From the NCBI GenBank assembly GCA_002713215.1, contig PAVO01000018.1:1-64000 (forward strand): DNA of 64,000 bases, in the 5' to 3' direction. Each line of letters starts with the position of its first letter. Position 1 is the stretch's first letter. Origin of the DNA: Crocinitomicaceae bacterium. GTDB taxonomy: Bacteria; Bacteroidota; Bacteroidia; Flavobacteriales_G; Salibacteraceae. The notes under the pieces were generated by a model that did no database searches, was not told the origin of the DNA, and was given only the letters and a program-made list of their open reading frames with translations. The translations under genes and the position numbers were made by a program. Positions 1-64,000 of this stretch are shown piece by piece.

Positions 1-596
1 AGACTATCGCTGCTGTCGTTTTTACTCCAGCCCATGGTAGGGCGTTGTAAGCGATCGTAGCTAGCGAGGGTTTCAGCGTCTTTGGCATCGGTGCCTTTTA
101 TGGGTTTGCCTAGGGCATCCAGGGTAGCTATACTTATTCCTGCGTCTACGTGTTCGGTATACAAAGCTTGTTTCTGCAGGTTGTATTTGTACTGAAAGGC
201 GGTTTGGTTTATCGCATTGGTTACCCGGGTCAGATTGCCCTGGATATCGTATTGATATTCCATTTCAACATTGGTGAACTGCTGGGGATTACTGTAATCG
301 GGTTGGCCTTTGTGGTCCATGGTTTTTATGGTTCTTCCCAGGGCATCTATCAACTCGCTTTTTGGGGTATTCCACTGGTGGGCATAGGAAGCACTTTCGC
401 TGCGGTTGGTAAGGCCTGCTAAATCGTTTTGGTCGTAACTATATCGCTCCCACGGAGAAGGAATAAAATCGTTTGGAGTGCCTATGGTTTTAGGTTTTCC
501 GTAGATTACTCGTTGCTCTGAACCATCAGGATTTACAGTCTTAACCGGACGACCAGCAGCGTCATAATACATCTCTATTTTTTGAAGGCGGGGCAT
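1..596 (-). CDS. RHS/YD-repeat protein, partial
   Basis: The frame is open from an ATG at 596 to the window edge (about 198 codons). It contains successive YD-repeat signatures such as YYDAAGRPVKTVNPDG, ALGRTIKTMDHKG, YDIQGNLTRVTNA and ALGKPIKGTDAKD. In the RHS family these repeats build a hollow beta-shell around a C-terminal, often toxic, domain of secreted or surface polymorphic proteins. That domain would lie beyond the window. The ATG is followed almost at once by a YD repeat, with no signal peptide or N-terminal carrier domain. An in-frame TGA sits eight codons upstream of the ATG. RHS proteins usually have a long N-terminal part, so this may be a 5'-truncated copy or cassette. The family call is firm; whether the gene is intact is unknown. 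Confidence 0.8.
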   Translation of the reverse strand, partial: MPRLQKIEMYYDAAGRPVKTVNPDGSEQRVIYGKPKTIGTPNDFIPSPWERYSYDQNDLAGLTNRSESASYAHQWNTPKSELIDALGRTIKTMDHKGQPDYSNPQQFTNVEMEYQYDIQGNLTRVTNAINQTAFQYKYNLQKQALYTEHVDAGISIATLDALGKPIKGTDAKDAETLASYDRLQRPTMGWSKNDSSDS

Positions 597-737
597 ATTT
601 ACTGATTTATTGGATTGTCATTATTTGCAATGAAGGTACGAATCTTCTAAACGCAAAAGTGAGTTTTCAACAATCCAAAAAACGACCTGATTTGTATCTA
701 GCTGATTACTTAGAGGTTAGAACCTAACCATTAATTA

Positions 738-780
738 AAACTAAGGCATACCTTAGCCTTTTTAAGGTTTGGCTTAGTTT
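738..780. other. Two-tier imperfect hairpin in the RHS/EamA spacer
   Basis: AAACTAAG (738-745) pairs with CTTAGTTT (773-780), and inside it ACCTTA (750-755) pairs with TAAGGT (763-768), separated by small internal loops. It lies between the end of the EamA gene and the start of the RHS frame. It may act as a 3' end structure for the EamA transcript, but no T-run follows on the minus strand. Confidence 0.4.
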
Positions 781-800
781 AGATTGGAAAGGGGGCGTGT

Positions 801-819
801 TTTTTCCTTGTAAGGAAAA
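801..819 (-). terminator. Short stem-loop directly after the EamA stop codon
   Basis: TTTTCC and GGAAAA arms flank a six-base loop two bases past the stop codon of the EamA gene. The stem is AT-rich and no uninterrupted T-run follows on the minus strand, so it is at best a weak terminator or a 3' end stabiliser. Confidence 0.3.
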
Positions 820-822
820 CTA

Positions 823-1719
823 TCATTTCCCAATTGCCTTATTCCTAAAATAGCTTTTTAAGACGCCATTTCCTATTACTGTACCAAGAATTAAAGCTGC
901 CCCAGCATAAAAACCCAGGGTCATTTTTTCACTTTCTCCAAAGAAAATCAAGGCCAAAATAATGGCATAAATCGGCTCCATATTTATAGATACACTTACC
1001 GTGTAGGGTGACAACACCCGCATGACCTGAATGGAAATAACAAATGCAAAAGCGGTACAAATAAGCCCCAAAACCAATAAATAAAATACATCCAACATAG
1101 AAGGAGAAAATGCACCACCTTCAACGTTTTCAAAAAAGAAAGTATAGCAAGACATGCCTAAAACACCGCCCAACATTTCATACATGGTTATTTGGCCAGG
1201 TGCTGCCCTCTGAACCAATCTTCCGTTGATTGTTCCGAAAAGGGCTGCCAGCATTGCAGAAATCAACGCAAGTGTAATCCCCAATTTATATTGAACCTCA
1301 AAACTGAATATAAGGTACAAGCCAAAAATGACCATAAGTCCAAGTACCACTTCGTACCAAATGATTCTTCTCCTAAAAAATAAAGGCTCCAGGAAGGCTA
1401 CGAACAAGGAAGTTGAAGCAAGTGTAGTGAGGGTTACCGAAACATTTGAAACCTTAATGGCCTGAAAAAACGTAGCCCAATGAGCCCCTACAATTACCCC
1501 TACCAATATGAATAAAGCAATTTTCTTAAACGATTTTTCAAATGGTTTTTTAGCAATGTACAGGTAAAGGCATAATCCTAAAAAGGCAATACCCATTCGG
1601 TAAATTACTATTGAATAATAGGGAAGTGAAATCAACTTTCCCAGTATTCCGGTAAACCCCCAGATGAGAATGATAAAATGCAGTGAAATGTGATCCTTGT
1701 ATTGTCCAATCAGTTTCAA
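823..1719 (-). CDS. EamA/DMT-family transporter
   Basis: This 298-residue integral membrane protein has about ten hydrophobic helices arranged as two EamA repeats of about 140 residues. Each repeat carries the usual Gly/Ala-rich helices (for example SAMLAALFGTINGRLV in the middle, and YTVSVSINMEPIYAIILALIFFGE in the second). DMT exporters move small metabolites such as amino acids or nucleotides across the inner membrane; the substrate cannot be read from sequence. The gene begins three bases after the DUF502 stop and is last in a three-gene transcript with yjbR-like and DUF502 genes. The length is normal for the family. Confidence 0.88.
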   Translation of the reverse strand: MKLIGQYKDHISLHFIILIWGFTGILGKLISLPYYSIVIYRMGIAFLGLCLYLYIAKKPFEKSFKKIALFILVGVIVGAHWATFFQAIKVSNVSVTLTTLASTSLFVAFLEPLFFRRRIIWYEVVLGLMVIFGLYLIFSFEVQYKLGITLALISAMLAALFGTINGRLVQRAAPGQITMYEMLGGVLGMSCYTFFFENVEGGAFSPSMLDVFYLLVLGLICTAFAFVISIQVMRVLSPYTVSVSINMEPIYAIILALIFFGESEKMTLGFYAGAALILGTVIGNGVLKSYFRNKAIGK

Positions 1720-1722
1720 CGC

Positions 1723-2304
1723 CTAAGTCTTTTCACCGGTATGACTATCTGCTACTCCACCACTCAGTATTGTCTTCATCATTTCCGACGACTTAGCCTT
1801 GATGGGCCTCACATTCTTTTTAGGAACTACAAATACGTTTCCTGTAAATCCATAACTGTGGGGTAAATAGACCATTACCTTATCTGCTTCTATGCCCCAA
1901 CTGGTAAGGTCTTCTTTGGTAATAAATCCCGGCTTTTCAACTACATCACTCAATTTTACCAAAACCGGTTGTGTATATTTCTTCTTCTTTCCACCAACAA
2001 TTACCTCTGTTAAATCAACTATGGCCATATATATGGTTTTAACCAAGGGAGCTTTTTCCAACAACTTATTGAACCAACGATTTATCGGTTGAGCGATAAC
2101 TGTATTTCCCAACACCCCAATGATGGTAATGGAACCAAAAAGAATGATTAATCCAATCCCAGGAAAATTGATTTCGAACGGGAGAATTTTGGGTAATAAT
2201 TGATCAATAAATGCAAGCAATGCGATGATCACATACAGGGTAAGCGCAGTAGGCACTGTAAATAAAAGGCCTTGCAGAAAAAAGTAGAATATTTTTCGAA
2301 ACAT
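1723..2304 (-). CDS. DUF502 family membrane protein
   Basis: The protein has 193 residues. Two N-terminal membrane helices (about 5-33 and 47-72) precede a soluble domain of about 110 residues. The sequence PLVKTIYMAIVDLTE and the GFTGNVFVVPKKNV strand near the end are typical of DUF502 proteins. The molecular function of DUF502 is not established. Its ATG overlaps the stop of the upstream yjbR-like gene by one base (TAATG), so translation is probably coupled. Confidence 0.85.
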   Translation of the reverse strand: MFRKIFYFFLQGLLFTVPTALTLYVIIALLAFIDQLLPKILPFEINFPGIGLIILFGSITIIGVLGNTVIAQPINRWFNKLLEKAPLVKTIYMAIVDLTEVIVGGKKKKYTQPVLVKLSDVVEKPGFITKEDLTSWGIEADKVMVYLPHSYGFTGNVFVVPKKNVRPIKAKSSEMMKTILSGGVADSHTGEKT

Positions 2305-2657
2305 TACAATTCCTTAAGTTCTTCCTTGAGCTTTCGGGTAAGACCCAAGACTACTAAATTATAAGAATGATCAATCAATTCGGCCTGAACCTCATCGGGT
2401 ACATCTCCAAAGGCATCTATGGTGTTCCAGTGTTTTTTATTCATGTGATACCCAGGGTTAACTCCATTGAAAGACTCCCTTAATTCAATAGCCTTCTCAG
2501 GGTCACATTTTAAATTATATGAATCAAAATTGTCGATTCCACAGGCAGCAAACATTTTACCCATCACTTTAAAAACCAGTGTGGTCTCGTCAAAAGGAAA
2601 CTCCTCAGTAACCCCTTTCTTGGCTAAACAATAATCCCGAAATTCTTCAACATTCAT
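2304..2657 (-). CDS. MmcQ/YjbR family protein
   Basis: This 117-residue cytoplasmic protein has the YjbR layout: an N-terminal EEFRDYCLAKKGVTEEFPF segment, a central VFKVMGKMFAA strand pair, and the NPGYHMNKKHWNTI motif followed by a C-terminal helix pair. YjbR proteins adopt a CyaY-like double-wing fold and are sometimes annotated as DNA-binding, but their role is uncertain. It is first in the minus-strand trio. A near-consensus -7 element lies 20 bases upstream, divergent from the nfu-like promoter. Confidence 0.88.
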   Translation of the reverse strand: MNVEEFRDYCLAKKGVTEEFPFDETTLVFKVMGKMFAACGIDNFDSYNLKCDPEKAIELRESFNGVNPGYHMNKKHWNTIDAFGDVPDEVQAELIDHSYNLVVLGLTRKLKEELKEL

Positions 2658-2676
2658 TCTACCAAAATTTAACTAA

Positions 2677-2684
2677 CGAAGGTA
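2677..2684 (-). promoter_or_regulatory. Putative -7 element of the yjbR-DUF502-EamA operon
   Basis: TACCTTCG on the minus strand matches the Bacteroidota -7 consensus TAnnTTTG at all but one position and lies 20 bases before the yjbR-like ATG. It lies back-to-back with the element serving the nfu-like gene. Confidence 0.5.
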
Positions 2685-2696
2685 TGCTTTAGACCT

Positions 2697-2704
2697 TAAT
2701 TTTG
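2697..2704 (+). promoter_or_regulatory. Putative -7 element of the nfu-like gene
   Basis: TAATTTTG is an exact match to TAnnTTTG. Transcription should begin about six bases downstream. That makes the in-frame TTG at 2702 untranslatable and favours the GTG at 2720 as the start. Confidence 0.6.
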
Positions 2705-2719
2705 CAGAAAATTAATTCC

Positions 2720-3364
2720 GTGGAAAAAGAAACAAAACAAGCGCCGGTCACTTTCTATGCAGAAATGACTCCCAACCCGTCAACTATGAAATTTGTAGCT
2801 AATATCGCTCTAATAGATTATGGAAAAACGGTTGAGTATGCCACCGTTGAAGAAACAGAAGATTCTCCTTTGGCCACACGGCTTTTTTCTTTTCCGTTTG
2901 TTACTAAGGTCTTTATCTCAAACAATTTTATCACACTCACTAAAAACGATTCCATAGAGTGGCAGGATGTATTTAGCGAAATCCGGGAATACGTAACCAA
3001 CTACATGGTAAGTGGTCATCCTGTATTTAAAGACAGTGCTAAATTATCCGAGTCCGTGGAAGAGAAAGTTGAAAATGAAGCCGCTACTCCAACAGAAAGT
3101 AATTCGGTAATTACTCATGTAGAACCGAAATCAGATAAGGAATTACAAATTGTTCAGATTCTGGAAGAATACGTTCGGCCTGCGGTAGAAAGCGATGGTG
3201 GAGCAATTCATTTTAGCAAATACGAGCCCGGAAAACTCACGGTGGTATTAAAAGGAGCTTGTTCGGGATGTCCTTCATCTTCTCAAACCCTTAAAAATGG
3301 AATCCAGGGATTATTCGATCAAATGATGCCAGAGGTAAAAGAAATTGTTGCCCTGGAAGAGTAG
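2720..3364 (+). CDS. Nfu-type Fe-S scaffold/carrier protein
   Basis: The N-terminal Nfu domain carries the MTPNPSTMKFVAN motif (about residues 15-27). A Glu-rich linker follows, and then a NifU C-terminal domain whose CSGC motif (Cys181 and Cys184) binds the Fe-S cluster, normally at a dimer interface. Such proteins carry 4Fe-4S clusters to client apoproteins in the cytoplasm. I chose the GTG at 2720 (protein starts MEKETKQ) because the frame's TTG at 2702 lies inside the -7 element; no ATG occurs before residue 15. The gene converges with rodA, three bases apart. The two-domain length of 214 residues is usual for Bacteroidota Nfu proteins. Confidence 0.88.
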   Translation: MEKETKQAPVTFYAEMTPNPSTMKFVANIALIDYGKTVEYATVEETEDSPLATRLFSFPFVTKVFISNNFITLTKNDSIEWQDVFSEIREYVTNYMVSGHPVFKDSAKLSESVEEKVENEAATPTESNSVITHVEPKSDKELQIVQILEEYVRPAVESDGGAIHFSKYEPGKLTVVLKGACSGCPSSSQTLKNGIQGLFDQMMPEVKEIVALEE

Positions 3365-3367
3365 ATT

Positions 3368-4675
3368 CTACCTTAAAATATGCATGCGCTCTGAGTCCAT
3401 TTTTATAAAGGTAAAGAGCAGTATGGTAAATGACCACAAACTTGATCCCCCATAGGAAAAGAAGGGTAATGGAATTCCAATAACCGGTGCTAATCCAATG
3501 GTCATTCCAACGTTTATGGCCAAATGGAAGAAGAATATGGAGGCCACACAATAACCATAAATCCTTGAAAATTTGGAACGCTGTCGTTCTGCAACGATGA
3601 TAATTCGGAATAAGAGGTAGACAAATAGAAAAATAACGGTAAAAGTTCCGATAAACCCCCACTCTTCACCTACTGTACAGAATATAAAGTCTGTGCTTTG
3701 CTCAGGAACAAAGTCATACTTGGTTTGAGTCCCTTGTAAAAACCCTTTTCCGAACCCACCACCTGAACCAATGGCGATCATGGATTGATGTACGTTGTAC
3801 CCCGCACCAGTGGGGTCCGATTCTATTCCCAGTAACTCATTGATTCTGGCCTGTTGGTGTTTTTGAAGAATATTGTTGAAGGCATAGTTTACGGCGAATA
3901 TGTATCCGGTAATTACTAAGAATGAGCCTAAAATAACCCACTTTACTTGTTTTATTTTTTTGAACTGCGCGTATAATACCAGGCAGATTAACCCGATTAC
4001 CACAACCATCATGGTTTGGCCCGGTAGAACAATATCATAGGGAAGTTCAATGGTAGTGGTATTTAAAAGTAGAGCCACTACAAATAGAACGGCGCCGCCA
4101 AGCCCTATGAGCAAAATATTACCTGAAAGCCCTTCCCGATACATAACAAAAATGAAACTTGCATATACCAGCACGGAACCGGTGTCGGGCTGCAATAAAA
4201 TCAACGCTGCCGGTAGTATCAAAATTAACATGGCCTTGAGCCGGGTTAAAAGCCCTGAGAATCGCTTACCCAATGTAGACAGATAAAACGTTAAGGCCAA
4301 CGAAGTTCCAAATTTTGCTATTTCGGATGGTTGAAAAGAGAACCCACCGAAGGTAAACCAGGACTTGGCCCCCTTTATTTCCGTACCAACAACCAAAACC
4401 GCTATTAAAAGAAAAATACAAAACCCGTAAATGGGATAGGCCAGTCGACTAAAAAACCGTGGATCGAGCATAAGGATAACCCAGGCCAAAAAACACGAGG
4501 TAGCAATCCAAAGCATTTGCTTCCCATACAATTGGCTGATATCGAAAATGGATTGATGCTCTTCATTGAATGTGGCTGCATAAATATTGAACCAACCCAT
4601 CAATACCAGGATTCCATATAGCGATACGATAATCCAATCAATATCTGACCATCTACTGCTCCTTCTTTCCATCAT
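3368..4675 (-). CDS. rodA: Rod shape-determining SEDS glycosyltransferase RodA
   Basis: This 435-residue SEDS protein has about ten membrane helices. It carries the conserved FQPSEIAK segment (about 115-122) and the GIPLPFFSYGGSS motif near the C-terminus. RodA polymerises lipid II into glycan strands for lateral wall growth and works with its cognate transpeptidase PBP2. It overlaps the 3' end of mrdA by 23 bases, the last step of the purH-mreBCD-mrdA-rodA gene run. An alternative start one codon in (second Met) is equally possible. Identity is firm. Confidence 0.95.
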   Translation of the reverse strand: MMERRSSRWSDIDWIIVSLYGILVLMGWFNIYAATFNEEHQSIFDISQLYGKQMLWIATSCFLAWVILMLDPRFFSRLAYPIYGFCIFLLIAVLVVGTEIKGAKSWFTFGGFSFQPSEIAKFGTSLALTFYLSTLGKRFSGLLTRLKAMLILILPAALILLQPDTGSVLVYASFIFVMYREGLSGNILLIGLGGAVLFVVALLLNTTTIELPYDIVLPGQTMMVVVIGLICLVLYAQFKKIKQVKWVILGSFLVITGYIFAVNYAFNNILQKHQQARINELLGIESDPTGAGYNVHQSMIAIGSGGGFGKGFLQGTQTKYDFVPEQSTDFIFCTVGEEWGFIGTFTVIFLFVYLLFRIIIVAERQRSKFSRIYGYCVASIFFFHLAINVGMTIGLAPVIGIPLPFFSYGGSSLWSFTILLFTFIKMDSERMHILR

Positions 4676-6488
4676 AAATATCTAAGAAAACAGCATCCAG
4701 GATTCGCTTTTCTTTTTCAGGGCGTTTCACTTCTCCAGTTAGGTACTTTTCTATCATTAAACTCGAAATTGGTGCAGCCCAGGTTCCACCAAAATCGGAA
4801 TATTCTACATAAACTGCAATAGCAATTTTTGGGTTTTCCCGCGGTGCAAAAGCGATAAAAACAGAATGATCGGGCCAGGGTTCATTTTGCACTGTTCCCG
4901 TTTTACCGCATACTTCAATGCTATCCATTCTAGCCCTTCGAGCCGTTCCACCATCTTCATTTACAACTTTGTACATGGCCTCAATTACCGGGTCAAAGTA
5001 CTCCGGGTCTACCTCTGTTTCATTCCGAATCGTAAACTCAGGTCTCTTTACTGAGTCTGCCCCAATCGATTTTATTAAATGAGGTTCATAAAAATAACCT
5101 CTGTTTGCTATGGTAGCTGCCAGGTTAGCCATTTGTATGGGCACTACCAACATTTCACCTTCACCAATACTTACGGAATAAATGGTAGAAAATGCCCAAC
5201 GATACTCGCCATACCAACGATTGTAAAAGGCAACATCCGGTACGTTACCTTTTTTTAGACCGGGTAGGTCTGTTTTTAGCTGAACTCCCAATCCAAACTT
5301 TTTTACCCGTTCCTGCCACAGGTTTAAACCATAAGCTGCGTCTTTAAAAATACTTGAGTATTTTCCACGCTGTACAAGTCGCTTAAAAACATTCCAGAAA
5401 TAAGGATTGCATGAATGTTGAATGGCTGGCACTAAATCATCGTTGGTGTGAGACCCGTGGCAACCTATGATTCCCCGGTTGCAGCGAAACCGTGTCTCGG
5501 TTGTTATTACTCCTTCGTCCAAAGCAACCAACGATTCAACCAACTTAAAGATAGACCCCGGACGATACATGGCATTGATGGATCGATTAAAAAGCGGGTT
5601 TAATGAGTCATTGGCCTGTAGCATTTTATAATTTTTGGACCGTGGCCTTCCTACCAACAAGTTAGGATCGTAACCGGGGGAAGAGACCATGCTTAATATT
5701 TCACCCGTTGATGGTTCAATGGCTACAATACTTCCTCGCTTATTTCTCATAAGCTGCTCACCATACATCTGCAATTCCCTGTCGATTGTAGAAATCAGGT
5801 TTTCACCGGCGATGGGTAGAGTATCGTATTTGCCATTCATATAACTGCCCTTGGCCCGATTGTGAACATCAACCAACAACACCTTTCTGCCCCGAACTCC
5901 CCGGAGTCTTTTTTCGTATTCTTTTTCCAGTCCTCTTTTGCCTACGTAATCGCCTTTTTGGTAGTAGCTGTCTTTTTTTAAATCTCCCGGCGTAGCCTCA
6001 GAGATATAGCCCAGTACATGAGCAGCAGCCGACTTTGGATATTTTCTTAAGGTTCTTTTTTCTCCGAAAAACCCAGAAAACTTGTACAACTTTTCTGATA
6101 TGGTTGCCCACTCATCAGCAGGAATTTGTTTTTCGAAAACAGAAGCCTTGAACCTACTATAGCTGGTAGACTTGGCTATTTTTTCATCGAAGGCCGAGTC
6201 AGTAATTCCCAGTAAATTACAGAAAGCCAGGGTATCTAGTCTTTTTATCCTTTTTGGAATTACCATAAGGTCGTAGGCCGCTTCGTTATAGACCAATAAT
6301 TCATTGTTTCTGTCATAAATCAACCCGCGCACCGGGTATTGGGTAACATAGCGAAGTGCCTGGTTTTTTGCGGATAATTTATAGGAATCGTCGATTACCT
6401 GAATGTAGAAAAGACGCCCAAGAAATATGAGGGATACGGTCAGAAAAATACCCAATACTACGTATCTTCTATTATTAAACGGGTTCAT
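4653..6488 (-). CDS. mrdA: Penicillin-binding protein 2 (elongation transpeptidase)
   Basis: This is a 611-residue class B PBP. It has an N-terminal membrane anchor (about 9-30), a dimerisation/pedestal domain (about 50-220) and a transpeptidase domain with all three motifs: SxxK as SIFK (Ser312, Lys315), SxN as SCN (359-361) and KTG (529-531). It cross-links peptide stems in the periplasm as part of the elongasome with RodA and MreBCD. Its start overlaps the mreD stop by four bases. The length is ordinary for Bacteroidota PBP2. Confidence 0.95.
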   Translation of the reverse strand: MNPFNNRRYVVLGIFLTVSLIFLGRLFYIQVIDDSYKLSAKNQALRYVTQYPVRGLIYDRNNELLVYNEAAYDLMVIPKRIKRLDTLAFCNLLGITDSAFDEKIAKSTSYSRFKASVFEKQIPADEWATISEKLYKFSGFFGEKRTLRKYPKSAAAHVLGYISEATPGDLKKDSYYQKGDYVGKRGLEKEYEKRLRGVRGRKVLLVDVHNRAKGSYMNGKYDTLPIAGENLISTIDRELQMYGEQLMRNKRGSIVAIEPSTGEILSMVSSPGYDPNLLVGRPRSKNYKMLQANDSLNPLFNRSINAMYRPGSIFKLVESLVALDEGVITTETRFRCNRGIIGCHGSHTNDDLVPAIQHSCNPYFWNVFKRLVQRGKYSSIFKDAAYGLNLWQERVKKFGLGVQLKTDLPGLKKGNVPDVAFYNRWYGEYRWAFSTIYSVSIGEGEMLVVPIQMANLAATIANRGYFYEPHLIKSIGADSVKRPEFTIRNETEVDPEYFDPVIEAMYKVVNEDGGTARRARMDSIEVCGKTGTVQNEPWPDHSVFIAFAPRENPKIAIAVYVEYSDFGGTWAAPISSLMIEKYLTGEVKRPEKEKRILDAVFLDIYDGKKEQ

Positions 6489-7000
6489 AACACGCGCCTC
6501 TGCTTGAATGTTAGAAACTGTGCAATAAGAACCAACAGGTAAGTAAAAGCAACCGACGCTAACGCCCTGCCCAGGGTATAAAAGAATTCTGACACCCTGA
6601 AAACCTCAACAAAGAAAAGGAAGAGGTGGTGGCAGGTAATCATAATGAGTGCATACACCAAAAACCAGTTAATACCCATGTGCGACATATCGGGTGGAGT
6701 CCCAGATGGAAAGCCATCCCTGGGCGCCATTAAGGAAAGCAGATAGGGTCTGGCAAATGCTAAGAAAACAGAAGCTGATGCATGCATTCCCCAGGTGTGA
6801 CTAAACATGTCAACGCCCATACCCAACATAAAACTAAGCCCAAGTACCAGCGAAGGATTAGCTTCAATAGGAAATAGAAGGATAACCAACACGTATAAGT
6901 AGGGTGTTACGAAGCCAAAAAGGTCAACGTTATTCAAGATTAACCCTTGCAATAAAACAAAGAATACCATGCGAATACCAATGATAATATACTGTCCCAT
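6485..7000 (-). CDS. mreD: Rod shape-determining protein MreD
   Basis: This 171-residue protein has about five or six hydrophobic helices, including an early LFGFVTPYLYVLVILLFPIE segment typical of MreD in this phylum. Position is the strongest support: it sits between mreC and mrdA, with a one-base overlap to mreC and a four-base overlap to mrdA. MreD is an inner-membrane part of the elongasome whose exact role is poorly defined. MreD sequences diverge quickly, so the call leans on synteny. Confidence 0.88.
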   Translation of the reverse strand: MGQYIIIGIRMVFFVLLQGLILNNVDLFGFVTPYLYVLVILLFPIEANPSLVLGLSFMLGMGVDMFSHTWGMHASASVFLAFARPYLLSLMAPRDGFPSGTPPDMSHMGINWFLVYALIMITCHHLFLFFVEVFRVSEFFYTLGRALASVAFTYLLVLIAQFLTFKQRRVL

Positions 7001-7827
7001 TATTCCTCTTCCAGGGTTTCTATTTGTTGTTGTTCAATTTTGAGTTTATTCCGAACCACATAAACATACGATATATTACCAAAATCTACCGATAGGTCAA
7101 TGTTTATCGCCTGAAAATCGGTACCCTCAATCTTTTCAAAATCCCTGACGGTGCCAATAAGTACATCGGGTGGAAATACGGTTCCTGAACCCCTGGTAAC
7201 CAAAGTATCTCCAACTTTTAGAATTACGTGTGCAGGAATATCATCGAGCTGTGCTACCTTTGGATTACTTCCGTCCCAGGTTAGTATACCAAAGTAATTA
7301 TTTGACTTTAAACGCGCACTGACTTTGGTGTCTTTGTGCAATAAGGAAATGGCAAACGAATAATTGGTAGAGGTGGTCTTAACTATTCCCACAACACCGT
7401 TATCACTTATGATTCCCATTTCAGGCATAACATCGTTTCGCTCTCCTCGATCCAGGGTTAAATAGTTGCTTCGCTTGCTGGAAGTACTGTTAATTACCTT
7501 GGAAGAAAGGAATTCGTATTGCAACAAATGCGCGGAATCATTAAAAAATCGCACATCGGGTGTGAGCGAAAAATAAGCAGTTTGGGCTTCCGATCTCAAC
7601 CGTGCGTTTTCTTCTGACAGGGATTTGTTTACTGCCTTTAGTTCAATGTATTCTTTTGCTTCATTCAGAGTTTGGAAGGCATCTCCGCTCATCTCGTTTG
7701 CCGAATCCAGAAAATTGGCTTTGTGGAAACTATTGTTTTGAATAAGGATGCCAAAACAAACAATTTCAGCGAATACAAAAAGCAGGATAAAATGGTACTT
7801 CCAAATAAGTTGTATCAGGTTTCGCAC
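7000..7827 (-). CDS. mreC: Rod shape-determining protein MreC
   Basis: This 275-residue protein has one N-terminal membrane helix (about 10-28), a coiled coil (about 55-85, with ELKAVNKSLSEENARLRSEA) and a periplasmic double beta-barrel domain. Conserved MreC features include DRGERNDVMPEMGIIS and GVVGIV near residues 125-150 and the VLIGTV segment near 225. MreC bridges the cytoplasmic MreB filament to PBP2 in the periplasm. It lies 17 bases after mreB and overlaps mreD by one base. Confidence 0.93.
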   Translation of the reverse strand: MRNLIQLIWKYHFILLFVFAEIVCFGILIQNNSFHKANFLDSANEMSGDAFQTLNEAKEYIELKAVNKSLSEENARLRSEAQTAYFSLTPDVRFFNDSAHLLQYEFLSSKVINSTSSKRSNYLTLDRGERNDVMPEMGIISDNGVVGIVKTTSTNYSFAISLLHKDTKVSARLKSNNYFGILTWDGSNPKVAQLDDIPAHVILKVGDTLVTRGSGTVFPPDVLIGTVRDFEKIEGTDFQAINIDLSVDFGNISYVYVVRNKLKIEQQQIETLEEE

Positions 7828-7844
7828 TTCCTACCTCGTCTGTA

Positions 7845-8867
7845 TTATTTCATTAAGAAACTGAAAACATCGGAATTATTTAACGCGATTCCTGTTCCCC
7901 TGGCCACCGCTCTTAGTGGGTCTTCGGCAACATGAACCGGAAGTTTGGTTTTCATTCCAATTCGTTTATCCAACCCCCGAAGCATGGAGCCTCCACCGGC
8001 TAAATAAATTCCCGTTTTATAAATATCAGCTGAAAGTTCCGGAGGTGTCATCTCCAATGCGGAAAGGATCGCTTCTTCAATTTTAGAAATGGACTTATCC
8101 AACGCGTGGGCGATTTCCACATAGGAAACGTGAATTTCCTTTGGAATACCGGTCATTAAATCTCTTCCGTGAACGGCATAATCTTCTGGTGGATCATCCA
8201 ACTCGGGAAGGGCGGCACCTACTTCTATTTTAATCCTCTCAGCGGTTCTTTCACCAATTAGTATGTTGTGTTGACGTCTCAGGTAATCTTCAACATCAGC
8301 GGTAAATTCATCTCCGGCAACGCGAATCGATTTATCACAAACAATTCCACCAAGAGCAATTACTGCAATCTCTGAAGTACCTCCACCTATATCAATGATC
8401 ATGTTACCCATGGGCTCTTCCACATCGATTCCAATACCAATAGCCGCTGCCATAGGTTCATAAATGAGGTACACTTCTTTTGCTCCTGCATGTTCGGCCG
8501 AATCTTTTACCGCACGTTTTTCAACCTCCGTAATACCTGAAGGAATACAAATAACCATTTTTAGGGAGGGGGTAAAAAAGCGCCTTCCAGGGTTGATCAT
8601 TTTAATCATTCCCTTAATCATGTGTTCGGCTGCGTGAAAATCGGCAATTACTCCATCTTTTAATGGACGAATGGTTCGTATGTTCTCATGGGTTTTACCA
8701 TGCATCTGCATTGCTTTTTTTCCTGTAGCAATAAAACGTTGCGATATTCGGTCTTGTGCCACAATGGAGGGTTCATCAACCACAACCTTATCGTTCTGAA
8801 TAATCAGCGTGTTTGCAGTACCTAAATCAATAGCAATTTCTTGAGTAAATAAATCGAATATTCCCAT
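7845..8867 (-). CDS. mreB: Rod shape-determining actin homologue MreB
   Basis: This 340-residue cytoplasmic actin-fold ATPase has the phosphate-1 motif DLGTANTLI (14-22), the phosphate-2 motif DIGGGTSEI in the middle and the adenosine motif LAGGGSMLRGL near the C-terminus. Its membrane-bound filaments orient the elongation machinery and set rod shape. It follows purH by 27 bases and heads mreBCD-mrdA-rodA, an arrangement common in Bacteroidota. Identity is very secure. Confidence 0.97.
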   Translation of the reverse strand: MGIFDLFTQEIAIDLGTANTLIIQNDKVVVDEPSIVAQDRISQRFIATGKKAMQMHGKTHENIRTIRPLKDGVIADFHAAEHMIKGMIKMINPGRRFFTPSLKMVICIPSGITEVEKRAVKDSAEHAGAKEVYLIYEPMAAAIGIGIDVEEPMGNMIIDIGGGTSEIAVIALGGIVCDKSIRVAGDEFTADVEDYLRRQHNILIGERTAERIKIEVGAALPELDDPPEDYAVHGRDLMTGIPKEIHVSYVEIAHALDKSISKIEEAILSALEMTPPELSADIYKTGIYLAGGGSMLRGLDKRIGMKTKLPVHVAEDPLRAVARGTGIALNNSDVFSFLMK

Positions 8868-8894
8868 GAGGTAGTTTTCTCCTAATTTGTTTTA

Positions 8895-10424
8895 TCAATG
8901 TTTAAAATGTCTTGTCCCTGTCATGACCATGGCCATGTTGTTATCGTTGCAATAGTCTATACTCAACTGATCTTTGATTGATCCTCCTGGCTGAATTACC
9001 GTATCGATCCCTTCTCCTCCAGCAATTTCTACACAATCGGGGAAGGGGAAAAATGCATCGGATGCCATAACGGCACCTTGCAACTCAAAATTGAATGCCT
9101 TGGCTTTGGTTATAGCCTGACGAAGTGCATCAACCCGACTGGTTTGTCCGGTACCACTAGCCAGCAGTTGTTTGTTTTTGGCCAATATAATGGTGTTTGA
9201 TTTGGTATGCTTAACCAACTTATTGGCAAATAACAAATCTTCTATTTCTTCATCGGTGGGCTTATTGTTGGTTACCGGATTTAAATCGCTTGATGTTTCC
9301 GATTTGTCATCCTTTCCCTGGGCCAATACTCCATTTAATGCTGACCGGTACAGAACCTCTGGCATTTCGGTTTGCTTTTTCACCAAAACAATTCGGTTCT
9401 TCTTTTGGGTCAGAATTTCCAGGGCTTCGGAACTGTATGAAGGAGCAATAATGACTTCGAAAAACAGGTTCTGGATTTCCGAAGCTGTTTCTGTATCAAC
9501 TTCTGAATTGGAAATCAAAACTCCTCCAAATGCAGAAACAGGATCACCTGCGAGAGCATCTTTCCAGGCTTCCAGAATGGTATTTCGGGTGGCAATTCCA
9601 CAAGCGTTGTTGTGTTTTAGAACAGCAAAAGTGGGAGCGTCGTTTTCGAATTCAGCCATTAGCGCAACAGCTGCATCCACATCCAGCAAGTTGTTGTACG
9701 ACAATTCTTTTCCATGAAGCTTGTCAAAAATAGCATCCATATCTCCATAGAATACTCCTTTCTGATGTGGGTTTTCTCCGTACCGAAGTACCTGCGATTT
9801 GTGCTCCGAAACTTTTAGGAACTCCTGGCCAAAATCGTGGTTGAAGTAATCGGATATCGCAGAATCATAGTGTGACGATACTTTAAAAGCTTCCAGAGCT
9901 AATTTTTTCCGCTGGCTGGTATTTGTCTCTCCCGAACCCTCATTAAGCAGGTCAAGAATTTCCTGGTATTGATCTACGGAAGGGACAATAACCACATCTT
10001 TAAAGTTTTTGGCTGCTGCGCGAATCAATGAAATTCCACCTATATCAATTTTCTCGATAATGGTTTGTTCATCATCGGTTGAAGCTACGGTTTTTTCGAA
10101 CGGATACAGGTCCACAATTACCAAATCGAGTTGAGGAATTTCAAACTCGTTCAGTTGGGCCATGTCTTCGTTGAGCTCTCGTCGGGCAAGTATTCCTCCA
10201 AACACTTTTGGGTGAAGCGTTTTTACCCTGCCTCCAAGAATGGAAGGATAAGATGTTAAGTCTTCAACGGGAACTACCTGGATGCCCAAATTCTCAATAA
10301 AAGAGCGTGTTCCTCCGGTGGAATAAATGGTAACATTCAGCTCGTACAGCTTCCTAACAATTGGCTCCAAACCATCCTTACTAAAAACTGAAATTAATGC
10401 GCTTTTGATCTTCTTTACTTCCAC
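8895..10424 (-). CDS. purH: Bifunctional AICAR transformylase/IMP cyclohydrolase
   Basis: This protein of about 509 residues performs the last two steps of IMP synthesis. The N-terminal MGS-like IMP cyclohydrolase domain (about 1-145) has KDGLEPIVRKLYELNVTIYS and the STGGTRSFIE loop. The AICAR formyltransferase domain carries LKHNNACG (Lys-His of the active site) and the SDAFFPFPDCVE region. I placed the start at the GTG at 10424 (MEVKKIKSALISVF), which matches the family N-terminus. A TTG three codons upstream is also open; there is no ATG. It leads the mre gene run and is preceded by a 257-base structured spacer. Confidence 0.94.
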   Translation of the reverse strand: MEVKKIKSALISVFSKDGLEPIVRKLYELNVTIYSTGGTRSFIENLGIQVVPVEDLTSYPSILGGRVKTLHPKVFGGILARRELNEDMAQLNEFEIPQLDLVIVDLYPFEKTVASTDDEQTIIEKIDIGGISLIRAAAKNFKDVVIVPSVDQYQEILDLLNEGSGETNTSQRKKLALEAFKVSSHYDSAISDYFNHDFGQEFLKVSEHKSQVLRYGENPHQKGVFYGDMDAIFDKLHGKELSYNNLLDVDAAVALMAEFENDAPTFAVLKHNNACGIATRNTILEAWKDALAGDPVSAFGGVLISNSEVDTETASEIQNLFFEVIIAPSYSSEALEILTQKKNRIVLVKKQTEMPEVLYRSALNGVLAQGKDDKSETSSDLNPVTNNKPTDEEIEDLLFANKLVKHTKSNTIILAKNKQLLASGTGQTSRVDALRQAITKAKAFNFELQGAVMASDAFFPFPDCVEIAGGEGIDTVIQPGGSIKDQLSIDYCNDNNMAMVMTGTRHFKH

Positions 10425-10681
10425 AACAAACAAATAATTCGAACCCCAGGTAAATTTGGCGTTTCAAAATTTAAAACTACACTTTTTAAGTTCCTGTATA
10501 GCAGGCTGTTACCTGATAGTAATTTTACAATCAACAGGCAACAACTCTATATGCAATTCTAACTATAATCGGCGCCTGCTCAGTGAGGTAAAACACAGAA
10601 AATCAACAATGTTGATAAAACAGGCGAATTGTTAAAAAGTGGGAGTGTTTTTTGAACTGAATTCGTTCTGGTTCCAGAACC
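10425..10681 (-). other. Structured purF-purH spacer, possible leader RNA
   Basis: This 257-base non-coding stretch lies between two co-oriented purine genes. It holds four hairpins. GTTCTGG/CCAGAAC (10665-10680) sits directly after the purF stop. CGCCTG (10573-10578) pairs with CAGGCG (10621-10626) and encloses ATCAACA/TGTTGAT (10602-10616). GTTACCTGAT (10508-10517) pairs with ATCAACAGGCAAC (10530-10542) with a three-base bulge. I do not recognise a known riboswitch. It could be a purF terminator region, a purH leader or a small RNA. Confidence 0.4.
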
Positions 10682-12583
10682 CTAATAAGCCCTCTCAGAA
10701 CTTCCCTCGTAGTAGAGAACAAAAGCCTTGTTAACTACCCTAATTCCACCTGGAGTCGGGAAGTTTCCCGTAAAGTACCAGTCGCCCGCATGATTTGGGC
10801 AAGCCACATGCAAACCTTCGATGGTTTGGAAAATTATCTCCACCTTGGCATTACAATCAGGTGGCGTTACCAATTCTGCAATTTTATCGGAGATTTCCCG
10901 GGCGGTAAAAGGTTCGTAAATTTCATTCACGACATTAATTTGCTCATTCATGGGCAACTCCAATTGAGCCTTTGCCTTTTTGTAAACCTGTTTAACTAGC
11001 CCTTCTTTGCCCCGGTCGACCAATAAAGCCAGGGCCGCTCTAAAGGCAATGAAATCGCTCATGCGAGCCATGTCTATTCCATAGCAATCAGGAAAACGAA
11101 TTTGTGGTGCAGAAGAAACGATTACTATTTTCTTAGGTTTAAGCCGGTCGAGCATTCTAATGATACTCTTTTTAAGAGTAGTTCCTCTAACAATAGAATC
11201 GTCGATTACAACAATGTTATCTTTCCTGGGGTTTACAACACCGTAAGTAACATCGTAAACGTGTTCAACCAAGTCATCGCGATCGGCATCCTGAGTAATG
11301 AAGGTACGAAGTTTTGCATCTTTAATGGCCAACTTCTCTACTCGCATGGTGGTTGAAAGAATGGATTCAATTTTATCAGCTGATGGCTTCTCTCCCAATT
11401 TTAAAATCTCCTTCTTCTTCCATTGATTGAGTTCAGCCTCAATACCATTGAGCATCCCATAAAACGAGGTTTCAGCGGTGTTGGGAATGAATGAAAAAAC
11501 CGTGTTTTTGATGTCGTGATTTACCGATTTCAAAATCAAAGGGGTCAACGATCTTCCTAGTTCCTTTCTTTCCTGGTATATGTCTGTATCACTTCCTCGT
11601 GAGAAATATATTCGCTCAAAAGAACAAGAGGTTTTTTTATCGCTCTTTCGAATTTCCTCCTGAGTTACCTTCCCGTTTGCCCGAATCAGAAGCGCATTGC
11701 CCGGATCTAATTCTTTGACATCGCTTATCTGTAAATTAAATGCGGTTTGAATCGCTGGTCTTTCAGAAGCAACCACTACTACCTCGTCATCCTGATAATG
11801 GAAAACTGGGCGAATTCCATTTGGGTCACGAAGTACGAAGGCATCACCATGACCTACCAGGCCACACATTACATACCCGCCATCAAAATCTTCGGCTGCA
11901 TGCCTCAATACTTTTCCAAGATCAAGGCTCTCAATAATGCGTTCCGTTATTTCGCGATTGGAGTAACCCAACATCTTACTTTTTTGGAATATGGCTTCAT
12001 TTTCAACATCCAAAAAATGACCGATCTTTTCCAGTACGGTAACCGTATCTGCCTTTTGTTTGGGATGCTGGCCCAGGTTGATTAACAAATCGAATTGTTC
12101 ATCAACATTGGTCATATTAAAATTTCCGGCAACCACCAGGTTCCTTGTTTTCCAATTGTTTTGCCTTAAAAAAGGATGGCAGGCTTCAATGCTATTTTTG
12201 CCATAGGTTCCGTACCTCAAATGCCCTAGAAATAACTCACCACTAAAGGGCGCATTATCTTTTAACCAATAAGGATCCCTTGCCTTGTCATAATTCTTCC
12301 CGATCCTTTCTTCGAACCGGCCATGAATGTGCTGAAAAATATCCTGGATGGGCTGCTTACTGATAGACCGATATCTGGAAATATATCGTTTGCCAGGTTC
12401 TACATCGAGCTTAATGTTGGCAATCCCTGCTCCATCCTGGCCTCTGTTGTGTTGTTTCTCCATTAGGAGATACATTTTGTTAAGGCCGTAATAGGGCGTC
12501 CCGTATTTTTTAACGTAGTAATCCAGTGGTTTTAGGAGACGAACGAGGGCAACTCCGCACTCGTGTTTAATGAAATCACTCAT
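10682..12583 (-). CDS. purF: Amidophosphoribosyltransferase
   Basis: This protein of about 633 residues catalyses the committed step of purine synthesis, making phosphoribosylamine from PRPP and glutamine. A class II glutaminase domain is visible with Cys9 after a short propeptide (MSDFIKHEC), RYGTYG and AGNFNMTN. The phosphoribosyltransferase domain has the PRPP loop VVIDDSIVRGTT (about 457-468). The length fits the long Bacteroidota form. The ATG at 12583 is preferred over an upstream in-frame GTG, because that GTG lies at the predicted transcription start. Confidence 0.92.
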   Translation of the reverse strand: MSDFIKHECGVALVRLLKPLDYYVKKYGTPYYGLNKMYLLMEKQHNRGQDGAGIANIKLDVEPGKRYISRYRSISKQPIQDIFQHIHGRFEERIGKNYDKARDPYWLKDNAPFSGELFLGHLRYGTYGKNSIEACHPFLRQNNWKTRNLVVAGNFNMTNVDEQFDLLINLGQHPKQKADTVTVLEKIGHFLDVENEAIFQKSKMLGYSNREITERIIESLDLGKVLRHAAEDFDGGYVMCGLVGHGDAFVLRDPNGIRPVFHYQDDEVVVVASERPAIQTAFNLQISDVKELDPGNALLIRANGKVTQEEIRKSDKKTSCSFERIYFSRGSDTDIYQERKELGRSLTPLILKSVNHDIKNTVFSFIPNTAETSFYGMLNGIEAELNQWKKKEILKLGEKPSADKIESILSTTMRVEKLAIKDAKLRTFITQDADRDDLVEHVYDVTYGVVNPRKDNIVVIDDSIVRGTTLKKSIIRMLDRLKPKKIVIVSSAPQIRFPDCYGIDMARMSDFIAFRAALALLVDRGKEGLVKQVYKKAKAQLELPMNEQINVVNEIYEPFTAREISDKIAELVTPPDCNAKVEIIFQTIEGLHVACPNHAGDWYFTGNFPTPGGIRVVNKAFVLYYEGSSERAY

Positions 12584-12611
12584 AAAAAATACGCGCTTAT
12601 TATAAAGCACA

Positions 12612-12619
12612 CAAAGGTA
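12612..12619 (-). promoter_or_regulatory. Putative -7 element of purF
   Basis: TACCTTTG on the minus strand is an exact match to TAnnTTTG. A TTTG lies about 16 bases further upstream as a candidate -33 element. The transcript would start near 12605, upstream of the ATG at 12583. Confidence 0.6.
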
Positions 12620-12703
12620 TATTTTAGAACTTTACCAAATCGATAGTATTATGAGATTGTTAACTCAATATTTATCTACACTTTTGGGTAAATAGAATTC
12701 TGC

Positions 12704-13450
12704 ATGAAGGCCCAAATTGAACACAAAGGCGCAACCTATAACGTTGACCTGGAAAAGCCAATTGACATTTCCATCCCCATGAAAGCCACACCTGAAAACA
12801 TGAAGGCCTGGTACCTTGAACCTATGTCTATAGAACCGGTTATAGGTGATGGATTTGTTGGTGAGGTAAGTCAAGGAGGGTCGGTGAATTTTAGAACCAT
12901 TCAGTTTAATCCTCATGGTCACGGTACGCATACAGAATGCCTGGGGCACATTACAGAAGAAATCCATTCGGTGAATAAACACATCACTCAATTCTTTTTC
13001 TTAGCCCGACTGGTCACTATTCAACCTGAATTAATGGGTAATGATCAGGTAATAACACTGGAGCAAATGCAGAAAGCACTGGGTGATAAAAAACCCGAGG
13101 CGATTGTTTTTAGAACATTACCAAACAACGATGATAAATTAACTCGTCAATATTCAGCAAGTAACCCTCCTTACCTGGAAGAAGCAGTAGCCCATGAATT
13201 GAGAAAAATGGGCGTAAAACATATCTTAATTGACACGCCAAGCGTTGACCGGGAGGAAGATGAGGGAAAACTTTTGGCCCATCACGCATTTTGGAACGTT
13301 CCTGAAAATCCGAGATTTGATTGCTCCATAACGGAATTAATTTATGTTCCGAATGAAGTATCGGATGGTAGTTATTTACTGAACCTTGGCTTCGCCAGTT
13401 TTGAAAATGACGCTAGCCCTAGCAAACCTATTTTATACTCGATTTTGTAA
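12704..13450 (+). CDS. Cyclase family protein (kynurenine formamidase-like hydrolase)
   Basis: This 248-residue cytoplasmic protein carries the family's metal-binding motif as HGHGTHTECLGH (71-82), with a further His-rich segment LLAHHAFWN near residue 189. The family includes bacterial kynurenine formamidase (KynB), arylformamidase-type hydrolases and isatin hydrolase, which use Zn or Mn to hydrolyse amide or cyclic bonds. No tryptophan-degradation gene is nearby, so the substrate is open. It is divergent from purF and probably monocistronic. Confidence 0.8.
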   Translation: MKAQIEHKGATYNVDLEKPIDISIPMKATPENMKAWYLEPMSIEPVIGDGFVGEVSQGGSVNFRTIQFNPHGHGTHTECLGHITEEIHSVNKHITQFFFLARLVTIQPELMGNDQVITLEQMQKALGDKKPEAIVFRTLPNNDDKLTRQYSASNPPYLEEAVAHELRKMGVKHILIDTPSVDREEDEGKLLAHHAFWNVPENPRFDCSITELIYVPNEVSDGSYLLNLGFASFENDASPSKPILYSIL

Positions 13451-13540
13451 GGGGATATTAACAACCAACTATTAACTCAATTTTCATTTCGTCGATATTT
13501 TTTGCATTTAACCGGTCTACTTTGGCAAAAAATTAGTCCG

Positions 13541-15451
13541 ATGAGATTCTTGCTATTTACCGCTTTTTATTTTACCTTTCTTGGACTACAGGCACAATCA
13601 AAACAAGCAACAAAAGCCACCGCATTGGTTCAGGAAGCTATGCTTCTGGAAACGGGCATGGACATGGCGAGTGCCTTAAAACTATATAGGAAGGCTGTAA
13701 AAGTAGACCCTACTCTATCCCTGGCCTGGTATCAACTCGGAGTGGCATTGAGAAAGAATGCCGAACCCACTAGCGAGCAGGTTACTTGTTTTAAAAATGT
13801 GGTTGTGCTGGATAGTAATTCTAAGAATGGAATGAATTCTATTGGCAACCTAAGTGCCATCTACAATGACAATGGGATATTTGACACATCGCTATATTAC
13901 TACAAACGTTACATCAACCACGAGAAACTACACCCAAAACGAAAAGAACAGGCATTAGCTTCTATGCCTAACCGTGAATTTGCAGCCAAGTCGTATAAAC
14001 ATCCTTTAAAAATAGACCCCTGGCCTTTGCACAATTGGATCAATGAAGAAAACTCGCTTCAATATTTTCCCATTCTAACAGGTGATGAAAAGAAGATGCT
14101 TTTTACCAGAAGAAACAAAGGTTCGCAAAATGAAGATTTGTACATTTCTTTGTTCCTGGGAGACTGGCAGGAACCGGACAAACTACCGGGAACCATTAAT
14201 AGTCATGAATCTGAGGGAACAGCAACTATTTCCGCAGATGGTACTACCATTGTATGCAGTTATTGCGGAGACCTGAGGGAAAACTTTGGCAATTGTGATT
14301 TGTATTATTCTACGCTTAAAGGCAATAAGTGGAGTAAACTTAAAAACCTTGGGGCTGATATCAATTCGGAGGCATATGAATCTCAGCCATCGCTCTCCGC
14401 CGATGGTAGAACTCTATATTTTGTAAGCGACCGGGAAGGAGGTATTGGTGGGCTTGATATTTATGTTAGTCACAAAATTGATGAGAATCATTGGGATACA
14501 CCTGTTAATCTAGGTTCGCTAATTAATACCGAGGAAAACGAGGGTTCTCCATTTTTTCATCCCAACGGAGTCTCACTTTTCTTTGCTAGCAAAGGCCATG
14601 TAGGCATGGGTGGTTACGATCTTTTTCTAAGCGAAATGGAAGAAGGCAAGTGGACCGAACCGAGGAACCTCGGCTATCCAATTAATGACCAAAACAACCA
14701 ACTTTCATTATTTGTAAATGCGACAGGCGACAAGGGATATTTTAGCAAGGAAGAATTCAGTGACCAATCCATGACTTCGAACCAATCCAGGATTTGGACA
14801 TTTGATGTACCGCCTGAACTAAAATTAGGACATCGTAGTAATTACGTTCACGGAAAGGTTTTCGACAATATCACCAAGAAACCTATCGAAGCTTCTTTGA
14901 AACTGGTAAATATTGAAACAGATCAAACCATTGGTCAGGTCAGTTCAAATTTACTCAATGGAAAATATTTAGTAATGCTAGCCGAGGGTGCAGAATATGC
15001 CTTTTATGCTGAAACTCCCGGTTATTTATTTAAGAGTATTTCTTTTAACTACAAAGAGAAAAGGGATTTTGAACCCATTGAATTGGACATCTTCCTGGAT
15101 CCAATTATCAAGGGCATTACAGTTCAATTAAACAACATCTATTTTGAAACTGGAAAAGCCGTTTTACTCAACAAATCCAGAACGGAACTGAATAAGTTAT
15201 ACCAACTTATGGTCAAAAACCCAACCCTGAATATTGAATTGGGTGGCCACACGGATAACGTCGGAAGTGATGAAACCAACCTAACTCTTTCCCAAAAAAG
15301 AGTGGACGCAGTTAAAACCTACCTTGTGAAAAAAGGAATTCCATCCTCTCGAATGACAGGTGTAGGTTATGGCGAATCAAAACCAAAGGCCAGCAACGAT
15401 TCGGCACAAGGAAGAAAGCAAAACCGAAGAGTAGAGTTTACGGTTATGTAA
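13541..15451 (+). CDS. TPR/PD40/OmpA envelope protein, PorE-like
   Basis: The secreted protein has about 636 residues. It has a signal peptide (MRFLLFTAFYFTFLGLQAQS), TPR-like helices (about 30-110), a WD40-like PD40 beta-propeller (about 150-400, repeats such as GTATISADG, QPSLSADGRTLYFVSDREGG and GSPFFHPNG), a carboxypeptidase regulatory-like domain (about 435-520) and a C-terminal OmpA domain (GGHTDNVGS, QNRRVEF). This order matches PorE, a peptidoglycan-linked type IX secretion accessory. However, similar proteins are multi-copy in the phylum, and no lipobox is visible here. I chose the ATG at 13541 because it begins the signal peptide. It converges with the M56-amidase gene, one base apart. 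Confidence 0.85.
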   Translation: MRFLLFTAFYFTFLGLQAQSKQATKATALVQEAMLLETGMDMASALKLYRKAVKVDPTLSLAWYQLGVALRKNAEPTSEQVTCFKNVVVLDSNSKNGMNSIGNLSAIYNDNGIFDTSLYYYKRYINHEKLHPKRKEQALASMPNREFAAKSYKHPLKIDPWPLHNWINEENSLQYFPILTGDEKKMLFTRRNKGSQNEDLYISLFLGDWQEPDKLPGTINSHESEGTATISADGTTIVCSYCGDLRENFGNCDLYYSTLKGNKWSKLKNLGADINSEAYESQPSLSADGRTLYFVSDREGGIGGLDIYVSHKIDENHWDTPVNLGSLINTEENEGSPFFHPNGVSLFFASKGHVGMGGYDLFLSEMEEGKWTEPRNLGYPINDQNNQLSLFVNATGDKGYFSKEEFSDQSMTSNQSRIWTFDVPPELKLGHRSNYVHGKVFDNITKKPIEASLKLVNIETDQTIGQVSSNLLNGKYLVMLAEGAEYAFYAETPGYLFKSISFNYKEKRDFEPIELDIFLDPIIKGITVQLNNIYFETGKAVLLNKSRTELNKLYQLMVKNPTLNIELGGHTDNVGSDETNLTLSQKRVDAVKTYLVKKGIPSSRMTGVGYGESKPKASNDSAQGRKQNRRVEFTVM

Positions 15452-15452
15452 T

Positions 15453-16889
15453 CTAATACTTTGCCTTTTCATTCCTTAATTCTAAGAGTTTCTTGTAGAT
15501 TTCCCTTGCAATTTTATCCTGTTGGTCAGGGTTGCTGAGTAGAGATTTGTCTTTTTTGCTGTTCAAGTTTCCCAAGGTTAGTAATACACCCGGTGAACTT
15601 AGATCGGTTAACACTTTAAAATTTGCGGGACGTGGCTCATTCTTAGGCTTAAGCTTTCCAATACCGTCCTTTAGTAGCATTTGAGCATACTTTTTAGATT
15701 TTTCACCCTTGGCATGAAATGCATTAACTTCAGAATTAACATTGCTGTTTGGATTACCATCAGAATGAATGCTAAGCATTAAATCACATTCTTTATTGTT
15801 AGCCATTCGAACTCGATCGTGCAGGCTTATAAATTCGTCATTAGCCCTGGTTAAAATTATTTCCACCTCCCCTCTTGTACTCAATGCTGAAATTTTCCTG
15901 CAAATGGAAAGGCTAATTTCTTTCTCCAAAATCTCATGATTATGAAACCCCGGGTCTTTTCCTCCATGACCTGCATCCAGCACCACTACAAATGGTTCAT
16001 ATGCTTGATTCTGAAAAGAGTTTAACACTAATATCGTAACCAATAGAAGCATTGAAGCTACAATTTTAGTAATGCGATTGAATCGCTTCGGCTCAATTTT
16101 TCCCATCATTTTTATTCTGTTTTTTATTTGTATATAACTAAAACTACTGGCAATTGGTGGCGCATTTATTCCAGTGACGGCATCGATTATGGCATTCATG
16201 TAATCCTTAGGGTGCCCCAAGTTGTTTGTTAGAATTTGATCTACCTGATACTCGTGATTTTCCTTTACCGATTTTTTAAAAAACCACATAAAAGGATTAA
16301 ACCAGAATAAGCATGTAATTAATTCGACAAGCAAAATGTCAAAACTGTGAAATTGGCTTGAATGAACTTCTTCGTGTAGGAATACATATTCCGATACCTC
16401 TTTCGACTCAAATTTTTTTCGATCAAGAAACAGGTAATGAAAAAAACTAAAAGGGCTGATTGGTTTATCCAACAACACAATTGAAAGTTTTCCTCTTCTT
16501 GTGCTGGAATTGCGTGTAGAAGACAAAATTGAATATAGGTTTCTTAAATAAAGAAACAATAGAATTCCCGATACCGTCAGATATAAAAGCAAATAAACGT
16601 TTGTTGGAAAAATTGAATGTTCAATGGGGGCAACTTCATGAATCTCCAGAACATTGGTATTTTCTTTATCGGAGTTTAAGGCTGGTAAGCTTATTACAGC
16701 ATTCAATTGCTGTACGGGTTTGGGGAGGAGAACTTCAAACTTCAGGATGGGTGTTAATAAGCTGAGTACTACCGATGAAATGAGGAAGTAACGTGTAAAG
16801 CCAAACAATTTGCTTCGCTTTAAAATTAAGTAGAATATGAGGTAGACAACTCCTGAAAGAACCAGGGTCTCTGTTATATATTGTATCAT
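15453..16889 (-). CDS. BlaR1-like M56 metalloprotease fused to a degenerate Amidase_3 domain
   Basis: This 478-residue fusion begins with a BlaR1/MecR1-type M56 protease: membrane helices at about 5-22, 35-50 and 98-115, the zinc motif HEEVH (172-176) and NHEYQVDQ (211-218). A further helix (about 274-292) leads to a periplasmic N-acetylmuramoyl-L-alanine amidase domain (about 298-475). There the zinc ligands are present (His308 in DAGHGG, Glu322, His375 in SIHSD). At the position of the family's catalytic Glu, in the segment normally reading VLVELGF, this protein has Thr438 (VLLTLGN). In BlaR1, signal binding outside the membrane activates the M56 domain to inactivate BlaI. Here the dead amidase may be the peptidoglycan or muropeptide sensor. 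It overlaps the BlaI-like gene by four bases (ATGA). Confidence 0.85.
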   Translation of the reverse strand: MIQYITETLVLSGVVYLIFYLILKRSKLFGFTRYFLISSVVLSLLTPILKFEVLLPKPVQQLNAVISLPALNSDKENTNVLEIHEVAPIEHSIFPTNVYLLLYLTVSGILLFLYLRNLYSILSSTRNSSTRRGKLSIVLLDKPISPFSFFHYLFLDRKKFESKEVSEYVFLHEEVHSSQFHSFDILLVELITCLFWFNPFMWFFKKSVKENHEYQVDQILTNNLGHPKDYMNAIIDAVTGINAPPIASSFSYIQIKNRIKMMGKIEPKRFNRITKIVASMLLLVTILVLNSFQNQAYEPFVVVLDAGHGGKDPGFHNHEILEKEISLSICRKISALSTRGEVEIILTRANDEFISLHDRVRMANNKECDLMLSIHSDGNPNSNVNSEVNAFHAKGEKSKKYAQMLLKDGIGKLKPKNEPRPANFKVLTDLSSPGVLLTLGNLNSKKDKSLLSNPDQQDKIAREIYKKLLELRNEKAKY

Positions 16890-17266
16890 TTAGACCCTTT
16901 TTTCTTATTAATTTGAGATTCTACCAAGCTCTTCAATTCATCCAATTCTTCAACGGTTAAATCTGTTTTAGAGGTAAAAAACGATGCAAATTGCGAAGGA
17001 GATCCATTAAAGAATTGAGTAACTACTTTCTTAAGGTGTGAAGAAAAATAATCCTCCTTGTTTAGAATAGGAAAATATTGCTTGTCGCGACCCAGTTTAT
17101 TAAATCCAATATATTTTTTGTCTACCATTCTGCTCAAAAGTGTTGCTATGGTTGTATAAGCCGGCTTAGGCTCTGGAAAAAGCTCTACAATGTCCTTCAT
17201 GAATCCTTTTTTGAGTTTCCAGAGAAACTCCATAACTTCAAGTTCAGTATTGTTTAATTCTTTCAT
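16886..17266 (-). CDS. BlaI/MecI/CopY-family transcriptional repressor
   Basis: The protein has about 126 residues. The N-terminal winged helix begins MKELNNTELEVMEFLWK and includes the recognition-helix region AYTTIATLLSRMVDKKYI. The C-terminal dimerisation helices contain DLTVEELDELKSLVE. BlaI-type repressors bind TACAnnTGTA operators as dimers and are inactivated by the partner M56 protein. I chose the ATG at 17266; an upstream in-frame extension would run through the operators and promoter. The gene overlaps its M56 partner by four bases. Two matching operators lie just upstream, so autorepression is very likely. Confidence 0.9.
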   Translation of the reverse strand: MKELNNTELEVMEFLWKLKKGFMKDIVELFPEPKPAYTTIATLLSRMVDKKYIGFNKLGRDKQYFPILNKEDYFSSHLKKVVTQFFNGSPSQFASFFTSKTDLTVEELDELKSLVESQINKKKGSK

Positions 17267-17268
17267 TT

Positions 17269-17301
17269 CTACAAATGTAGTTTTACTACTACAAATGTAG
17301 T
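17269..17301 (-). promoter_or_regulatory. Twin BlaI-type operators overlapping the promoter
   Basis: Two perfect palindromes lie 20 bp centre to centre, two helical turns apart: CTACAAATGTAG (17269-17280) and ACTACAAATGTAGT (17288-17301). Both have the TACA-nn-TGTA core bound by BlaI/MecI repressors. On the minus strand the distal copy contains TACATTTG (17299-17292), an exact -7 element, with a TTTG 18 bases upstream as a candidate -33 element. The proximal copy ends two bases before the ATG. A bound repressor should therefore cover both the -7 element and the start region. Confidence 0.8.
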
Positions 17302-17364
17302 AATAAAATATTGCCGACAAAAAAAGCCAACAATAAGTCGACTTTCTTATTAAACAGTTGCGGG

Positions 17365-18621
17365 TTACAGCCCTAACAATACCTCTTCAGGAGACTTCGC
17401 ACCGAACATTAGTTTCAGCGGGTTCTCAATCATTTCCTTTACTTTATATAGAAACGAAACAGATTCTTTTCCATCAATAATTCTGTGATCGTAGGATAAC
17501 GCAATATACATTACCGGCCGAATAACCACCTCTCCATTTACAGCAATGGGTCGCTCAACAATGTTATGCATTCCTAAAATTGCTGACTGCGGCGGATTAA
17601 TAATTGGTGTGCTCAACATCGATCCAAATACGCCTCCATTTGTTATGGTAAACGTACCTCCAGTCATTTCATCAATGCCCAATTTTCCATCTCGGGCACG
17701 AATAGCCAGTCGTTTAATTTCAGCTTCTATTTCCGCCAAACTCATTTGCTCAGCATTACGAACCACCGGCACCATTAAGCCTTTAGGAGAACTAACCGCA
17801 ATTCCAATGTCTGCGTAATCGTAGGTAACAATTTCGTTGCCATCGATCATTCCGTTTACTGATGGGAATAAATTTAAAGCCTCAGTACATGCTTTGGTAA
17901 AAAAGGACATAAACCCAAGATTTACTCCGTGTTTTTCACGAAACGCTTCTTTGTGTTTTTTGCGAAGGTCCATCACAAAACTCATATCTACTTCATTAAA
18001 AGTAGTGAGCATAGCAGTCTCTTGTTTCACTGAAACCAACCGTTGCGCAACCTTCCTTCTGAGCATAGACATTTTTTGCCTACTCTCATTTCGGGTTCCT
18101 CCCCAGCCCTGCATTGCCTCAGAGACATCAATTCCACCTGAAATATAAGCTTCAACATCACCTTTGGTGATGCGTCCATTAGTACCAGAGCCCTTAATAG
18201 ATGAAGCTTTTATATCATTTTCTTTTATCATTTCACGGGCCACCGGTGTAGCTTTAGCATCCACCACTACTTCTTTAGTAGCAGGTTTTGATGCTTCTTC
18301 CTTTTTCTGCGTATCGCCAGCAGCTTTAGCGGAGGCACCAGATTCTTCTTTTGGTTCCTCAACCTTAGGTTTGGCGGTACCCTTTACACTAGTATCTATC
18401 GAGCATACAACACTTCCAACCTCCACTGCATCACCTTCTTCGGCAATAAGTTTAATGGCTCCCGAAAACTCGGCATTTAGCTCAAGGGTGGCTTTGTCTG
18501 AATCAATTTCGGCAATCGCCTGATCCTGCTCTACGTATTCACCATCTTGAACCAACCAGGATGCAATTTCAACTTCTGTAATTGATTCTCCCGGGCTGGG
18601 TATTTTCATTTCTTTTACCAT
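17365..18621 (-). CDS. sucB: 2-oxoglutarate dehydrogenase E2, dihydrolipoyl succinyltransferase
   Basis: The E2 core of the 2-oxoglutarate dehydrogenase complex has 418 residues. The lipoyl domain (about 1-78) carries the lipoylated Lys in [10 protein letters not shown] charged, Ala/Lys-rich linker follows, then a peripheral subunit-binding domain (about 125-165, [13 protein letters not shown] and [15 protein letters not shown]) and the acyltransferase domain with YDHRIIDG near the C-terminus. It transfers succinyl groups to CoA in the TCA cycle. It follows sucA by 23 bases in one operon; the E3 subunit is not in this window. Confidence 0.94.
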
Positions 18622-18644
18622 CCTATTCTAATTCCGTTTTCAGA

Positions 18645-21353
18645 TTATTTAAAAACTTCATCCATAACTTGCGCATACCTGGAAGCATGCCTTTTGCTTG
18701 ACCCCGTTGCAGGTGAAGCCGAACTTTTTCTACTGATAAGCTCCAGGTTTACTTTTGGAAACCTTCTTAAAATAAAGGACCACGGCCCCATATTTTCAGG
18801 TTCTTCCTGTACCCAATACGAATTCTTAACCTTCTTGTATTTCTCCAACACCACATCCAAATGATCGTAAGGGACCGGGTAAAGCTGCTCCATTCGAATA
18901 AATGCTATGTTGTTTACTCCTCTTTTTTCCCTTTCCTCAATTAAATCGTAATAGATTTTCCCTGTACAAAACATCACCTTTTCCACTTTCTTGGGATCAG
19001 CATAGGGATCATCCATAACTTCCTGAAAACCGCCCTTGGTAAAATCTTCAATCGCCGAAACACACTTTGGATGGCGAAGTAAGCTTTTGGGTGTAAATAC
19101 AATTAAAGGCTTTCTAATGGGCCTGTGTAATTGCCTTCTTAACACGTGAAAAAAGTTTGCGGGAGTGGTACAGTTGGTAACCTGAATATTATTTTCTGCG
19201 GCCGCTTGAAGAAAACGCTCAACCCTGGCGGATGAATGTTCGGCGCCCTGCCCTTCATATCCATGTGGAAGAAGCATTACCAACCCATTCATAACCTTCC
19301 ACTTGTCTTCCCCTGGCGTAATAAACTGATCCACAATAATTTGTGCGCCATTAAAGAAGTCCCCAAACTGAGCTTCCCAAATGGGTAAGGTATTGGGCAA
19401 TGCTAATGCATAGCCGTATTCAAATCCCAATACACCGTACTCGGAAAGAAAGCTATTGTAGATGTCGAATTTTGAATTTTTCTTCTGTACAGACCTTAAG
19501 GAAACATATTCTTCTTCAGAATCTTCCACTTTTAAAACCGCATGACGATGAGAAAAAGTTCCTCTTTCTACGTCCTGTCCACTCACACGAACACTAAACC
19601 CTTCGTCCAGGAGAGTTGCATAAGCCATAAGCTCTCCCATTGCCCAATCCAACGAGGTGCCCTCTTGAAGCATTGTCTTTCGGGCTCCTATTAATCGAAC
19701 CACCTTTCTAAGGAAAGACTTGCCTTCGGGAAGGTTGGTGATCTTCTCCCCTAATTCAAGAAACTTTTTCTTGCTTACTCCTGTTTTCGGCGATATTTTA
19801 AAATCATCAAGGTCAGCTTCTTTTAGCCCCGTCCATGCTTCTTCCAAAAAAGAAGTTATAACTGCGAGGTCATTTTGACGAGATCGACTTAAGTCATCTT
19901 CCAGCATGGCTTTAAAGTCCTGTTCTAATTTGCTCTGCTCGTCTTTGCCGACCACTTTTTCATTTATAAGTGTTTCGAGATAAATATCTCTTGGGTTGGG
20001 ATGCTTGGCAATAGCCTTGTACAACAATGGCTGTGTAAAACGAGGCTCATCGCCTTCGTTGTGCCCATACTTTCTATAGCAAAGGAGGTCGATAAATACG
20101 TCCTTGTGGTATTTCTGACGGTACTCCAATGCTAGCTTTATCGTATGAACCACTGCCTCCACATCGTCACCGTTAACATGAAAAACAGGGCTTAAAGTTA
20201 CCTTTCCAACATCGGTACAATAAGTACTTGACCTTCCGTCGATGTAGTTGGTTGTAAACCCAATTTGGTTGTTTATTACAATGTGAATTGTTCCTCCGGT
20301 TCGATAACCGTCAAGGCCTGCCATTTGTATCACCTCATACACAACACCTTGCCCGGAAATGGAAGCATCCCCATGAATTAGAATAGGGCATATTTTGGTT
20401 TCATCGTTTAGGTAATCATCAATTTTAGCTCTTGCAATTCCTCCTACTACCGGGTCTACTGCCTCAAGGTGTGAAGGGTTTGGCGCTAGGGTCATCAATA
20501 CTTTTTTCCCCCTGTCGGTAGTTACATCGCATGAATACCCCAAATGGTATTTCACGTCACCATCAAACAGATTGTCCTCATACTCCTTACCCTCAAATTC
20601 AGTAAAAATGGCTTCGTACGATTTATTAAAAATATTGGCCAATACATTTAACCGACCTCTATGTGACATTCCAAGAACAAATTCTTGAATACCATTTTCC
20701 GCACCATGCTCAACTACAGTATTAAGCGCAGGAATAAGCGCCTCTCCTCCTTCCAGTGAAAAACGTTTTTGACCCACAAATTTTTTGTGCAGGAAGCTTT
20801 CGAATCCCACCGCCTGGTTTAGCTTTTTAAGAATCTCAAGTTTTTCGGTTTTATTAAAGTCTGGTGTGTTCTTTGTTGGCTCAATTTTGCTTTTAATCCA
20901 ATCTATAACCTCAGGCTGTCGAATGTACGTGTACTCAATACCAATTGAAGTACAATACGTTTGGTCGAGATGCTCAATGATATTCTTAAGCTTGGTTTTA
21001 CCCAATCCAATTTCAGCTCCGGCATTAAATTCAACTTCCAAATCACCTTTATCCAGACCAAAATTTTCAATGTCCAGTGTTGGTGAATATTTTCTTCTTG
21101 TCCTAACGGGATTAGTTTTTGTAAACAAATGGCCTCTTGAGCGATAGTCGTTAATCAGATTAATGACTTTGAATTCCTTCTGAAAATTTTGTGGTATTTC
21201 ACCGGCATCTTCAAAATCAGTTTTAGAGAATTCGAAGCCTTCAAAAAATTTTTTCCACCCAAAATCTACACTCTCGGGATCTTGAAGGTATTGCTCGTAT
21301 AGGCTATTAACGGCATTTACATCACCATTGCCTACGTATGAAAATTTATCCAT
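18645..21353 (-). CDS. sucA: 2-oxoglutarate dehydrogenase E1 component
   Basis: This 902-residue thiamine-diphosphate enzyme decarboxylates 2-oxoglutarate. It begins with the E1o N-terminal helix (SYVGNGDVNAVNSLYEQYLQDP), which binds E2. Conserved pieces include GMSHRGRLNVLANI, the HGDASISGQGVVYE thiamine region, YRKYGHNEGDEPRFTQP, and RVSGQDVERGTFSHRH in the pyrimidine domain. Length and layout are normal. It heads sucA-sucB and has an exact -7 element 25 bases before the ATG, with an inverted repeat over the -33 region. Confidence 0.96.
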   Translation of the reverse strand: MDKFSYVGNGDVNAVNSLYEQYLQDPESVDFGWKKFFEGFEFSKTDFEDAGEIPQNFQKEFKVINLINDYRSRGHLFTKTNPVRTRRKYSPTLDIENFGLDKGDLEVEFNAGAEIGLGKTKLKNIIEHLDQTYCTSIGIEYTYIRQPEVIDWIKSKIEPTKNTPDFNKTEKLEILKKLNQAVGFESFLHKKFVGQKRFSLEGGEALIPALNTVVEHGAENGIQEFVLGMSHRGRLNVLANIFNKSYEAIFTEFEGKEYEDNLFDGDVKYHLGYSCDVTTDRGKKVLMTLAPNPSHLEAVDPVVGGIARAKIDDYLNDETKICPILIHGDASISGQGVVYEVIQMAGLDGYRTGGTIHIVINNQIGFTTNYIDGRSSTYCTDVGKVTLSPVFHVNGDDVEAVVHTIKLALEYRQKYHKDVFIDLLCYRKYGHNEGDEPRFTQPLLYKAIAKHPNPRDIYLETLINEKVVGKDEQSKLEQDFKAMLEDDLSRSRQNDLAVITSFLEEAWTGLKEADLDDFKISPKTGVSKKKFLELGEKITNLPEGKSFLRKVVRLIGARKTMLQEGTSLDWAMGELMAYATLLDEGFSVRVSGQDVERGTFSHRHAVLKVEDSEEEYVSLRSVQKKNSKFDIYNSFLSEYGVLGFEYGYALALPNTLPIWEAQFGDFFNGAQIIVDQFITPGEDKWKVMNGLVMLLPHGYEGQGAEHSSARVERFLQAAAENNIQVTNCTTPANFFHVLRRQLHRPIRKPLIVFTPKSLLRHPKCVSAIEDFTKGGFQEVMDDPYADPKKVEKVMFCTGKIYYDLIEEREKRGVNNIAFIRMEQLYPVPYDHLDVVLEKYKKVKNSYWVQEEPENMGPWSFILRRFPKVNLELISRKSSASPATGSSKRHASRYAQVMDEVFK

Positions 21354-21377
21354 GAAACGCGTTCAAAATTTGGAGAG

Positions 21378-21406
21378 CAAAACTACAATTTTCTTGAACC
21401 GTTCAA
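21378..21406 (-). promoter_or_regulatory. sucA promoter with inverted repeat TTGAACcGTTCAA
   Basis: TAGTTTTG on the minus strand (21385-21378) matches TAnnTTTG. About 18 bases upstream, the TTG of the -33 region lies inside a 6-1-6 inverted repeat (21394-21406). Its position makes it a candidate operator for TCA-cycle control; no known regulator is assigned. Confidence 0.45.
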
Positions 21407-21568
21407 TGGTTTAATTTCTACTTCAAATGTCCTGTTTGTCGTGAATTGTTCCAGCTTTTGCTCCAAACGTTAGTCATTCAAAGCCATCTATTTAATAACT
21501 CTTCAGACTGGAGCAGTTTCCCTAATGGTGTCTAATAATTAATCATATTTGCCAAATTATAGAATCAA

Positions 21569-22327
21569 ATGACTAAGATCTCTGCCGTAATAATCACATT
21601 GAACGAGGAGAAAAACATTGAGCGATGTGTTTTAGCTGCTCAAAAAGTTGCGGATGAGGTAATCATTTTAGATTCGAACTCTACAGACAATACTGTTGAA
21701 TTAGCCAACCAACTGAACTGTGTGGTTGTTCAGCAAGTTTGGCTGGGTTATAGTGCACAGAAGAACAAAGCCAATGCATTAGCCAAACACGACTTCATCT
21801 TGTCTCTTGATGCGGATGAAGAATTGGATCAAACGTTGATCAATGCAATTCTTGAAGAAAAAAGCAAAGGACTCACTTGTGCATACTCTTTTAATCGACT
21901 GACTAATTATTGCGGGCATTGGATTCACCATAGCGGTTGGTATCCGGATAAAAAGACGCGAATTTTTCCGAAGGAGGGTACCCAATGGGAGGGTGAATTT
22001 GTGCATGAAACCTTAAAGCTGCCTAACGGTTGCACAACCGTTCACCTGGATGGAGATTTAAATCATTATTCCTATAACTCTTATGACGAGCACAGGAAAA
22101 GAGCGGAAGGTTATGTGAAATTAAGTGCCGAAAGCCTGTTTGAAAGAGGCAAACAAGTTGGACTTTTTAAACCTTATTTAAGTGGAATAGCAAAGTTTAT
22201 TAGCATGTACCTTTTCAATCTTGGGTTTTTGGATGGAAAAATGGGTGTAATGATAGCCTGGATATCAGCTGAAGCTAGTGTAAAAAAATACCTGATCTTG
22301 AAACAAATGAATAAGGACCGAAAATGA
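21569..22327 (+). CDS. Glycosyltransferase family 2 (LPS core-type)
   Basis: This 252-residue protein has the GT-A fold N-terminus of family 2: ISAVIITLNEEKNIERCV, DEVIILDSNSTDNTVELA, and a DxD-type metal and sugar-nucleotide motif in LSLDADEEL (about 77-83). The later segment HHSGWYPDKKTRIFPK resembles WaaE/KdtX-type transferases that add glucose to LPS inner core. It overlaps the next glycosyltransferase by four bases, so the pair is an operon. The acceptor is inferred only from family resemblance and from the O-antigen ligase-like gene nearby. Confidence 0.87.
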   Translation: MTKISAVIITLNEEKNIERCVLAAQKVADEVIILDSNSTDNTVELANQLNCVVVQQVWLGYSAQKNKANALAKHDFILSLDADEELDQTLINAILEEKSKGLTCAYSFNRLTNYCGHWIHHSGWYPDKKTRIFPKEGTQWEGEFVHETLKLPNGCTTVHLDGDLNHYSYNSYDEHRKRAEGYVKLSAESLFERGKQVGLFKPYLSGIAKFISMYLFNLGFLDGKMGVMIAWISAEASVKKYLILKQMNKDRK

Positions 22328-23376
22328 AATCTGTGTTGATAGACACATATAAAATTAAAAACCTTAATTCAGGCCTTGGTCAGTTTTCTCTCAATTTTGT
22401 AAATACACTTGCCCAATTGGCTCCTGAACATTGGGAGATAAATTGTTTGGTCCCTGATAAAAATGAAGACCAACTGAATACTCGGATCAGGCAAAGCAAG
22501 GCAAGTTTTGTAAATCGAGTGTTTTCCAATGCTAGAAAATTTGACCTTTGGCACAGCCTCCATCAATTTCCTTCTCACCTCCCAAACAAAGCTTCCAAAC
22601 AAATTTTGACGATACACGATCTCAACTTTTTAGTAGAAAAGTCAGGAGGAAAAAGAGCCAAGTACTTAAAACAATTACAGAAGGGGGTTGATAGTGCCGA
22701 TGTGATTACTACCATTTCTAATTATTCAAAACAGGAAATAGAATCGCACCTTGATCTAAAAGGAAAAGAAGTAAGAATGATCTACAATGGTGTTTCAATA
22801 GAACAACATGTCGATTCAATTAAACCCAAATACATAGGTGATAAAAAGTTTTTCTTCTCGATTGGAATCTTAAGCAGAAAAAAGAATTTTCATACGCTTC
22901 TCAGCGTTGCCAGGCAGCTGGAAGACTCGGTATTAGTGTTAGCGGGAAATCATGAAACCAGCTATGGCAATGAAATTAAATCGTTAATCAAAGAAATGCA
23001 ATTGGAAGAAAAAGTGATTCTCCCGGGAATGATTAGTGAATCGGACAAAAACTGGCTGTATGCAAATTGTGAAGCATTATTCTTCCCTTCCATGGCTGAA
23101 GGATTTGGTCTCCCGGTTATTGAAGCAATGATGTATGGTAAGCCTGTCTTTTTAAGCCGGTATGGAAGTCTGCCGGAAATAGGAGGCAAACTTGCCTTTT
23201 ACTTTGATGACTTCTCTGAAGAAATAATGATTTCCACGATAAAAAATGGCCTAAGCGATATTAAAAACAACCCGAAAAAATTTAAACAGGACTGTATAAA
23301 CTATAGCAATAAGTTTAGCTGGGAATCTTGCATCAACCAATACATTGACCTCTATACCGAAGTTCTCAATCCCTGA
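22324..23376 (+). CDS. Glycosyltransferase family 4 (GT-B fold)
   Basis: This 350-residue GT-B enzyme has an N-terminal acceptor half and a C-terminal Glycos_transf_1 domain (about 170-340). The family's phosphate/sugar-nucleotide signature reads FFPSMAEGFGLPVIEAMMYGKPV, with the conserved EGFGLP...EA glutamates. It probably adds a hexose during surface polysaccharide or LPS assembly at the inner membrane. Its ATG overlaps the upstream gene's stop by four bases. Its 3' end overlaps the convergent O-antigen ligase-like gene by 11 bases. Confidence 0.88.
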   Translation: MKSVLIDTYKIKNLNSGLGQFSLNFVNTLAQLAPEHWEINCLVPDKNEDQLNTRIRQSKASFVNRVFSNARKFDLWHSLHQFPSHLPNKASKQILTIHDLNFLVEKSGGKRAKYLKQLQKGVDSADVITTISNYSKQEIESHLDLKGKEVRMIYNGVSIEQHVDSIKPKYIGDKKFFFSIGILSRKKNFHTLLSVARQLEDSVLVLAGNHETSYGNEIKSLIKEMQLEEKVILPGMISESDKNWLYANCEALFFPSMAEGFGLPVIEAMMYGKPVFLSRYGSLPEIGGKLAFYFDDFSEEIMISTIKNGLSDIKNNPKKFKQDCINYSNKFSWESCINQYIDLYTEVLNP

Positions 23377-24949
23377 TTTCAGCACTTGGAACATCTTCAT
23401 GCCTTAAGCCTATGGTGTACAGCCCCATGAATGCAATAAAGAAACTTGCACCAATCTGTGTCTCCAGGGTATCTTCGGTTATCATTGACAGAGTAACTAT
23501 AATAAAAAATGACACTCCAACAATATCCTTTTTTAAGGCCTCATAGCTTTGTAATAGCACAATTAGAAACCACACCAACCCAATAAAACCGAAATAAACA
23601 AAGAAAGTGATGTATTGATTGTGGGGCTTGCTTCGATACTTTTCATTCAATACGGAATTTGATTCTGTGTAAGCCAAATTCAGTTCGTCTTTAAGGTCGC
23701 CGGCACCCACACCAATCAGCCAATTTTTATTGATAACATGCTTTGCTGCTTTCCAAAACTCAATTCGCTGAGCAACCGAATTTCCAGAGGGGTTGTCCTT
23801 ATTAACCAAATAATTGTGAAGCTCCCAGGCAGTTTCATAGATCCGTTTAGACAACCCTTTATTGGTCATGAATCGATAATTGGTCACCCCATTTTCTATC
23901 GCTTCTATTTCGTCTTCACTTAAAGCCTCAACACCATATCTGTCTTTCCTGATATTCTTAGAGGTAAGAAAGCGAATAAGCGTCACCCGTATTGGCTGCC
24001 CGGTAAGTTCTTTTTCCTTGTATTTAATTTCAGATCTCTTATCCCAGGCAATTTCCATTTCATATTCACTCAGAAAGTCCCAAACTCGGTTTCCGTTTTC
24101 CAATTGCAAAATTTCAGGATGGTAATCGTATTTTCCACCATTCGCCGATCTTTCTACTCGTTCACTGTAGTCAACAACATTGGGAAATATAAAGGTCTTA
24201 ACGAAAGAGTATACATAGAGCCCAATTAATGCAGAAATAGCAATTGGAAGAACCAAGGCAACCAGCTTAAAAAGTTTTCGATTCTGACTAAATAGGTGGA
24301 GTTCCAGAATAATAAAAAGGGCGATTATAAAAACCACAATACCGGTTAACATTTTCAGCGAGATCATATAGGCCAGAAACACCATTGCTATTATAAGTAA
24401 TGCTGATTTATATGCCCAATTTTGGCGTGTTGTAATTGCTTCATACCCCAGCATAATTGAGCCAAGTGCCAGCATAAGCGACAACCGAATATGACTTACA
24501 AACCTAGAAGCATTTCTGGGGTCAAACGCAAGGTTGTCTTTTTCTACATAATACAAATAGTAAGAAGCCCCAATTGAAATAATAAGCCCCAAAATAAAGA
24601 AGCCCGCAATTATTTTATACTCTTTCGTCGATAGTTTAGGAATGGAGGCAAAGAAGAACGGGACCAGTAATAATGGTAGTTTTATTCTTAATTCGTCCAA
24701 TGCATCTCCAAAATTGGAAGTATAGAGCAGGCTTACAATGTGAAGTAAATAAAGCAAAGCAAAAAGCCAGAAATACTTATTACCCGCAACCCTTTTTAAT
24801 TTTTGAATATAATCTCTTTCTACAAGCCAGATCAGCCCTAAAAAAAACTGTGAAATACTTAAGACATAAACTGAAACAGGAAGGCAGAAAAAAAGTGCCG
24901 AAAAGCCAAGAATATATAAGTTCCTATACGTGAAGTACTGCGCAATCAT
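23366..24949 (-). CDS. O-antigen ligase/polymerase family (Wzy_C) membrane protein
   Basis: The protein has about 527 residues and about eleven or twelve membrane helices. A large periplasmic loop of about 130 residues (roughly 255-385, charged and helical) is followed by GVGAGDLKDELNLAY and SKPHNQYITFFVYFGFIGL. The GxGxG and HNQY pair marks the Wzy_C domain. WaaL-type members join polymers from undecaprenyl diphosphate to lipid A core; others act as polymerases or transfer sugars to proteins, so the exact reaction is open. The ATG at 24949 is preferred over two TTG codons just upstream. The neighbouring glycosyltransferases support a role in surface glycan assembly. Confidence 0.82.
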   Translation of the reverse strand: MIAQYFTYRNLYILGFSALFFCLPVSVYVLSISQFFLGLIWLVERDYIQKLKRVAGNKYFWLFALLYLLHIVSLLYTSNFGDALDELRIKLPLLLVPFFFASIPKLSTKEYKIIAGFFILGLIISIGASYYLYYVEKDNLAFDPRNASRFVSHIRLSLMLALGSIMLGYEAITTRQNWAYKSALLIIAMVFLAYMISLKMLTGIVVFIIALFIILELHLFSQNRKLFKLVALVLPIAISALIGLYVYSFVKTFIFPNVVDYSERVERSANGGKYDYHPEILQLENGNRVWDFLSEYEMEIAWDKRSEIKYKEKELTGQPIRVTLIRFLTSKNIRKDRYGVEALSEDEIEAIENGVTNYRFMTNKGLSKRIYETAWELHNYLVNKDNPSGNSVAQRIEFWKAAKHVINKNWLIGVGAGDLKDELNLAYTESNSVLNEKYRSKPHNQYITFFVYFGFIGLVWFLIVLLQSYEALKKDIVGVSFFIIVTLSMITEDTLETQIGASFFIAFMGLYTIGLRHEDVPSAEIRD

Positions 24950-24995
24950 CTTCAACAATCATGGCCACAAACGTGGAAACAGCCAATATATTGAA

Positions 24996-26663
24996 TTAGT
25001 TCTTGCCCATTTTCTTTTTGGGCACAAAAGTTAAAATGGAATTGTATTCCTTTGAATCATTCAATAACTCAACAGCTTTTAACAGTCGTTTATCTTTTGC
25101 CAGTTGATTCTCTACCCTGCCTGATTGAAAGTAGTAACGGGAAACAATTTCGTTCTCTAGGATACTCTTAATTTCTTCTTTGTGTAAATCCAAATCATTC
25201 CTCTTGTTGTTTGCTAATTTTTGATCCATTGCCGTAAAAGAATCTTCTAACTTCTCATAGTACTTCTCCTCTTTTGATGCCTTTTTTAGCCTGCTCAACA
25301 ATTTTTGACTATTGGTTTCATAATCGTAATCTTTTCCATCAAGAAACTTTATAAAATCTTCATACTCTGCATCGGTTAGCCTAAACTCCTTTGGGTTTAT
25401 AATGCTGTCGTGAGAATAAAAGTATTTGGTTGCATAATCGAAGATGTGGTTGTTCTGAATTAAACTTATAGTAACATGCGCACCTTCAGGTAAGTCAACC
25501 TGCACATCGGGTCTAATACCATGGCCCTCGAGTACCGGACGCTTGTTTTTAGTGTAAAATGGTTTTAAAAGTGAATCAGCCACCACCTGTGCCTTTCCAT
25601 TCTTCTTGTTTCCATAATCCAATTCCTGGATACATCGACCACTTGGAATGTAATATTTTGCAACCGTAACTTTCAATTGAGAATTATAAGAAAGAGGTTT
25701 GGTTTGTTGCACCAACCCCTTTCCAAAAGATCTTTCACCTACAATAACCGCCCGATCTAAATCTTGCAATGCTCCACTAACAATTTCGCTTGCAGAAGCA
25801 GAACCTCCATCAATTAATACAACCATGGGAATTTCAAGGTCCATGGGTGCATTAAGAGCTTTGTGACTCCTATCCCACTCCTTCAACTTTCCTTTGGTGT
25901 GGACGACCTCCTGTCCTCTTTCCACAAAGAAATTGACAATGTTTACGGCCTCATTCAATAACCCACCGCCATTTCCCCGAAGGTCAATAATGAGTTTATC
26001 AATCTGCTCATCGCTTTTTAGACTTTTATAAGCTGCAGATAATTCTTTGCTTGCTGTCTCAGTAAAACCATTAAGCTTAATGTAGCCCACTCTAGGAGCT
26101 ATTTCACCAAAATAAGGCACGTCTTTTATTTTAATGGTCTCTCTTTCTAATTCTTTTTCAAATGTTTCACCGTTTCGGTCAATGGACAACACCAATTTGG
26201 TTTTAGCCTGACCTTTGAGCATTTGACTGATCTCATTGGTTGATTTTCCTACGGCATCTTTACCATCAATTGACAGAATAATATCTCCTGCATGTAGGTC
26301 AGCCTTGTAGGCCGGAAAACCCTCATAGGGCTCAGCAATAACAATATGCTCTCCTTTTTTTCGAATAAGCGAACCTATGCCCCCATACTGCCCTGTGGTT
26401 AAAAAACGGTAATCCTCAATATCAGATTCAGGGTAATACACGGTGTAAGGATCCAGGGATCGAAGCATGGCATCTATGCTTGTTTTCATTAGCTCACCTG
26501 GCTTGGTGTCTTCAACGTAATAGATGTTCAACTGCTTGTAGACATTGGTAAATATGTCAAGGTTTTTAGATATTTCAAAATAGTTATCACTTACAGCACT
26601 GGTTAATACGACTCCACCTGCCAGAGCAATTCCAAGGATAATAAAACGAACTTTTTTAAACAT
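24996..26663 (-). CDS. S41 C-terminal processing peptidase, with signal anchor
   Basis: This protein of about 555 residues begins with a signal or anchor helix. It has an N-terminal helical region, a PDZ domain (about 80-165, GGIGSLIRKKGEHIVIAEP and GDIILSIDGKDAVGKS) and an S41 catalytic domain with LRGNGGGLLNEAV, the serine in GGSASASEIVSGALQD and the lysine in GERSFGKGLVQ. CtpA-type enzymes trim or degrade periplasmic proteins and, in some bacteria, regulate wall hydrolases. The C-terminal region of about 150 residues is charged and helical. The ATG at 26663 was chosen over a TTG two codons before. It lies 11 bases after rnpA. A paralogue lies at 36369-37973. Confidence 0.9.
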   Translation of the reverse strand: MFKKVRFIILGIALAGGVVLTSAVSDNYFEISKNLDIFTNVYKQLNIYYVEDTKPGELMKTSIDAMLRSLDPYTVYYPESDIEDYRFLTTGQYGGIGSLIRKKGEHIVIAEPYEGFPAYKADLHAGDIILSIDGKDAVGKSTNEISQMLKGQAKTKLVLSIDRNGETFEKELERETIKIKDVPYFGEIAPRVGYIKLNGFTETASKELSAAYKSLKSDEQIDKLIIDLRGNGGGLLNEAVNIVNFFVERGQEVVHTKGKLKEWDRSHKALNAPMDLEIPMVVLIDGGSASASEIVSGALQDLDRAVIVGERSFGKGLVQQTKPLSYNSQLKVTVAKYYIPSGRCIQELDYGNKKNGKAQVVADSLLKPFYTKNKRPVLEGHGIRPDVQVDLPEGAHVTISLIQNNHIFDYATKYFYSHDSIINPKEFRLTDAEYEDFIKFLDGKDYDYETNSQKLLSRLKKASKEEKYYEKLEDSFTAMDQKLANNKRNDLDLHKEEIKSILENEIVSRYYFQSGRVENQLAKDKRLLKAVELLNDSKEYNSILTFVPKKKMGKN

Positions 26664-26674
26664 ATTCAAGGAGA

Positions 26675-27070
26675 TTATTTGTGTGATTCTAAGTGCACAT
26701 TCAGCTTGTGTAAAGATAGAGCTAATCTCTTTTGAAGTTCGTTAAAATCTCTTATTTCATCGTGAGCATATATGAATGAAAGCAGTAATTCCTTACCCTT
26801 ATCCGGAAGTTCTAATTCATTCTTACTTTGCCTGTAAGCCTCTTTTATCCTTCTTCTAATCAGGTTGCGATCAACGGCTTTTTTAAATTTTCTTTTAGGA
26901 ATTGAAACTAACAGCTTGGTTCTCGACTGCTCACTTCCAATGTCTTTTAACAAATACACCAACTTGAAAGGAAAACAAAAGAAAGACTGGCCTTCTCTAA
27001 ACAAAAGGTCAACTTCTATTTTAGATTTTATTCTTTCCCTCTTTCCGAGGTTTTGTTTTACTGACAACAT
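26675..27070 (-). CDS. rnpA: Ribonuclease P protein component
   Basis: This basic protein of about 131 residues binds RNase P RNA and helps 5' maturation of pre-tRNAs. The signature VDRNLIRRRIKEAYRQ (RNR motif) is clear, as is the N-terminal GKRERIKSKIEVDLLFREG. I chose the ATG at 27070; an upstream TTG lies inside the terminator hairpin that ends three bases before this ATG. The gene is not next to rpmH or dnaA here, but lies between hemD and an S41 protease. Confidence 0.93.
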   Translation of the reverse strand: MLSVKQNLGKRERIKSKIEVDLLFREGQSFFCFPFKLVYLLKDIGSEQSRTKLLVSIPKRKFKKAVDRNLIRRRIKEAYRQSKNELELPDKGKELLLSFIYAHDEIRDFNELQKRLALSLHKLNVHLESHK

Positions 27071-27073
27071 TGC

Positions 27074-27100
27074 AAAAAAAAAGGGTGACAAGCACCCTTT
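27074..27100 (-). terminator. Intrinsic terminator of hemD, abutting rnpA
   Basis: On the minus strand AAAGGGTG (27100-27093) pairs with CACCCTTT (27087-27080) across a five-base CTTGT loop, and the T-run extends through 27074 to a GCA just before the rnpA ATG. It is a textbook intrinsic terminator 20 bases past the hemD stop, with no room for a separate rnpA leader. Confidence 0.85.
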
Positions 27101-27120
27101 AACAATTAAGTTCGCTAACT

Positions 27121-27876
27121 CTATTTTTTATTGACCTTGGCAACGTATTGTTCAATTGCCATAGTCATGCTTGGAGCTTCTTTAGAGGGTGCAAATATGT
27201 TAACCATAAGTCCTTCACTTTCCGCTGCTTTCCGTGTTGTTGGACCAAAGCAGGCGATCCGTGTTCCGTTCTGCTGAAAATCAGGGAAATTTTGGTACAA
27301 TGATTTTATCCCTGAAGGACTAAAAAACACCAAAATATCATAAAATACATCAGCCAGGCTAGACAAATCACTACACACGGTTCGATAAAATATACCGCGC
27401 TGGTAATCAATACTATGCTTCTCTAATGTATTTGGAATAATGTCTTTTAAGACATCTGAAGTTGGTAAAAGAAACCTTCCTTCACCATATTTTTTAAGCA
27501 GTGGAATGATATCGGCGAAGCCACCTTTTCCGTGAAATATTTTCCTTTTTCGGTAAACAACATATTTCTGCAAGTAATACGCCGTAGACTCTGAAGTACA
27601 AAAATATTTCATAGAATCAGGAATCTGCAATCGCATTTCTTCCGCCATTCTAAAATAGTGATCAACCGCATTTCGGCTGGTAAAAATTACACTTCCGAAA
27701 TCCAACAAATTGATCTTTTGTTTTCTAAACTCTCCGGCCTCTAACCCTTCAATATGAATAAAGGATTGAAAATCTATTTCCAATTTGCTTTTACCTGCTA
27801 AATCGAAATAGGGTGACTTCTCATTTTCCGGCTTAGGTTGCGAAACCAAAATGGTCTTTACTTTCAGATCTTCCAA
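27121..27876 (-). CDS. hemD: Uroporphyrinogen-III synthase
   Basis: This 251-residue protein has the two-lobed HemD fold. Visible pieces are VKTILVSQPKPENEKSPYFDLA at the N-terminus, VIFTSRNAVDHYFRM in the first lobe and LVFFSPSGIKSLYQNF with IACFGPTTRKAAESEGL in the second. It cyclises hydroxymethylbilane to uroporphyrinogen III in haem synthesis. HemD is poorly conserved, but these segments and the neighbouring DUF4271 gene, a common Bacteroidota pairing, support it. There is no ATG at the N-terminus; the TTG at 27876 is the best start. Confidence 0.87.
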   Translation of the reverse strand: MEDLKVKTILVSQPKPENEKSPYFDLAGKSKLEIDFQSFIHIEGLEAGEFRKQKINLLDFGSVIFTSRNAVDHYFRMAEEMRLQIPDSMKYFCTSESTAYYLQKYVVYRKRKIFHGKGGFADIIPLLKKYGEGRFLLPTSDVLKDIIPNTLEKHSIDYQRGIFYRTVCSDLSSLADVFYDILVFFSPSGIKSLYQNFPDFQQNGTRIACFGPTTRKAAESEGLMVNIFAPSKEAPSMTMAIEQYVAKVNKK

Positions 27877-27917
27877 TATTCCTCCAATATCTTATCCACC
27901 TCACGTGTTAACAACAC

Positions 27918-28643
27918 CTACATTCCGTTGTTATTCAAGCTGTTAAATGAGGCTTTAACAAAGAATGCCAACGGTAGGATTTCCAGCGCGCAAATGTACA
28001 AAATAATGTACTTAATTGAAAATGAATTATAAGACCAGAATCTAACCGCAGACCTGAAGAGGCGGAATAGATAAATAATAGTGACAATTACCCATGCAAT
28101 TCCAATCCAATAATTTGCACCAGATTGCAAAAAGGTTCCCAGCACTAAAATTGGAAAGAGAACGAAGGCTAAAATTGAATGATTTAGAAAACGATAAAAA
28201 TGGACATCGCTGAATCGGGTTTCGACGTCAAACAACCACGCCATTAACCTCATCAATAATGATTTAAATAAGATAAATAGTAAAAGACCTAAGGATATTA
28301 TTGTGAACTCAAGGCCTCCAACCAGATCAAAGTCGAATACGGAAAAATTACTATTTGTCCGGTAAATAAGTGTTGTAAAACTTATAAAATATAGCAGTTC
28401 AACTACCCAATTGTATATTCCCGCTGATTTTTCTTCTCGTGTCAACTGATCGATAAATCGATTATTGAAGTAAGAATTCGTTAATAGTTTAAGTCGATTG
28501 GGATGATATAATCTTAACCAGGCTATTAGCACAATTTGGAGTAAGAAGAAAGCAATGATCCAATCCGGAGAAAATGGTTCTTTACCAAAAAACTCCTGTT
28601 CTTGCCCATTTGTAGAAAACAGCGACGAAAAAAAACTACCCAT
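27918..28643 (-). CDS. DUF4271 membrane protein
   Basis: This protein of about 241 residues has around six to seven membrane helices and the DUF4271 layout: an N-terminal extramembrane part (EPFSPDWIIAFFLLQIV), a central FKSLLMRLMAWLFD segment, and YICALEILPLAFFVKAS at the end. Function is unknown. In Bacteroidota it commonly sits directly before hemD, as here (41 bases apart), probably co-transcribed. The ATG at 28643 was chosen; a TTG eight codons upstream is also in frame. Confidence 0.82.
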   Translation of the reverse strand: MGSFFSSLFSTNGQEQEFFGKEPFSPDWIIAFFLLQIVLIAWLRLYHPNRLKLLTNSYFNNRFIDQLTREEKSAGIYNWVVELLYFISFTTLIYRTNSNFSVFDFDLVGGLEFTIISLGLLLFILFKSLLMRLMAWLFDVETRFSDVHFYRFLNHSILAFVLFPILVLGTFLQSGANYWIGIAWVIVTIIYLFRLFRSAVRFWSYNSFSIKYIILYICALEILPLAFFVKASFNSLNNNGM

Positions 28644-28737
28644 TAAATCATTTCTTCTTGTCAGCAAAGAAAAGTACTAAATCACTATGCAGACAATAAA
28701 GATCACTAAAAATAATTCCGTAGCTGTCTTAACTTGC

Positions 28738-29658
28738 CTAGTGCTTGGCCAATTGGAAAACCCGTGAAATATTAAACCCTAGTTTAATTCCTCCTTTAGC
28801 CCAGGAGTCATTAGTTTCGGGTATGTAATTATTTTCAACCAAGCCTGACGCATTGGTCAACGTTAAATGAAATACGTGCCCTCCGGTTTCTATTTCTACC
28901 CCAACTCCAAAAGGGTCATAGAAATTTCGTGGTGAATAATTCTCTCTAAATTCCGAAAAAGTGTAAACATAATCTGCAATAATTCCAACACGTTTGGTGA
29001 TCATAAACCTTGCTCCTACTCCCAGCGAGTAATTCGTGTTTTCGTCTGTTAATGTATTTCCATCCGGGTCAACAACTTTAGTAACCATGTTTCTATGTAA
29101 CATAGAAGGGGCCAATTCCATTGAAAACCGTTGCCCAAATTTTCGAGCTATTAACACTTGCAGAAAATATGACATCCGATTTTGCCAATCATCGTATCGA
29201 GTATCTGGGTCCTTTTCCGGGGTTATTCCAGCTGCCCCATAAGCAACAATGGTTACAGGTACTTTCTTTTCTTTTTGCGCTAATATTTTATACTTAGTAG
29301 AGAAGTCTATAAGCTCATTGTATTTGCTTCTGCCAATTCCAATTTGCCAACGTTCAGTAATCCCGTAATCGAAAGAAATTCTAATATCCGCAGAATTGTC
29401 CAATCCATAAAAGGAATGCGGTCCTCCTCCACTTTCCACACCCATATTACCAAATCTGTGTGCAACCCTAAAATCCAATGCATTCTTTTTTACCATTTCG
29501 GTTGAGTGGATATTTACCAATTTCATGGTTTTCCACGTGGCAAATACCTCTTCATTGTTATCCGCATCAGATTCTTCTTCCAGCATATCTAATAGATCGT
29601 CCTGTGCATTAAGATTAACTGAAAAAATGAGTAAAAGAATGGAAAGAAATACTCTCAT
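28738..29658 (-). CDS. DUF5777 outer-membrane beta-barrel protein
   Basis: This 306-residue protein has a signal peptide (MRVFLSILLLIFSVNLNAQ), a short acidic stretch, then a predicted beta-barrel with alternating strands such as DIRISFDYGITERWQIGIGRS, SLGVGARFMITKRVGIIADYVYTF and HVFHLTLTNASGLVENN. The sequence fits DUF5777, a Bacteroidota family of unknown function. It ends the operon after the CxxCH lipoprotein and YceI genes (11-base spacing), so the three products probably act together in the envelope. Confidence 0.8.
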   Translation of the reverse strand: MRVFLSILLLIFSVNLNAQDDLLDMLEEESDADNNEEVFATWKTMKLVNIHSTEMVKKNALDFRVAHRFGNMGVESGGGPHSFYGLDNSADIRISFDYGITERWQIGIGRSKYNELIDFSTKYKILAQKEKKVPVTIVAYGAAGITPEKDPDTRYDDWQNRMSYFLQVLIARKFGQRFSMELAPSMLHRNMVTKVVDPDGNTLTDENTNYSLGVGARFMITKRVGIIADYVYTFSEFRENYSPRNFYDPFGVGVEIETGGHVFHLTLTNASGLVENNYIPETNDSWAKGGIKLGFNISRVFQLAKH

Positions 29659-29669
29659 AATCTATCAAT

Positions 29670-30215
29670 TTATTGTTTTGGACCTAGCATCATATTCATG
29701 GTTACTTCTACCACTTCTGCAATATTTGTTACCACTGCAGAAGGGATTTTAATCTTGTAATCAGCAATAGATATATTAAACTTCGATTCTAATTTTATTT
29801 TACCATCCTTGATGGTAAGCTTTCCTTTAATGGTAACTTTTTGGTCTACCCCATGAATATGCATCGTGCCGGTTGCACTGGCATCATACTCACCATCTTT
29901 TTTCCAATTGATTTTCTGGTCTATAAAGCCTTTGAATGTGGCATTTTTATAGACATCACTTTCCATATAGGTTTCATTGAAATGTTCCTGCATTAAGGCC
30001 TTTTCAAACTCGAAGGCCTTGATTGGGATTACAATGGCCATTTGATTGTTATCGAGTTTAAGTACTCCCGTAGCCTTTTTATTTTCCGCTTCAATATTTT
30101 CCAACGGAGCTTCTGAAAAGAATTTGATATAAGAACTCTCTGACTTATAAAGTTGTGAAAAAGAAATAAACGGCGCTAGTAATATCAGCACCAATACAAG
30201 GTTTTTGCTATTCAT
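29670..30215 (-). CDS. YceI family periplasmic protein
   Basis: This 181-residue protein has a signal peptide (about 1-20) and a lipocalin-like YceI barrel with strands such as NNQMAIVIPIKAFEFEKALMQEHFNE, ATFKGFIDQKINW and GTMHIHGVDQKVTIKGKLTI. YceI proteins bind polyprenyl or quinone-like lipids in the hydrophobic cavity. Being flanked by a haem-motif lipoprotein and a barrel suggests a lipid or quinone carrier in an electron-transfer setting; that link is inference. It starts three bases after the lipoprotein gene's stop. Confidence 0.88.
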   Translation of the reverse strand: MNSKNLVLVLILLAPFISFSQLYKSESSYIKFFSEAPLENIEAENKKATGVLKLDNNQMAIVIPIKAFEFEKALMQEHFNETYMESDVYKNATFKGFIDQKINWKKDGEYDASATGTMHIHGVDQKVTIKGKLTIKDGKIKLESKFNISIADYKIKIPSAVVTNIAEVVEVTMNMMLGPKQ

Positions 30216-30218
30216 AAT

Positions 30219-31085
30219 TTATTTTTCTTTAGGGTATCCGGCATCAAGCCATTCTTTTAATTTAACTCTCTCTGATTTTGTAAGTGTATCGCTCGGAGGC
30301 ATATCCTGAACAATAAAAACCCGGTGTTCCAGATTTTTTGATTCTATTGCTTGTTTCACGGTGTCATAAATTGTATAGTTCCCTGGTGCAGAGCCTCCAG
30401 AGGTATGACATGCATTACATTGCTTTATAAATATTGAATCAACGTCGTTCATAAATACAGGACCGTTATACACTTCATTTCCTTTAGTACCACAATCGAT
30501 CCACTTTCCTAACATTTCTTTTTCCTTATCGCTCATTGGGCCCGACGGAGGCATTGTTCCAGCTTCCACCGCTCGAAATTTTATTCTATCCTTTTGATCT
30601 TTTATTACTGAAAGTTTGGTAAAATCTCCCGGTGCTGGACCTCCTGCGAAATGACAAGCAATGCAATTATTATCAAAAAGAGATTTCATTTGCTTTTCGT
30701 ACAGCAAGGTGTCGCAAGCTGGATCTGTCACCGGTTCGGTACCGGTGGCACCACAGTCGATCCATTTACCTAATAAATATTTTTCCTGCTCGCTTAAGGA
30801 ACCTCCTTGGGGCATAAACGAATTGGTAACCGCCTGGTGCTTTATTTTTTCCTTATCCGCCTGAATATTTGAAAGCTGGGTATAATCTCCCGGTCCGGAA
30901 CCACCTGCGAAATGACAACTCGCACATTTTGCCGAAAATATGGGCTCGATATGTTTCAAATAAGTGATACTATCACATGCGGGATCATTAGTAGGGGGGG
31001 TTGTATCATATACTTCCTTTTTACAGGAATACACAACAATTATGAGTGCTGGCACAAGCCAAACAAGGTGCTTAAATATTTTCAT
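30219..31085 (-). CDS. Lipoprotein with three tandem cytochrome c-like CxxCH domains
   Basis: This 288-residue lipoprotein (lipobox ending at Cys21) is built of three homologous blocks of about 85 residues. Each has a haem-attachment motif (CASCH 54-58, CIACH 141-145, CNACH 223-227), an AGG/SGG...PGDYT stretch and a later Met in an MPP or MPQ context (Met91, Met178, Met262) suited as the sixth ligand. Blocks 1 and 2 carry an extra Cys pair (37/111 and 124/198) that block 3 lacks, perhaps a disulphide. It is probably a membrane-tethered tri-haem electron carrier in the periplasm. It is first in the operon with YceI and DUF5777 genes. Confidence 0.82.
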   Translation of the reverse strand: MKIFKHLVWLVPALIIVVYSCKKEVYDTTPPTNDPACDSITYLKHIEPIFSAKCASCHFAGGSGPGDYTQLSNIQADKEKIKHQAVTNSFMPQGGSLSEQEKYLLGKWIDCGATGTEPVTDPACDTLLYEKQMKSLFDNNCIACHFAGGPAPGDFTKLSVIKDQKDRIKFRAVEAGTMPPSGPMSDKEKEMLGKWIDCGTKGNEVYNGPVFMNDVDSIFIKQCNACHTSGGSAPGNYTIYDTVKQAIESKNLEHRVFIVQDMPPSDTLTKSERVKLKEWLDAGYPKEK

Positions 31086-31125
31086 TTAAATCGAGTCTCA
31101 GCGTTAAACGGAAAAATTAGAATGA

Positions 31126-31133
31126 TAAATTTG
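31126..31133 (+). promoter_or_regulatory. Putative -7 element of the acyl-CoA dehydrogenase gene
   Basis: TAAATTTG is an exact TAnnTTTG match 29 bases before the ATG at 31163. Confidence 0.5.
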
Positions 31134-31162
31134 CCTCCCAAATGTAACAGAAAGTTTGAAGA

Positions 31163-32335
31163 ATGGATAAGTACGAAGCACATGATTACTATTTATTGGA
31201 TGAATTGTTGTCTGATGAACAAAAACTAATTCGTCAATCGGCCCGAGATTGGCTGAAGGCTGAGGTTTCTCCAATTATCGAGGGCTACTATGAACGTGGT
31301 GAATTTCCAAATCAAATTTTACCTGGATTGGCAGCAACAGGATCATTTGGACCCTACATCCCCGAAGAATATGGTGGCGCTGGCCTTGATCAAATCTCAT
31401 ATGGCTTGCTAATGCAGGAGTTAGAGAGGGTTGATTCGGGAGTTAGGTCAACGGCTTCTGTACAAAGTTCTTTGGTTATGTACCCCATTTGGAAATATGG
31501 TAGTGAAGAGCAGCGTAAAAAATATTTACCCAAATTAGCCTCAGGCGAATGGATGGGCTGCTTCGGGCTAACCGAGCCTGATTTTGGTTCTAACCCTGGA
31601 GGTATGATCTCCAATTTTAAAGATATGGGTGATCACTATCTGTTGAATGGATCTAAAATGTGGATTTCAAATGCTCCCTTTGCGCAAGTGGCTGTAGTAT
31701 GGGCGAAAGACGAAAGCGGTAGAATCCATGGGCTAATTGTAGAACGTGGAATGGAAGGCTTCTCAACCCCTGAAATGCATGGTAAACATTCACTTCGTGC
31801 CTCCTCTACCGGTGAGCTTATTTTTGAAAACGTAAAGGTTCCCAAGGAGAATATACTTCCAAACAAATCAGGATTAGGAGCGCCTCTAGGTTGTTTAGAC
31901 TCTGCAAGGTTTGGCATTGCCTGGGGAGCAATTGGTGCCGCTTTGGATTGCTACGACTCGGCCTTGAGGTATTCCAAAGAAAGAATCCAATTTGATAAAC
32001 CCATTGGGGCATTTCAACTTACTCAAAAGAAATTGGCTGAAATGATCACGGAAATTACCAAGGCCCAGCTATTAACCTGGCGATTGGGTGTACTAAGAAA
32101 TGAAGGAAGAGCTACTTCTGCACAAATTTCGATGGCCAAAAGAAACAATGTGGATATGGCAATAAACATTGCCCGGGAAGCCAGGCAAATTCATGGAGCT
32201 ATGGGAATTACCAACGAATACCCATGTATGCGCCACATGGCAAATCTGGAGTCAGTAATTACCTACGAAGGAACTCATGATATTCATTTGCTAATTACCG
32301 GAATGGATGTTACAGGTATTCCTGCTTTTAAGTAG
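31163..32335 (+). CDS. Acyl-CoA dehydrogenase, glutaryl-CoA dehydrogenase-like
   Basis: This 390-residue flavoprotein has the three-part acyl-CoA dehydrogenase fold. Visible motifs are GCFGLTEPDFGSNPGGM (FAD/substrate loop), KMWISNAPFAQVAVVWAK, the R-rich ARFGIAWGAIGAALDCYD helix, and ITYEGTHDIH near the end with the catalytic Glu. Overall resemblance, including the DYYLLDELLSDEQ N-terminus, is to glutaryl-CoA dehydrogenase, which turns glutaryl-CoA into crotonyl-CoA in lysine and tryptophan breakdown. The substrate is not proven by sequence. It appears monocistronic and converges with the polyprenyl synthase gene. Confidence 0.87.
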   Translation: MDKYEAHDYYLLDELLSDEQKLIRQSARDWLKAEVSPIIEGYYERGEFPNQILPGLAATGSFGPYIPEEYGGAGLDQISYGLLMQELERVDSGVRSTASVQSSLVMYPIWKYGSEEQRKKYLPKLASGEWMGCFGLTEPDFGSNPGGMISNFKDMGDHYLLNGSKMWISNAPFAQVAVVWAKDESGRIHGLIVERGMEGFSTPEMHGKHSLRASSTGELIFENVKVPKENILPNKSGLGAPLGCLDSARFGIAWGAIGAALDCYDSALRYSKERIQFDKPIGAFQLTQKKLAEMITEITKAQLLTWRLGVLRNEGRATSAQISMAKRNNVDMAINIAREARQIHGAMGITNEYPCMRHMANLESVITYEGTHDIHLLITGMDVTGIPAFK

Positions 32336-32344
32336 ATATAAAGG

Positions 32345-33319
32345 TTACTTCTTTCTGGAGATCGTGTAATCAATCAATTTTTCTAAAGATTGATTCGCTT
32401 CGTTCTGTGGAAATTCTCTAAGGATTGATTTGGCTTCGTTGGTGAATTCATTCATTTTTTCAATGGAATATTCTATTCCACCACTTTGCTTTACAAATTC
32501 AATTACCTCCGCCACTTTAGCAGAATTTTCGTTGTGGTTTTTTACCAGGTTAACAATCTTTCTTCGCTGCAAATAGCTGGATTTATTCAGTGCATAAATA
32601 AGTGGTAAGGTTGTCTTCTTTTCTTTGATATCAATACCCGTAGGTTTGCCAATATTTACACCATATCCAAAGTCGAATAAATCATCCTTTATTTGAAATG
32701 CGATACCGGCTTTTTCGCCCAACAAGCGCATTTTTTCAACTACCTCAGCCGACTGTCCGGTACTTGACGTCCCAGCAGCGCAACAGGCACCAACCAAGGT
32801 GGCAGTCTTGGCTTTTATAATTTCGAAATACACACTCTCTTCCATGTTCAGGCTTCTTGTTTTTTCAATTTGCAGCAATTCACCCTCGCTCATTTGTTTT
32901 ACTGCATCGGAAACAATTCTTAAGAGATCAAATTCGTTTTTGTCGACAGCCAGTAGCAACCCTGAGCTGAGTAAATAGTCTCCGACCAATACGGCAATTT
33001 TATTCTTCCAAAGCGCATTTAAGGAGAAGAAACCACGGCGATGACTGGCGTCATCTACAACATCATCATGTACCAAAGTTGCCGTGTGTAGCAATTCAAT
33101 TAACGAGGCGGCATGGTAGCTGGAATCGGTAACTCCACCGAACATTTTGGCCGATAGAAAAACAAACATGGGGCGCATTTGCTTTCCCTTTCGTTTAACA
33201 ATGTAATGAGTAATTTTATCTAAGAGTGGTACCGAGCTTTTCATTGAGGACCTGAACTTAGTTTCAAATTCGATCATCTCCTTTTCAATCGGCCTCTTTA
33301 TTTCATCAACGATGCTCAT
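32345..33319 (-). CDS. Trans-polyprenyl diphosphate synthase (IspB-like)
   Basis: This 324-residue all-helical isoprenyl synthase has both aspartate-rich motifs: DDVVDD (85-90) followed by RRG, and DDLFD (about 214-218). It also has GKQMRPMFVFLSA for substrate binding. It lengthens farnesyl or geranylgeranyl diphosphate with IPP, most likely for the menaquinone side chain. Chain length cannot be read with confidence. It is followed downstream, on the other strand, by the acyl-CoA dehydrogenase gene. It is co-oriented with rlmN, ispD and queA, and ispD supplies the same pathway's precursors. Confidence 0.9.
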   Translation of the reverse strand: MSIVDEIKRPIEKEMIEFETKFRSSMKSSVPLLDKITHYIVKRKGKQMRPMFVFLSAKMFGGVTDSSYHAASLIELLHTATLVHDDVVDDASHRRGFFSLNALWKNKIAVLVGDYLLSSGLLLAVDKNEFDLLRIVSDAVKQMSEGELLQIEKTRSLNMEESVYFEIIKAKTATLVGACCAAGTSSTGQSAEVVEKMRLLGEKAGIAFQIKDDLFDFGYGVNIGKPTGIDIKEKKTTLPLIYALNKSSYLQRRKIVNLVKNHNENSAKVAEVIEFVKQSGGIEYSIEKMNEFTNEAKSILREFPQNEANQSLEKLIDYTISRKK

Positions 33320-33353
33320 GTACTAATTAGAAGTCCAAAAATATTCCTAAAGC

Positions 33354-34412
33354 TCAACCTACGTTCATTTGATGCGCGGTTTTATTTTTATTAGCCAATT
33401 GACCACATGCCGCGTCAATGTCCTTGCCCCTGCTCCTCCTAATTTTTGCTACAACACCATTTCGCTCAAGAAATGCAGAAAAGGCATCCACTTTATCAGG
33501 GTCCGCCTGTTGAAATTCACCACCATCTATCGAATTATATTCTATGATGTTAACTTTTGAAGGAATGGTATTGCAGAATTCCAGTAACTCCTTAGCATCA
33601 TCTAACGAATCATTAAAATCTTTAAATATGATGTATTCAAACGTTACTGGTTGCTTTGTTTTTTGGTAATAATAATTGAGGGCCTCTGCCAATACATCCA
33701 GGTTATTCTGATCGTTAATCGGCATTATTGCACTCCTTTTTTCATCATTAGCTGCATGAAGTGAAACAGCCAGGTTAATTTTAGCGTGGTCATCCCCCAA
33801 CTTCATAATCATCTTAGCAATTCCAGCTGTTGAAAGTGTTATTCGCCTTGGGCTCATTCCCAACCCTTCTTCGGATGTTATGTATGAAATCCCTTTCATC
33901 ATTTCCGAATAATTGAGCAAGGGTTCTCCCATACCCATAACAACAATATTGCTTAACGGCTTTTCGTATTCTCTATCGGCCAAATCCCGAATAGCAACTA
34001 CCTGGTCATAAACTTCGGCAGCTGTTAAGTTTCTAAGCCTTTTTAATTGGCCCGTAGCACAAAATTTACACGTCAAACTGCATCCAACCTGAGAAGAAAT
34101 GCAGGCCGTCATTCGTTTAGGAGTAGGTATTAAAACCCCCTCAATTACCTTTTTATCGTGGGTTGTAAAAGCAACTTTAATGGTTCCGTCATCGCTTTTT
34201 TGATGTTCAGAAATGGCAACCGGTAAAATTTCAAACCGTTCTTTAAGTCTTTCCCTTAGGTCTTTTGAAAGGCTTGTCATTTCATCAAATGAATGTGCGG
34301 ATTTATTCCAAATCCACTCCTTTATTTGCCTGGCCCGAAAAGGTTTTTCACCCATACTTTGAATGATCTCACCTAATTCCTCAATGGAATATTTTCTAAT
34401 ATCCTCCTTCAA
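33354..34412 (-). CDS. rlmN: 23S rRNA (adenine2503-C2)/tRNA methyltransferase RlmN
   Basis: This 352-residue radical-SAM methyltransferase has the cluster-binding CSLTCKFC (Cys111, Cys115, Cys118) and a C-terminal catalytic Cys in DIDAACGQLA. VVMGMGEPLLNY and ITLSTAG are further RlmN signatures. It methylates C2 of A2503 in 23S rRNA and A37 in some tRNAs. The start is the TTG at 34412, which overlaps the ispD stop as TTGA and gives the family N-terminus MKEDIRKYSIEEL; there is no ATG nearby. Confidence 0.94.
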   Translation of the reverse strand: MKEDIRKYSIEELGEIIQSMGEKPFRARQIKEWIWNKSAHSFDEMTSLSKDLRERLKERFEILPVAISEHQKSDDGTIKVAFTTHDKKVIEGVLIPTPKRMTACISSQVGCSLTCKFCATGQLKRLRNLTAAEVYDQVVAIRDLADREYEKPLSNIVVMGMGEPLLNYSEMMKGISYITSEEGLGMSPRRITLSTAGIAKMIMKLGDDHAKINLAVSLHAANDEKRSAIMPINDQNNLDVLAEALNYYYQKTKQPVTFEYIIFKDFNDSLDDAKELLEFCNTIPSKVNIIEYNSIDGGEFQQADPDKVDAFSAFLERNGVVAKIRRSRGKDIDAACGQLANKNKTAHQMNVG

Positions 34413-35083
34413 CGACTACCGATTAGTTTTTCTGCAAGTTCCAGGTCTTCCGGTCTGGTAATTTTTAAATTTTCCCTGTTTCCAATTACCAGATTAATCC
34501 TCTGACCAATGGATTCTACCACGGAAGCATCATCGGTAAACTTAGGATTGAAATGCTGAGAATAAGCATTCTGAATAATTTCTGTTTTAAAGCATTGTGG
34601 TGTTTGAATGGTCCAATACTCATTCCGATCAACCCATTCGGTATTGGATTTATCACCCTTTCTCAATGTCTCTTCGACCGGTAACCCGGGAATGGCATTT
34701 CCGGTTTGGAATGCATGCTCGTAACATATTGATATGGTTTCTAGGGATACCAAAGGTCTAACTCCATCATGGATTCCTACAACCCCGTTACCACGAACCA
34801 GCTTCATCCCATTTTGCACGGATTGGTATCGGGTTTCTCCACCAGTTACTACATCAATCAGGTGATTTACCCGGTACTCTACTGCAATTTCTTCCCAGAT
34901 GTGAACGTGCTCTTCGGGAAGAACAAGAATGATATGAATTTGATTATCGTATTCAATAAACCGTTCAATGGTTCTCACCAGAATTGGTTTGCCGCCAAGC
35001 AATAAAAATTGTTTAGGCAACTCTGACTGCATCCTGTTACCCTGCCCTCCGGCTACAACTATTACTGTTTTTTGAAACGTCAT
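34409..35083 (-). CDS. ispD: 2-C-methyl-D-erythritol 4-phosphate cytidylyltransferase
   Basis: This 224-residue nucleotidyltransferase begins VIVVAGGQGNRMQSELPKQFLLLGGKPIL, with the Gly-rich CTP loop and the lysine of PKQF. Further motifs are GVVGIHDGVRPLVS and TDDASVVE in the substrate site. It makes CDP-methylerythritol in the MEP isoprenoid pathway. Its stop overlaps the rlmN TTG start by four bases. An 11-bp terminator hairpin ends only four bases before its ATG. Confidence 0.94.
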   Translation of the reverse strand: MTFQKTVIVVAGGQGNRMQSELPKQFLLLGGKPILVRTIERFIEYDNQIHIILVLPEEHVHIWEEIAVEYRVNHLIDVVTGGETRYQSVQNGMKLVRGNGVVGIHDGVRPLVSLETISICYEHAFQTGNAIPGLPVEETLRKGDKSNTEWVDRNEYWTIQTPQCFKTEIIQNAYSQHFNPKFTDDASVVESIGQRINLVIGNRENLKITRPEDLELAEKLIGSR

Positions 35084-35087
35084 AAAT

Positions 35088-35118
35088 CAAAAAAAGGAGA
35101 AACAAAGTTCTCCTTTTT
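35088..35118 (-). terminator. Intrinsic terminator of queA, abutting ispD
   Basis: AAAAAGGAGAA and TTCTCCTTTTT form a perfect 11-bp stem (arms 35108-35118 and 35091-35101) with a six-base loop. On the minus strand the T-run continues to 35089, then G and ATTT precede the ispD ATG. It serves queA, which ends 26 bases upstream. Confidence 0.85.
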
Positions 35119-35144
35119 AAAATATATTATCCGATTTTTTTCAA

Positions 35145-36194
35145 TTACTTGATGAGCATGGCATCACCATAGCTCAAAAACCGGTATTTTTCTTTTATTG
35201 CTGTTTGATAGGCCTCCATCATTAAATCGTAACCGCCAAATGCGCAAACCATCATAAGTAAGGTACTCATGGGTTCATGAAAATTTGTAATTAAAGAGTC
35301 GGCGATTTGAAAATTGTAGGGTGGGAAAATAAATTTGTTAGACCAACCTTCATATGGCTTTAACTGGCCCAACGTACTTACTGTTCCCTCCATTGCACGA
35401 AGTGCGGTGGTCCCAATTGCGCAAACATTTTTCTTTTGCGCTTTAGCTAGATTAACACGATCCGCACATTCCTGGGAAATAAACATTTCCTCAGAATCCA
35501 TTTTATGTTTCGTTAAGTCTTCAACATCTACCGCTCTAAATGTTCCTAAGCCAACGTGAAGTGTTAGACTGGTAAAATCAACCCCCTTAATTTCCAACCT
35601 CTTCATCAACTCACGGCTGAAATGGAGACCGGAAGTAGGAACCGCAACAGCTCCTTCGTTTTTGGCAAAAATGGTTTGATAACGATCTGTATCTTCTGGC
35701 TCAACCGGACGGGTAACATACTTTGGAAGAGGCGTTTCACCCATACTATACAGTTTGGTTTTAAACTCTTCATAGGTTCCTTCAAACAAAAACCTCAATG
35801 TTCTTCCTCTGGAGGTAGTATTGTCAATTACTTCAGCCACCAACGAATCATCGTCTCCAAAGTAAAGTTTATTGCCAATTCTAATTTTTCTTGCCGGATC
35901 AACCAATACATCCCAAAGTCGGCTTTCTTTATTTAGCTCCCTAAGAAGAAATACTTCGATTACTGCACCAGTTTTTTCCTTGTTACCATATAAACGAGCT
36001 GGAAACACTTTGGTGTCGTTTAGCACCATTATGTCTTCATCTCCAAAATAGTTTAAAACGTCTTTAAATTCTTTGTGCTCAATTTCGCCCGTTTTGCGGT
36101 CAATAACCATTAATCGAGATTCATCTCTATTATAGGCAGGGTGCTGAGCAATCAATTCTTGAGGAAGATCGAACTTAAATTCTGACAATTTCAT
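35145..36194 (-). CDS. queA: S-adenosylmethionine:tRNA ribosyltransferase-isomerase
   Basis: This protein of about 349 residues makes epoxyqueuosine from preQ1-modified tRNA, using SAM as ribosyl donor. It starts [20 protein letters not shown], followed by [30 protein letters not shown], and the [14 protein letters not shown] and [24 protein letters not shown] blocks, all QueA hallmarks. The ATG at 36194 was chosen over a GTG two codons upstream. An exact -7 element lies 39 bases before it. No preQ1 riboswitch is apparent in the short leader. Confidence 0.95.
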
Positions 36195-36233
36195 TCCCAC
36201 GGCAATCCAGTTTTAGGGTTCAAAAAAGATGCG

Positions 36234-36241
36234 CAAAAGTA
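36234..36241 (-). promoter_or_regulatory. Putative -7 element of queA
   Basis: TACTTTTG on the minus strand matches TAnnTTTG exactly, giving a leader of about 30 bases before the queA ATG. Confidence 0.55.
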
Positions 36242-36353
36242 AACATTAGAGCATTACATAGAACACCTCAAAATAGGGTTGTCAAAATTTTTTAGATAAC
36301 TCCCTAATGGTAGCTCATCACAATTTTTAAGAAGCGCAAAAAGCCATTATTCA

Positions 36354-36361
36354 TACTTTCG
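36354..36361 (+). promoter_or_regulatory. Putative -7 element of the second S41 peptidase gene
   Basis: TACTTTCG (one mismatch to TAnnTTTG) ends seven bases before the ATG, implying a leaderless or nearly leaderless mRNA. Confidence 0.45.
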
Positions 36362-36368
36362 CATTTGT

Positions 36369-37973
36369 ATGAAACTTTTGAAGTCAAGCATTCTACCTAT
36401 AGTTATATCAATTGTATTCATTTCAGGTTTCTACCTGGGGTCATTCAAGTCTGGAAATAACCCCACTAATTCGGAGATTTTTTCTTATGCCAATACGTCC
36501 AATAAACTGAACCAGATCCTGGACTACGTAGAACAAGAATATGTAGATAGTATGGACCGTGAATTCTTAATGGATGAAACCATCGAATTCATGCTTCAAA
36601 AGCTTGACCCACACAGTTACTATATAACGGCTGCAGATATTCAGGCTATGAGTGAACCGCTCGAAGGCAGCTTTGAGGGTATCGGTGTCCAGTTTAGTAT
36701 TCAAAAAGATACCATTGTCGTAATTGATCCGATCAGTGGCGGACCTTCGGAGAAGGTTGGACTTAAAGCTGGTGATCGAATTGTTGAAGTAGATTCCGAG
36801 CTGGTGGCTGGCGTTGGAATTACCAATGCAAAGGTTATGAAGCTTTTAAAAGGTCCAGGAGGTACAGAGGTAACAGTAGGTGTTGTAAGAGATGCCAAAA
36901 GCCAGGTATTTGATTTCAACATTATTCGGGATAAAATTCCAATTTATAGTGTGGATGTTGGATACATGATAGAACCTGATATTGGGTACATTAAAGTATC
37001 CCGATTTGCAAAAACCACGGCTGACGAGTTTGTTCAAGAGTCAAGCAAACTGCTCAATCAGGGTATGCAAAAACTCATACTGGACCTGCGAGGTAACGGC
37101 GGGGGATTTATGGATGCTGCTATCCAAATGGCTGACGAATTCTTAAGTGATGGTAAGCTCATTGTATATACAGAAGGAAGAGCACGATCTAAGGAGGAGT
37201 ATCATGCGACTTCAGATGGTCAGCTTCAAAACGTTGACGTGGTGGTATTGATTGACGAGGGTTCCGCTTCGGCCAGTGAAATTGTCGCTGGAGCATTGCA
37301 GGATAATGACAGAGGAACTATCGTTGGAAGGAGGTCTTTTGGTAAGGGGTTGGTGCAGGAGCAAAACTCCTGGCCTGATGGAAGTGCTACCCGGTTGACC
37401 ATTGCACGATATTATACTCCAACAGGTCGTTGCATCCAACGTTCTTATAAAAATGGAACTAAGGCTTATCATGATCAAATTCGAGTTCGGTTCGAAAATG
37501 GCGAGTTGGAGGATTCATCAAGAATTGAATTGGAGGATTCTATTCCGTTCACCACTCCCGGTGGAAAAACAGTATATGGAGGTGGTGGAATTATGCCGGA
37601 TGTTTTTGTCCCACTGGATACTTCGGGCGCCAGTTTCTACCTTTCAAAATTGTATTACAAGGGGCTTTTTTATCAATTTAGTTTCGATTACTCTGATCAT
37701 AACAGAGAAAACCTGTTGTCTTTTGGAGATGTGGACCGTTTTATCGATGAATTCACGGTAAAAGGTGGTGTTGAAGAAGAGTTTTATGAGTTTGCCAAAA
37801 GTAAGGGTATCGAAAAGGATGAACGAGGGATTGAAAACTCAAGAAATCAAATACTGTATCGTTTGAAGGCCGGGATAGGAAGAAATATTTACGGTAGTAT
37901 GGGATATTATCCAGTCCTAAATAGTGAAGACAGTGCGGTTACCAAAGCTCTATCTTCATTTGGCAAATTATAG
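36369..37973 (+). CDS. S41 C-terminal processing peptidase
   Basis: This 534-residue protein has an N-terminal signal or anchor helix (about 7-25), a helical domain (YVEQEYVDSMDREFLMDETIEFMLQKLDPHS), a PDZ domain (about 95-175, GIGVQFSIQKDTIVVIDP) and an S41 protease domain with LRGNGGGFMDAAI, the serine in EGSASASEIVAGALQD and the lysine in GRRSFGKGLVQ. It acts on envelope proteins in the periplasm. It shares layout with the S41 gene at 24996-26663, but the C-terminal regions differ. The two are therefore paralogues with probably distinct substrates. Confidence 0.92.
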   Translation: MKLLKSSILPIVISIVFISGFYLGSFKSGNNPTNSEIFSYANTSNKLNQILDYVEQEYVDSMDREFLMDETIEFMLQKLDPHSYYITAADIQAMSEPLEGSFEGIGVQFSIQKDTIVVIDPISGGPSEKVGLKAGDRIVEVDSELVAGVGITNAKVMKLLKGPGGTEVTVGVVRDAKSQVFDFNIIRDKIPIYSVDVGYMIEPDIGYIKVSRFAKTTADEFVQESSKLLNQGMQKLILDLRGNGGGFMDAAIQMADEFLSDGKLIVYTEGRARSKEEYHATSDGQLQNVDVVVLIDEGSASASEIVAGALQDNDRGTIVGRRSFGKGLVQEQNSWPDGSATRLTIARYYTPTGRCIQRSYKNGTKAYHDQIRVRFENGELEDSSRIELEDSIPFTTPGGKTVYGGGGIMPDVFVPLDTSGASFYLSKLYYKGLFYQFSFDYSDHNRENLLSFGDVDRFIDEFTVKGGVEEEFYEFAKSKGIEKDERGIENSRNQILYRLKAGIGRNIYGSMGYYPVLNSEDSAVTKALSSFGKL

Positions 37974-37974
37974 C

Positions 37975-39132
37975 CTATAAATTTTCTCCAAAAATTCTGT
38001 ACGCCATTTCCATGTATGCGTAAATTTCATTCGGATGCTCGTTGCCTTTTGGTTTAATTCTTTTGTGACCAAGCCTGCAAATTATTACTTCATCTTCTGG
38101 AATAACTAATATATACTGGCCTAAGATTCCCCGCGCATAAAATACTTTCTTATCCCTAAAGCTAGTTAACCACCACTGATAGCCATACCGGATGCAAGGA
38201 TCACCATTCTTTTCTACGAGGTCAACTTCCTTAAGCGATTCACTTACATACCAGGAGGGAACAATTTGTTCTCCATTGAATTTGCCAGAATCTAAATACA
38301 GCTTTCCAATTCTTGCAAAATCCCGAGCATTGCTGTTGAAGCAGCAGAAGGCCTTTTCATATCCATTGTCGTTATCAAGGCTCCACAATGCATCATTTTT
38401 TGCCCCAATCTTTGACCACACGTTTTCTGAAAAATAGTCTGAAAGGGTTTTACCTGTCGCTTTATTGATTATGAACGAAAGCAGCTGGGTGTTACCACTA
38501 AGGTAGGTGAACTGCCCTTTTTTATCTCCCTGGTATTCATAACCTAGAGTCAGTTTCCATAAATCATCACCATAATTGGCCCTTGCCGGATACGCAAAAG
38601 GGTTGATATAATCCTCATCGAAATTGATCCCTGAATTCATCATCAATAAGTCACGGATGGTTACTTGAGCTCCGCCTTCAAATTCCGGAATAAAATCTGA
38701 TATCGTTTGATCAAGCGATTGAATTGATCCATCTTGTAGAGCAGCACCTATGGCAATGCTAACCAAACTCTTGGCCATTGAAAACGAATTACTTTTACTA
38801 TCCTTATCGTATCCATCCCAATAATGTTCATAACGAACGGTATCGTCTTTTACAACAACAAAAGCCACCGTTTTAAGCTCTTTATGTAGCTCAGACTCAA
38901 TTTCACTAAACTCAAATTCATTAAGCTTTTCTGGCCAGGCTATATGATTATTTGCCTTTACTTCGCGATTACTAAAAACCTGGAATTCGTCAATCGCCGG
39001 CCCAAACCTTCCTTTAAAAATAGTATTGTTCAATGTTGGATAGAGATGCAAATTTCCAGTGACTACCAACACGAAATGCAGCAGTATTGTAACTCCTAAC
39101 GCAAGTAAAACTTTTTTTAGGCCCTTATTCAT
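37975..39132 (-). CDS. Serine hydrolase, class C beta-lactamase-like, membrane-anchored
   Basis: This 385-residue protein has an N-terminal membrane helix (about 7-26) and a beta-lactamase/PBP-like domain. The SxxK nucleophile motif is SMAK (Ser118-Lys121), and a tyrosine in FTYLSGNTQLLSF stands where the YxN motif lies. GYQWWLTSFRDKKVFYARGILGQYI resembles the HxG region of the esterase-like group. Such enzymes include esterases, amide hydrolases and peptidases; real beta-lactamase activity is not implied. It begins one base after the lipB stop. Confidence 0.83.
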   Translation of the reverse strand: MNKGLKKVLLALGVTILLHFVLVVTGNLHLYPTLNNTIFKGRFGPAIDEFQVFSNREVKANNHIAWPEKLNEFEFSEIESELHKELKTVAFVVVKDDTVRYEHYWDGYDKDSKSNSFSMAKSLVSIAIGAALQDGSIQSLDQTISDFIPEFEGGAQVTIRDLLMMNSGINFDEDYINPFAYPARANYGDDLWKLTLGYEYQGDKKGQFTYLSGNTQLLSFIINKATGKTLSDYFSENVWSKIGAKNDALWSLDNDNGYEKAFCCFNSNARDFARIGKLYLDSGKFNGEQIVPSWYVSESLKEVDLVEKNGDPCIRYGYQWWLTSFRDKKVFYARGILGQYILVIPEDEVIICRLGHKRIKPKGNEHPNEIYAYMEMAYRIFGENL

Positions 39133-39834
39133 TTAATTGATGTATTCAATCCCAAATACACTGGATAGCTTATTCAATAGTACAGATTTTATTTCATCCA
39201 TCTTAACCAGGCTGCCCAATTCCTGAGCTATTGAAGTCACTTGCTTATCCTCAATTCCGCACGGAATTATGTTATTGAAATAGCCCAGGTCGTTATTTAC
39301 GTTTAAGGCAATTCCATGCATGGTCACCCATCGAGAGCATCGAATACCCATAGCACAAATTTTACGAGCCTTAAGCTCATCATCCGGATCCAACCAAACA
39401 CCGGTATAACCATCATACCGGCCGGCCTTTATACCGTATTCTAAAAGCAGTTGAATCACCGACTCTTCCAATTCTCTCAAGAATCGGTGAATGTCGGTAT
39501 AGAACTTTTCCAAGTCAAAAATGGGATAAACTACTAATTGACCTGGCCCATGGTGGGTAATATCCCCTCCCCGGTTTATTTTATAAAAAGATGCAGATAT
39601 ATCTTCCAACTCATTGGCATTGAGCTTCAAGTTGTCCATAGACCCACTTTTTCCTAAAGTATAAACCAAGGGATGCTCGCAGAATAATAAATGATGCGTG
39701 GTGTCTTCCTGGGAATTAATGTTCTTACGATTTCTAAGCTTAATTTGTACGTTTTGTTGGTTCAGCTGCTCCTGATAATCCCAGCATTTCTGGTAATCTA
39801 CAAGGCCTAAATCTTCGAAATATACTTTTTGCAA
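39133..39834 (-). CDS. lipB: Octanoyl-ACP:protein octanoyltransferase
   Basis: This 233-residue enzyme transfers octanoyl from ACP to lipoyl domains, such as the SucB lipoyl domain encoded in this window. Hallmarks are RGGDITHHGPGQLVVYPI, ARKICAMGIRCSRWVTMHG with catalytic Lys158, and NNIIPCGI with nucleophile Cys192. No ATG exists at the N-terminus. The TTG at 39834 lies one codon after an in-frame TAG, which is also the upstream gene's stop, so it is the start. Confidence 0.94.
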   Translation of the reverse strand: MQKVYFEDLGLVDYQKCWDYQEQLNQQNVQIKLRNRKNINSQEDTTHHLLFCEHPLVYTLGKSGSMDNLKLNANELEDISASFYKINRGGDITHHGPGQLVVYPIFDLEKFYTDIHRFLRELEESVIQLLLEYGIKAGRYDGYTGVWLDPDDELKARKICAMGIRCSRWVTMHGIALNVNNDLGYFNNIIPCGIEDKQVTSIAQELGSLVKMDEIKSVLLNKLSSVFGIEYIN

Positions 39835-39837
39835 AAC

Positions 39838-40821
39838 CTATAAATCCGCGAGTTGGTCTTTTAGGATACCAATTACGTCCACTTCAACGGGATCTATTCC
39901 CTGCTTTTCCGCAAGAATTACTGAAACCCAATCGCCTAAATAAATGAGATAATAAGCCCTTTCTACAATAGAATTCCCTTTCGACCAAATCTCAGTATAA
40001 GAAGATGTTGACTTAGAAATCTGACTTTCGGCAAATTCCATTCTTTTTTGCGTTCTATAAAAGTCGTCTTCATTTCTGAATATAACTACCGCTGTTTCGG
40101 GGTAATTCTTTGCCCAGGCAACCAATTCATTATGGTTCATTTCCGGCAAAACGTGATGCCAGCAAAGCATCTTAGAATTCTCATTAATTTGCTGACGAAA
40201 GCGAACTCCAATACCTTCGAAACCAGCATCGGAATAAATAATTGGAATCTTATTTAAAAGTTTATCCGCAATGCCCTCGGCATCAACCATTATTTCCTCC
40301 TTATACTCGATCAAATGAGAATAGACCCGACTAATGTCGGTTCGAAATTCCTGATCAATTAAATTGTAGTGAGTAAGCAATCTAAACAGCTGTACAGAAG
40401 AGTAGCCAAAGGCAGACCTGGGTGGGTAGCCTCCAGGAATAACAATATGATTATAATTATTCGCTTTTGCTATCTCCAACAATTTTCCTCCCGATGTAAT
40501 GCAGGCAATTTGTGCTCCAGATTTCTGAGCCTTTTCCAAAGCAATCAATGTCTCTTCTGTATTGCCCGAATATGAGCTTGCAATGAACAAGGTGTCCTTA
40601 TTTACAAAAGATGGAAGTGAGTAATCTTTATTGATTATAATTGGAATACTGGCTTTGTCTCCCGTTAATTGAGACACAATGGTTCCACCAATTCCAGAGC
40701 CTCCTAGACCTGATATACACACGTTCAAAATTGGCTGAGTTGCGTTATCCAGTTTTGCATTATCCGCAATCTCTACAGCATGCTTTATCTGTTCCGGTAA
40801 CTTGTTAACTAAATTTCTCAT
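39838..40821 (-). CDS. Bifunctional phosphoglucose/phosphomannose isomerase (SIS family)
   Basis: This 327-residue cytoplasmic sugar isomerase has two SIS domains. SGLGGSGIGGTIVSQL and ASSYSGNTEETLIALEKA form the phosphate-binding loops of the first. NENSKMLCWHHVLPEMNHNELVAW carries the catalytic Glu and His of the second. It interconverts glucose-6-P, fructose-6-P and mannose-6-P. The length fits the bifunctional PGI/PMI group. It lies just past a terminator after the T9SS cargo gene and two bases before the lipB start. Confidence 0.88.
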   Translation of the reverse strand: MRNLVNKLPEQIKHAVEIADNAKLDNATQPILNVCISGLGGSGIGGTIVSQLTGDKASIPIIINKDYSLPSFVNKDTLFIASSYSGNTEETLIALEKAQKSGAQIACITSGGKLLEIAKANNYNHIVIPGGYPPRSAFGYSSVQLFRLLTHYNLIDQEFRTDISRVYSHLIEYKEEIMVDAEGIADKLLNKIPIIYSDAGFEGIGVRFRQQINENSKMLCWHHVLPEMNHNELVAWAKNYPETAVVIFRNEDDFYRTQKRMEFAESQISKSTSSYTEIWSKGNSIVERAYYLIYLGDWVSVILAEKQGIDPVEVDVIGILKDQLADL

Positions 40822-40834
40822 TGATTTTTATAAA

Positions 40835-40860
40835 CAAAAGGCCGATCACAGATCGGCCTT
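40835..40860 (-). terminator. Intrinsic terminator after the T9SS cargo gene
   Basis: AAGGCCGATC and GATCGGCCTT form a perfect 10-bp stem with a three-base loop (40838-40860), followed on the minus strand by TTTTG and an AT-rich stretch. It ends 13 bases before the isomerase ATG. Confidence 0.8.
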
Positions 40861-40882
40861 CTTCAACAAATATTAGCGTAAT

Positions 40883-42457
40883 TTAGCGCATTATTTTATT
40901 TACGATCTCGTATTCCTCCCCAGAAATTTTAAGAAGAAAAAGTCCACGTGAAATCTCTGGCATATCCAAAACTCTTTTATCGTTGGATAATACTTCCTGT
41001 AAGTCAAACCTTTTAATTGTTGCTCCGGTCATTCCAATTAATTCAACCTGAACTCTTCCGGCCGGCACATTGCCAAACTCAATATGCAACTCTCCATTCT
41101 GAACCACGTAGGTTTTGATTTCACCAGTTGTAATATTGCCGGCAACACTTAATGGAGTCCCGCAAGTAGTATCAACATTAATAGTTATTTGAGCGTCATT
41201 AATACAACCCAAGGCAGAAATAGCCTTAACAGTAATGGTACTCGTTTTTCCAGGTGTTATGGTCTTAATCTTATCTGCTGATACTACACCGAATCCCCAA
41301 TCGAACAATACACCAGCATTCGATGTAATCGTGATTGTATCAGGAACATCAACACACAATACTTTACCATTAGAGGACTGGGAAAGGGAAATATCGGGTA
41401 TCGGATTCACTCCTACCTTTAACGTCATGGACGCTGTACAACCATTTGTAAACCCTTTCACTGTGTAATCGGTAGTTGCCGATGGGAAAAAAGCCGCATC
41501 AGCAGCTGTTGTATCAACAACTGTTGCTGTTGGTGACCAATGGTATTGATTTGCACCACCCATGGACACTTTTGCTGTATCTCCTATACATATAGTTGAA
41601 TCGGATTTCCATGTCCTAATCAAAAGAGGTTTAATGTTTGACGGGTTGTAGGTTAATGGAAATACCACAAAACATCCATTAGAACTATCTATTCTTGCGG
41701 TAATCATTACTGTTTGAGTTACCATTAATGTTGTTTGGGGGCCTGTTGTATCACCCACAATTGCAGCAGGGCTCCATTTATACGTATTCCTACCGTGGCT
41801 GGATTTAATTGTTAATAGCTCGTCAAAACATACCGATTGACCAAAACCCAGGCTAAATCCTCCAACATATCCCTGAATAGTTTCTTTGGGCAATTGCCGA
41901 ACAGTTGTAATCATGGTATCCCTTCCCTTACAGCCATTTGAGTCAGTTCCTGTAACCCAATATCTTCTTGGGCTAAGTGCAATATCATAAACCGTATCAC
42001 CAGTTGCAAAAGGATCGTTCAAACTTGAACCCCAGGTATACGTTTTAGCTCCCGAACCATACAACCACAATGTATCTCTAAAACAAGGTGTTGAATCACT
42101 CAAGGTCATTTTAACCACAGGTAATGCATTTACCGTAACGGTATAAAAGGTTGTATCCTTAACTCCTGAAGAATCTCCAATAACCCTATAATGTGTGGTT
42201 TGCATTGGTGAAACACTTACTGTATCTCCAGTGGTTGGTGAAACAGTGGAAGCTCCTGTAGTATCAGCCCATGAAAAGCTCACCCCACTAACACGACTGC
42301 TTGTAGCATAAAGCTGAACTGTTGTTCCTGAACAAATGGTATCTGTTGTAACTGGTTTAACAGTTGTCTGCCCGTAGCTATTCGTACTGAGAATAACAGC
42401 ACTCACCAGTGCTATTGGAAGAATTAATCTCGACGCTTTAATAAGAATATTGTGCAT
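40883..42457 (-). CDS. Secreted protein with type IX secretion C-terminal sorting domain
   Basis: This protein of about 524 residues has an N-terminal signal peptide (MHNILIKASRLILPIALVSAVILS...). It contains several Ig- or PKD-like beta modules rich in Ser/Thr/Val with recurring VSP...TTHYRV and TYTW motifs. A type A sorting domain ends in GRVQVELIGMTGATIKRFDL, RGLFLLKIS and a basic C-terminus. It should cross the inner membrane by Sec and the outer membrane by T9SS, then be attached or released at the surface. No enzymatic domain is visible; an adhesin-like role is a guess. The ATG at 42457 was chosen over a TTG two codons upstream. Confidence 0.85.
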   Translation of the reverse strand: MHNILIKASRLILPIALVSAVILSTNSYGQTTVKPVTTDTICSGTTVQLYATSSRVSGVSFSWADTTGASTVSPTTGDTVSVSPMQTTHYRVIGDSSGVKDTTFYTVTVNALPVVKMTLSDSTPCFRDTLWLYGSGAKTYTWGSSLNDPFATGDTVYDIALSPRRYWVTGTDSNGCKGRDTMITTVRQLPKETIQGYVGGFSLGFGQSVCFDELLTIKSSHGRNTYKWSPAAIVGDTTGPQTTLMVTQTVMITARIDSSNGCFVVFPLTYNPSNIKPLLIRTWKSDSTICIGDTAKVSMGGANQYHWSPTATVVDTTAADAAFFPSATTDYTVKGFTNGCTASMTLKVGVNPIPDISLSQSSNGKVLCVDVPDTITITSNAGVLFDWGFGVVSADKIKTITPGKTSTITVKAISALGCINDAQITINVDTTCGTPLSVAGNITTGEIKTYVVQNGELHIEFGNVPAGRVQVELIGMTGATIKRFDLQEVLSNDKRVLDMPEISRGLFLLKISGEEYEIVNKIMR

Positions 42458-42460
42458 ATA

Positions 42461-42468
42461 CAAGTGTA
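42461..42468 (-). promoter_or_regulatory. Putative -7 element of the T9SS cargo gene
   Basis: TACACTTG (one mismatch to TAnnTTTG) on the minus strand lies directly before the ATG at 42457, again pointing to a leaderless transcript. Confidence 0.4.
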
Positions 42469-42684
42469 ATTTTATTTGGCTTCAAATCTAGTTACTTTGA
42501 GTGATTAATTCAATAGTCAAAAAATAACCGGCAATTTTGCACAAAAAATTGTCTTAATATGGATTTAAAACTGACAAATAATATTCAAAAAATCACAATT
42601 CAAAACCCGATTTATAAATTGATGGAGATTCGTTTTATGCATGTTAAATGCTGTTAAGCCCCTATTTTACTGGGTTTTCAACAA

Positions 42685-42692
42685 TACATTTG
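42685..42692 (+). promoter_or_regulatory. Putative -7 element of the histidine kinase operon
   Basis: TACATTTG is an exact TAnnTTTG match 13 bases before the ATG at 42706. The rest of the 42464-42684 spacer holds AT-rich sequence with no gene or clear hairpin. Confidence 0.55.
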
Positions 42693-42705
42693 CCTTTCGA
42701 AATCT

Positions 42706-44325
42706 ATGAACAACAAACTAATTCATTGGCTTATTGTTGGTATATCCATGTCACTGATTGCTTTGGTTAGCATTCAGCTTTATTGGGTTAGTAAAGCCGT
42801 TACAATTAAGAAGGAAGACTTTGAAAGATCAGTTCATATAGCGCTGACCAATGTGATTAATCTTCTTGAAAAGGAAGAAGCCATAAAAAAAATTAAATCT
42901 CACCAACAAGGTCGTTTTCTGTTTACCAGTGATGAAAACGTAGCACAAATTGATGATTTAATCAGCGATTCGGCCTATCAATATTTGGTTTATAAAACCT
43001 TAGAGAAAAAAGACGAAGGCATTGAAGTAAGAATAGTAGAGGAGCAAGAAGGAAAGAGAACCGTTACCGACTTAATCACCATTGGGCAACACAAGCCAAT
43101 GGTACAAAACTCTCCCGGTCCAATGGACTATTCTTCGAATAAAGAAAATGATCAGAGCTACTATTCCTCCGACCTGCCCATCAAGTTGGATACGGGTTTA
43201 CAGAACAAGCTTGTTAATAAAACAGTATTGGTAAGTGACATTGTAAGAAGTCTGATTGAAATTGACCTCTCCGAAAACATTGAAAACAGGGTTAACGCGG
43301 TGCATGTGGAAGAGTTACTTCAACAAGAATTATTGAAAGAAGGGATAACCACAAGGTTCTATTACGGTATTTATAATCAGGACAAGGAATACAAATTGGG
43401 CAATTTGCCCTCCATGGATTTTAAGATGAAACGGGAATATTCCATCCTGTTGTTTCCTAAAGACTTAATCCTTCAGGACAATTCACTGAAGATCACCTTT
43501 CCTAAACAAATCAACTATATCTATTCTTCAATTTCTTTTCTTTTGGTTGCCTCATTATTAATAATCGTGATCATTTTTCTGGCGTTCTTTTACAGCATCA
43601 AAACCATTTTAAGGCAGAAGAAGCTATCCGAAATTAAGAATGATTTCATCAACAACATGACGCATGAACTAAAAACTCCAATTAGTACCATTTCTCTTGC
43701 TTGTGAAGCATTGACAGATCCTGATATTTCGGCAACCCCCAAGTTACTGGGGCGTTATATTACCGTTATTAATACTGAAAACAAGAGATTATTCAATCAG
43801 GTTGAAAATGTTTTAAAGAGTGCAGTTTGGGGTAGCAAAGCATTTAAACTCAGCAAGGCAGAAACGAATATGAATGAAATTATTGAGTCGGCCATCTCGA
43901 AATTTCAAATGCAACTACAAGGTAAAAATGGTTCCATTACTTATACCAATGAAGCTAAAACACATACGTTTTTAGCGGATAAGGCTCACATTACTAATAT
44001 GCTTCACAACCTAATCGATAATGCAATTAAGTATTCCAACAAGGATCCTGAGATAAAAATTAAAGCTTGGAATGACGAGGATAATTTTGTGCTTTCCATT
44101 TGCGACAATGGTATTGGGATAAGCAAAGAAAACCAGAAGAAAATATTTGATAAGTTATATCGGGTTCCAACTGGTAACCGACACGATGTCAAAGGTTTTG
44201 GATTAGGCTTAAATTATGTGAAATCTATTGTAGAAAGGCACGATGGTAAGATATCTGTTGCGAGTCGGTTAAATAAAGGTACTACTTTTACAGTCACATT
44301 TCCAATGCATAATATATTAAACTGA
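42706..44325 (+). CDS. Sensor histidine kinase, RprX-like
   Basis: This 539-residue inner-membrane kinase has an N-terminal helix (about 7-29), a periplasmic region of about 240 residues, a second helix (about 272-298), and a HisKA domain with the phospho-acceptor His320 in MTHELKTPIS. The HATPase domain shows NLIDNAIKYSN (N box), ICDNGIGISKENQKKIFDKLYR (G1/F box) and GFGLGLNYVKSIVERHDG (G2). The layout matches the Bacteroidota RprX group. The sensed signal is unknown. It lies five bases upstream of its response regulator. Confidence 0.92.
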   Translation: MNNKLIHWLIVGISMSLIALVSIQLYWVSKAVTIKKEDFERSVHIALTNVINLLEKEEAIKKIKSHQQGRFLFTSDENVAQIDDLISDSAYQYLVYKTLEKKDEGIEVRIVEEQEGKRTVTDLITIGQHKPMVQNSPGPMDYSSNKENDQSYYSSDLPIKLDTGLQNKLVNKTVLVSDIVRSLIEIDLSENIENRVNAVHVEELLQQELLKEGITTRFYYGIYNQDKEYKLGNLPSMDFKMKREYSILLFPKDLILQDNSLKITFPKQINYIYSSISFLLVASLLIIVIIFLAFFYSIKTILRQKKLSEIKNDFINNMTHELKTPISTISLACEALTDPDISATPKLLGRYITVINTENKRLFNQVENVLKSAVWGSKAFKLSKAETNMNEIIESAISKFQMQLQGKNGSITYTNEAKTHTFLADKAHITNMLHNLIDNAIKYSNKDPEIKIKAWNDEDNFVLSICDNGIGISKENQKKIFDKLYRVPTGNRHDVKGFGLGLNYVKSIVERHDGKISVASRLNKGTTFTVTFPMHNILN

Positions 44326-44330
44326 AAAAC

Positions 44331-45026
44331 ATGGAAAAAGAGTCGATTAAAATACTTGTAGTTGAAGATGACCAAAACTTAGGTGATCTACTTAGTGAAT
44401 ACCTGCAAGCTAAAGGATTTGAAAGTGATCTTCGCAGAAATGGCAAGGAAGGATTAGAAGCATATCGAACTTCACATTACGACCTATGCATTTTTGATGT
44501 TATGATGCCAGTTAAGGACGGCTTTTCATTGGCAAAAGATGTTCTAAAAATAAACCCTGAAGCACCTATTATCTTTTTGACGGCTAAATCCATGAAGGAA
44601 GATAAGCTTGAAGGGTTTAAGCTCGGAGCTGATGACTACCTGACCAAGCCTTTTTCAATGGAAGAATTGCTAATGAGAATTAAAGCAATTTTGAGAAGGA
44701 CCAAAAAGGAAAGGGATCATCAAAAGCAAGAAGACTTTGTTATTGGAGACTTTTCTTTCAGCAGCAAACTTCAGGAGTTGAAACTTAACGGAGGTGTTCA
44801 AAAACTTACTTCAAAGGAAAATGATTTACTGAAGCTACTGGCTTTAAACCTCAATGAGGTAACCGATCGTTCCTACGCATTAAATCACATTTGGGGAGAC
44901 GACTCTTATTTCAATTCAAGAAGTATGGATGTGTATATTACCAAATTGAGAAAATACCTGCGCGGAGATGACAAACTTGAAATAGTCAATGTTCATGGTA
45001 AAGGGTTCAAACTTTTGGTAAAGTAG
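44331..45026 (+). CDS. OmpR-family response regulator, RprY-like
   Basis: This 231-residue protein has a receiver domain (about 1-120) with the acidic pair in VVEDDQNL, phospho-acceptor Asp56 in CIFDVMMPVKDG and the conserved Lys in KPFSMEELLMRIKA. A winged-helix DNA-binding domain follows (about 135-230; LTSKENDLLKLLALN, SRSMDVYITKLRKYL, VHGKGFKL). It is co-transcribed with the kinase and should bind DNA when phosphorylated. A strong terminator follows. Confidence 0.94.
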   Translation: MEKESIKILVVEDDQNLGDLLSEYLQAKGFESDLRRNGKEGLEAYRTSHYDLCIFDVMMPVKDGFSLAKDVLKINPEAPIIFLTAKSMKEDKLEGFKLGADDYLTKPFSMEELLMRIKAILRRTKKERDHQKQEDFVIGDFSFSSKLQELKLNGGVQKLTSKENDLLKLLALNLNEVTDRSYALNHIWGDDSYFNSRSMDVYITKLRKYLRGDDKLEIVNVHGKGFKLLVK

Positions 45027-45050
45027 AATTGGATATAAATCTTATTGGAG

Positions 45051-45079
45051 AGGGCTGAAAATAATTCAGCCCTTTTTTT
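45051..45079 (+). terminator. Intrinsic terminator of the two-component operon
   Basis: AGGGCTGAA (45051-45059) pairs with TTCAGCCCT (45065-45073) over a five-base loop, followed by seven T residues ending at 45079. Confidence 0.9.
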
Positions 45080-45087
45080 GTGCCGTT

Positions 45088-45585
45088 TTATTCAAAACAA
45101 ATAAGCACCTGGCCTTTGGCCACCGCCACCCCCTGTTCAACCTCAATGGATTTTATTACTCCGTCTGCCGGGCATTTAATATTATTCTCCATTTTCATTG
45201 CCTCCAATACTAACAGCAAGTCACCTTTGGCAACCGACTGGCCAACTTCAACTTTTACATCCAATACCAAACCCGGCATTGGGGCTATTAGGTCCTCTGC
45301 ATTTTCTTCAGTACTTAGGTCCATTCCAAGCCGTTCGAGGAGGTCATCGTATTTATCTTTTGCACTTAATGAATAAATGGTTCCATTTACTTCAATTTCG
45401 AACTCTTTCTTTGACGGATTAGCAGATATAATTTTCATGGTATAACCCCTTGAGTCATGAATGATGTGAAAAGAACCATCCTTGTTTTCCAAAAGATCAA
45501 TATTTATTTGCTCACCATCGAGCTCAATGTTACTTCCGTTAAACTCAACCTGAATTTCCTTTTCTCTGCCTTGTACTTTAATCAT
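45088..45585 (-). CDS. Biotin carboxyl carrier (biotinyl domain) protein
   Basis: This protein of about 165 residues ends in a biotinyl domain (about 95-165) with the biotin-accepting Lys131 in LEAMKMEN. The preceding part resembles the linker/N-terminal segment of acyl-CoA carboxylase carrier subunits. A Pro/Ala-rich region is absent. It would serve an acetyl- or propionyl-CoA carboxylase or a decarboxylase, but no carboxylase subunit is nearby. The ATG at 45585 is used. The frame remains open upstream to about 45642, but the -7 element at 45604-45611 makes those starts untranslatable. Confidence 0.87.
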   Translation of the reverse strand: MIKVQGREKEIQVEFNGSNIELDGEQINIDLLENKDGSFHIIHDSRGYTMKIISANPSKKEFEIEVNGTIYSLSAKDKYDDLLERLGMDLSTEENAEDLIAPMPGLVLDVKVEVGQSVAKGDLLLVLEAMKMENNIKCPADGVIKSIEVEQGVAVAKGQVLICFE

Positions 45586-45603
45586 AGCTAATTCTATTGC
45601 GGA

Positions 45604-45611
45604 CAAATGTA
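45604..45611 (-). promoter_or_regulatory. Putative -7 element of the biotin carrier gene
   Basis: TACATTTG on the minus strand matches the consensus exactly. Its transcription start, near 45598, fixes the downstream ATG at 45585 as the start codon. Confidence 0.6.
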
Positions 45612-45646
45612 TATACAAATCAAAGGAGAACTTAAGCGACATAATT

Positions 45647-45654
45647 TACATTTG
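45647..45654 (+). promoter_or_regulatory. Putative -7 element of the M1 aminopeptidase gene
   Basis: TACATTTG ends four bases before the ATG at 45659, so the mRNA is probably leaderless. It lies only 36 bases from the divergent element of the biotin carrier gene, so the two -33 regions overlap. Confidence 0.55.
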
Positions 45655-45658
45655 CTTT

Positions 45659-48253
45659 ATGTTGAGAATTATTGCCTTTCTGTTTGTTGGTACGCTGTTG
45701 TATTCCTGTCAATCGACCGAACAATTGCCTAAGGCATCTGAAACGCGCACCCTCGATACGGTTATTGTTAACTCTGAATATGTACTTCCTCCCTATCAGC
45801 CAACACCGAACAAATCCTGGGAGCTTTTACATACGGCTCTTGACCTATCATTCGATTATAGTTCTCAAGAAGTAAATGGTCGCGCAACGCTAACCTTGCA
45901 TCCTTATTTTTATAAGCAACAGGAATTAAAGCTGGATGCAAAATGGATGCAAATAAATCGAGTGACAACCGATTCCGGGAAGGCTTTGAATTTTGAATAT
46001 AAAAACAACCAACTCATTATCAACCTCGATTCATCCTATTCAAAATCGGATACCCTTCAAATGGTAGTAGATTATGTGGCTAAACCACTCTCCAATACCG
46101 ATAAGGGTGGAAGAGCTATCACCGCTTCGAAGGGAATTTACTTCATTAATCCCAATGGTACCGAAGCAAATAAGCCTACTCAAATCTGGACACAGGGAGA
46201 AACCAATTTCTCTTCTTGCTGGTTTCCTACCATTGACCAACCGAATCAAAAAACTACCCAAGAGATTAAACTTACTGTAGCAGAAAAGTACACCACTCTT
46301 AGTAATGGAATACTTGAGTTCTCTTCGCTCAACGGAGATGGAACACGAACGGACTACTGGAGGCAAGATAAAGCCCACAGTCCATATTTATTTATGATAG
46401 CAATAGGTGAGTTTACCATCACCACTGATGAGTGGCGTGAGAAGGAAGTAAATTATTACCTGGAAAAAGAATACGAAAAAGATGCCCGCAACATATTTGG
46501 AAACACCCCTGAAATGCTGGAATTCTATTCTAACCTACTGGGTGTTGAATTCCCCTGGGATAAATATAGTCAGGTAGTTGTTCGGGACTTTGTTTCTGGT
46601 GCCATGGAAAATACGTCCGCAACCATTCACGGAAGTTTTGTCCAAAATCACAAAAGAGAGCTTCTCGATTATAATCCTGACGACATTATTGCTCATGAAC
46701 TCTTCCACCAATGGTTTGGTGATTTGGTAAGTTGTGAAAGCTGGTCTAACCTTCCGTTGAACGAAAGCTTTGCCACCTATGGAGAATACCTGTGGTATGA
46801 ATACAAATATGGTGGAGATACCGCCGCACTAAAACTCCATGGGAATCTGAAGTCTTACCTGCGCGAAAGCAGCTACAAACAGGAAGACTGGGTTCGTTTC
46901 AGGTACAACGAAATGGATGAAATGTTTGATGGACACAGTTATAGTAAAGGAGCTCGAATACTTCACATGTTAAGGAATGTAGTTGGAGATGAAGCCTTTT
47001 TTGCCAGTTTGAAATTGTACCTTACTCGCTATGCACATCAGAGTGCCGAAATGCATCAACTGCGTTTGTGCTTCGAAGAAATTACCGGTGAAGACCTCAA
47101 TTGGTTTTTTAATCAATGGGCTTTTGCAAGTGGACACCCGTTTCTAGAGTTCACTCATTCTTATGATAGTATTAACAAGCAATATTCAGTGGACATTGTC
47201 CAGGTAAGAGATCGGGAGAGCACCCCCATTTACCGACTACCAATTAAAATCGATGTTTATACCCGTTCGGGAGTAACGCGAATGGATTATGTAATCTCTG
47301 AAGAAAGGCAAACTTTTTATTATGATGGAGAGAGGCCTCAATTGGTAAATTTTGATGCCGAAAAATACCTTCTATGTGAAAAGACAGAAAACCTTAGCGA
47401 AGTAGAACTTCAATTTAAGTACTACAATGCTCCCTTGTTTTTAGACAGGCTGGAGGCCCTTAAAGAACTGAATGATTTCGCTATTTTAAAACCTGAATCC
47501 GGTGAATTGTTATTTTCAGCAATAAATTCTTCGTTTTATGGCATACAACTTCAGGCCTTGCAATTGTCATATAAAATGAATCAAATTGATTCGCTTCGAC
47601 TGAGAAGTAATTTAATGGGACTATCGAACAACGACCCAAACCCCAAGGTAAGAGCTGAAGCACTAAACGTATTGGCAAATTTTGGCACCGAGGATGAAAT
47701 AAAGCAAGCAACTTTACAAGCCCTAGCAGATAGTAGTTTCGCAGTAATTGCCACCGGGCTATCAACTCTAACTCAGGTTGATTCTACCTTGGCTTACGAG
47801 CAGGCGGTAAGATTTAAAGGCTCCAAAAACGCTACACTTAACTACCAGGTATTGGACATATTTTCTCGGTTCGCGGGTCCTGAAGAACTGGATTGGTTGA
47901 TTAACATGAACAATTCTACCAGTGGCTATGGCAAAAAAGCATATGTATGGCAGTTTCATAAATACATCGTTAGGCTTAATAATATCGAGACAACCAACAG
48001 GGGAATTGCCCATTTGAAAAACATATATTTCTCCTCCAATCAGAATAAGGTAAAAGAAGAATGTCTTTATGGGCTAAAAGAAATCCAGGTTTTAATTCGC
48101 AAGAATGCCAATAGCGGTGAAACTTCCACTGCTGAAACCGATCCAATTGTAGATGATCAACTGGCGTTTCAAATTGAATTTCTTGAAGAGTTGTTCAACC
48201 AAATAAGAAAGGTTGAAAAAGATGAGTCTTTACTCCGAATTTTGGAAGACTAG
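45659..48253 (+). CDS. M1 family metallo-aminopeptidase lipoprotein
   Basis: This 864-residue envelope enzyme has a lipoprotein signal (lipobox LLYSC) and an M1 catalytic core. Its motifs are GAMEN (314-318), which binds the substrate amino end, and the zinc motif HELFH (346-350) with the third ligand Glu369 in NES. A C-terminal helical HEAT-like array (about 610-830, with PKVRAEALNVLANFG) follows. It removes N-terminal residues from peptides, probably in the periplasm or at the surface. The length is normal for Bacteroidota M1 enzymes with this C-terminal extension. Confidence 0.93.
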   Translation: MLRIIAFLFVGTLLYSCQSTEQLPKASETRTLDTVIVNSEYVLPPYQPTPNKSWELLHTALDLSFDYSSQEVNGRATLTLHPYFYKQQELKLDAKWMQINRVTTDSGKALNFEYKNNQLIINLDSSYSKSDTLQMVVDYVAKPLSNTDKGGRAITASKGIYFINPNGTEANKPTQIWTQGETNFSSCWFPTIDQPNQKTTQEIKLTVAEKYTTLSNGILEFSSLNGDGTRTDYWRQDKAHSPYLFMIAIGEFTITTDEWREKEVNYYLEKEYEKDARNIFGNTPEMLEFYSNLLGVEFPWDKYSQVVVRDFVSGAMENTSATIHGSFVQNHKRELLDYNPDDIIAHELFHQWFGDLVSCESWSNLPLNESFATYGEYLWYEYKYGGDTAALKLHGNLKSYLRESSYKQEDWVRFRYNEMDEMFDGHSYSKGARILHMLRNVVGDEAFFASLKLYLTRYAHQSAEMHQLRLCFEEITGEDLNWFFNQWAFASGHPFLEFTHSYDSINKQYSVDIVQVRDRESTPIYRLPIKIDVYTRSGVTRMDYVISEERQTFYYDGERPQLVNFDAEKYLLCEKTENLSEVELQFKYYNAPLFLDRLEALKELNDFAILKPESGELLFSAINSSFYGIQLQALQLSYKMNQIDSLRLRSNLMGLSNNDPNPKVRAEALNVLANFGTEDEIKQATLQALADSSFAVIATGLSTLTQVDSTLAYEQAVRFKGSKNATLNYQVLDIFSRFAGPEELDWLINMNNSTSGYGKKAYVWQFHKYIVRLNNIETTNRGIAHLKNIYFSSNQNKVKEECLYGLKEIQVLIRKNANSGETSTAETDPIVDDQLAFQIEFLEELFNQIRKVEKDESLLRILED

Positions 48254-48261
48254 CAAGTCAT

Positions 48262-48690
48262 TTAATTCAAATCAAAATCAGGCGCCTTCATAAACCCCTT
48301 CTTTTTGGGTTTTATATGACTGACAAAAACAACGTTGTACTTCGAGTCCCGTTTGTCCAAAATAAGCTGAGAAACACCATTATTTATTTCCACCGGAGGC
48401 TGACCACTTTTGAGTCGTGGCCCAATATTATCATAAGTATTATCTTCCAATTTTATGTAGAAATTATCGAGTAATATTTTGCCATTTCTAACGGTAACCA
48501 TGCCCAAATAACATTCATTGGTTTCACCCGCTCTTATGCTAATAATTACATCTTCATAGGTACTGTCAACAACATCTTCAGAACCACGAGCCATAAAAGC
48601 CTTTCGATAATTTTCCAGACACGACTGCCCTTGGCTTGAATAACTAAACCCTAAACAGATTAAAACTATAAGTACGGCAATTCTTTTCAT
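48262..48690 (-). CDS. Secreted hypothetical protein
   Basis: This protein of about 142 residues has a Sec signal peptide (MKRIAVLIVLICLGFSYSSQGQS) and a small domain with a single Cys pair (SCLENY and ECYLG). I do not recognise the family. VTVRNGKILLDNFYIKLEDNTYD and VSQLILDKRDSKYNVVFVSHIKPKKKG suggest a beta-rich fold. The ATG at 48690 begins the signal peptide; the open frame extends further upstream without good starts. It converges with the M1 gene, eight bases apart. Confidence 0.65.
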   Translation of the reverse strand: MKRIAVLIVLICLGFSYSSQGQSCLENYRKAFMARGSEDVVDSTYEDVIISIRAGETNECYLGMVTVRNGKILLDNFYIKLEDNTYDNIGPRLKSGQPPVEINNGVSQLILDKRDSKYNVVFVSHIKPKKKGFMKAPDFDLN

Positions 48691-48811
48691 CCCAACAATT
48701 TTTTGCCAAAGTATAAATAGCAACAAAACTTTTTGAGAAGCAAGAATCATAGTTATCCATTGAAAAGTGTTAATTCCAAAAAATGGAATATAATCTAAAC
48801 AAGGTAAATTT

Positions 48812-48851
48812 AACCTAGGGCTGGCTTAGGTTCCTTACTGATAATCATCAG
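48812..48851. other. Two small hairpins in a divergent spacer
   Basis: AACCTA (48812-48817) pairs with TAGGTT (48827-48832) around a nine-base loop, and CTGAT (48838-48842) pairs with ATCAG (48847-48851). They lie upstream of both flanking genes, so they are not terminators; operator or 5' structural roles are possible. Confidence 0.35.
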
Positions 48852-48873
48852 CATTTCAGATTATGATTCTATT

Positions 48874-48881
48874 TAACTTCG
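48874..48881 (+). promoter_or_regulatory. Putative -7 element of the GreA-like gene
   Basis: TAACTTCG has one mismatch to TAnnTTTG and ends ten bases before the ATG at 48892. Confidence 0.4.
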
Positions 48882-48891
48882 TAGTATTAAA

Positions 48892-49359
48892 ATGAACAAC
48901 ATGGATAAGCTAAGTTTAAAAAAGGAGATACTGGAAGCCGGAAAAGCAAAAATGAGAACCGTAATAAATGACTTTCAGGAAAGGATTGATGAGTTGAAAG
49001 CTGTAACCATTGGAGATGATTTTCAAGAAACTGCAAGTCAAAGTGAGTCAAGAAAGGACTCCGATATTGAGTTATTAGATACCCTTGCCACTCAAATGGA
49101 CTTTGCTCAGGCGGAATTAGAAACACTGAATTTGATTGATCCCGCTTTGGCTCATTCAAAAATTGAATTTGGCTCTGTGGTAGTAACCGATAAAAGGACA
49201 TTTTTCGTTTCTACCGGGATTGAGGAGTTTGATGTTCAAGGCAATGCTTATTTTGGAATTTCAACACAAGCTCCTTTGTATAAGGGTTTGGTCAACAAGG
49301 AAACTGGCGATAAGGTTGCATTTAATGGAATTGAATACAATATTCAGGATGTTTTCTAA
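48892..49359 (+). CDS. GreA/GreB-like transcription factor domain protein
   Basis: This 155-residue protein has a helical, probably coiled-coil N-terminal half (KLSLKKEILEAGKAKMRTVINDFQERIDELK to about residue 85) and a C-terminal FKBP-like GreA domain (about 90-155). In the latter, FGSVVVTDKRTFFVSTG, YFGISTQAPLYKGLVNKETGDKVAFNG is diagnostic. GreA proteins enter the RNA polymerase secondary channel and stimulate transcript cleavage. Whether this divergent member is a cleavage factor or an inhibitor cannot be told from the tip. An ATG three codons in is an alternative start. Confidence 0.8.
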   Translation: MNNMDKLSLKKEILEAGKAKMRTVINDFQERIDELKAVTIGDDFQETASQSESRKDSDIELLDTLATQMDFAQAELETLNLIDPALAHSKIEFGSVVVTDKRTFFVSTGIEEFDVQGNAYFGISTQAPLYKGLVNKETGDKVAFNGIEYNIQDVF

Positions 49360-49379
49360 TCTATTGTTGCGTAAACCTG

Positions 49380-49402
49380 CCTTATTAATTGGCTGAATAA
49401 GG
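49380..49402 (+). terminator. Weak stem-loop after the GreA-like gene
   Basis: CCTTATT pairs with AATAAGG over a nine-base loop 20 bases past the stop codon. There is no T-run, so termination is uncertain. Confidence 0.3.
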
Positions 49403-49433
49403 GTGATAACTTAGGAACTTAGTTCAAGATGCT

Positions 49434-49441
49434 TATTTTTG
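49434..49441 (+). promoter_or_regulatory. Putative -7 element of the repeat/SPOR-like gene
   Basis: TATTTTTG matches TAnnTTTG exactly, 23 bases before the ATG at 49465. Confidence 0.5.
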
Positions 49442-49464
49442 GAATCTATCCAAGCATTAACTAG

Positions 49465-51837
49465 ATGAAAAATCTTTTAATTATTTCAATTCTTGTTATT
49501 ACTTCTCAGTTGCAGGCTGTAGCTGATTGTGACTTGTTTAAGGAAGAGGTTGCTGTAATTAACGAACAAGTTCAATCGCTATACAAAGGCATGTACGAAA
49601 CTCAAGCTTTTGTGCAAACAGCGAAGGAGCGAAAGTCAGTAACCGATAATGAAAAACTGGGAAGATACCTGGAAAATGCAAAGAAAGAACTGGAGCTAAT
49701 TGAACATGGCATGAGCCAGTTAAAGCTTCATGGAGACTGCGCTTGCGAGGGATTTAACTTTCAATTCGTAGACAACACCCTGATAGAAATTAAATATTGG
49801 CTTAAAAAGGCGCAATCCATTGATTTGGCTAAGCCCAAGAAAACGGATTACGCTGGATTGGATGCTAATGTGAGCAAATCGCTGAACAAGACAACTAATT
49901 TGCAAGTGTATTTTTTGTCCCCTTGCAAAGAAGGTGCTGTTGCATCGAATACGGTTATCCTCAATGAGTCTCAACCTGTTCCGGAAGTTGATTCAACCGA
50001 AATGGAAGATGTTGATGATGGTGTAGAGGTGATTGCTGCCGGTACAACAACTACGGCAGGTGCAGTTGTTGCTGGTGCCGTTATTGCCGATGATAAGGAT
50101 AGTTCAAAGGTTGAGGAGGAAGACCTTAATAGAGTAAGTGAAGCAGAACCTACCGCACCTGCAGACCCTACTGTGATGGACACAGTACGCCACGCCGATG
50201 TATCTACAGGTACTACGGTTGGTGCCGGCATTGAGGAAGAGGAAACTCCAGCTGAAGAAACCGCTGATAATGCTAATAACTCGAATGGAACTGAAGGTGT
50301 TGATGCCTCCGCTGATCCCAGTTCAGTTGCTGGTGCAGTGGTAATCGGAACCACAGCGACCGCTGGTGCAGTTGTTGCCGGAGCTGTAATAGCTAACGAC
50401 AAAGACAGCGCAAAAGTTGAAGAGGAAAAAGTTGAGGAAATTGAACCGGCTTCAACATCTACAACAGTAATGGACACGGTGCGTCATTCAGATGTATCTA
50501 CGGGGGCCGTTGTTGGGGCCGGAATTGTGGAAGAACAACCCGCAACAGAAGAATCAGCCAATAGCCAAGAGGGTTCGGGCGCAGCAGAAGGAATTGACGG
50601 ATCTGTCGACCCTGGTGCTGTTACGGGTGCCGTAGCAGCCGGAACTACCGTTGCGGCAGGAGCTGTAGTAGCAGGTGCAGTTGTGTCAGATGACAAAGAC
50701 GGTTCCAGTGTTGAAGAAGAACCTGAAAAAATCGTTGACAACACCGTAATGGATACGGTCAGACATCGTGATGTATCAACAGCTGCGCCAGTTGCAGCAG
50801 GAGCGGTTGTCGCAGGAGCAGTTGTAGAAGCCGATGCAGATAGTTCTGAAGTTGAGGAATCAGAACCCAAGGAAGAAATCGCTAACAACACAGGAAGCAA
50901 TTCGAATGCTGTTGAAGGTGTTAACGACCCTTCGGGCGCTGTTGCAGCTGGAACTACCGTTGCGGCAGGAGCAGTAGTAGCGGGAGCCGTTATAGCAAAT
51001 GATGAAGATGGTTCCAACGTTGAAGAAGAACCCGAAAAAGTGGTTGACAATACAATTATGGATACCGTCAGGCATAAAGACGTTTCTGTAATGGCTCCGG
51101 TGGAAGAAGAAAAACCGGTAGAGGTAGTAGAAGCACCTGCCGAACCAAAAGTTAAGGCACCGAAAGTGGCTCCAGTTGCAGCTGTAACTCAACCTGAAAC
51201 TAAAAAGAATTATGTCCCAAATGATTTTCACTACGCTGTTCAAATAGCAACAGGAAAAATTTCAACATCAGATTCTAAATATGCACCCTTTGGCAACGAC
51301 ATTTATTCAGTCGAAGAATCTGGTATGACCAAATACCGGGTTGGAAAGTATGGTTCTTTTAACGAGGCCAAGGCCACTAAAAACAAAGCCTTTAATTCAG
51401 GAATTATTGATGCCTTTATTGTGGTTTATAACAATGGGTCCAGGATCTCGTTTGAGGAAGCTCGAAACCTTGAGAATGGAAATGGTAACTCTGGAAGTTC
51501 TGTTACCAAAGCCAAAACCAGTAGCAGCAAACCTGCGAAAACTCCAAAGATTCGAAAAAATGATAACGTATTCTTAGCGGTTCAAATTGGCGCCAATGTT
51601 ACCAGTACCGATCCTATGTATGAACTCATCAAGTATGAGCGTAAAATAAATCAGGAGGTACATGTCCTTCACGGATCTCCGGTTCGTTTTTATACTGGTG
51701 AGTTAAAGAATGCTATTGAGGCAGAACAGCTTCTTAAGAAAGTGCGAATGGCAGGAATTCAAGACGCCTTTTTAATTGGAATCTCGAACGATAAACGGAT
51801 AGAATACAAAGCCGCTCTGGAATTTTTGGGACAGTAA
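49465..51837 (+). CDS. Secreted repeat protein with two C-terminal SPOR-like modules
   Basis: This 790-residue protein has a signal peptide (about 1-20) and a helical N-terminal domain with several Cys (about 21-155). A repeat region (about 190-550) and two homologous C-terminal modules (about 588-670 and 700-790) follow; those begin HYAVQIATG and FLAVQIGAN and resemble SPOR peptidoglycan-binding or protein-interaction domains. Each repeat of about 100 residues pairs a hydrophobic AGAVVAGAVI core, an acidic DKDSSKVEEE tail, and a polar MDTVRHxDVST box. There are five hydrophobic cores and four MDTVRH boxes. The SPOR-like ends suggest a wall or septum location. I know of no described protein with this repeat; function is unknown. 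Confidence 0.8.
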   Translation: MKNLLIISILVITSQLQAVADCDLFKEEVAVINEQVQSLYKGMYETQAFVQTAKERKSVTDNEKLGRYLENAKKELELIEHGMSQLKLHGDCACEGFNFQFVDNTLIEIKYWLKKAQSIDLAKPKKTDYAGLDANVSKSLNKTTNLQVYFLSPCKEGAVASNTVILNESQPVPEVDSTEMEDVDDGVEVIAAGTTTTAGAVVAGAVIADDKDSSKVEEEDLNRVSEAEPTAPADPTVMDTVRHADVSTGTTVGAGIEEEETPAEETADNANNSNGTEGVDASADPSSVAGAVVIGTTATAGAVVAGAVIANDKDSAKVEEEKVEEIEPASTSTTVMDTVRHSDVSTGAVVGAGIVEEQPATEESANSQEGSGAAEGIDGSVDPGAVTGAVAAGTTVAAGAVVAGAVVSDDKDGSSVEEEPEKIVDNTVMDTVRHRDVSTAAPVAAGAVVAGAVVEADADSSEVEESEPKEEIANNTGSNSNAVEGVNDPSGAVAAGTTVAAGAVVAGAVIANDEDGSNVEEEPEKVVDNTIMDTVRHKDVSVMAPVEEEKPVEVVEAPAEPKVKAPKVAPVAAVTQPETKKNYVPNDFHYAVQIATGKISTSDSKYAPFGNDIYSVEESGMTKYRVGKYGSFNEAKATKNKAFNSGIIDAFIVVYNNGSRISFEEARNLENGNGNSGSSVTKAKTSSSKPAKTPKIRKNDNVFLAVQIGANVTSTDPMYELIKYERKINQEVHVLHGSPVRFYTGELKNAIEAEQLLKKVRMAGIQDAFLIGISNDKRIEYKAALEFLGQ
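50032..51114 (+). repeat. About 300-base coding tandem repeat
   Basis: Units begin near residues 190, 293, 391 and 494 of the encoded protein, about 100 residues apart, with an extra partial core near 445. At the DNA level, copies at about 50641 and 50949 share GGAACTACCGTTGCGGCAGG exactly, indicating recent duplication or gene conversion. Confidence 0.8.
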
Positions 51838-51865
51838 AACCACCTAATTGTTCTCAAAGCTTTTG

Positions 51866-54820
51866 TTAGCAAGGTTTACTTGGAACAATTAATTCGACTC
51901 TTGTTCCCTTTTCTCCTCCATCTCCCTCGGTTAAATCGGAATGAGTAATCGAAAACTGGCCTTGATACAATGAAGAATACGTATGCAATCTTTCATGGAT
52001 TATGTTCAACCCCTTAGACTCATGTGACAATAACTTTGTCTCTTTTCTTACTTTGGATTCAGCAATGCCAATACCATTATCCTCAATTACTACACGAATT
52101 TGATGGTTAGAATCCTTCACCAAATTGAACAAGATTTTAATCATCCCTTGTCTTTTTGAGGGTAATATTCCATGAATAATTGCATTTTCAACAACAGTAT
52201 GTATTAACATAGCCGGAATTTTGGTTTTATTGGTGTCAATTCCATTAATGTCCACAACCAATTCAATTTTGCCTTTAAACCTCAGATTCTCAATATTGAC
52301 ATAGTCTTTAACCAACTCCATTTCCTCTTTAAGAATCGAAAAATGTTCACTGGATCGATTAAGAACCGACCTCAAAAGTTTGGAAAATTTGGTCAGGTAA
52401 TTCTCTGCAACTAACAGTTCTCCCTCCATAATAAGGCTCTGAATGCTTCCCATTGAATTGAAGATAAAATGAGGGTTCAGCTGTGCGTTTAATGCCATTT
52501 GTTTTAACTCCTTGGTTCTGGTTTCCAGCTCGTTCTTTTTCTTTAATTGATCGAATCTAAATTTTAGTATCCCATAAATGATTAACCCAACACCTAGAAC
52601 CAAAGCTCCTCGGAACCACCAGGTGGCCCACCAGGGGGGCAAAATTGTAAAAGAAAAACGAGCGGGTTCTATACTTTCCACATCATCATTATTAACCGCA
52701 AGAACCTCAAATAAGTAATTTCCAGGCGATAAATTAGGTAATCGAATTTGAGGTTGATTTAACGTTATGTATTCACTTGTTTCATTCTCATGTAGCAACC
52801 TATATTTGAACTTGTACTGGGCTAGTCGCTTAAAGGTAAGCCCTGCAAAAAAAAACTGAAGGTCGTTCATTGTATTACTGAGACTAACATTACCTCCAGA
52901 GTTAAGAAGCGAATCGTTAACCGTTATTTTTTCTAGGTAAACCTTAGGGGAGGTCGTGTTAAAATGCTCCTTTGTTAAATCAATGTAACATAAACCCAAT
53001 TGCGTACCAACATAAAGATGGTTTCCAATTTTGTTGCAACAAAGAACCTCGTTCGCTAATAAACCATGGCTTTGGTTAAAGACCTGTGTCTTGATTTGAA
53101 ATGAACCCGAAATACTGAGCTTGGTAATTCCCCCCATGGTCGAAATCCAGAAAGTGCTATCCCCTGCTTTATATATTGAATTGCAATAATTGCTAGAAAG
53201 CCCATGTTCCACATCAATTGTTGAAACTAAGGAATCATTTTTATCAATGATAATTATGCCGCTACCATTGCTAGCAAGCAACAATTTATCTCCTAACTTT
53301 TCAATCGCATTTATTTGAAAATTGATGCTGGGATTAACCGTTTGTTCATCAATAAAGGTTTGCGAACCAAGGTCATATTTTTGAATTCCATTTAGCGTGC
53401 CAAAATAGAGTGCATTTTTATTTCTATTAACACACTTATATACAGTTGGACTTGTCATGCTGTCAATGCGAATGAGTTTTCGATCTACTATGAAATAAAC
53501 CGACAGTGGGCCGGCAATAACCAATGTATCTTCCATTATTATTGACCCCGTCGCAGAAGTTTGAATAAACTCAAGACTATCGTCATTGGGAACATCTGCC
53601 TCAAGATTTAATACTATTAATTTATTTCCTGACTTTTTAAATCCTCGAAATTGCTCCTTAAAAATATAGTGATCAACAACCGTTTGACTTATCGGATCAA
53701 TAGAGTACAGGTCATAATCATCTTTTGCGACCCAGTTTTTTTGTTGATGTTGAATTAAACCATTTATTCTTTCTCCGTCAAATGGTTCCGGAAGAGTATA
53801 TATATTGGGGTTACGGATATAAAACACTCCATTTTTGATCGACGTTAACCAAAGCCCACCTTCCTGGTCTACCATTCCTCCAGAAATGGAATTTATAGAA
53901 ACATTACTGGAATCGACTTGGTTTAAACTTCCTTTTCTCCTATTGAATCTAATAAGCGATTTGCCTTGCCTGCCTAGAGCAAATGAATTGGAATCAACTT
54001 TAACTAAGGAACCAACAATTTGATTCGTTACCGAAATGCTGTCTAACATTTTATTTCCATGTATACTGTATATCAGATTTTGTGCGCAAAACAATTCCAG
54101 GCGATCATTTTGAATCACGTATGAAACATTTTCATTAATAGAAAATTTTCCATCCAGTAGTTTCAAACGAAACGAATTTTGAACATTATCTGATCGCTGA
54201 AACCAAACACTCGGTTCGTGTTTTCGGCTCATTAGGTCATTAGACCAACCACCCTGAACTGGAGAGTGCCCAACATCCAATTGAATGTAAAATTGATACT
54301 CTTCTGATTTTTTTTTATTTAAGATCTCAATTTCACCGTTGGGGCCTACCCTAATAAACTGCGTGGGAGGAATATGTTTTTTCGTGGATAATAATAGTAA
54401 ACCATTTGAATCCACAGAAAGTTCAGAGCTTTTAGCGCCAATGCTATCAAGAATATTTTTAAGCCTGGCAGAATAAGATGGGGTCTTGACAGAATCATTT
54501 TCAATATACTGTAGATATTGATTGTAAGTAAAAAACCAAATTCTGTTGTTTTTACTAAATAGCCTAAAAACAACGTTGGATTTTAATCCATTATTCTGAT
54601 CAAAGACTTTAAACTCCTGTCCGTTGTATTTAGCGATTCCATGGTCAGTTGCTATCCAGATATAACCTTTTGAATCCTGAACTACGTCGTAACACTCACT
54701 GCTGGGTAAGCCATGTGTAGAGTTAAAATTTTTATAAATGTATTGCTGACATATGCCGCCAATTGAACAGAAGAAAAATAAAAGAGAGAGAACCCAAATT
54801 GGAATATTGATCTTGCGCAT
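51866..54820 (-). CDS. LytS-type histidine kinase with beta-propeller sensor
   Basis: This 984-residue protein has an N-terminal signal or anchor helix (about 8-25) and a long periplasmic part with repeats of the two-component-regulator propeller type (for example GLPSSECYDVVQDSKGYIWIATDHGIAKYNG). A Y_Y_Y-like beta-sandwich (about 660-745, KYRLLHENE, LSPGNYLFEVLAVNND), a membrane helix (about 755-778), a coiled coil, a His_kinase domain (QLNPHFIFNSMGSIQSL) and a HATPase (VVENAIIHGI, DNGIGI) follow. This layout senses extracellular ligands, often glycans, and signals to a LytTR regulator. No response regulator is adjacent, so the partner lies elsewhere. Confidence 0.88.
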   Translation of the reverse strand: MRKINIPIWVLSLLFFFCSIGGICQQYIYKNFNSTHGLPSSECYDVVQDSKGYIWIATDHGIAKYNGQEFKVFDQNNGLKSNVVFRLFSKNNRIWFFTYNQYLQYIENDSVKTPSYSARLKNILDSIGAKSSELSVDSNGLLLLSTKKHIPPTQFIRVGPNGEIEILNKKKSEEYQFYIQLDVGHSPVQGGWSNDLMSRKHEPSVWFQRSDNVQNSFRLKLLDGKFSINENVSYVIQNDRLELFCAQNLIYSIHGNKMLDSISVTNQIVGSLVKVDSNSFALGRQGKSLIRFNRRKGSLNQVDSSNVSINSISGGMVDQEGGLWLTSIKNGVFYIRNPNIYTLPEPFDGERINGLIQHQQKNWVAKDDYDLYSIDPISQTVVDHYIFKEQFRGFKKSGNKLIVLNLEADVPNDDSLEFIQTSATGSIIMEDTLVIAGPLSVYFIVDRKLIRIDSMTSPTVYKCVNRNKNALYFGTLNGIQKYDLGSQTFIDEQTVNPSINFQINAIEKLGDKLLLASNGSGIIIIDKNDSLVSTIDVEHGLSSNYCNSIYKAGDSTFWISTMGGITKLSISGSFQIKTQVFNQSHGLLANEVLCCNKIGNHLYVGTQLGLCYIDLTKEHFNTTSPKVYLEKITVNDSLLNSGGNVSLSNTMNDLQFFFAGLTFKRLAQYKFKYRLLHENETSEYITLNQPQIRLPNLSPGNYLFEVLAVNNDDVESIEPARFSFTILPPWWATWWFRGALVLGVGLIIYGILKFRFDQLKKKNELETRTKELKQMALNAQLNPHFIFNSMGSIQSLIMEGELLVAENYLTKFSKLLRSVLNRSSEHFSILKEEMELVKDYVNIENLRFKGKIELVVDINGIDTNKTKIPAMLIHTVVENAIIHGILPSKRQGMIKILFNLVKDSNHQIRVVIEDNGIGIAESKVRKETKLLSHESKGLNIIHERLHTYSSLYQGQFSITHSDLTEGDGGEKGTRVELIVPSKPC

Positions 54821-54897
54821 TGGCAGTAAAATTAATGGAAGAAGCCTTAATTTAAAAGCAGTATTTGATTTCGAACTGTTGGATCAATTCATCTCGG

Positions 54898-54911
54898 TAG
54901 AGCAAGCTCTA
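54898..54911. other. Small inverted repeat upstream of purD
   Basis: TAGAGC and GCTCTA flank two bases, in the divergent spacer between the large kinase and purD. It may be an operator half-site pair; the assignment is weak. Confidence 0.25.
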
Positions 54912-54962
54912 ATTTAATCGTATTTATCCCAGGCGAAGTTGTATATTACTTAAATGCCCTCT

Positions 54963-54970
54963 TATTTTTG
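54963..54970 (+). promoter_or_regulatory. Putative -7 element of purD
   Basis: TATTTTTG matches TAnnTTTG exactly and gives a start near 54976, so the in-frame codon at 54954 cannot be used and the ATG at 54987 is the start. Confidence 0.6.
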
Positions 54971-54986
54971 CGCCAAAATATTTAAG

Positions 54987-56261
54987 ATGAAAATTCTCCT
55001 TCTTGGATCTGGTGGTAGAGAATATACCATAGCATGGAAAATGGCCCAAAGTGATTTACTTACCAAACTTTATATCGCCCCTGGAAATGGTGGTACAGAG
55101 AGCTTCGGGGAAAATGTTGCCATTAAGGGAGATGACTTTAACGCCATTAAATCGTTTGTTCTTGACAAGAACATTGAAATGGTGGTTGTAGGCCCTGAAG
55201 CACCCTTGGTTGCCGGAATTGTTGACTTTTTTAAATCAGACAATGAACTAAAGAATGTTCCTGTTATCGGTCCTGATAAAATTGGAGCAACACTGGAAGG
55301 AAGTAAGGACTTTGCAAAAGAATTTATGGCCAGGCATGAAATTCCAACTGCTGCCTATAAAACGTTTACTGCGAGTACGGTGGAAGATGGTAAATCATTC
55401 TTAGAGACCTTAAACCCGCCTTACGTTCTTAAGGCTGATGGCTTGGCTGGAGGGAAAGGAGTGCTTGTTTTAAACCAACTGGATGAAGCCAAACAAGAAC
55501 TCGAATCCATGCTCCTGGAAGATAAATTTGGCAAGGCAAGCAGTAGCGTTGTTATCGAAGAATTCTTGGATGGGATTGAACTTTCCGTATTCGTTGTAAC
55601 CGATGGTAAAGATTATTTAATCTTACCTGAAGCAAAAGATTACAAGCGAATCGGAGAAGGAGATACCGGACTAAATACAGGTGGTATGGGTGCCGTTTCT
55701 CCCGTTCCATTTTCAAAGGGCGACTTTCTTCGGAAAGTAGAAGACCGAATTGTGAAACCCACAATAAATGGATTTCAAAAAGATGGCTACGATTATATTG
55801 GATTTGTTTTTATTGGTTTGATGAATGTCGACGGAGATCCCTATGTAATTGAATACAATGTTCGTATGGGTGACCCTGAAACGGAAGTTGTTATTCCAAG
55901 AATTGAATCCGACCTGGTAGAAATGTTTAAAGCAACAGCTACTCAAAACCTGGCAAATTACACCCTGAACATTAACCCTGAAACGGCGCTAACCGTCATG
56001 ATGGTTTCGGGAGGATACCCTGGAAGTTACCCAACTGGAAAAGAAATTTCAGGAATCGAGAATATTACCGATGGAATTGCAATACACGCTGGAACCAGGA
56101 AAGACAATGAATCGGTTTTAACTTCAGGAGGTAGAGTTTTAGCGACAACGGCTTTTGGAAGTTCGATTGTAGAAGCACAAAAAAAAGCCTACCAAATGGT
56201 AGACCAAGTTTCATTTAGCGGATCATACTTCCGCCGTGATATAGGTAATGATTTATTATGA
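54987..56261 (+). CDS. purD: Phosphoribosylamine-glycine ligase
   Basis: This ATP-grasp enzyme of about 424 residues ligates glycine to phosphoribosylamine, the PurF product. It begins MKILLLGSGGREYTIAWKMA. Hallmarks include APGNGGTES, VGPEAPLVAGIVDFF, VLKADGLAGGKGVLVL (ATP loop), TGGMGAVSPVP and YNVRMGDPETEVVIPR (metal site). It continues the purine pathway represented here by purF and purH. The length is usual. It is divergent from the propeller kinase. Confidence 0.95.
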   Translation: MKILLLGSGGREYTIAWKMAQSDLLTKLYIAPGNGGTESFGENVAIKGDDFNAIKSFVLDKNIEMVVVGPEAPLVAGIVDFFKSDNELKNVPVIGPDKIGATLEGSKDFAKEFMARHEIPTAAYKTFTASTVEDGKSFLETLNPPYVLKADGLAGGKGVLVLNQLDEAKQELESMLLEDKFGKASSSVVIEEFLDGIELSVFVVTDGKDYLILPEAKDYKRIGEGDTGLNTGGMGAVSPVPFSKGDFLRKVEDRIVKPTINGFQKDGYDYIGFVFIGLMNVDGDPYVIEYNVRMGDPETEVVIPRIESDLVEMFKATATQNLANYTLNINPETALTVMMVSGGYPGSYPTGKEISGIENITDGIAIHAGTRKDNESVLTSGGRVLATTAFGSSIVEAQKKAYQMVDQVSFSGSYFRRDIGNDLL

Positions 56262-56263
56262 AT

Positions 56264-56449
56264 CTATTCTATAGTTCCATTTTGTTTGGCTTCTCTTGAG
56301 AATTTAACCAGATTGGTAATCCACCAAATTGCCATTACAAATCCAATTGTAATTAACAACCAATTAAAATTATTTCCCAGAACACGTAAAATTCCAAATG
56401 TCCAAAGGAAAAAATCACCTAATGCATAAATAAAATCAGTCCAGCTCAT
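56264..56449 (-). CDS. DUF6341-like small membrane protein
   Basis: This 61-residue protein is one amphipathic start (SWTDFIYALGDFFLWTFGIL) and one membrane helix (NWLLITIGFVMAIWWITNLV) followed by a short charged tail. Small proteins of this kind (DUF6341) lie between purD and DUF6427 genes in many Flavobacteriia, as here. Function is unknown. An exact -7 element 22 bases upstream supports that the short frame is real. Confidence 0.72.
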   Translation of the reverse strand: MSWTDFIYALGDFFLWTFGILRVLGNNFNWLLITIGFVMAIWWITNLVKFSREAKQNGTIE

Positions 56450-56471
56450 GCTTTCTTTTTAATTGAAAACG

Positions 56472-56479
56472 CAAATGTA
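56472..56479 (-). promoter_or_regulatory. Putative -7 element of the DUF6341-like gene
   Basis: TACATTTG on the minus strand is an exact match, 22 bases before the ATG at 56449. Confidence 0.55.
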
Positions 56480-56567
56480 TAATTTATACTATTCTACGAA
56501 CCTGATTTCGAGTATTATTTGGGGTTCAGATTTTTACAAAAGTTAATCTACAAGGCACATTGTCGCA

Positions 56568-56585
56568 GCTTTAGCATGCTAAAGC
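56568..56585. repeat. Perfect 18-bp palindrome
   Basis: GCTTTAGCATGCTAAAGC reads the same on both strands. It is far from both -7 elements; it may be a protein-binding site or a dispersed repeat. Confidence 0.6.
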
Positions 56586-56784
56586 AAGAGAATACAACGT
56601 AGAAGGTCGGCTTTTATTAAAAAATTTTTCTTATTCCACTTATTAAATATCGGTTTTCTTCCTAAAATGACTCACAATAGCCCGCTGTATCTTCGTAATT
56701 TTTAGTTGAAAACCACTATTTATAAGCGTTCTGAACACCAAAGAATAATCGAACTCAGGTTATGAGTAAATCATCTCTCGTTTT

Positions 56785-56792
56785 TACATTTG
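56785..56792 (+). promoter_or_regulatory. Putative -7 element of the DUF6427 gene
   Basis: TACATTTG ends four bases before the ATG at 56797, implying a leaderless mRNA. Confidence 0.55.
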
Positions 56793-56796
56793 CTAC

Positions 56797-57774
56797 ATGC
56801 TAGAAACACTAAAGACAAATACAGCGGCTGCACTATTTCTCTCTGTTGTTTCTAGCTTGGTGTTGTTTATCCCCCTGTTATTTGTTGCGCAAAATACTGA
56901 TGTACAACACCTTAACGGCGGATTGCTTGTTGGAATTGTTTCCTCGATCCCTCTGTGGGGGCAATACACAATTTCTATTGTCGGATATTTAATTGCAGTC
57001 TGGTATGCCAACTATGTAATCAACAAACATCAACTCCTGGGTAGAGGGAATCAACTAAGTGGCTTTTTTGTAGCATTTTTACTGGCCATTGGCCCCAGTC
57101 TTTTATTGGATAACCTCCTTGGGATATCGATTCTTCTAATCATCAGGCTTTTTGATCGTTGTTTTGAAATCCAAAAAAGTACGCGTCCAAACCACCTCTT
57201 ATTTGACGCCACTTTTATTACCACTATTCTTACGCTTTTTTACACTCCTTTTATAGCCTTGCTCTTGATTGTGTGGATGGCCGCTATCTATTCAGGACAT
57301 TTTGGAATAAAAGGATGGCTCCTCACCATCTTTACACTTTTAATCACCACTTACATTGTTATTGGAATTCTTTATTTGTTTAATGTTCCCTTTCAACCGC
57401 CATTAAACCCAGTCACCTTTCAGCTCTCCCTTCCTTCTACCACCGGATACAGGATAATATATTACTTGCTAATTGCACTCGTTGTCATTGCGATGCCAAC
57501 TGTATTCAGTGTACTTAGGTTCAGCAAGGTAATTATCCGAAACCATATCAATTTTAGTATAAGAAGTATACCCATATTTCTACTGATATTTTTAACCACA
57601 AGCATTAACCCACTTGGATTGTTTTCATTTTTGTTTTTTCCACTTGCGATAATTCTTGCCCAGTTTTTTCTTACAGTTAAAAAGAAGAGGATCGCTAACA
57701 TTGGGATCATTCTAATCACCATACTTGTAGTAGCATTTCAATTGTTTCGAATCCTGGAACCGAATTATTTCTAA
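56797..57774 (+). CDS. DUF6427 membrane protein
   Basis: This 325-residue protein has about ten hydrophobic helices and few soluble segments, matching DUF6427. Its start is MLETLKTNTAAALFLSVVSSLVLF. The sequence DRCFEIQKSTRPNHLLFDATFITTILTLFYTP and the following helix pair are conserved features. Function is unknown; it is found in Flavobacteriia next to DUF6341 and purD, which suggests an envelope role that is inherited with this gene block. Confidence 0.78.
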   Translation: MLETLKTNTAAALFLSVVSSLVLFIPLLFVAQNTDVQHLNGGLLVGIVSSIPLWGQYTISIVGYLIAVWYANYVINKHQLLGRGNQLSGFFVAFLLAIGPSLLLDNLLGISILLIIRLFDRCFEIQKSTRPNHLLFDATFITTILTLFYTPFIALLLIVWMAAIYSGHFGIKGWLLTIFTLLITTYIVIGILYLFNVPFQPPLNPVTFQLSLPSTTGYRIIYYLLIALVVIAMPTVFSVLRFSKVIIRNHINFSIRSIPIFLLIFLTTSINPLGLFSFLFFPLAIILAQFFLTVKKKRIANIGIILITILVVAFQLFRILEPNYF

Positions 57775-57819
57775 TAATGTCCGTTTAAATAGTCTCCGAT
57801 ATCAGGCCTATATATACCC

Positions 57820-57827
57820 TATTTTTG
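57820..57827 (+). promoter_or_regulatory. Putative -7 element of the Ycf48-like lipoprotein-gpsA operon
   Basis: TATTTTTG matches TAnnTTTG exactly, 16 bases before the GTG at 57844. Confidence 0.55.
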
Positions 57828-57843
57828 CAATTCCATTGGATAA

Positions 57844-58932
57844 GTGAAGAAAATGAGAAGTATTGTAATATTATTCGCAACGGCACTGATATTTGGCACC
57901 TCCGGGTGCAATAAAGATCATTGCGATGATGGTAAACACAATCAGGACGAAACCGGAGTAGATTGCGGTGGCTTAAAATGTAAACCATGTGAAGATTGCT
58001 TTGATGGAATTAAAAATCAGGGTGAAACTGAGGTAGACTGCGGTGGACCTTGTAAAGCCTGCGATTTAAAATGGGCTCAGGTAAGAAGTGGAACGCATAA
58101 ACTTAAAAGCATTGATTATTATAACAATGTGGTGGTTGCCGTTGGCTCAAATGGATTGGTCGTAAAAAGTTCTGATCTGGGGAAAACGTGGTCTGAGTTA
58201 ACTTCTGGAACAACCGAAGAACTTATGAGTGTCCACGTGTTGGATGAATCAAATTATTTTGTTTGTGGAAATTCAGACTTAATCCTGGTCTCTAAGGATG
58301 GAAATTCATTCTCTTCCTATAATACAACTAAATCATCCAACTGGAAAGACATCTATTTTTATCATCCAGATTCAGGAGTGGTTTGCGGCTCAAAAATGAG
58401 AATCATGTTTACTGACGATGGCGGAAAGTCATGGACGGAAAGAGTTCTTCCCAAACCAACTTCGGCGTATTCATTCATTACTATGAATTTTCTAAATGCC
58501 GATGAGGGATATGCAATCGGTGGTACCGAATTACTAAGAACGCTTGATGGTGGCAAAAACTGGAGTCCCATTGATGCGTTTCGAATAACCGAAGATTTTA
58601 AAAACTTCACAGATATTCACTTCAAAACAACCTCCGATGTTTATTGCATAACTGAATCGGGTATGTTTATCTCAAGAAATTCGGTCGTTTGGGCAGATAA
58701 ACTGCTTGATGTAGGAGGTGGAAAAATTACCTTTAATAAGCAAATGGGACTATATACTGGAAGAAATTCTGGTAAAAGTGAAGGAAAAGTACTTATTTCG
58801 TCTGACGGAGGCATTCGTTGGCAAAACCAGGTAATCGATAATTCGATTGAGTTTACCGATGGCCTCGTAATAAGCGAAGATGTAATGTTGGCCGTTGGAG
58901 ACAAAGGCAGCATTTTTCGTCGGGATAAGTAA
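57844..58932 (+). CDS. Ycf48-like beta-propeller lipoprotein with Cys-rich repeats
   Basis: This 362-residue lipoprotein has its lipobox at GTSGC. Two Cys-rich motifs follow, CDDGKHNQDETGVDCGG and CFDGIKNQGETEVDCGG, each ending in a CxxC. A seven-bladed propeller of the Ycf48/BNR type then has repeats such as GSNGLVVKSSDLGKTWSEL, VCGSKMRIMFTDDGGKSW and AVGDKGSIF. The Cys-rich motif recurs in many Bacteroidota and myxobacterial secreted proteins. The GTG at 57844 gives MKKMRS; an ATG three codons on is equally possible. gpsA begins three bases after its stop. Confidence 0.82.
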   Translation: MKKMRSIVILFATALIFGTSGCNKDHCDDGKHNQDETGVDCGGLKCKPCEDCFDGIKNQGETEVDCGGPCKACDLKWAQVRSGTHKLKSIDYYNNVVVAVGSNGLVVKSSDLGKTWSELTSGTTEELMSVHVLDESNYFVCGNSDLILVSKDGNSFSSYNTTKSSNWKDIYFYHPDSGVVCGSKMRIMFTDDGGKSWTERVLPKPTSAYSFITMNFLNADEGYAIGGTELLRTLDGGKNWSPIDAFRITEDFKNFTDIHFKTTSDVYCITESGMFISRNSVVWADKLLDVGGGKITFNKQMGLYTGRNSGKSEGKVLISSDGGIRWQNQVIDNSIEFTDGLVISEDVMLAVGDKGSIFRRDK

Positions 58933-58935
58933 TGT

Positions 58936-59928
58936 ATGAAAGGACGTGTTGGGGTAATAGGAGGCGGTAGCTGGGCAACCGCATTGGTTAAAATTCTTAC
59001 TGAGAATATTGATTCACTGAATTGGTGGATGAAGAATGAAAACTCGGTAGAGCACTTCAACAACTACCATCGAAACCCAAATTATCTTTCCTCTGTATTT
59101 TTTGTTGGAGACAAAATCAACGTAAGCAGCAACCTAAAGGAGATTATCGATAACTCGGATATCCTTATTATGGCAACTCCCTCCGCCTTTTTGTACGATG
59201 TATTTGAAGACTATCCAAAAGAAGGCCTGGACAAAAAGATCATTTTTACTGCCATTAAGGGGGTTGTTCCGGAATACCATGCCATTCCGGTAAAGTTTTT
59301 CCACAAACAGTTTAGAACCCCCTATAACCAAATTGGTATTATTTGCGGCCCATGCCACGCAGAGGAAGTTGCTATGGAGCGGTTATCTTACCTGACTGTT
59401 GCCTGTGAAGATACTTCAATCGCTACCGAATTGGCCAATATGCTTGCCTGTCGATACATTAAAACCACAGTGTCTGACGATCTTTTCGGGTCCGAACTTT
59501 CGGCAGTGCTTAAAAACGTGTATGCTGTGGCAAGCGGATTGTGCCACGGATTGGGTTATGGAGATAACTTCCAGGCCGTACTAATTTCTAACGCACTGCA
59601 AGAGATTAAGCGTTTTGTAGATGTAGTTCACTCTATACACCGAGACGTAAATAGCTCTGCTTATTTGGGAGATTTACTGGTTACATGCTACTCACAATAT
59701 TCCAGAAACAGAACTTTTGGTAGTATGATTGGCAGGGGGTATTCAGTTCGATCTGCTCAATTTGAAATGAACATGGTGGCAGAAGGTTATTACGCTGCCA
59801 AAGGAGTTATTGAAATCAATAAAAAATTCAACGTAGACCTCCCGATTTGCGATGCAGTATATCGAATCCTGTACGAAAAAATCGCACCTAGTGTTGAAAT
59901 GAAAATTTTAGCCGACCGACTTTCGTAA
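58936..59928 (+). CDS. gpsA: NAD(P)-dependent glycerol-3-phosphate dehydrogenase
   Basis: This 330-residue enzyme makes sn-glycerol-3-phosphate for phospholipids from dihydroxyacetone phosphate. It has the Rossmann loop GVIGGGSWATALVKIL at the N-terminus, the IIFTAIKGVVPEY segment, GPCHAEEVAMER, and the catalytic SELSAVLKNVYAVASGLCHGLGYGDN block. It is translated right after the Ycf48-like lipoprotein (three-base gap) and ends base-to-base against the convergent oxygenase gene. Confidence 0.94.
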   Translation: MKGRVGVIGGGSWATALVKILTENIDSLNWWMKNENSVEHFNNYHRNPNYLSSVFFVGDKINVSSNLKEIIDNSDILIMATPSAFLYDVFEDYPKEGLDKKIIFTAIKGVVPEYHAIPVKFFHKQFRTPYNQIGIICGPCHAEEVAMERLSYLTVACEDTSIATELANMLACRYIKTTVSDDLFGSELSAVLKNVYAVASGLCHGLGYGDNFQAVLISNALQEIKRFVDVVHSIHRDVNSSAYLGDLLVTCYSQYSRNRTFGSMIGRGYSVRSAQFEMNMVAEGYYAAKGVIEINKKFNVDLPICDAVYRILYEKIAPSVEMKILADRLS

Positions 59929-60696
59929 TCAATCAAACAAGGCCAAATAATTCTGATAATATTCTTTAGTATTCCATTGTTCACCATTGGCAAAGTTCAA
60001 TACCACATTAGGTTTAGGAACAATAAAGAGTGCAAAAGCAAAACGGTCTCTTTGCTGGTCATGGGTCCAGTTCAGGCGATGGTTTAGTGAACCTATTTCG
60101 CCATTAGTTGCTAAATCCATCATATATCCCGGAAAACAAACAGTTCCGTTTAAGGGAATCCAATTTATCCAATTTCCTTGATCATTAATCTGCAAACCCT
60201 CATCAAACCCGTACGGAAAAATAGTAAGCAACGAGCCATCAATGTGCTCCGTAAGCCTAACTCCTGATGGCTCTCCTGAAGATTCAAACGAAGGATAATA
60301 GTTTACAGAAAAAGAAAAGCCCAATTTTCCTTCCAAGCCAAGTTCGGTTTCCAATTCTTCCCATTCAATTGATTCTTTAACCTCTTTAATCATCTTTGGA
60401 AAGATGTTTTTCAAATAAAAGTGAAACTCCGATGGGTATTTTGCAATGGGATAAAACTCCGAAAGCACCATGGAGTGTAGGTAATCGTCATAGGCCTGAT
60501 TAATGCTATCTATTTGCCCAGGGTACGAATAGCCATCAAACCCTATTTCAAAATTCTCTTGAGCAAAGCGGGTTCGATATTCAATATCCCTATTTAAGAA
60601 TGCAGTCATTGCCCCTTTCAACTCTGCGGCTTGATTTGTTATGCCGGGCAGTTTTGAATAATGATTGCCTTGCAAATGTTTCAGAAGCATAGTCAT
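59929..60696 (-). CDS. 2-oxoglutarate/Fe(II) oxygenase, isopenicillin N synthase-like
   Basis: This 255-residue protein has the double-stranded beta-helix fold with iron ligands His151 and Asp153 (TEHIDGSLLTIF) and His206 (GSLNHRLNW). The co-substrate Arg is probably in the QQRDRFAFALF segment. The whole resembles the IPNS/gibberellin oxidase group. The substrate is unknown; in this group it may be a small molecule or an amino acid. The gene ends base-to-base with gpsA and is divergent from pnuC. Confidence 0.82.
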   Translation of the reverse strand: MTMLLKHLQGNHYSKLPGITNQAAELKGAMTAFLNRDIEYRTRFAQENFEIGFDGYSYPGQIDSINQAYDDYLHSMVLSEFYPIAKYPSEFHFYLKNIFPKMIKEVKESIEWEELETELGLEGKLGFSFSVNYYPSFESSGEPSGVRLTEHIDGSLLTIFPYGFDEGLQINDQGNWINWIPLNGTVCFPGYMMDLATNGEIGSLNHRLNWTHDQQRDRFAFALFIVPKPNVVLNFANGEQWNTKEYYQNYLALFD

Positions 60697-60705
60697 AGAT
60701 TCTGC

Positions 60706-60713
60706 TATTTTCG
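60706..60713 (+). promoter_or_regulatory. Putative -7 element of pnuC
   Basis: TATTTTCG (one mismatch to TAnnTTTG) lies 24 bases before the TTG start codon at 60738. Confidence 0.4.
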
Positions 60714-60737
60714 CGGACGAATTTAAGTAACTCGAAT

Positions 60738-61322
60738 TTGTTATCTATACCCGAAATCATAGAAATCCTGGCGGTAATTTTTAATCTAATATACTTGGTG
60801 TTACTGGTGAAAGAAAACATTTGGTGCTGGCCCAATGGCATCTTGGCTTCGATTCTTAGCATTTACTTATTTGTTGATGCAAAATTGTACAGCGAAGCTA
60901 TTTTATATGGCTTCTACATAGTTATTGGTGTTTATGGTTGGTTGGTTTGGGCAGGAGTACTTAGCTCAAACAAGTCCATAAGAATCAAGACCTGGAGAAT
61001 TAAGCCACACCTTTTTGCGTTAGCAGCGGGAATCATAGGATTACTTGGGCTGGGTTATTTTTTTAATACTCAAACCGATGCGGATAAACCCTATTACGAC
61101 GCTTTTTCAACCTCATTCAGCTTTGTTGCGTCATTTATGGAGGCTCACAAGGTGCTAAGTGCCTGGATCTACTGGATCGTTCTCAATGTGTTTTCTATTT
61201 GGCTCTATTATTCAAAAAATCTATCCATTTATTCAGCATTAATGGTCATATATGCGATAGCAAGTGTCTGGGGTTATATCGAGTGGAAAAAGAAGCTTCG
61301 AAACCAATCAAATAATGGTTAA
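60738..61322 (+). CDS. pnuC: Nicotinamide riboside transporter PnuC
   Basis: This 194-residue inner-membrane protein has about seven helices and the PnuC family motifs KENIWCWPNGILASILSIYLF (substrate-site WPN) and YGFYIVIGVYGWLVW. It takes up nicotinamide riboside, and some relatives transport thiamine or riboflavin, so specificity is inferred. The frame has no ATG before the WPN motif; the TTG at 60738, giving MLSIPEIIEIL, is the start. It is divergent from the 2OG oxygenase. Confidence 0.89.
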   Translation: MLSIPEIIEILAVIFNLIYLVLLVKENIWCWPNGILASILSIYLFVDAKLYSEAILYGFYIVIGVYGWLVWAGVLSSNKSIRIKTWRIKPHLFALAAGIIGLLGLGYFFNTQTDADKPYYDAFSTSFSFVASFMEAHKVLSAWIYWIVLNVFSIWLYYSKNLSIYSALMVIYAIASVWGYIEWKKKLRNQSNNG

Positions 61323-61360
61323 TCCCTTTAAGTAAAGCCAGGTACACCATTCAAAAAATT

Positions 61361-61368
61361 TACCTTCG
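61361..61368 (+). promoter_or_regulatory. Putative -7 element of the S9 peptidase gene
   Basis: TACCTTCG (one mismatch to TAnnTTTG) lies 18 bases before the ATG at 61387. Confidence 0.4.
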
Positions 61369-61386
61369 CCAAAATTCAATTGAGCT

Positions 61387-63417
61387 ATGAAAAAATTAAT
61401 TGCCTTTAGCATTGCAGTACTATCATTTGGAATCACTTTTTCGCAATCAGTGATGACCCCGGAATTACTCTGGAAACTGGGACGAGTTGGAAGTCCGATA
61501 CTCTCTAATGATGGTAGCACGCTTTATTTTACTATTCGCTACTACGATTTAGATTCAAATAAAGGCCAAAGCCAGATATACTCCATTTCCCTGGAAGGTG
61601 GAGAATTAAACAAACTCACAGACTTGAAAGGTGGTGTTGGTAATCTGATGATTGGCCCGAACGGATCACTTAACTATGCTAGTAAGGGACAAATCTGGGA
61701 ACTGGATGCTTCCGGAATCTCAAATCAAATCTCAAACTTCGTGGCTCCCATGGGCAACCTAAGCTACTCACCAACAGGCAACAGAATTTTAGGAACGATT
61801 ACACAGAAGCTTCAAAAGCAGGCATCTGATGAATACGAAAATTATAAAAAGGCTAATGTTAAGATATACGATGACTTGATGTTCCGTCATTGGGATAATT
61901 GGTCAAACGGAAAGTTTTCTCACCCTGCACTTGTTGACATTACCGAAGGAAAACCGGCTGTTGATATGAAGGATATTATGTCAGGTGAATTGTTTGATGT
62001 GCCCATGAAACCATTTGGAGGGTCGGAAGATTTAACCTGGAACCCCAATGGACAGGAAATAGTTTATCAGTGCAAAAAACTATCGGGAATTGAATATGCA
62101 ACGAGCACCAACTCTGACCTTTATTCCTATAACATTGAATCAGGAGAAACTAAGAACATTACACTGGGACGAAAAGGTTATGATAGTAGTCCGCAATTCA
62201 ACTCCAAGGGAAATAAAATGGCCTGGTTATCCATGGCAAGAGATGGCTATGAGAGTGACAAAAACGACCTCATTATCCGAGATTTATCTACTGGTGAAGA
62301 TGTGAACATAACCCAAAAGTGGGACAATACAGTTTCTACCTACACCTGGAGTAAAGATGCCAAAAAGATCTTCTTTTTAGCCTCCATAAATGCTACTTAT
62401 CAAATATTCGAAATCACTTTGCCTAAAAAATTGTCCTCGATTGACCCTGCCGTTCATTTTAGACAAGTAACCAACGGACAATATAACTACCGATCTATTC
62501 TCGAGGCGGGTAGTCAGATAATTGCCCTTCGCCAGGATATGAACAACGCCAGTGAAATATATTCCGTGAATATTAAATCTGGAGAAGCTGTTCAACTAAC
62601 CCACGTAAATGACAAAATATATCAGGGAATTGCAAGGGGCAAAGTTGAAAAACGAATGGTTAAAACTACCGATGGAAAAGACATGCTTACCTGGGTAATA
62701 TATCCTCCCAATTTTGACCCCGCTAAAAAACACCCTACTCTTTTGTACTGTCAGGGTGGCCCACAGAGCGCTGTTTCTCAGTTTTATTCGTTCCGTTGGA
62801 ATTTCCAGTTGATGGCCGCTGCAGGGTACATAGTGGTTGCTCCTAATAGAAGAGGACTTCCCAGTTTTGGAGTAGAATGGAACGAAGCCATCAGCAAGGA
62901 TTGGGGCGGACAAGCTATGAAAGACTATTTCAGTGCAATTGATGAGTTGGCCAAAGAACCTTACGTCGATGAAAATCGCCTGGGCGCCATAGGGGCCAGT
63001 TACGGTGGTTATTCCGTGTATATGTTGGCCGGTATTCACGAAAACAGGTTTAAGACATTTATATCGCATTGTGGTTTATTTAACCTTGAAAGCTGGTATG
63101 GAACCACCGAAGAACTCTTTTTTGCCAATTGGGATATTGGAGGAGCATACTACCAAAAGAGTCCACCTGCAAGCTATGAAAAACATTCGCCTCATAAATA
63201 CGTTGCTAATTGGAATACGCCCATGCTAGTATTTCATGGAGGAAAAGATTTTCGTGTTCCCGAAGGACAAGGAATGGAAGCTTTTAATGCAGCCAGGCAA
63301 ATGGGCTTAAAAAGTCGTTTTGTATACTTTCCAGAAGAAAGTCATTGGGTCCTCTCCCCACAAAATGGAATCATTTGGCATAGCGAATTTTTTAAGTGGC
63401 TTAAAGAAACCTTGTAA
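61387..63417 (+). CDS. S9 family peptidase (acylaminoacyl/dipeptidyl type)
   Basis: This 676-residue secreted serine peptidase has a signal peptide (about 1-20), an N-terminal beta-propeller of PD40-like repeats (about 30-420) and an alpha/beta-hydrolase domain. The catalytic triad is Ser538 in GASYGG, Asp621 in GGKDFRVP and His653 in ESHWVL. It hydrolyses small peptides in the periplasm. It is followed at six bases by an unknown 134-residue gene. Confidence 0.92.
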   Translation: MKKLIAFSIAVLSFGITFSQSVMTPELLWKLGRVGSPILSNDGSTLYFTIRYYDLDSNKGQSQIYSISLEGGELNKLTDLKGGVGNLMIGPNGSLNYASKGQIWELDASGISNQISNFVAPMGNLSYSPTGNRILGTITQKLQKQASDEYENYKKANVKIYDDLMFRHWDNWSNGKFSHPALVDITEGKPAVDMKDIMSGELFDVPMKPFGGSEDLTWNPNGQEIVYQCKKLSGIEYATSTNSDLYSYNIESGETKNITLGRKGYDSSPQFNSKGNKMAWLSMARDGYESDKNDLIIRDLSTGEDVNITQKWDNTVSTYTWSKDAKKIFFLASINATYQIFEITLPKKLSSIDPAVHFRQVTNGQYNYRSILEAGSQIIALRQDMNNASEIYSVNIKSGEAVQLTHVNDKIYQGIARGKVEKRMVKTTDGKDMLTWVIYPPNFDPAKKHPTLLYCQGGPQSAVSQFYSFRWNFQLMAAAGYIVVAPNRRGLPSFGVEWNEAISKDWGGQAMKDYFSAIDELAKEPYVDENRLGAIGASYGGYSVYMLAGIHENRFKTFISHCGLFNLESWYGTTEELFFANWDIGGAYYQKSPPASYEKHSPHKYVANWNTPMLVFHGGKDFRVPEGQGMEAFNAARQMGLKSRFVYFPEESHWVLSPQNGIIWHSEFFKWLKETL

Positions 63418-63423
63418 AAATAT

Positions 63424-63828
63424 ATGATCAGAAACGTAGATTTTCCTGAGATAAAAGATGTTGCGGTAGCTATCGTTCCTGAAACGAATGAGGCTGGAGT
63501 CGAAGAATGGTTTGTTTATGTGATTAATTACGGTAAAAAAGCCATTAAAAACCTAATGGTAACCAGCAATGGGTATGGCAAAAAAGACGGCAAAGACGTA
63601 AAAACTTCAACACTTAGACGGTTTTTGGACAACGTCGAGGCAATGAATTCCATAAAGGTAGAACCGATTCACGAAGAGGTTTTCGGTTTAAATAATGAGT
63701 ACTGGGTCAGCTTTTATCGAGGCAATAAAATCTACGATAAAAAATACCTGTTTATTGCCGGTTCGATCTCCAATAAATTTCTGGTTGAAATCCCTGTTTT
63801 AAACTGCAAAGGAATCTGGCATCCTTAA
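63424..63828 (+). CDS. Conserved hypothetical protein
   Basis: This 134-residue soluble protein begins MIRNVDFPEIKDVAVAIVPE and has beta-rich segments such as EEWFVYVINYGKKAIKNLMVTSNGYGKKDG and KYLFIAGSISNKFLVEIPVL. I do not recognise a characterised family. Similar short proteins in Bacteroidota are sometimes labelled as a phenylalanyl-tRNA synthetase subunit, which the sequence does not support. It follows the S9 gene by six bases and overlaps the next convergent gene by four. Confidence 0.6.
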   Translation: MIRNVDFPEIKDVAVAIVPETNEAGVEEWFVYVINYGKKAIKNLMVTSNGYGKKDGKDVKTSTLRRFLDNVEAMNSIKVEPIHEEVFGLNNEYWVSFYRGNKIYDKKYLFIAGSISNKFLVEIPVLNCKGIWHP

Positions 63829-64000
63829 TTATTCAAGGCTTTTTGCAAGGTACTAAACCGGAATAAGCCGATTAGTCCAACGACCAACAATGTGCTAAAT
63901 ATGACGTAGAACCAATCGCCTTCATTGGCTCCAAAAGTCTCAAATTCAGTGCTAAGCTCTCCTTTATAAATCAGGTACATGAATAAAACCGTAACCCCGT
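63825..64000 (-). CDS. C-terminal end of a membrane protein, partial
   Basis: The minus-strand frame is open from the window edge to a TAA at 63825-63827. It encodes about 57 residues ending ALNN. It shows part of one membrane helix (VTVLFMYLIYKG), a short acidic loop (ELSTEFETFGANEGDW) and another helix (FYVIFSTLLVVGLIGLFRF). The family cannot be called from the tail. Confidence 0.55.
   Translation of the reverse strand, partial: GVTVLFMYLIYKGELSTEFETFGANEGDWFYVIFSTLLVVGLIGLFRFSTLQKALNN

Follow-up and report, generated by a model that had tools for sequence, protein, structure and literature searches.

Within the window, by which we mean the whole 64,000-nucleotide stretch of DNA analysed here, the open reading frame at 15453–16889 on the minus strand encodes a 478-aa protein that starts with ATG and has no internal stops (Table 1). 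Pfam placed Peptidase_M56 (PF05569) at residues 159–262 (E 4e-15) and Amidase_3 at residues 302–467 (E 1e-35), both above the curated cut-offs; together with HEEVH at 172–176, these matches agree with an earlier note on this DNA, which had described an M56 protease joined to an Amidase_3 domain. HEXXH and ExxxD are the gluzincin motifs that define the BlaR1 active site (PMC9834060), and the presence of both alongside the profile match assigns the protein to Peptidase M56. Beside the second motif, A216V was found in the window protein only, among the fusions compared.

The AF2 model of the whole fusion was of moderate confidence (mean pLDDT 75, with residues 51–95 below 50). Its M56 half superposed on BlaR1 (8exs) with Z 18.9 over 224 residues at 3.3 Å, supporting the previously claimed BlaR1-like layout with an amidase in the sensor position. 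The amidase domain superposed on 4rn7 (Z 27.2, 179 residues, 1.7 Å) and on CwlV (1jwq, Z 26.6), and the profile match, the fold match and the H/E/H zinc ligands place it in the Amidase_3 fold family. A penicillin-binding sensor domain of the BlaR1/MecR1 type is absent, the C-terminal domain being Amidase_3 and Pfam returning no transpeptidase match in the protein. Because the amidase begins a few residues past the last transmembrane helix, it should act near the inner membrane.

Table 1. Features of the fusion gene, its repressor gene and their operators in the window.
Feature	Position	Strand	Evidence
M56 - TM - Amidase_3 fusion protein, 478 aa	15453..16889	-	Pfam, AF2 model, fold matches
HEEVH 172-176, M56 zinc motif	16362..16376	-	Sequence; H172, E173 and H176 invariant in alignment A1
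E213xxxD217, second gluzincin motif, third zinc ligand E213	16239..16253	-	Sequence; E213 and D217 invariant
Last transmembrane helix, residues 269-293 in model	16011..16085	-	AF2 model; putative membrane placement
Amidase_3 domain, residues 299-474	15468..15995	-	Pfam, alignment to solved amidases, fold matches
Zinc ligand H308	15966..15968	-	Alignments to solved amidases and fusions
Zinc ligand E322	15924..15926	-	Alignments to solved amidases and fusions
Zinc ligand H375	15765..15767	-	Alignments to solved amidases and fusions
E387, column Gly in 25/27 relatives	15729..15731	-	Fusion alignment
T438 (ACC), catalytic Glu position	15576..15578	-	Glu in 27/27 other fusions
BlaI-type repressor, 126 aa from likely ATG at 17266	16886..17266	-	PF03965 Penicillinase_R, E 1e-26; conserved upstream in relatives
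Operator 2, AACTACATTTGTAGAA, abuts BlaI start codon	17267..17282		Sequence and comparison with relatives
Operator 1, TACTACATTTGTAGTA	17287..17302		Letter-identical upstream of BlaI in 7 relatives

The BlaI gene overlaps the fusion gene by ATGA, and a BlaI gene lies directly upstream of the fusion in nearly all relatives with upstream sequence. Upstream of BlaI, TACTACATTTGTAGTA is a 16-base palindrome identical in the window and seven relatives, and most fusions of the ~480-aa type occur as a BlaI-fusion pair under this conserved operator; variants of the second operator copy are present in two relatives. An adjacent Penicillinase_R gene with palindromic operators upstream identifies a BlaI/MecI-type pair, so that the comparison with BlaR1/BlaI drawn in the earlier note gains a BlaI gene and its palindromes. 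With both domains in one protein and BlaI directly upstream, the locus is an M56-Amidase_3 module.

Alignment with solved amidases confirmed that the three zinc ligands are kept and that Thr438 replaces the catalytic Glu, as had been proposed. The stretch around this position, aligned end to end, reads LLTLGNL in the window protein, LIECGFL in 4rn7 and LLEVGYL in CwlV (1jwq), and the G[FY]xxN that usually follows the catalytic Glu reads GN441LNS444. The window amidase thus has T438 where active enzymes carry a catalytic Glu on the last strand, and, taken alone, it has probably lost normal catalysis. Substitution of the same Glu in CwlD (E199A) abolished function with normal levels of the protein and its partner (PMC8496864), and this mutant would be the nearest experimental parallel for the window member. 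A state that lacks Glu and retains the zinc ligands would suit a binding-only domain.

Besides the window protein, 27 distinct proteins of Bacteroidota were found to join M56 to Amidase_3, in protein and profile searches that took in ~1,500 look-ups of Bacteroidota genomes and a single scan of GTDB contigs. These fusions are sparse, with 5/397, 15/249, 3/42 and 2/46 genomes in four groups, and fall into two types: proteins of ~480 aa, including the window member, and a single family (f37) of mostly 640–1010 aa with a C-terminal Plug and sometimes TonB_C in those scanned. Four fusions (L108, L110, L112 and L114) carry a TonB-receptor Plug domain in addition to M56-Amidase_3, and L110 and L112 also TonB_C, unusual architectures in which a wall enzyme is joined to TonB parts. 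A pattern scan of viral contigs found no relative, and the matches on plasmids were all distant: none reached 60% identity, and one covered at least 80% of the query at 22%.

None of the 27 other fusions has lost a zinc ligand or the catalytic Glu. In L004, which shares its family with the window's genome, the stretch reads VLLELGYLSN, compared with VLLTLGNLNS in the window. The earlier note had proposed a dead-amidase sensor and suggested tabulating the residue aligned with Thr438, with a usual Glu among homologues to count as refutation; that tabulation speaks against the general claim. Since the others have Glu, the fusions are not a family of dead-amidase sensors, and a dead amidase as a family rule was rejected; what stands of the idea is the particular case, in which Glu was lost and the zinc ligands were kept. 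To judge from the sequences compared, the loss is a lineage-specific step taken on an ancestrally complete amidase, private among them to the window lineage.

Neighbourhoods compared in eleven genomes over 13–22 kb have only BlaI and the fusion in common, with no conserved third gene beside them, and what is conserved is a pair of genes set in unrelated surroundings. The convergent neighbour at 13502–15451, a likely peptidoglycan-binding envelope protein with TPR and PD40 repeats and an OmpA domain, is not conserved beside the module, apart from L145, which has a partial match. Genes for a PBP2-like transpeptidase and MreC (elongation machinery) lie at 4653–7827, some 8 kb away, and for these a conserved link was not seen.

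In the window's own genome the strict operator core is confined to the module locus, apart from one isolated site at chance level, and the circuit thus appears self-contained. A search for a wider regulon by strict cores in this genome and 11 others gave 6 sites outside fusion operons versus 9 in the reversed control; as the outside sites are at control level, the repressor's clear target is its own operon. One of the 6 belongs to an operon in genome G369 that encodes an M56 protein with a C-terminal Peptidase_M23 (LytM-type) domain (L016, contig C4) and has this BlaI operator core, ACTACATTTGTAGT, as well; the fusion operon of G369 itself has no strict core. A second M56-M23 protein is L014 (G261 C1). 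With M23 in these sister proteins, M56 is joined to different wall hydrolases. The window's genome also encodes a second M56 protein (L002, G000 C5:81650-82405 +), in which TonB_C stands at the place of the sensor.

For receptors that signal by repressor cleavage, the solved example is BlaR1. By analogy, the extracytoplasmic domain of the fusion, with topology taken from homology to BlaR1, would be a membrane-tethered peptidoglycan amidase, acting near the inner membrane on glycan that bears stem peptides, which it would engage or cut. A signal would then pass through the last transmembrane helix to the cytoplasmic M56 site, which would cleave BlaI and induce the operon, and thereby the tethered amidase that the operon encodes. 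As the induced product in most members is a complete amidase, sensing and output may be one, and in these members the amidase probably serves as both. In the window member Glu has become Thr with zinc ligands, fold, M56 site, BlaI and operators kept, and the domain would most likely bind its wall ligand without hydrolysis. With no target outside the operon found in the strict-core search, a pure sensor here would control only itself.

We accordingly weigh, with the scales about level, a self-regulated BlaI/M56 module in which a tethered peptidoglycan amidase would replace the penicillin-binding sensor and the window member would act as sensor or regulator only, binding without hydrolysing. Wall-fragment sensing is plausible for the whole fusion family. 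More tentatively, and with rather more doubt than belief, the fusions may be transmembrane peptidoglycan receptors of Bacteroidota, in which a zinc amidase would be the ligand sensor of a BlaI-cleaving protease; the window member would have shed catalysis and would show the pure sensor role, and the M56-M23 proteins would be its parallel for other wall bonds.

The unusual residue might instead mark early decay: hydrolysis would have been the real output of the module, now unneeded in this lineage, and Glu would have been lost by neutral drift before loss of the amidase half. The confinement of the change to one lineage and the joint alteration of several active-site-loop positions (E438T, N441, S444 and G387E) are in line with this. 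In a leave-one-out comparison, however, the window amidase lost only G387 and E438 among 21 conserved columns, leaving 19, and intact fusions lose 0 to 5; the zinc ligands are kept too. When branch lengths for amidase and M56 were fitted separately on one topology, the window terminal branch gave an amidase/M56 ratio of 0.77, a value that falls comfortably among those of the other fusions and shows no acceleration of the amidase relative to M56. These two results argue against decay of the domain as a whole and for a change concentrated at the active site; the reading frame stays open throughout, and BlaI and the operators are intact. We regard early decay as unlikely, if the strongest of the alternatives. 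Slightly less probable still is that the amidase is cargo or output and not a sensor, M56 and BlaI answering a different signal that arrives via the membrane part, and setting the amount of tethered amidase. The complete active site in the relatives, the M23, TonB_C or Plug parts at the same place in other M56 proteins and an operon that is its own only clear target would all fit; yet the same position in BlaR1 holds the sensor (PMC9834060), and pure cargo would leave the persistence of a member lacking the catalytic residue unexplained.

Continued amidase activity, with another acid such as E387 or zinc-only activation of water in place of Glu, appears improbable. At residue 387 the window protein has gained a Glu where Gly is normal, but L117 has both a Glu in this column and the catalytic Glu, so compensation is not clear and E387 as a compensating acid is not supported; the CwlD mutant also speaks against it (PMC8496864). 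Least credible by far is a sequencing or assembly error at codon 438, which is known from one genome only. ACC differs from the Glu codons GAA/GAG at all three bases, making a single sequencing error unlikely, and neighbouring positions have changed too; on the one open frame and this three-base difference, a chance or frameshift artefact was rejected.

Should wall hydrolases indeed occupy the sensor position, a single protein could let bacteria monitor the condition of their peptidoglycan, and the fusions offer a natural comparison separating sensing from cutting, with one member lacking the catalytic residue and 27 retaining it. M56 receptors, Amidase_3 enzymes and inactive hydrolase regulators are already known. 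A review mentions M56 and M23 in one protein, giving no function (PMC9662197), and no paper on M56-Amidase_3 fusions was found in the open-access literature.

Compared with BlaR1/MecR1 and BlaI/MecI, the window system shares the M56 protease, transmembrane helices, an extracytoplasmic C-terminal domain, the adjacent Penicillinase_R gene and palindromic operators. It differs in having Amidase_3 as the putative sensor instead of a penicillin-binding domain, in a repressor gene that comes first in the operon and in the absence of a detected beta-lactamase or other target gene. With the Amidase_3 enzymes CwlV, CwlD, AmiA/AmiB/AmiC and LytH it has in common the fold and the three zinc ligands (Z 24–27 to solved members), whereas it lacks their catalytic Glu and is fused to a membrane protease. 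The M56-M23 fusions L014 and L016 resemble it in joining M56 to a peptidoglycan hydrolase, although theirs is an M23 endopeptidase. Precedent for an inactive hydrolase in regulation comes from the enzyme-dead regulators CwlM of mycobacteria and EnvC, whose regulatory role is established (PMC4946905) and which likewise have a hydrolase fold without the full catalytic set. Unlike CwlM, which is cytoplasmic and has lost the zinc-binding histidines, the window domain keeps its zinc ligands, loses Glu and is fused to M56.
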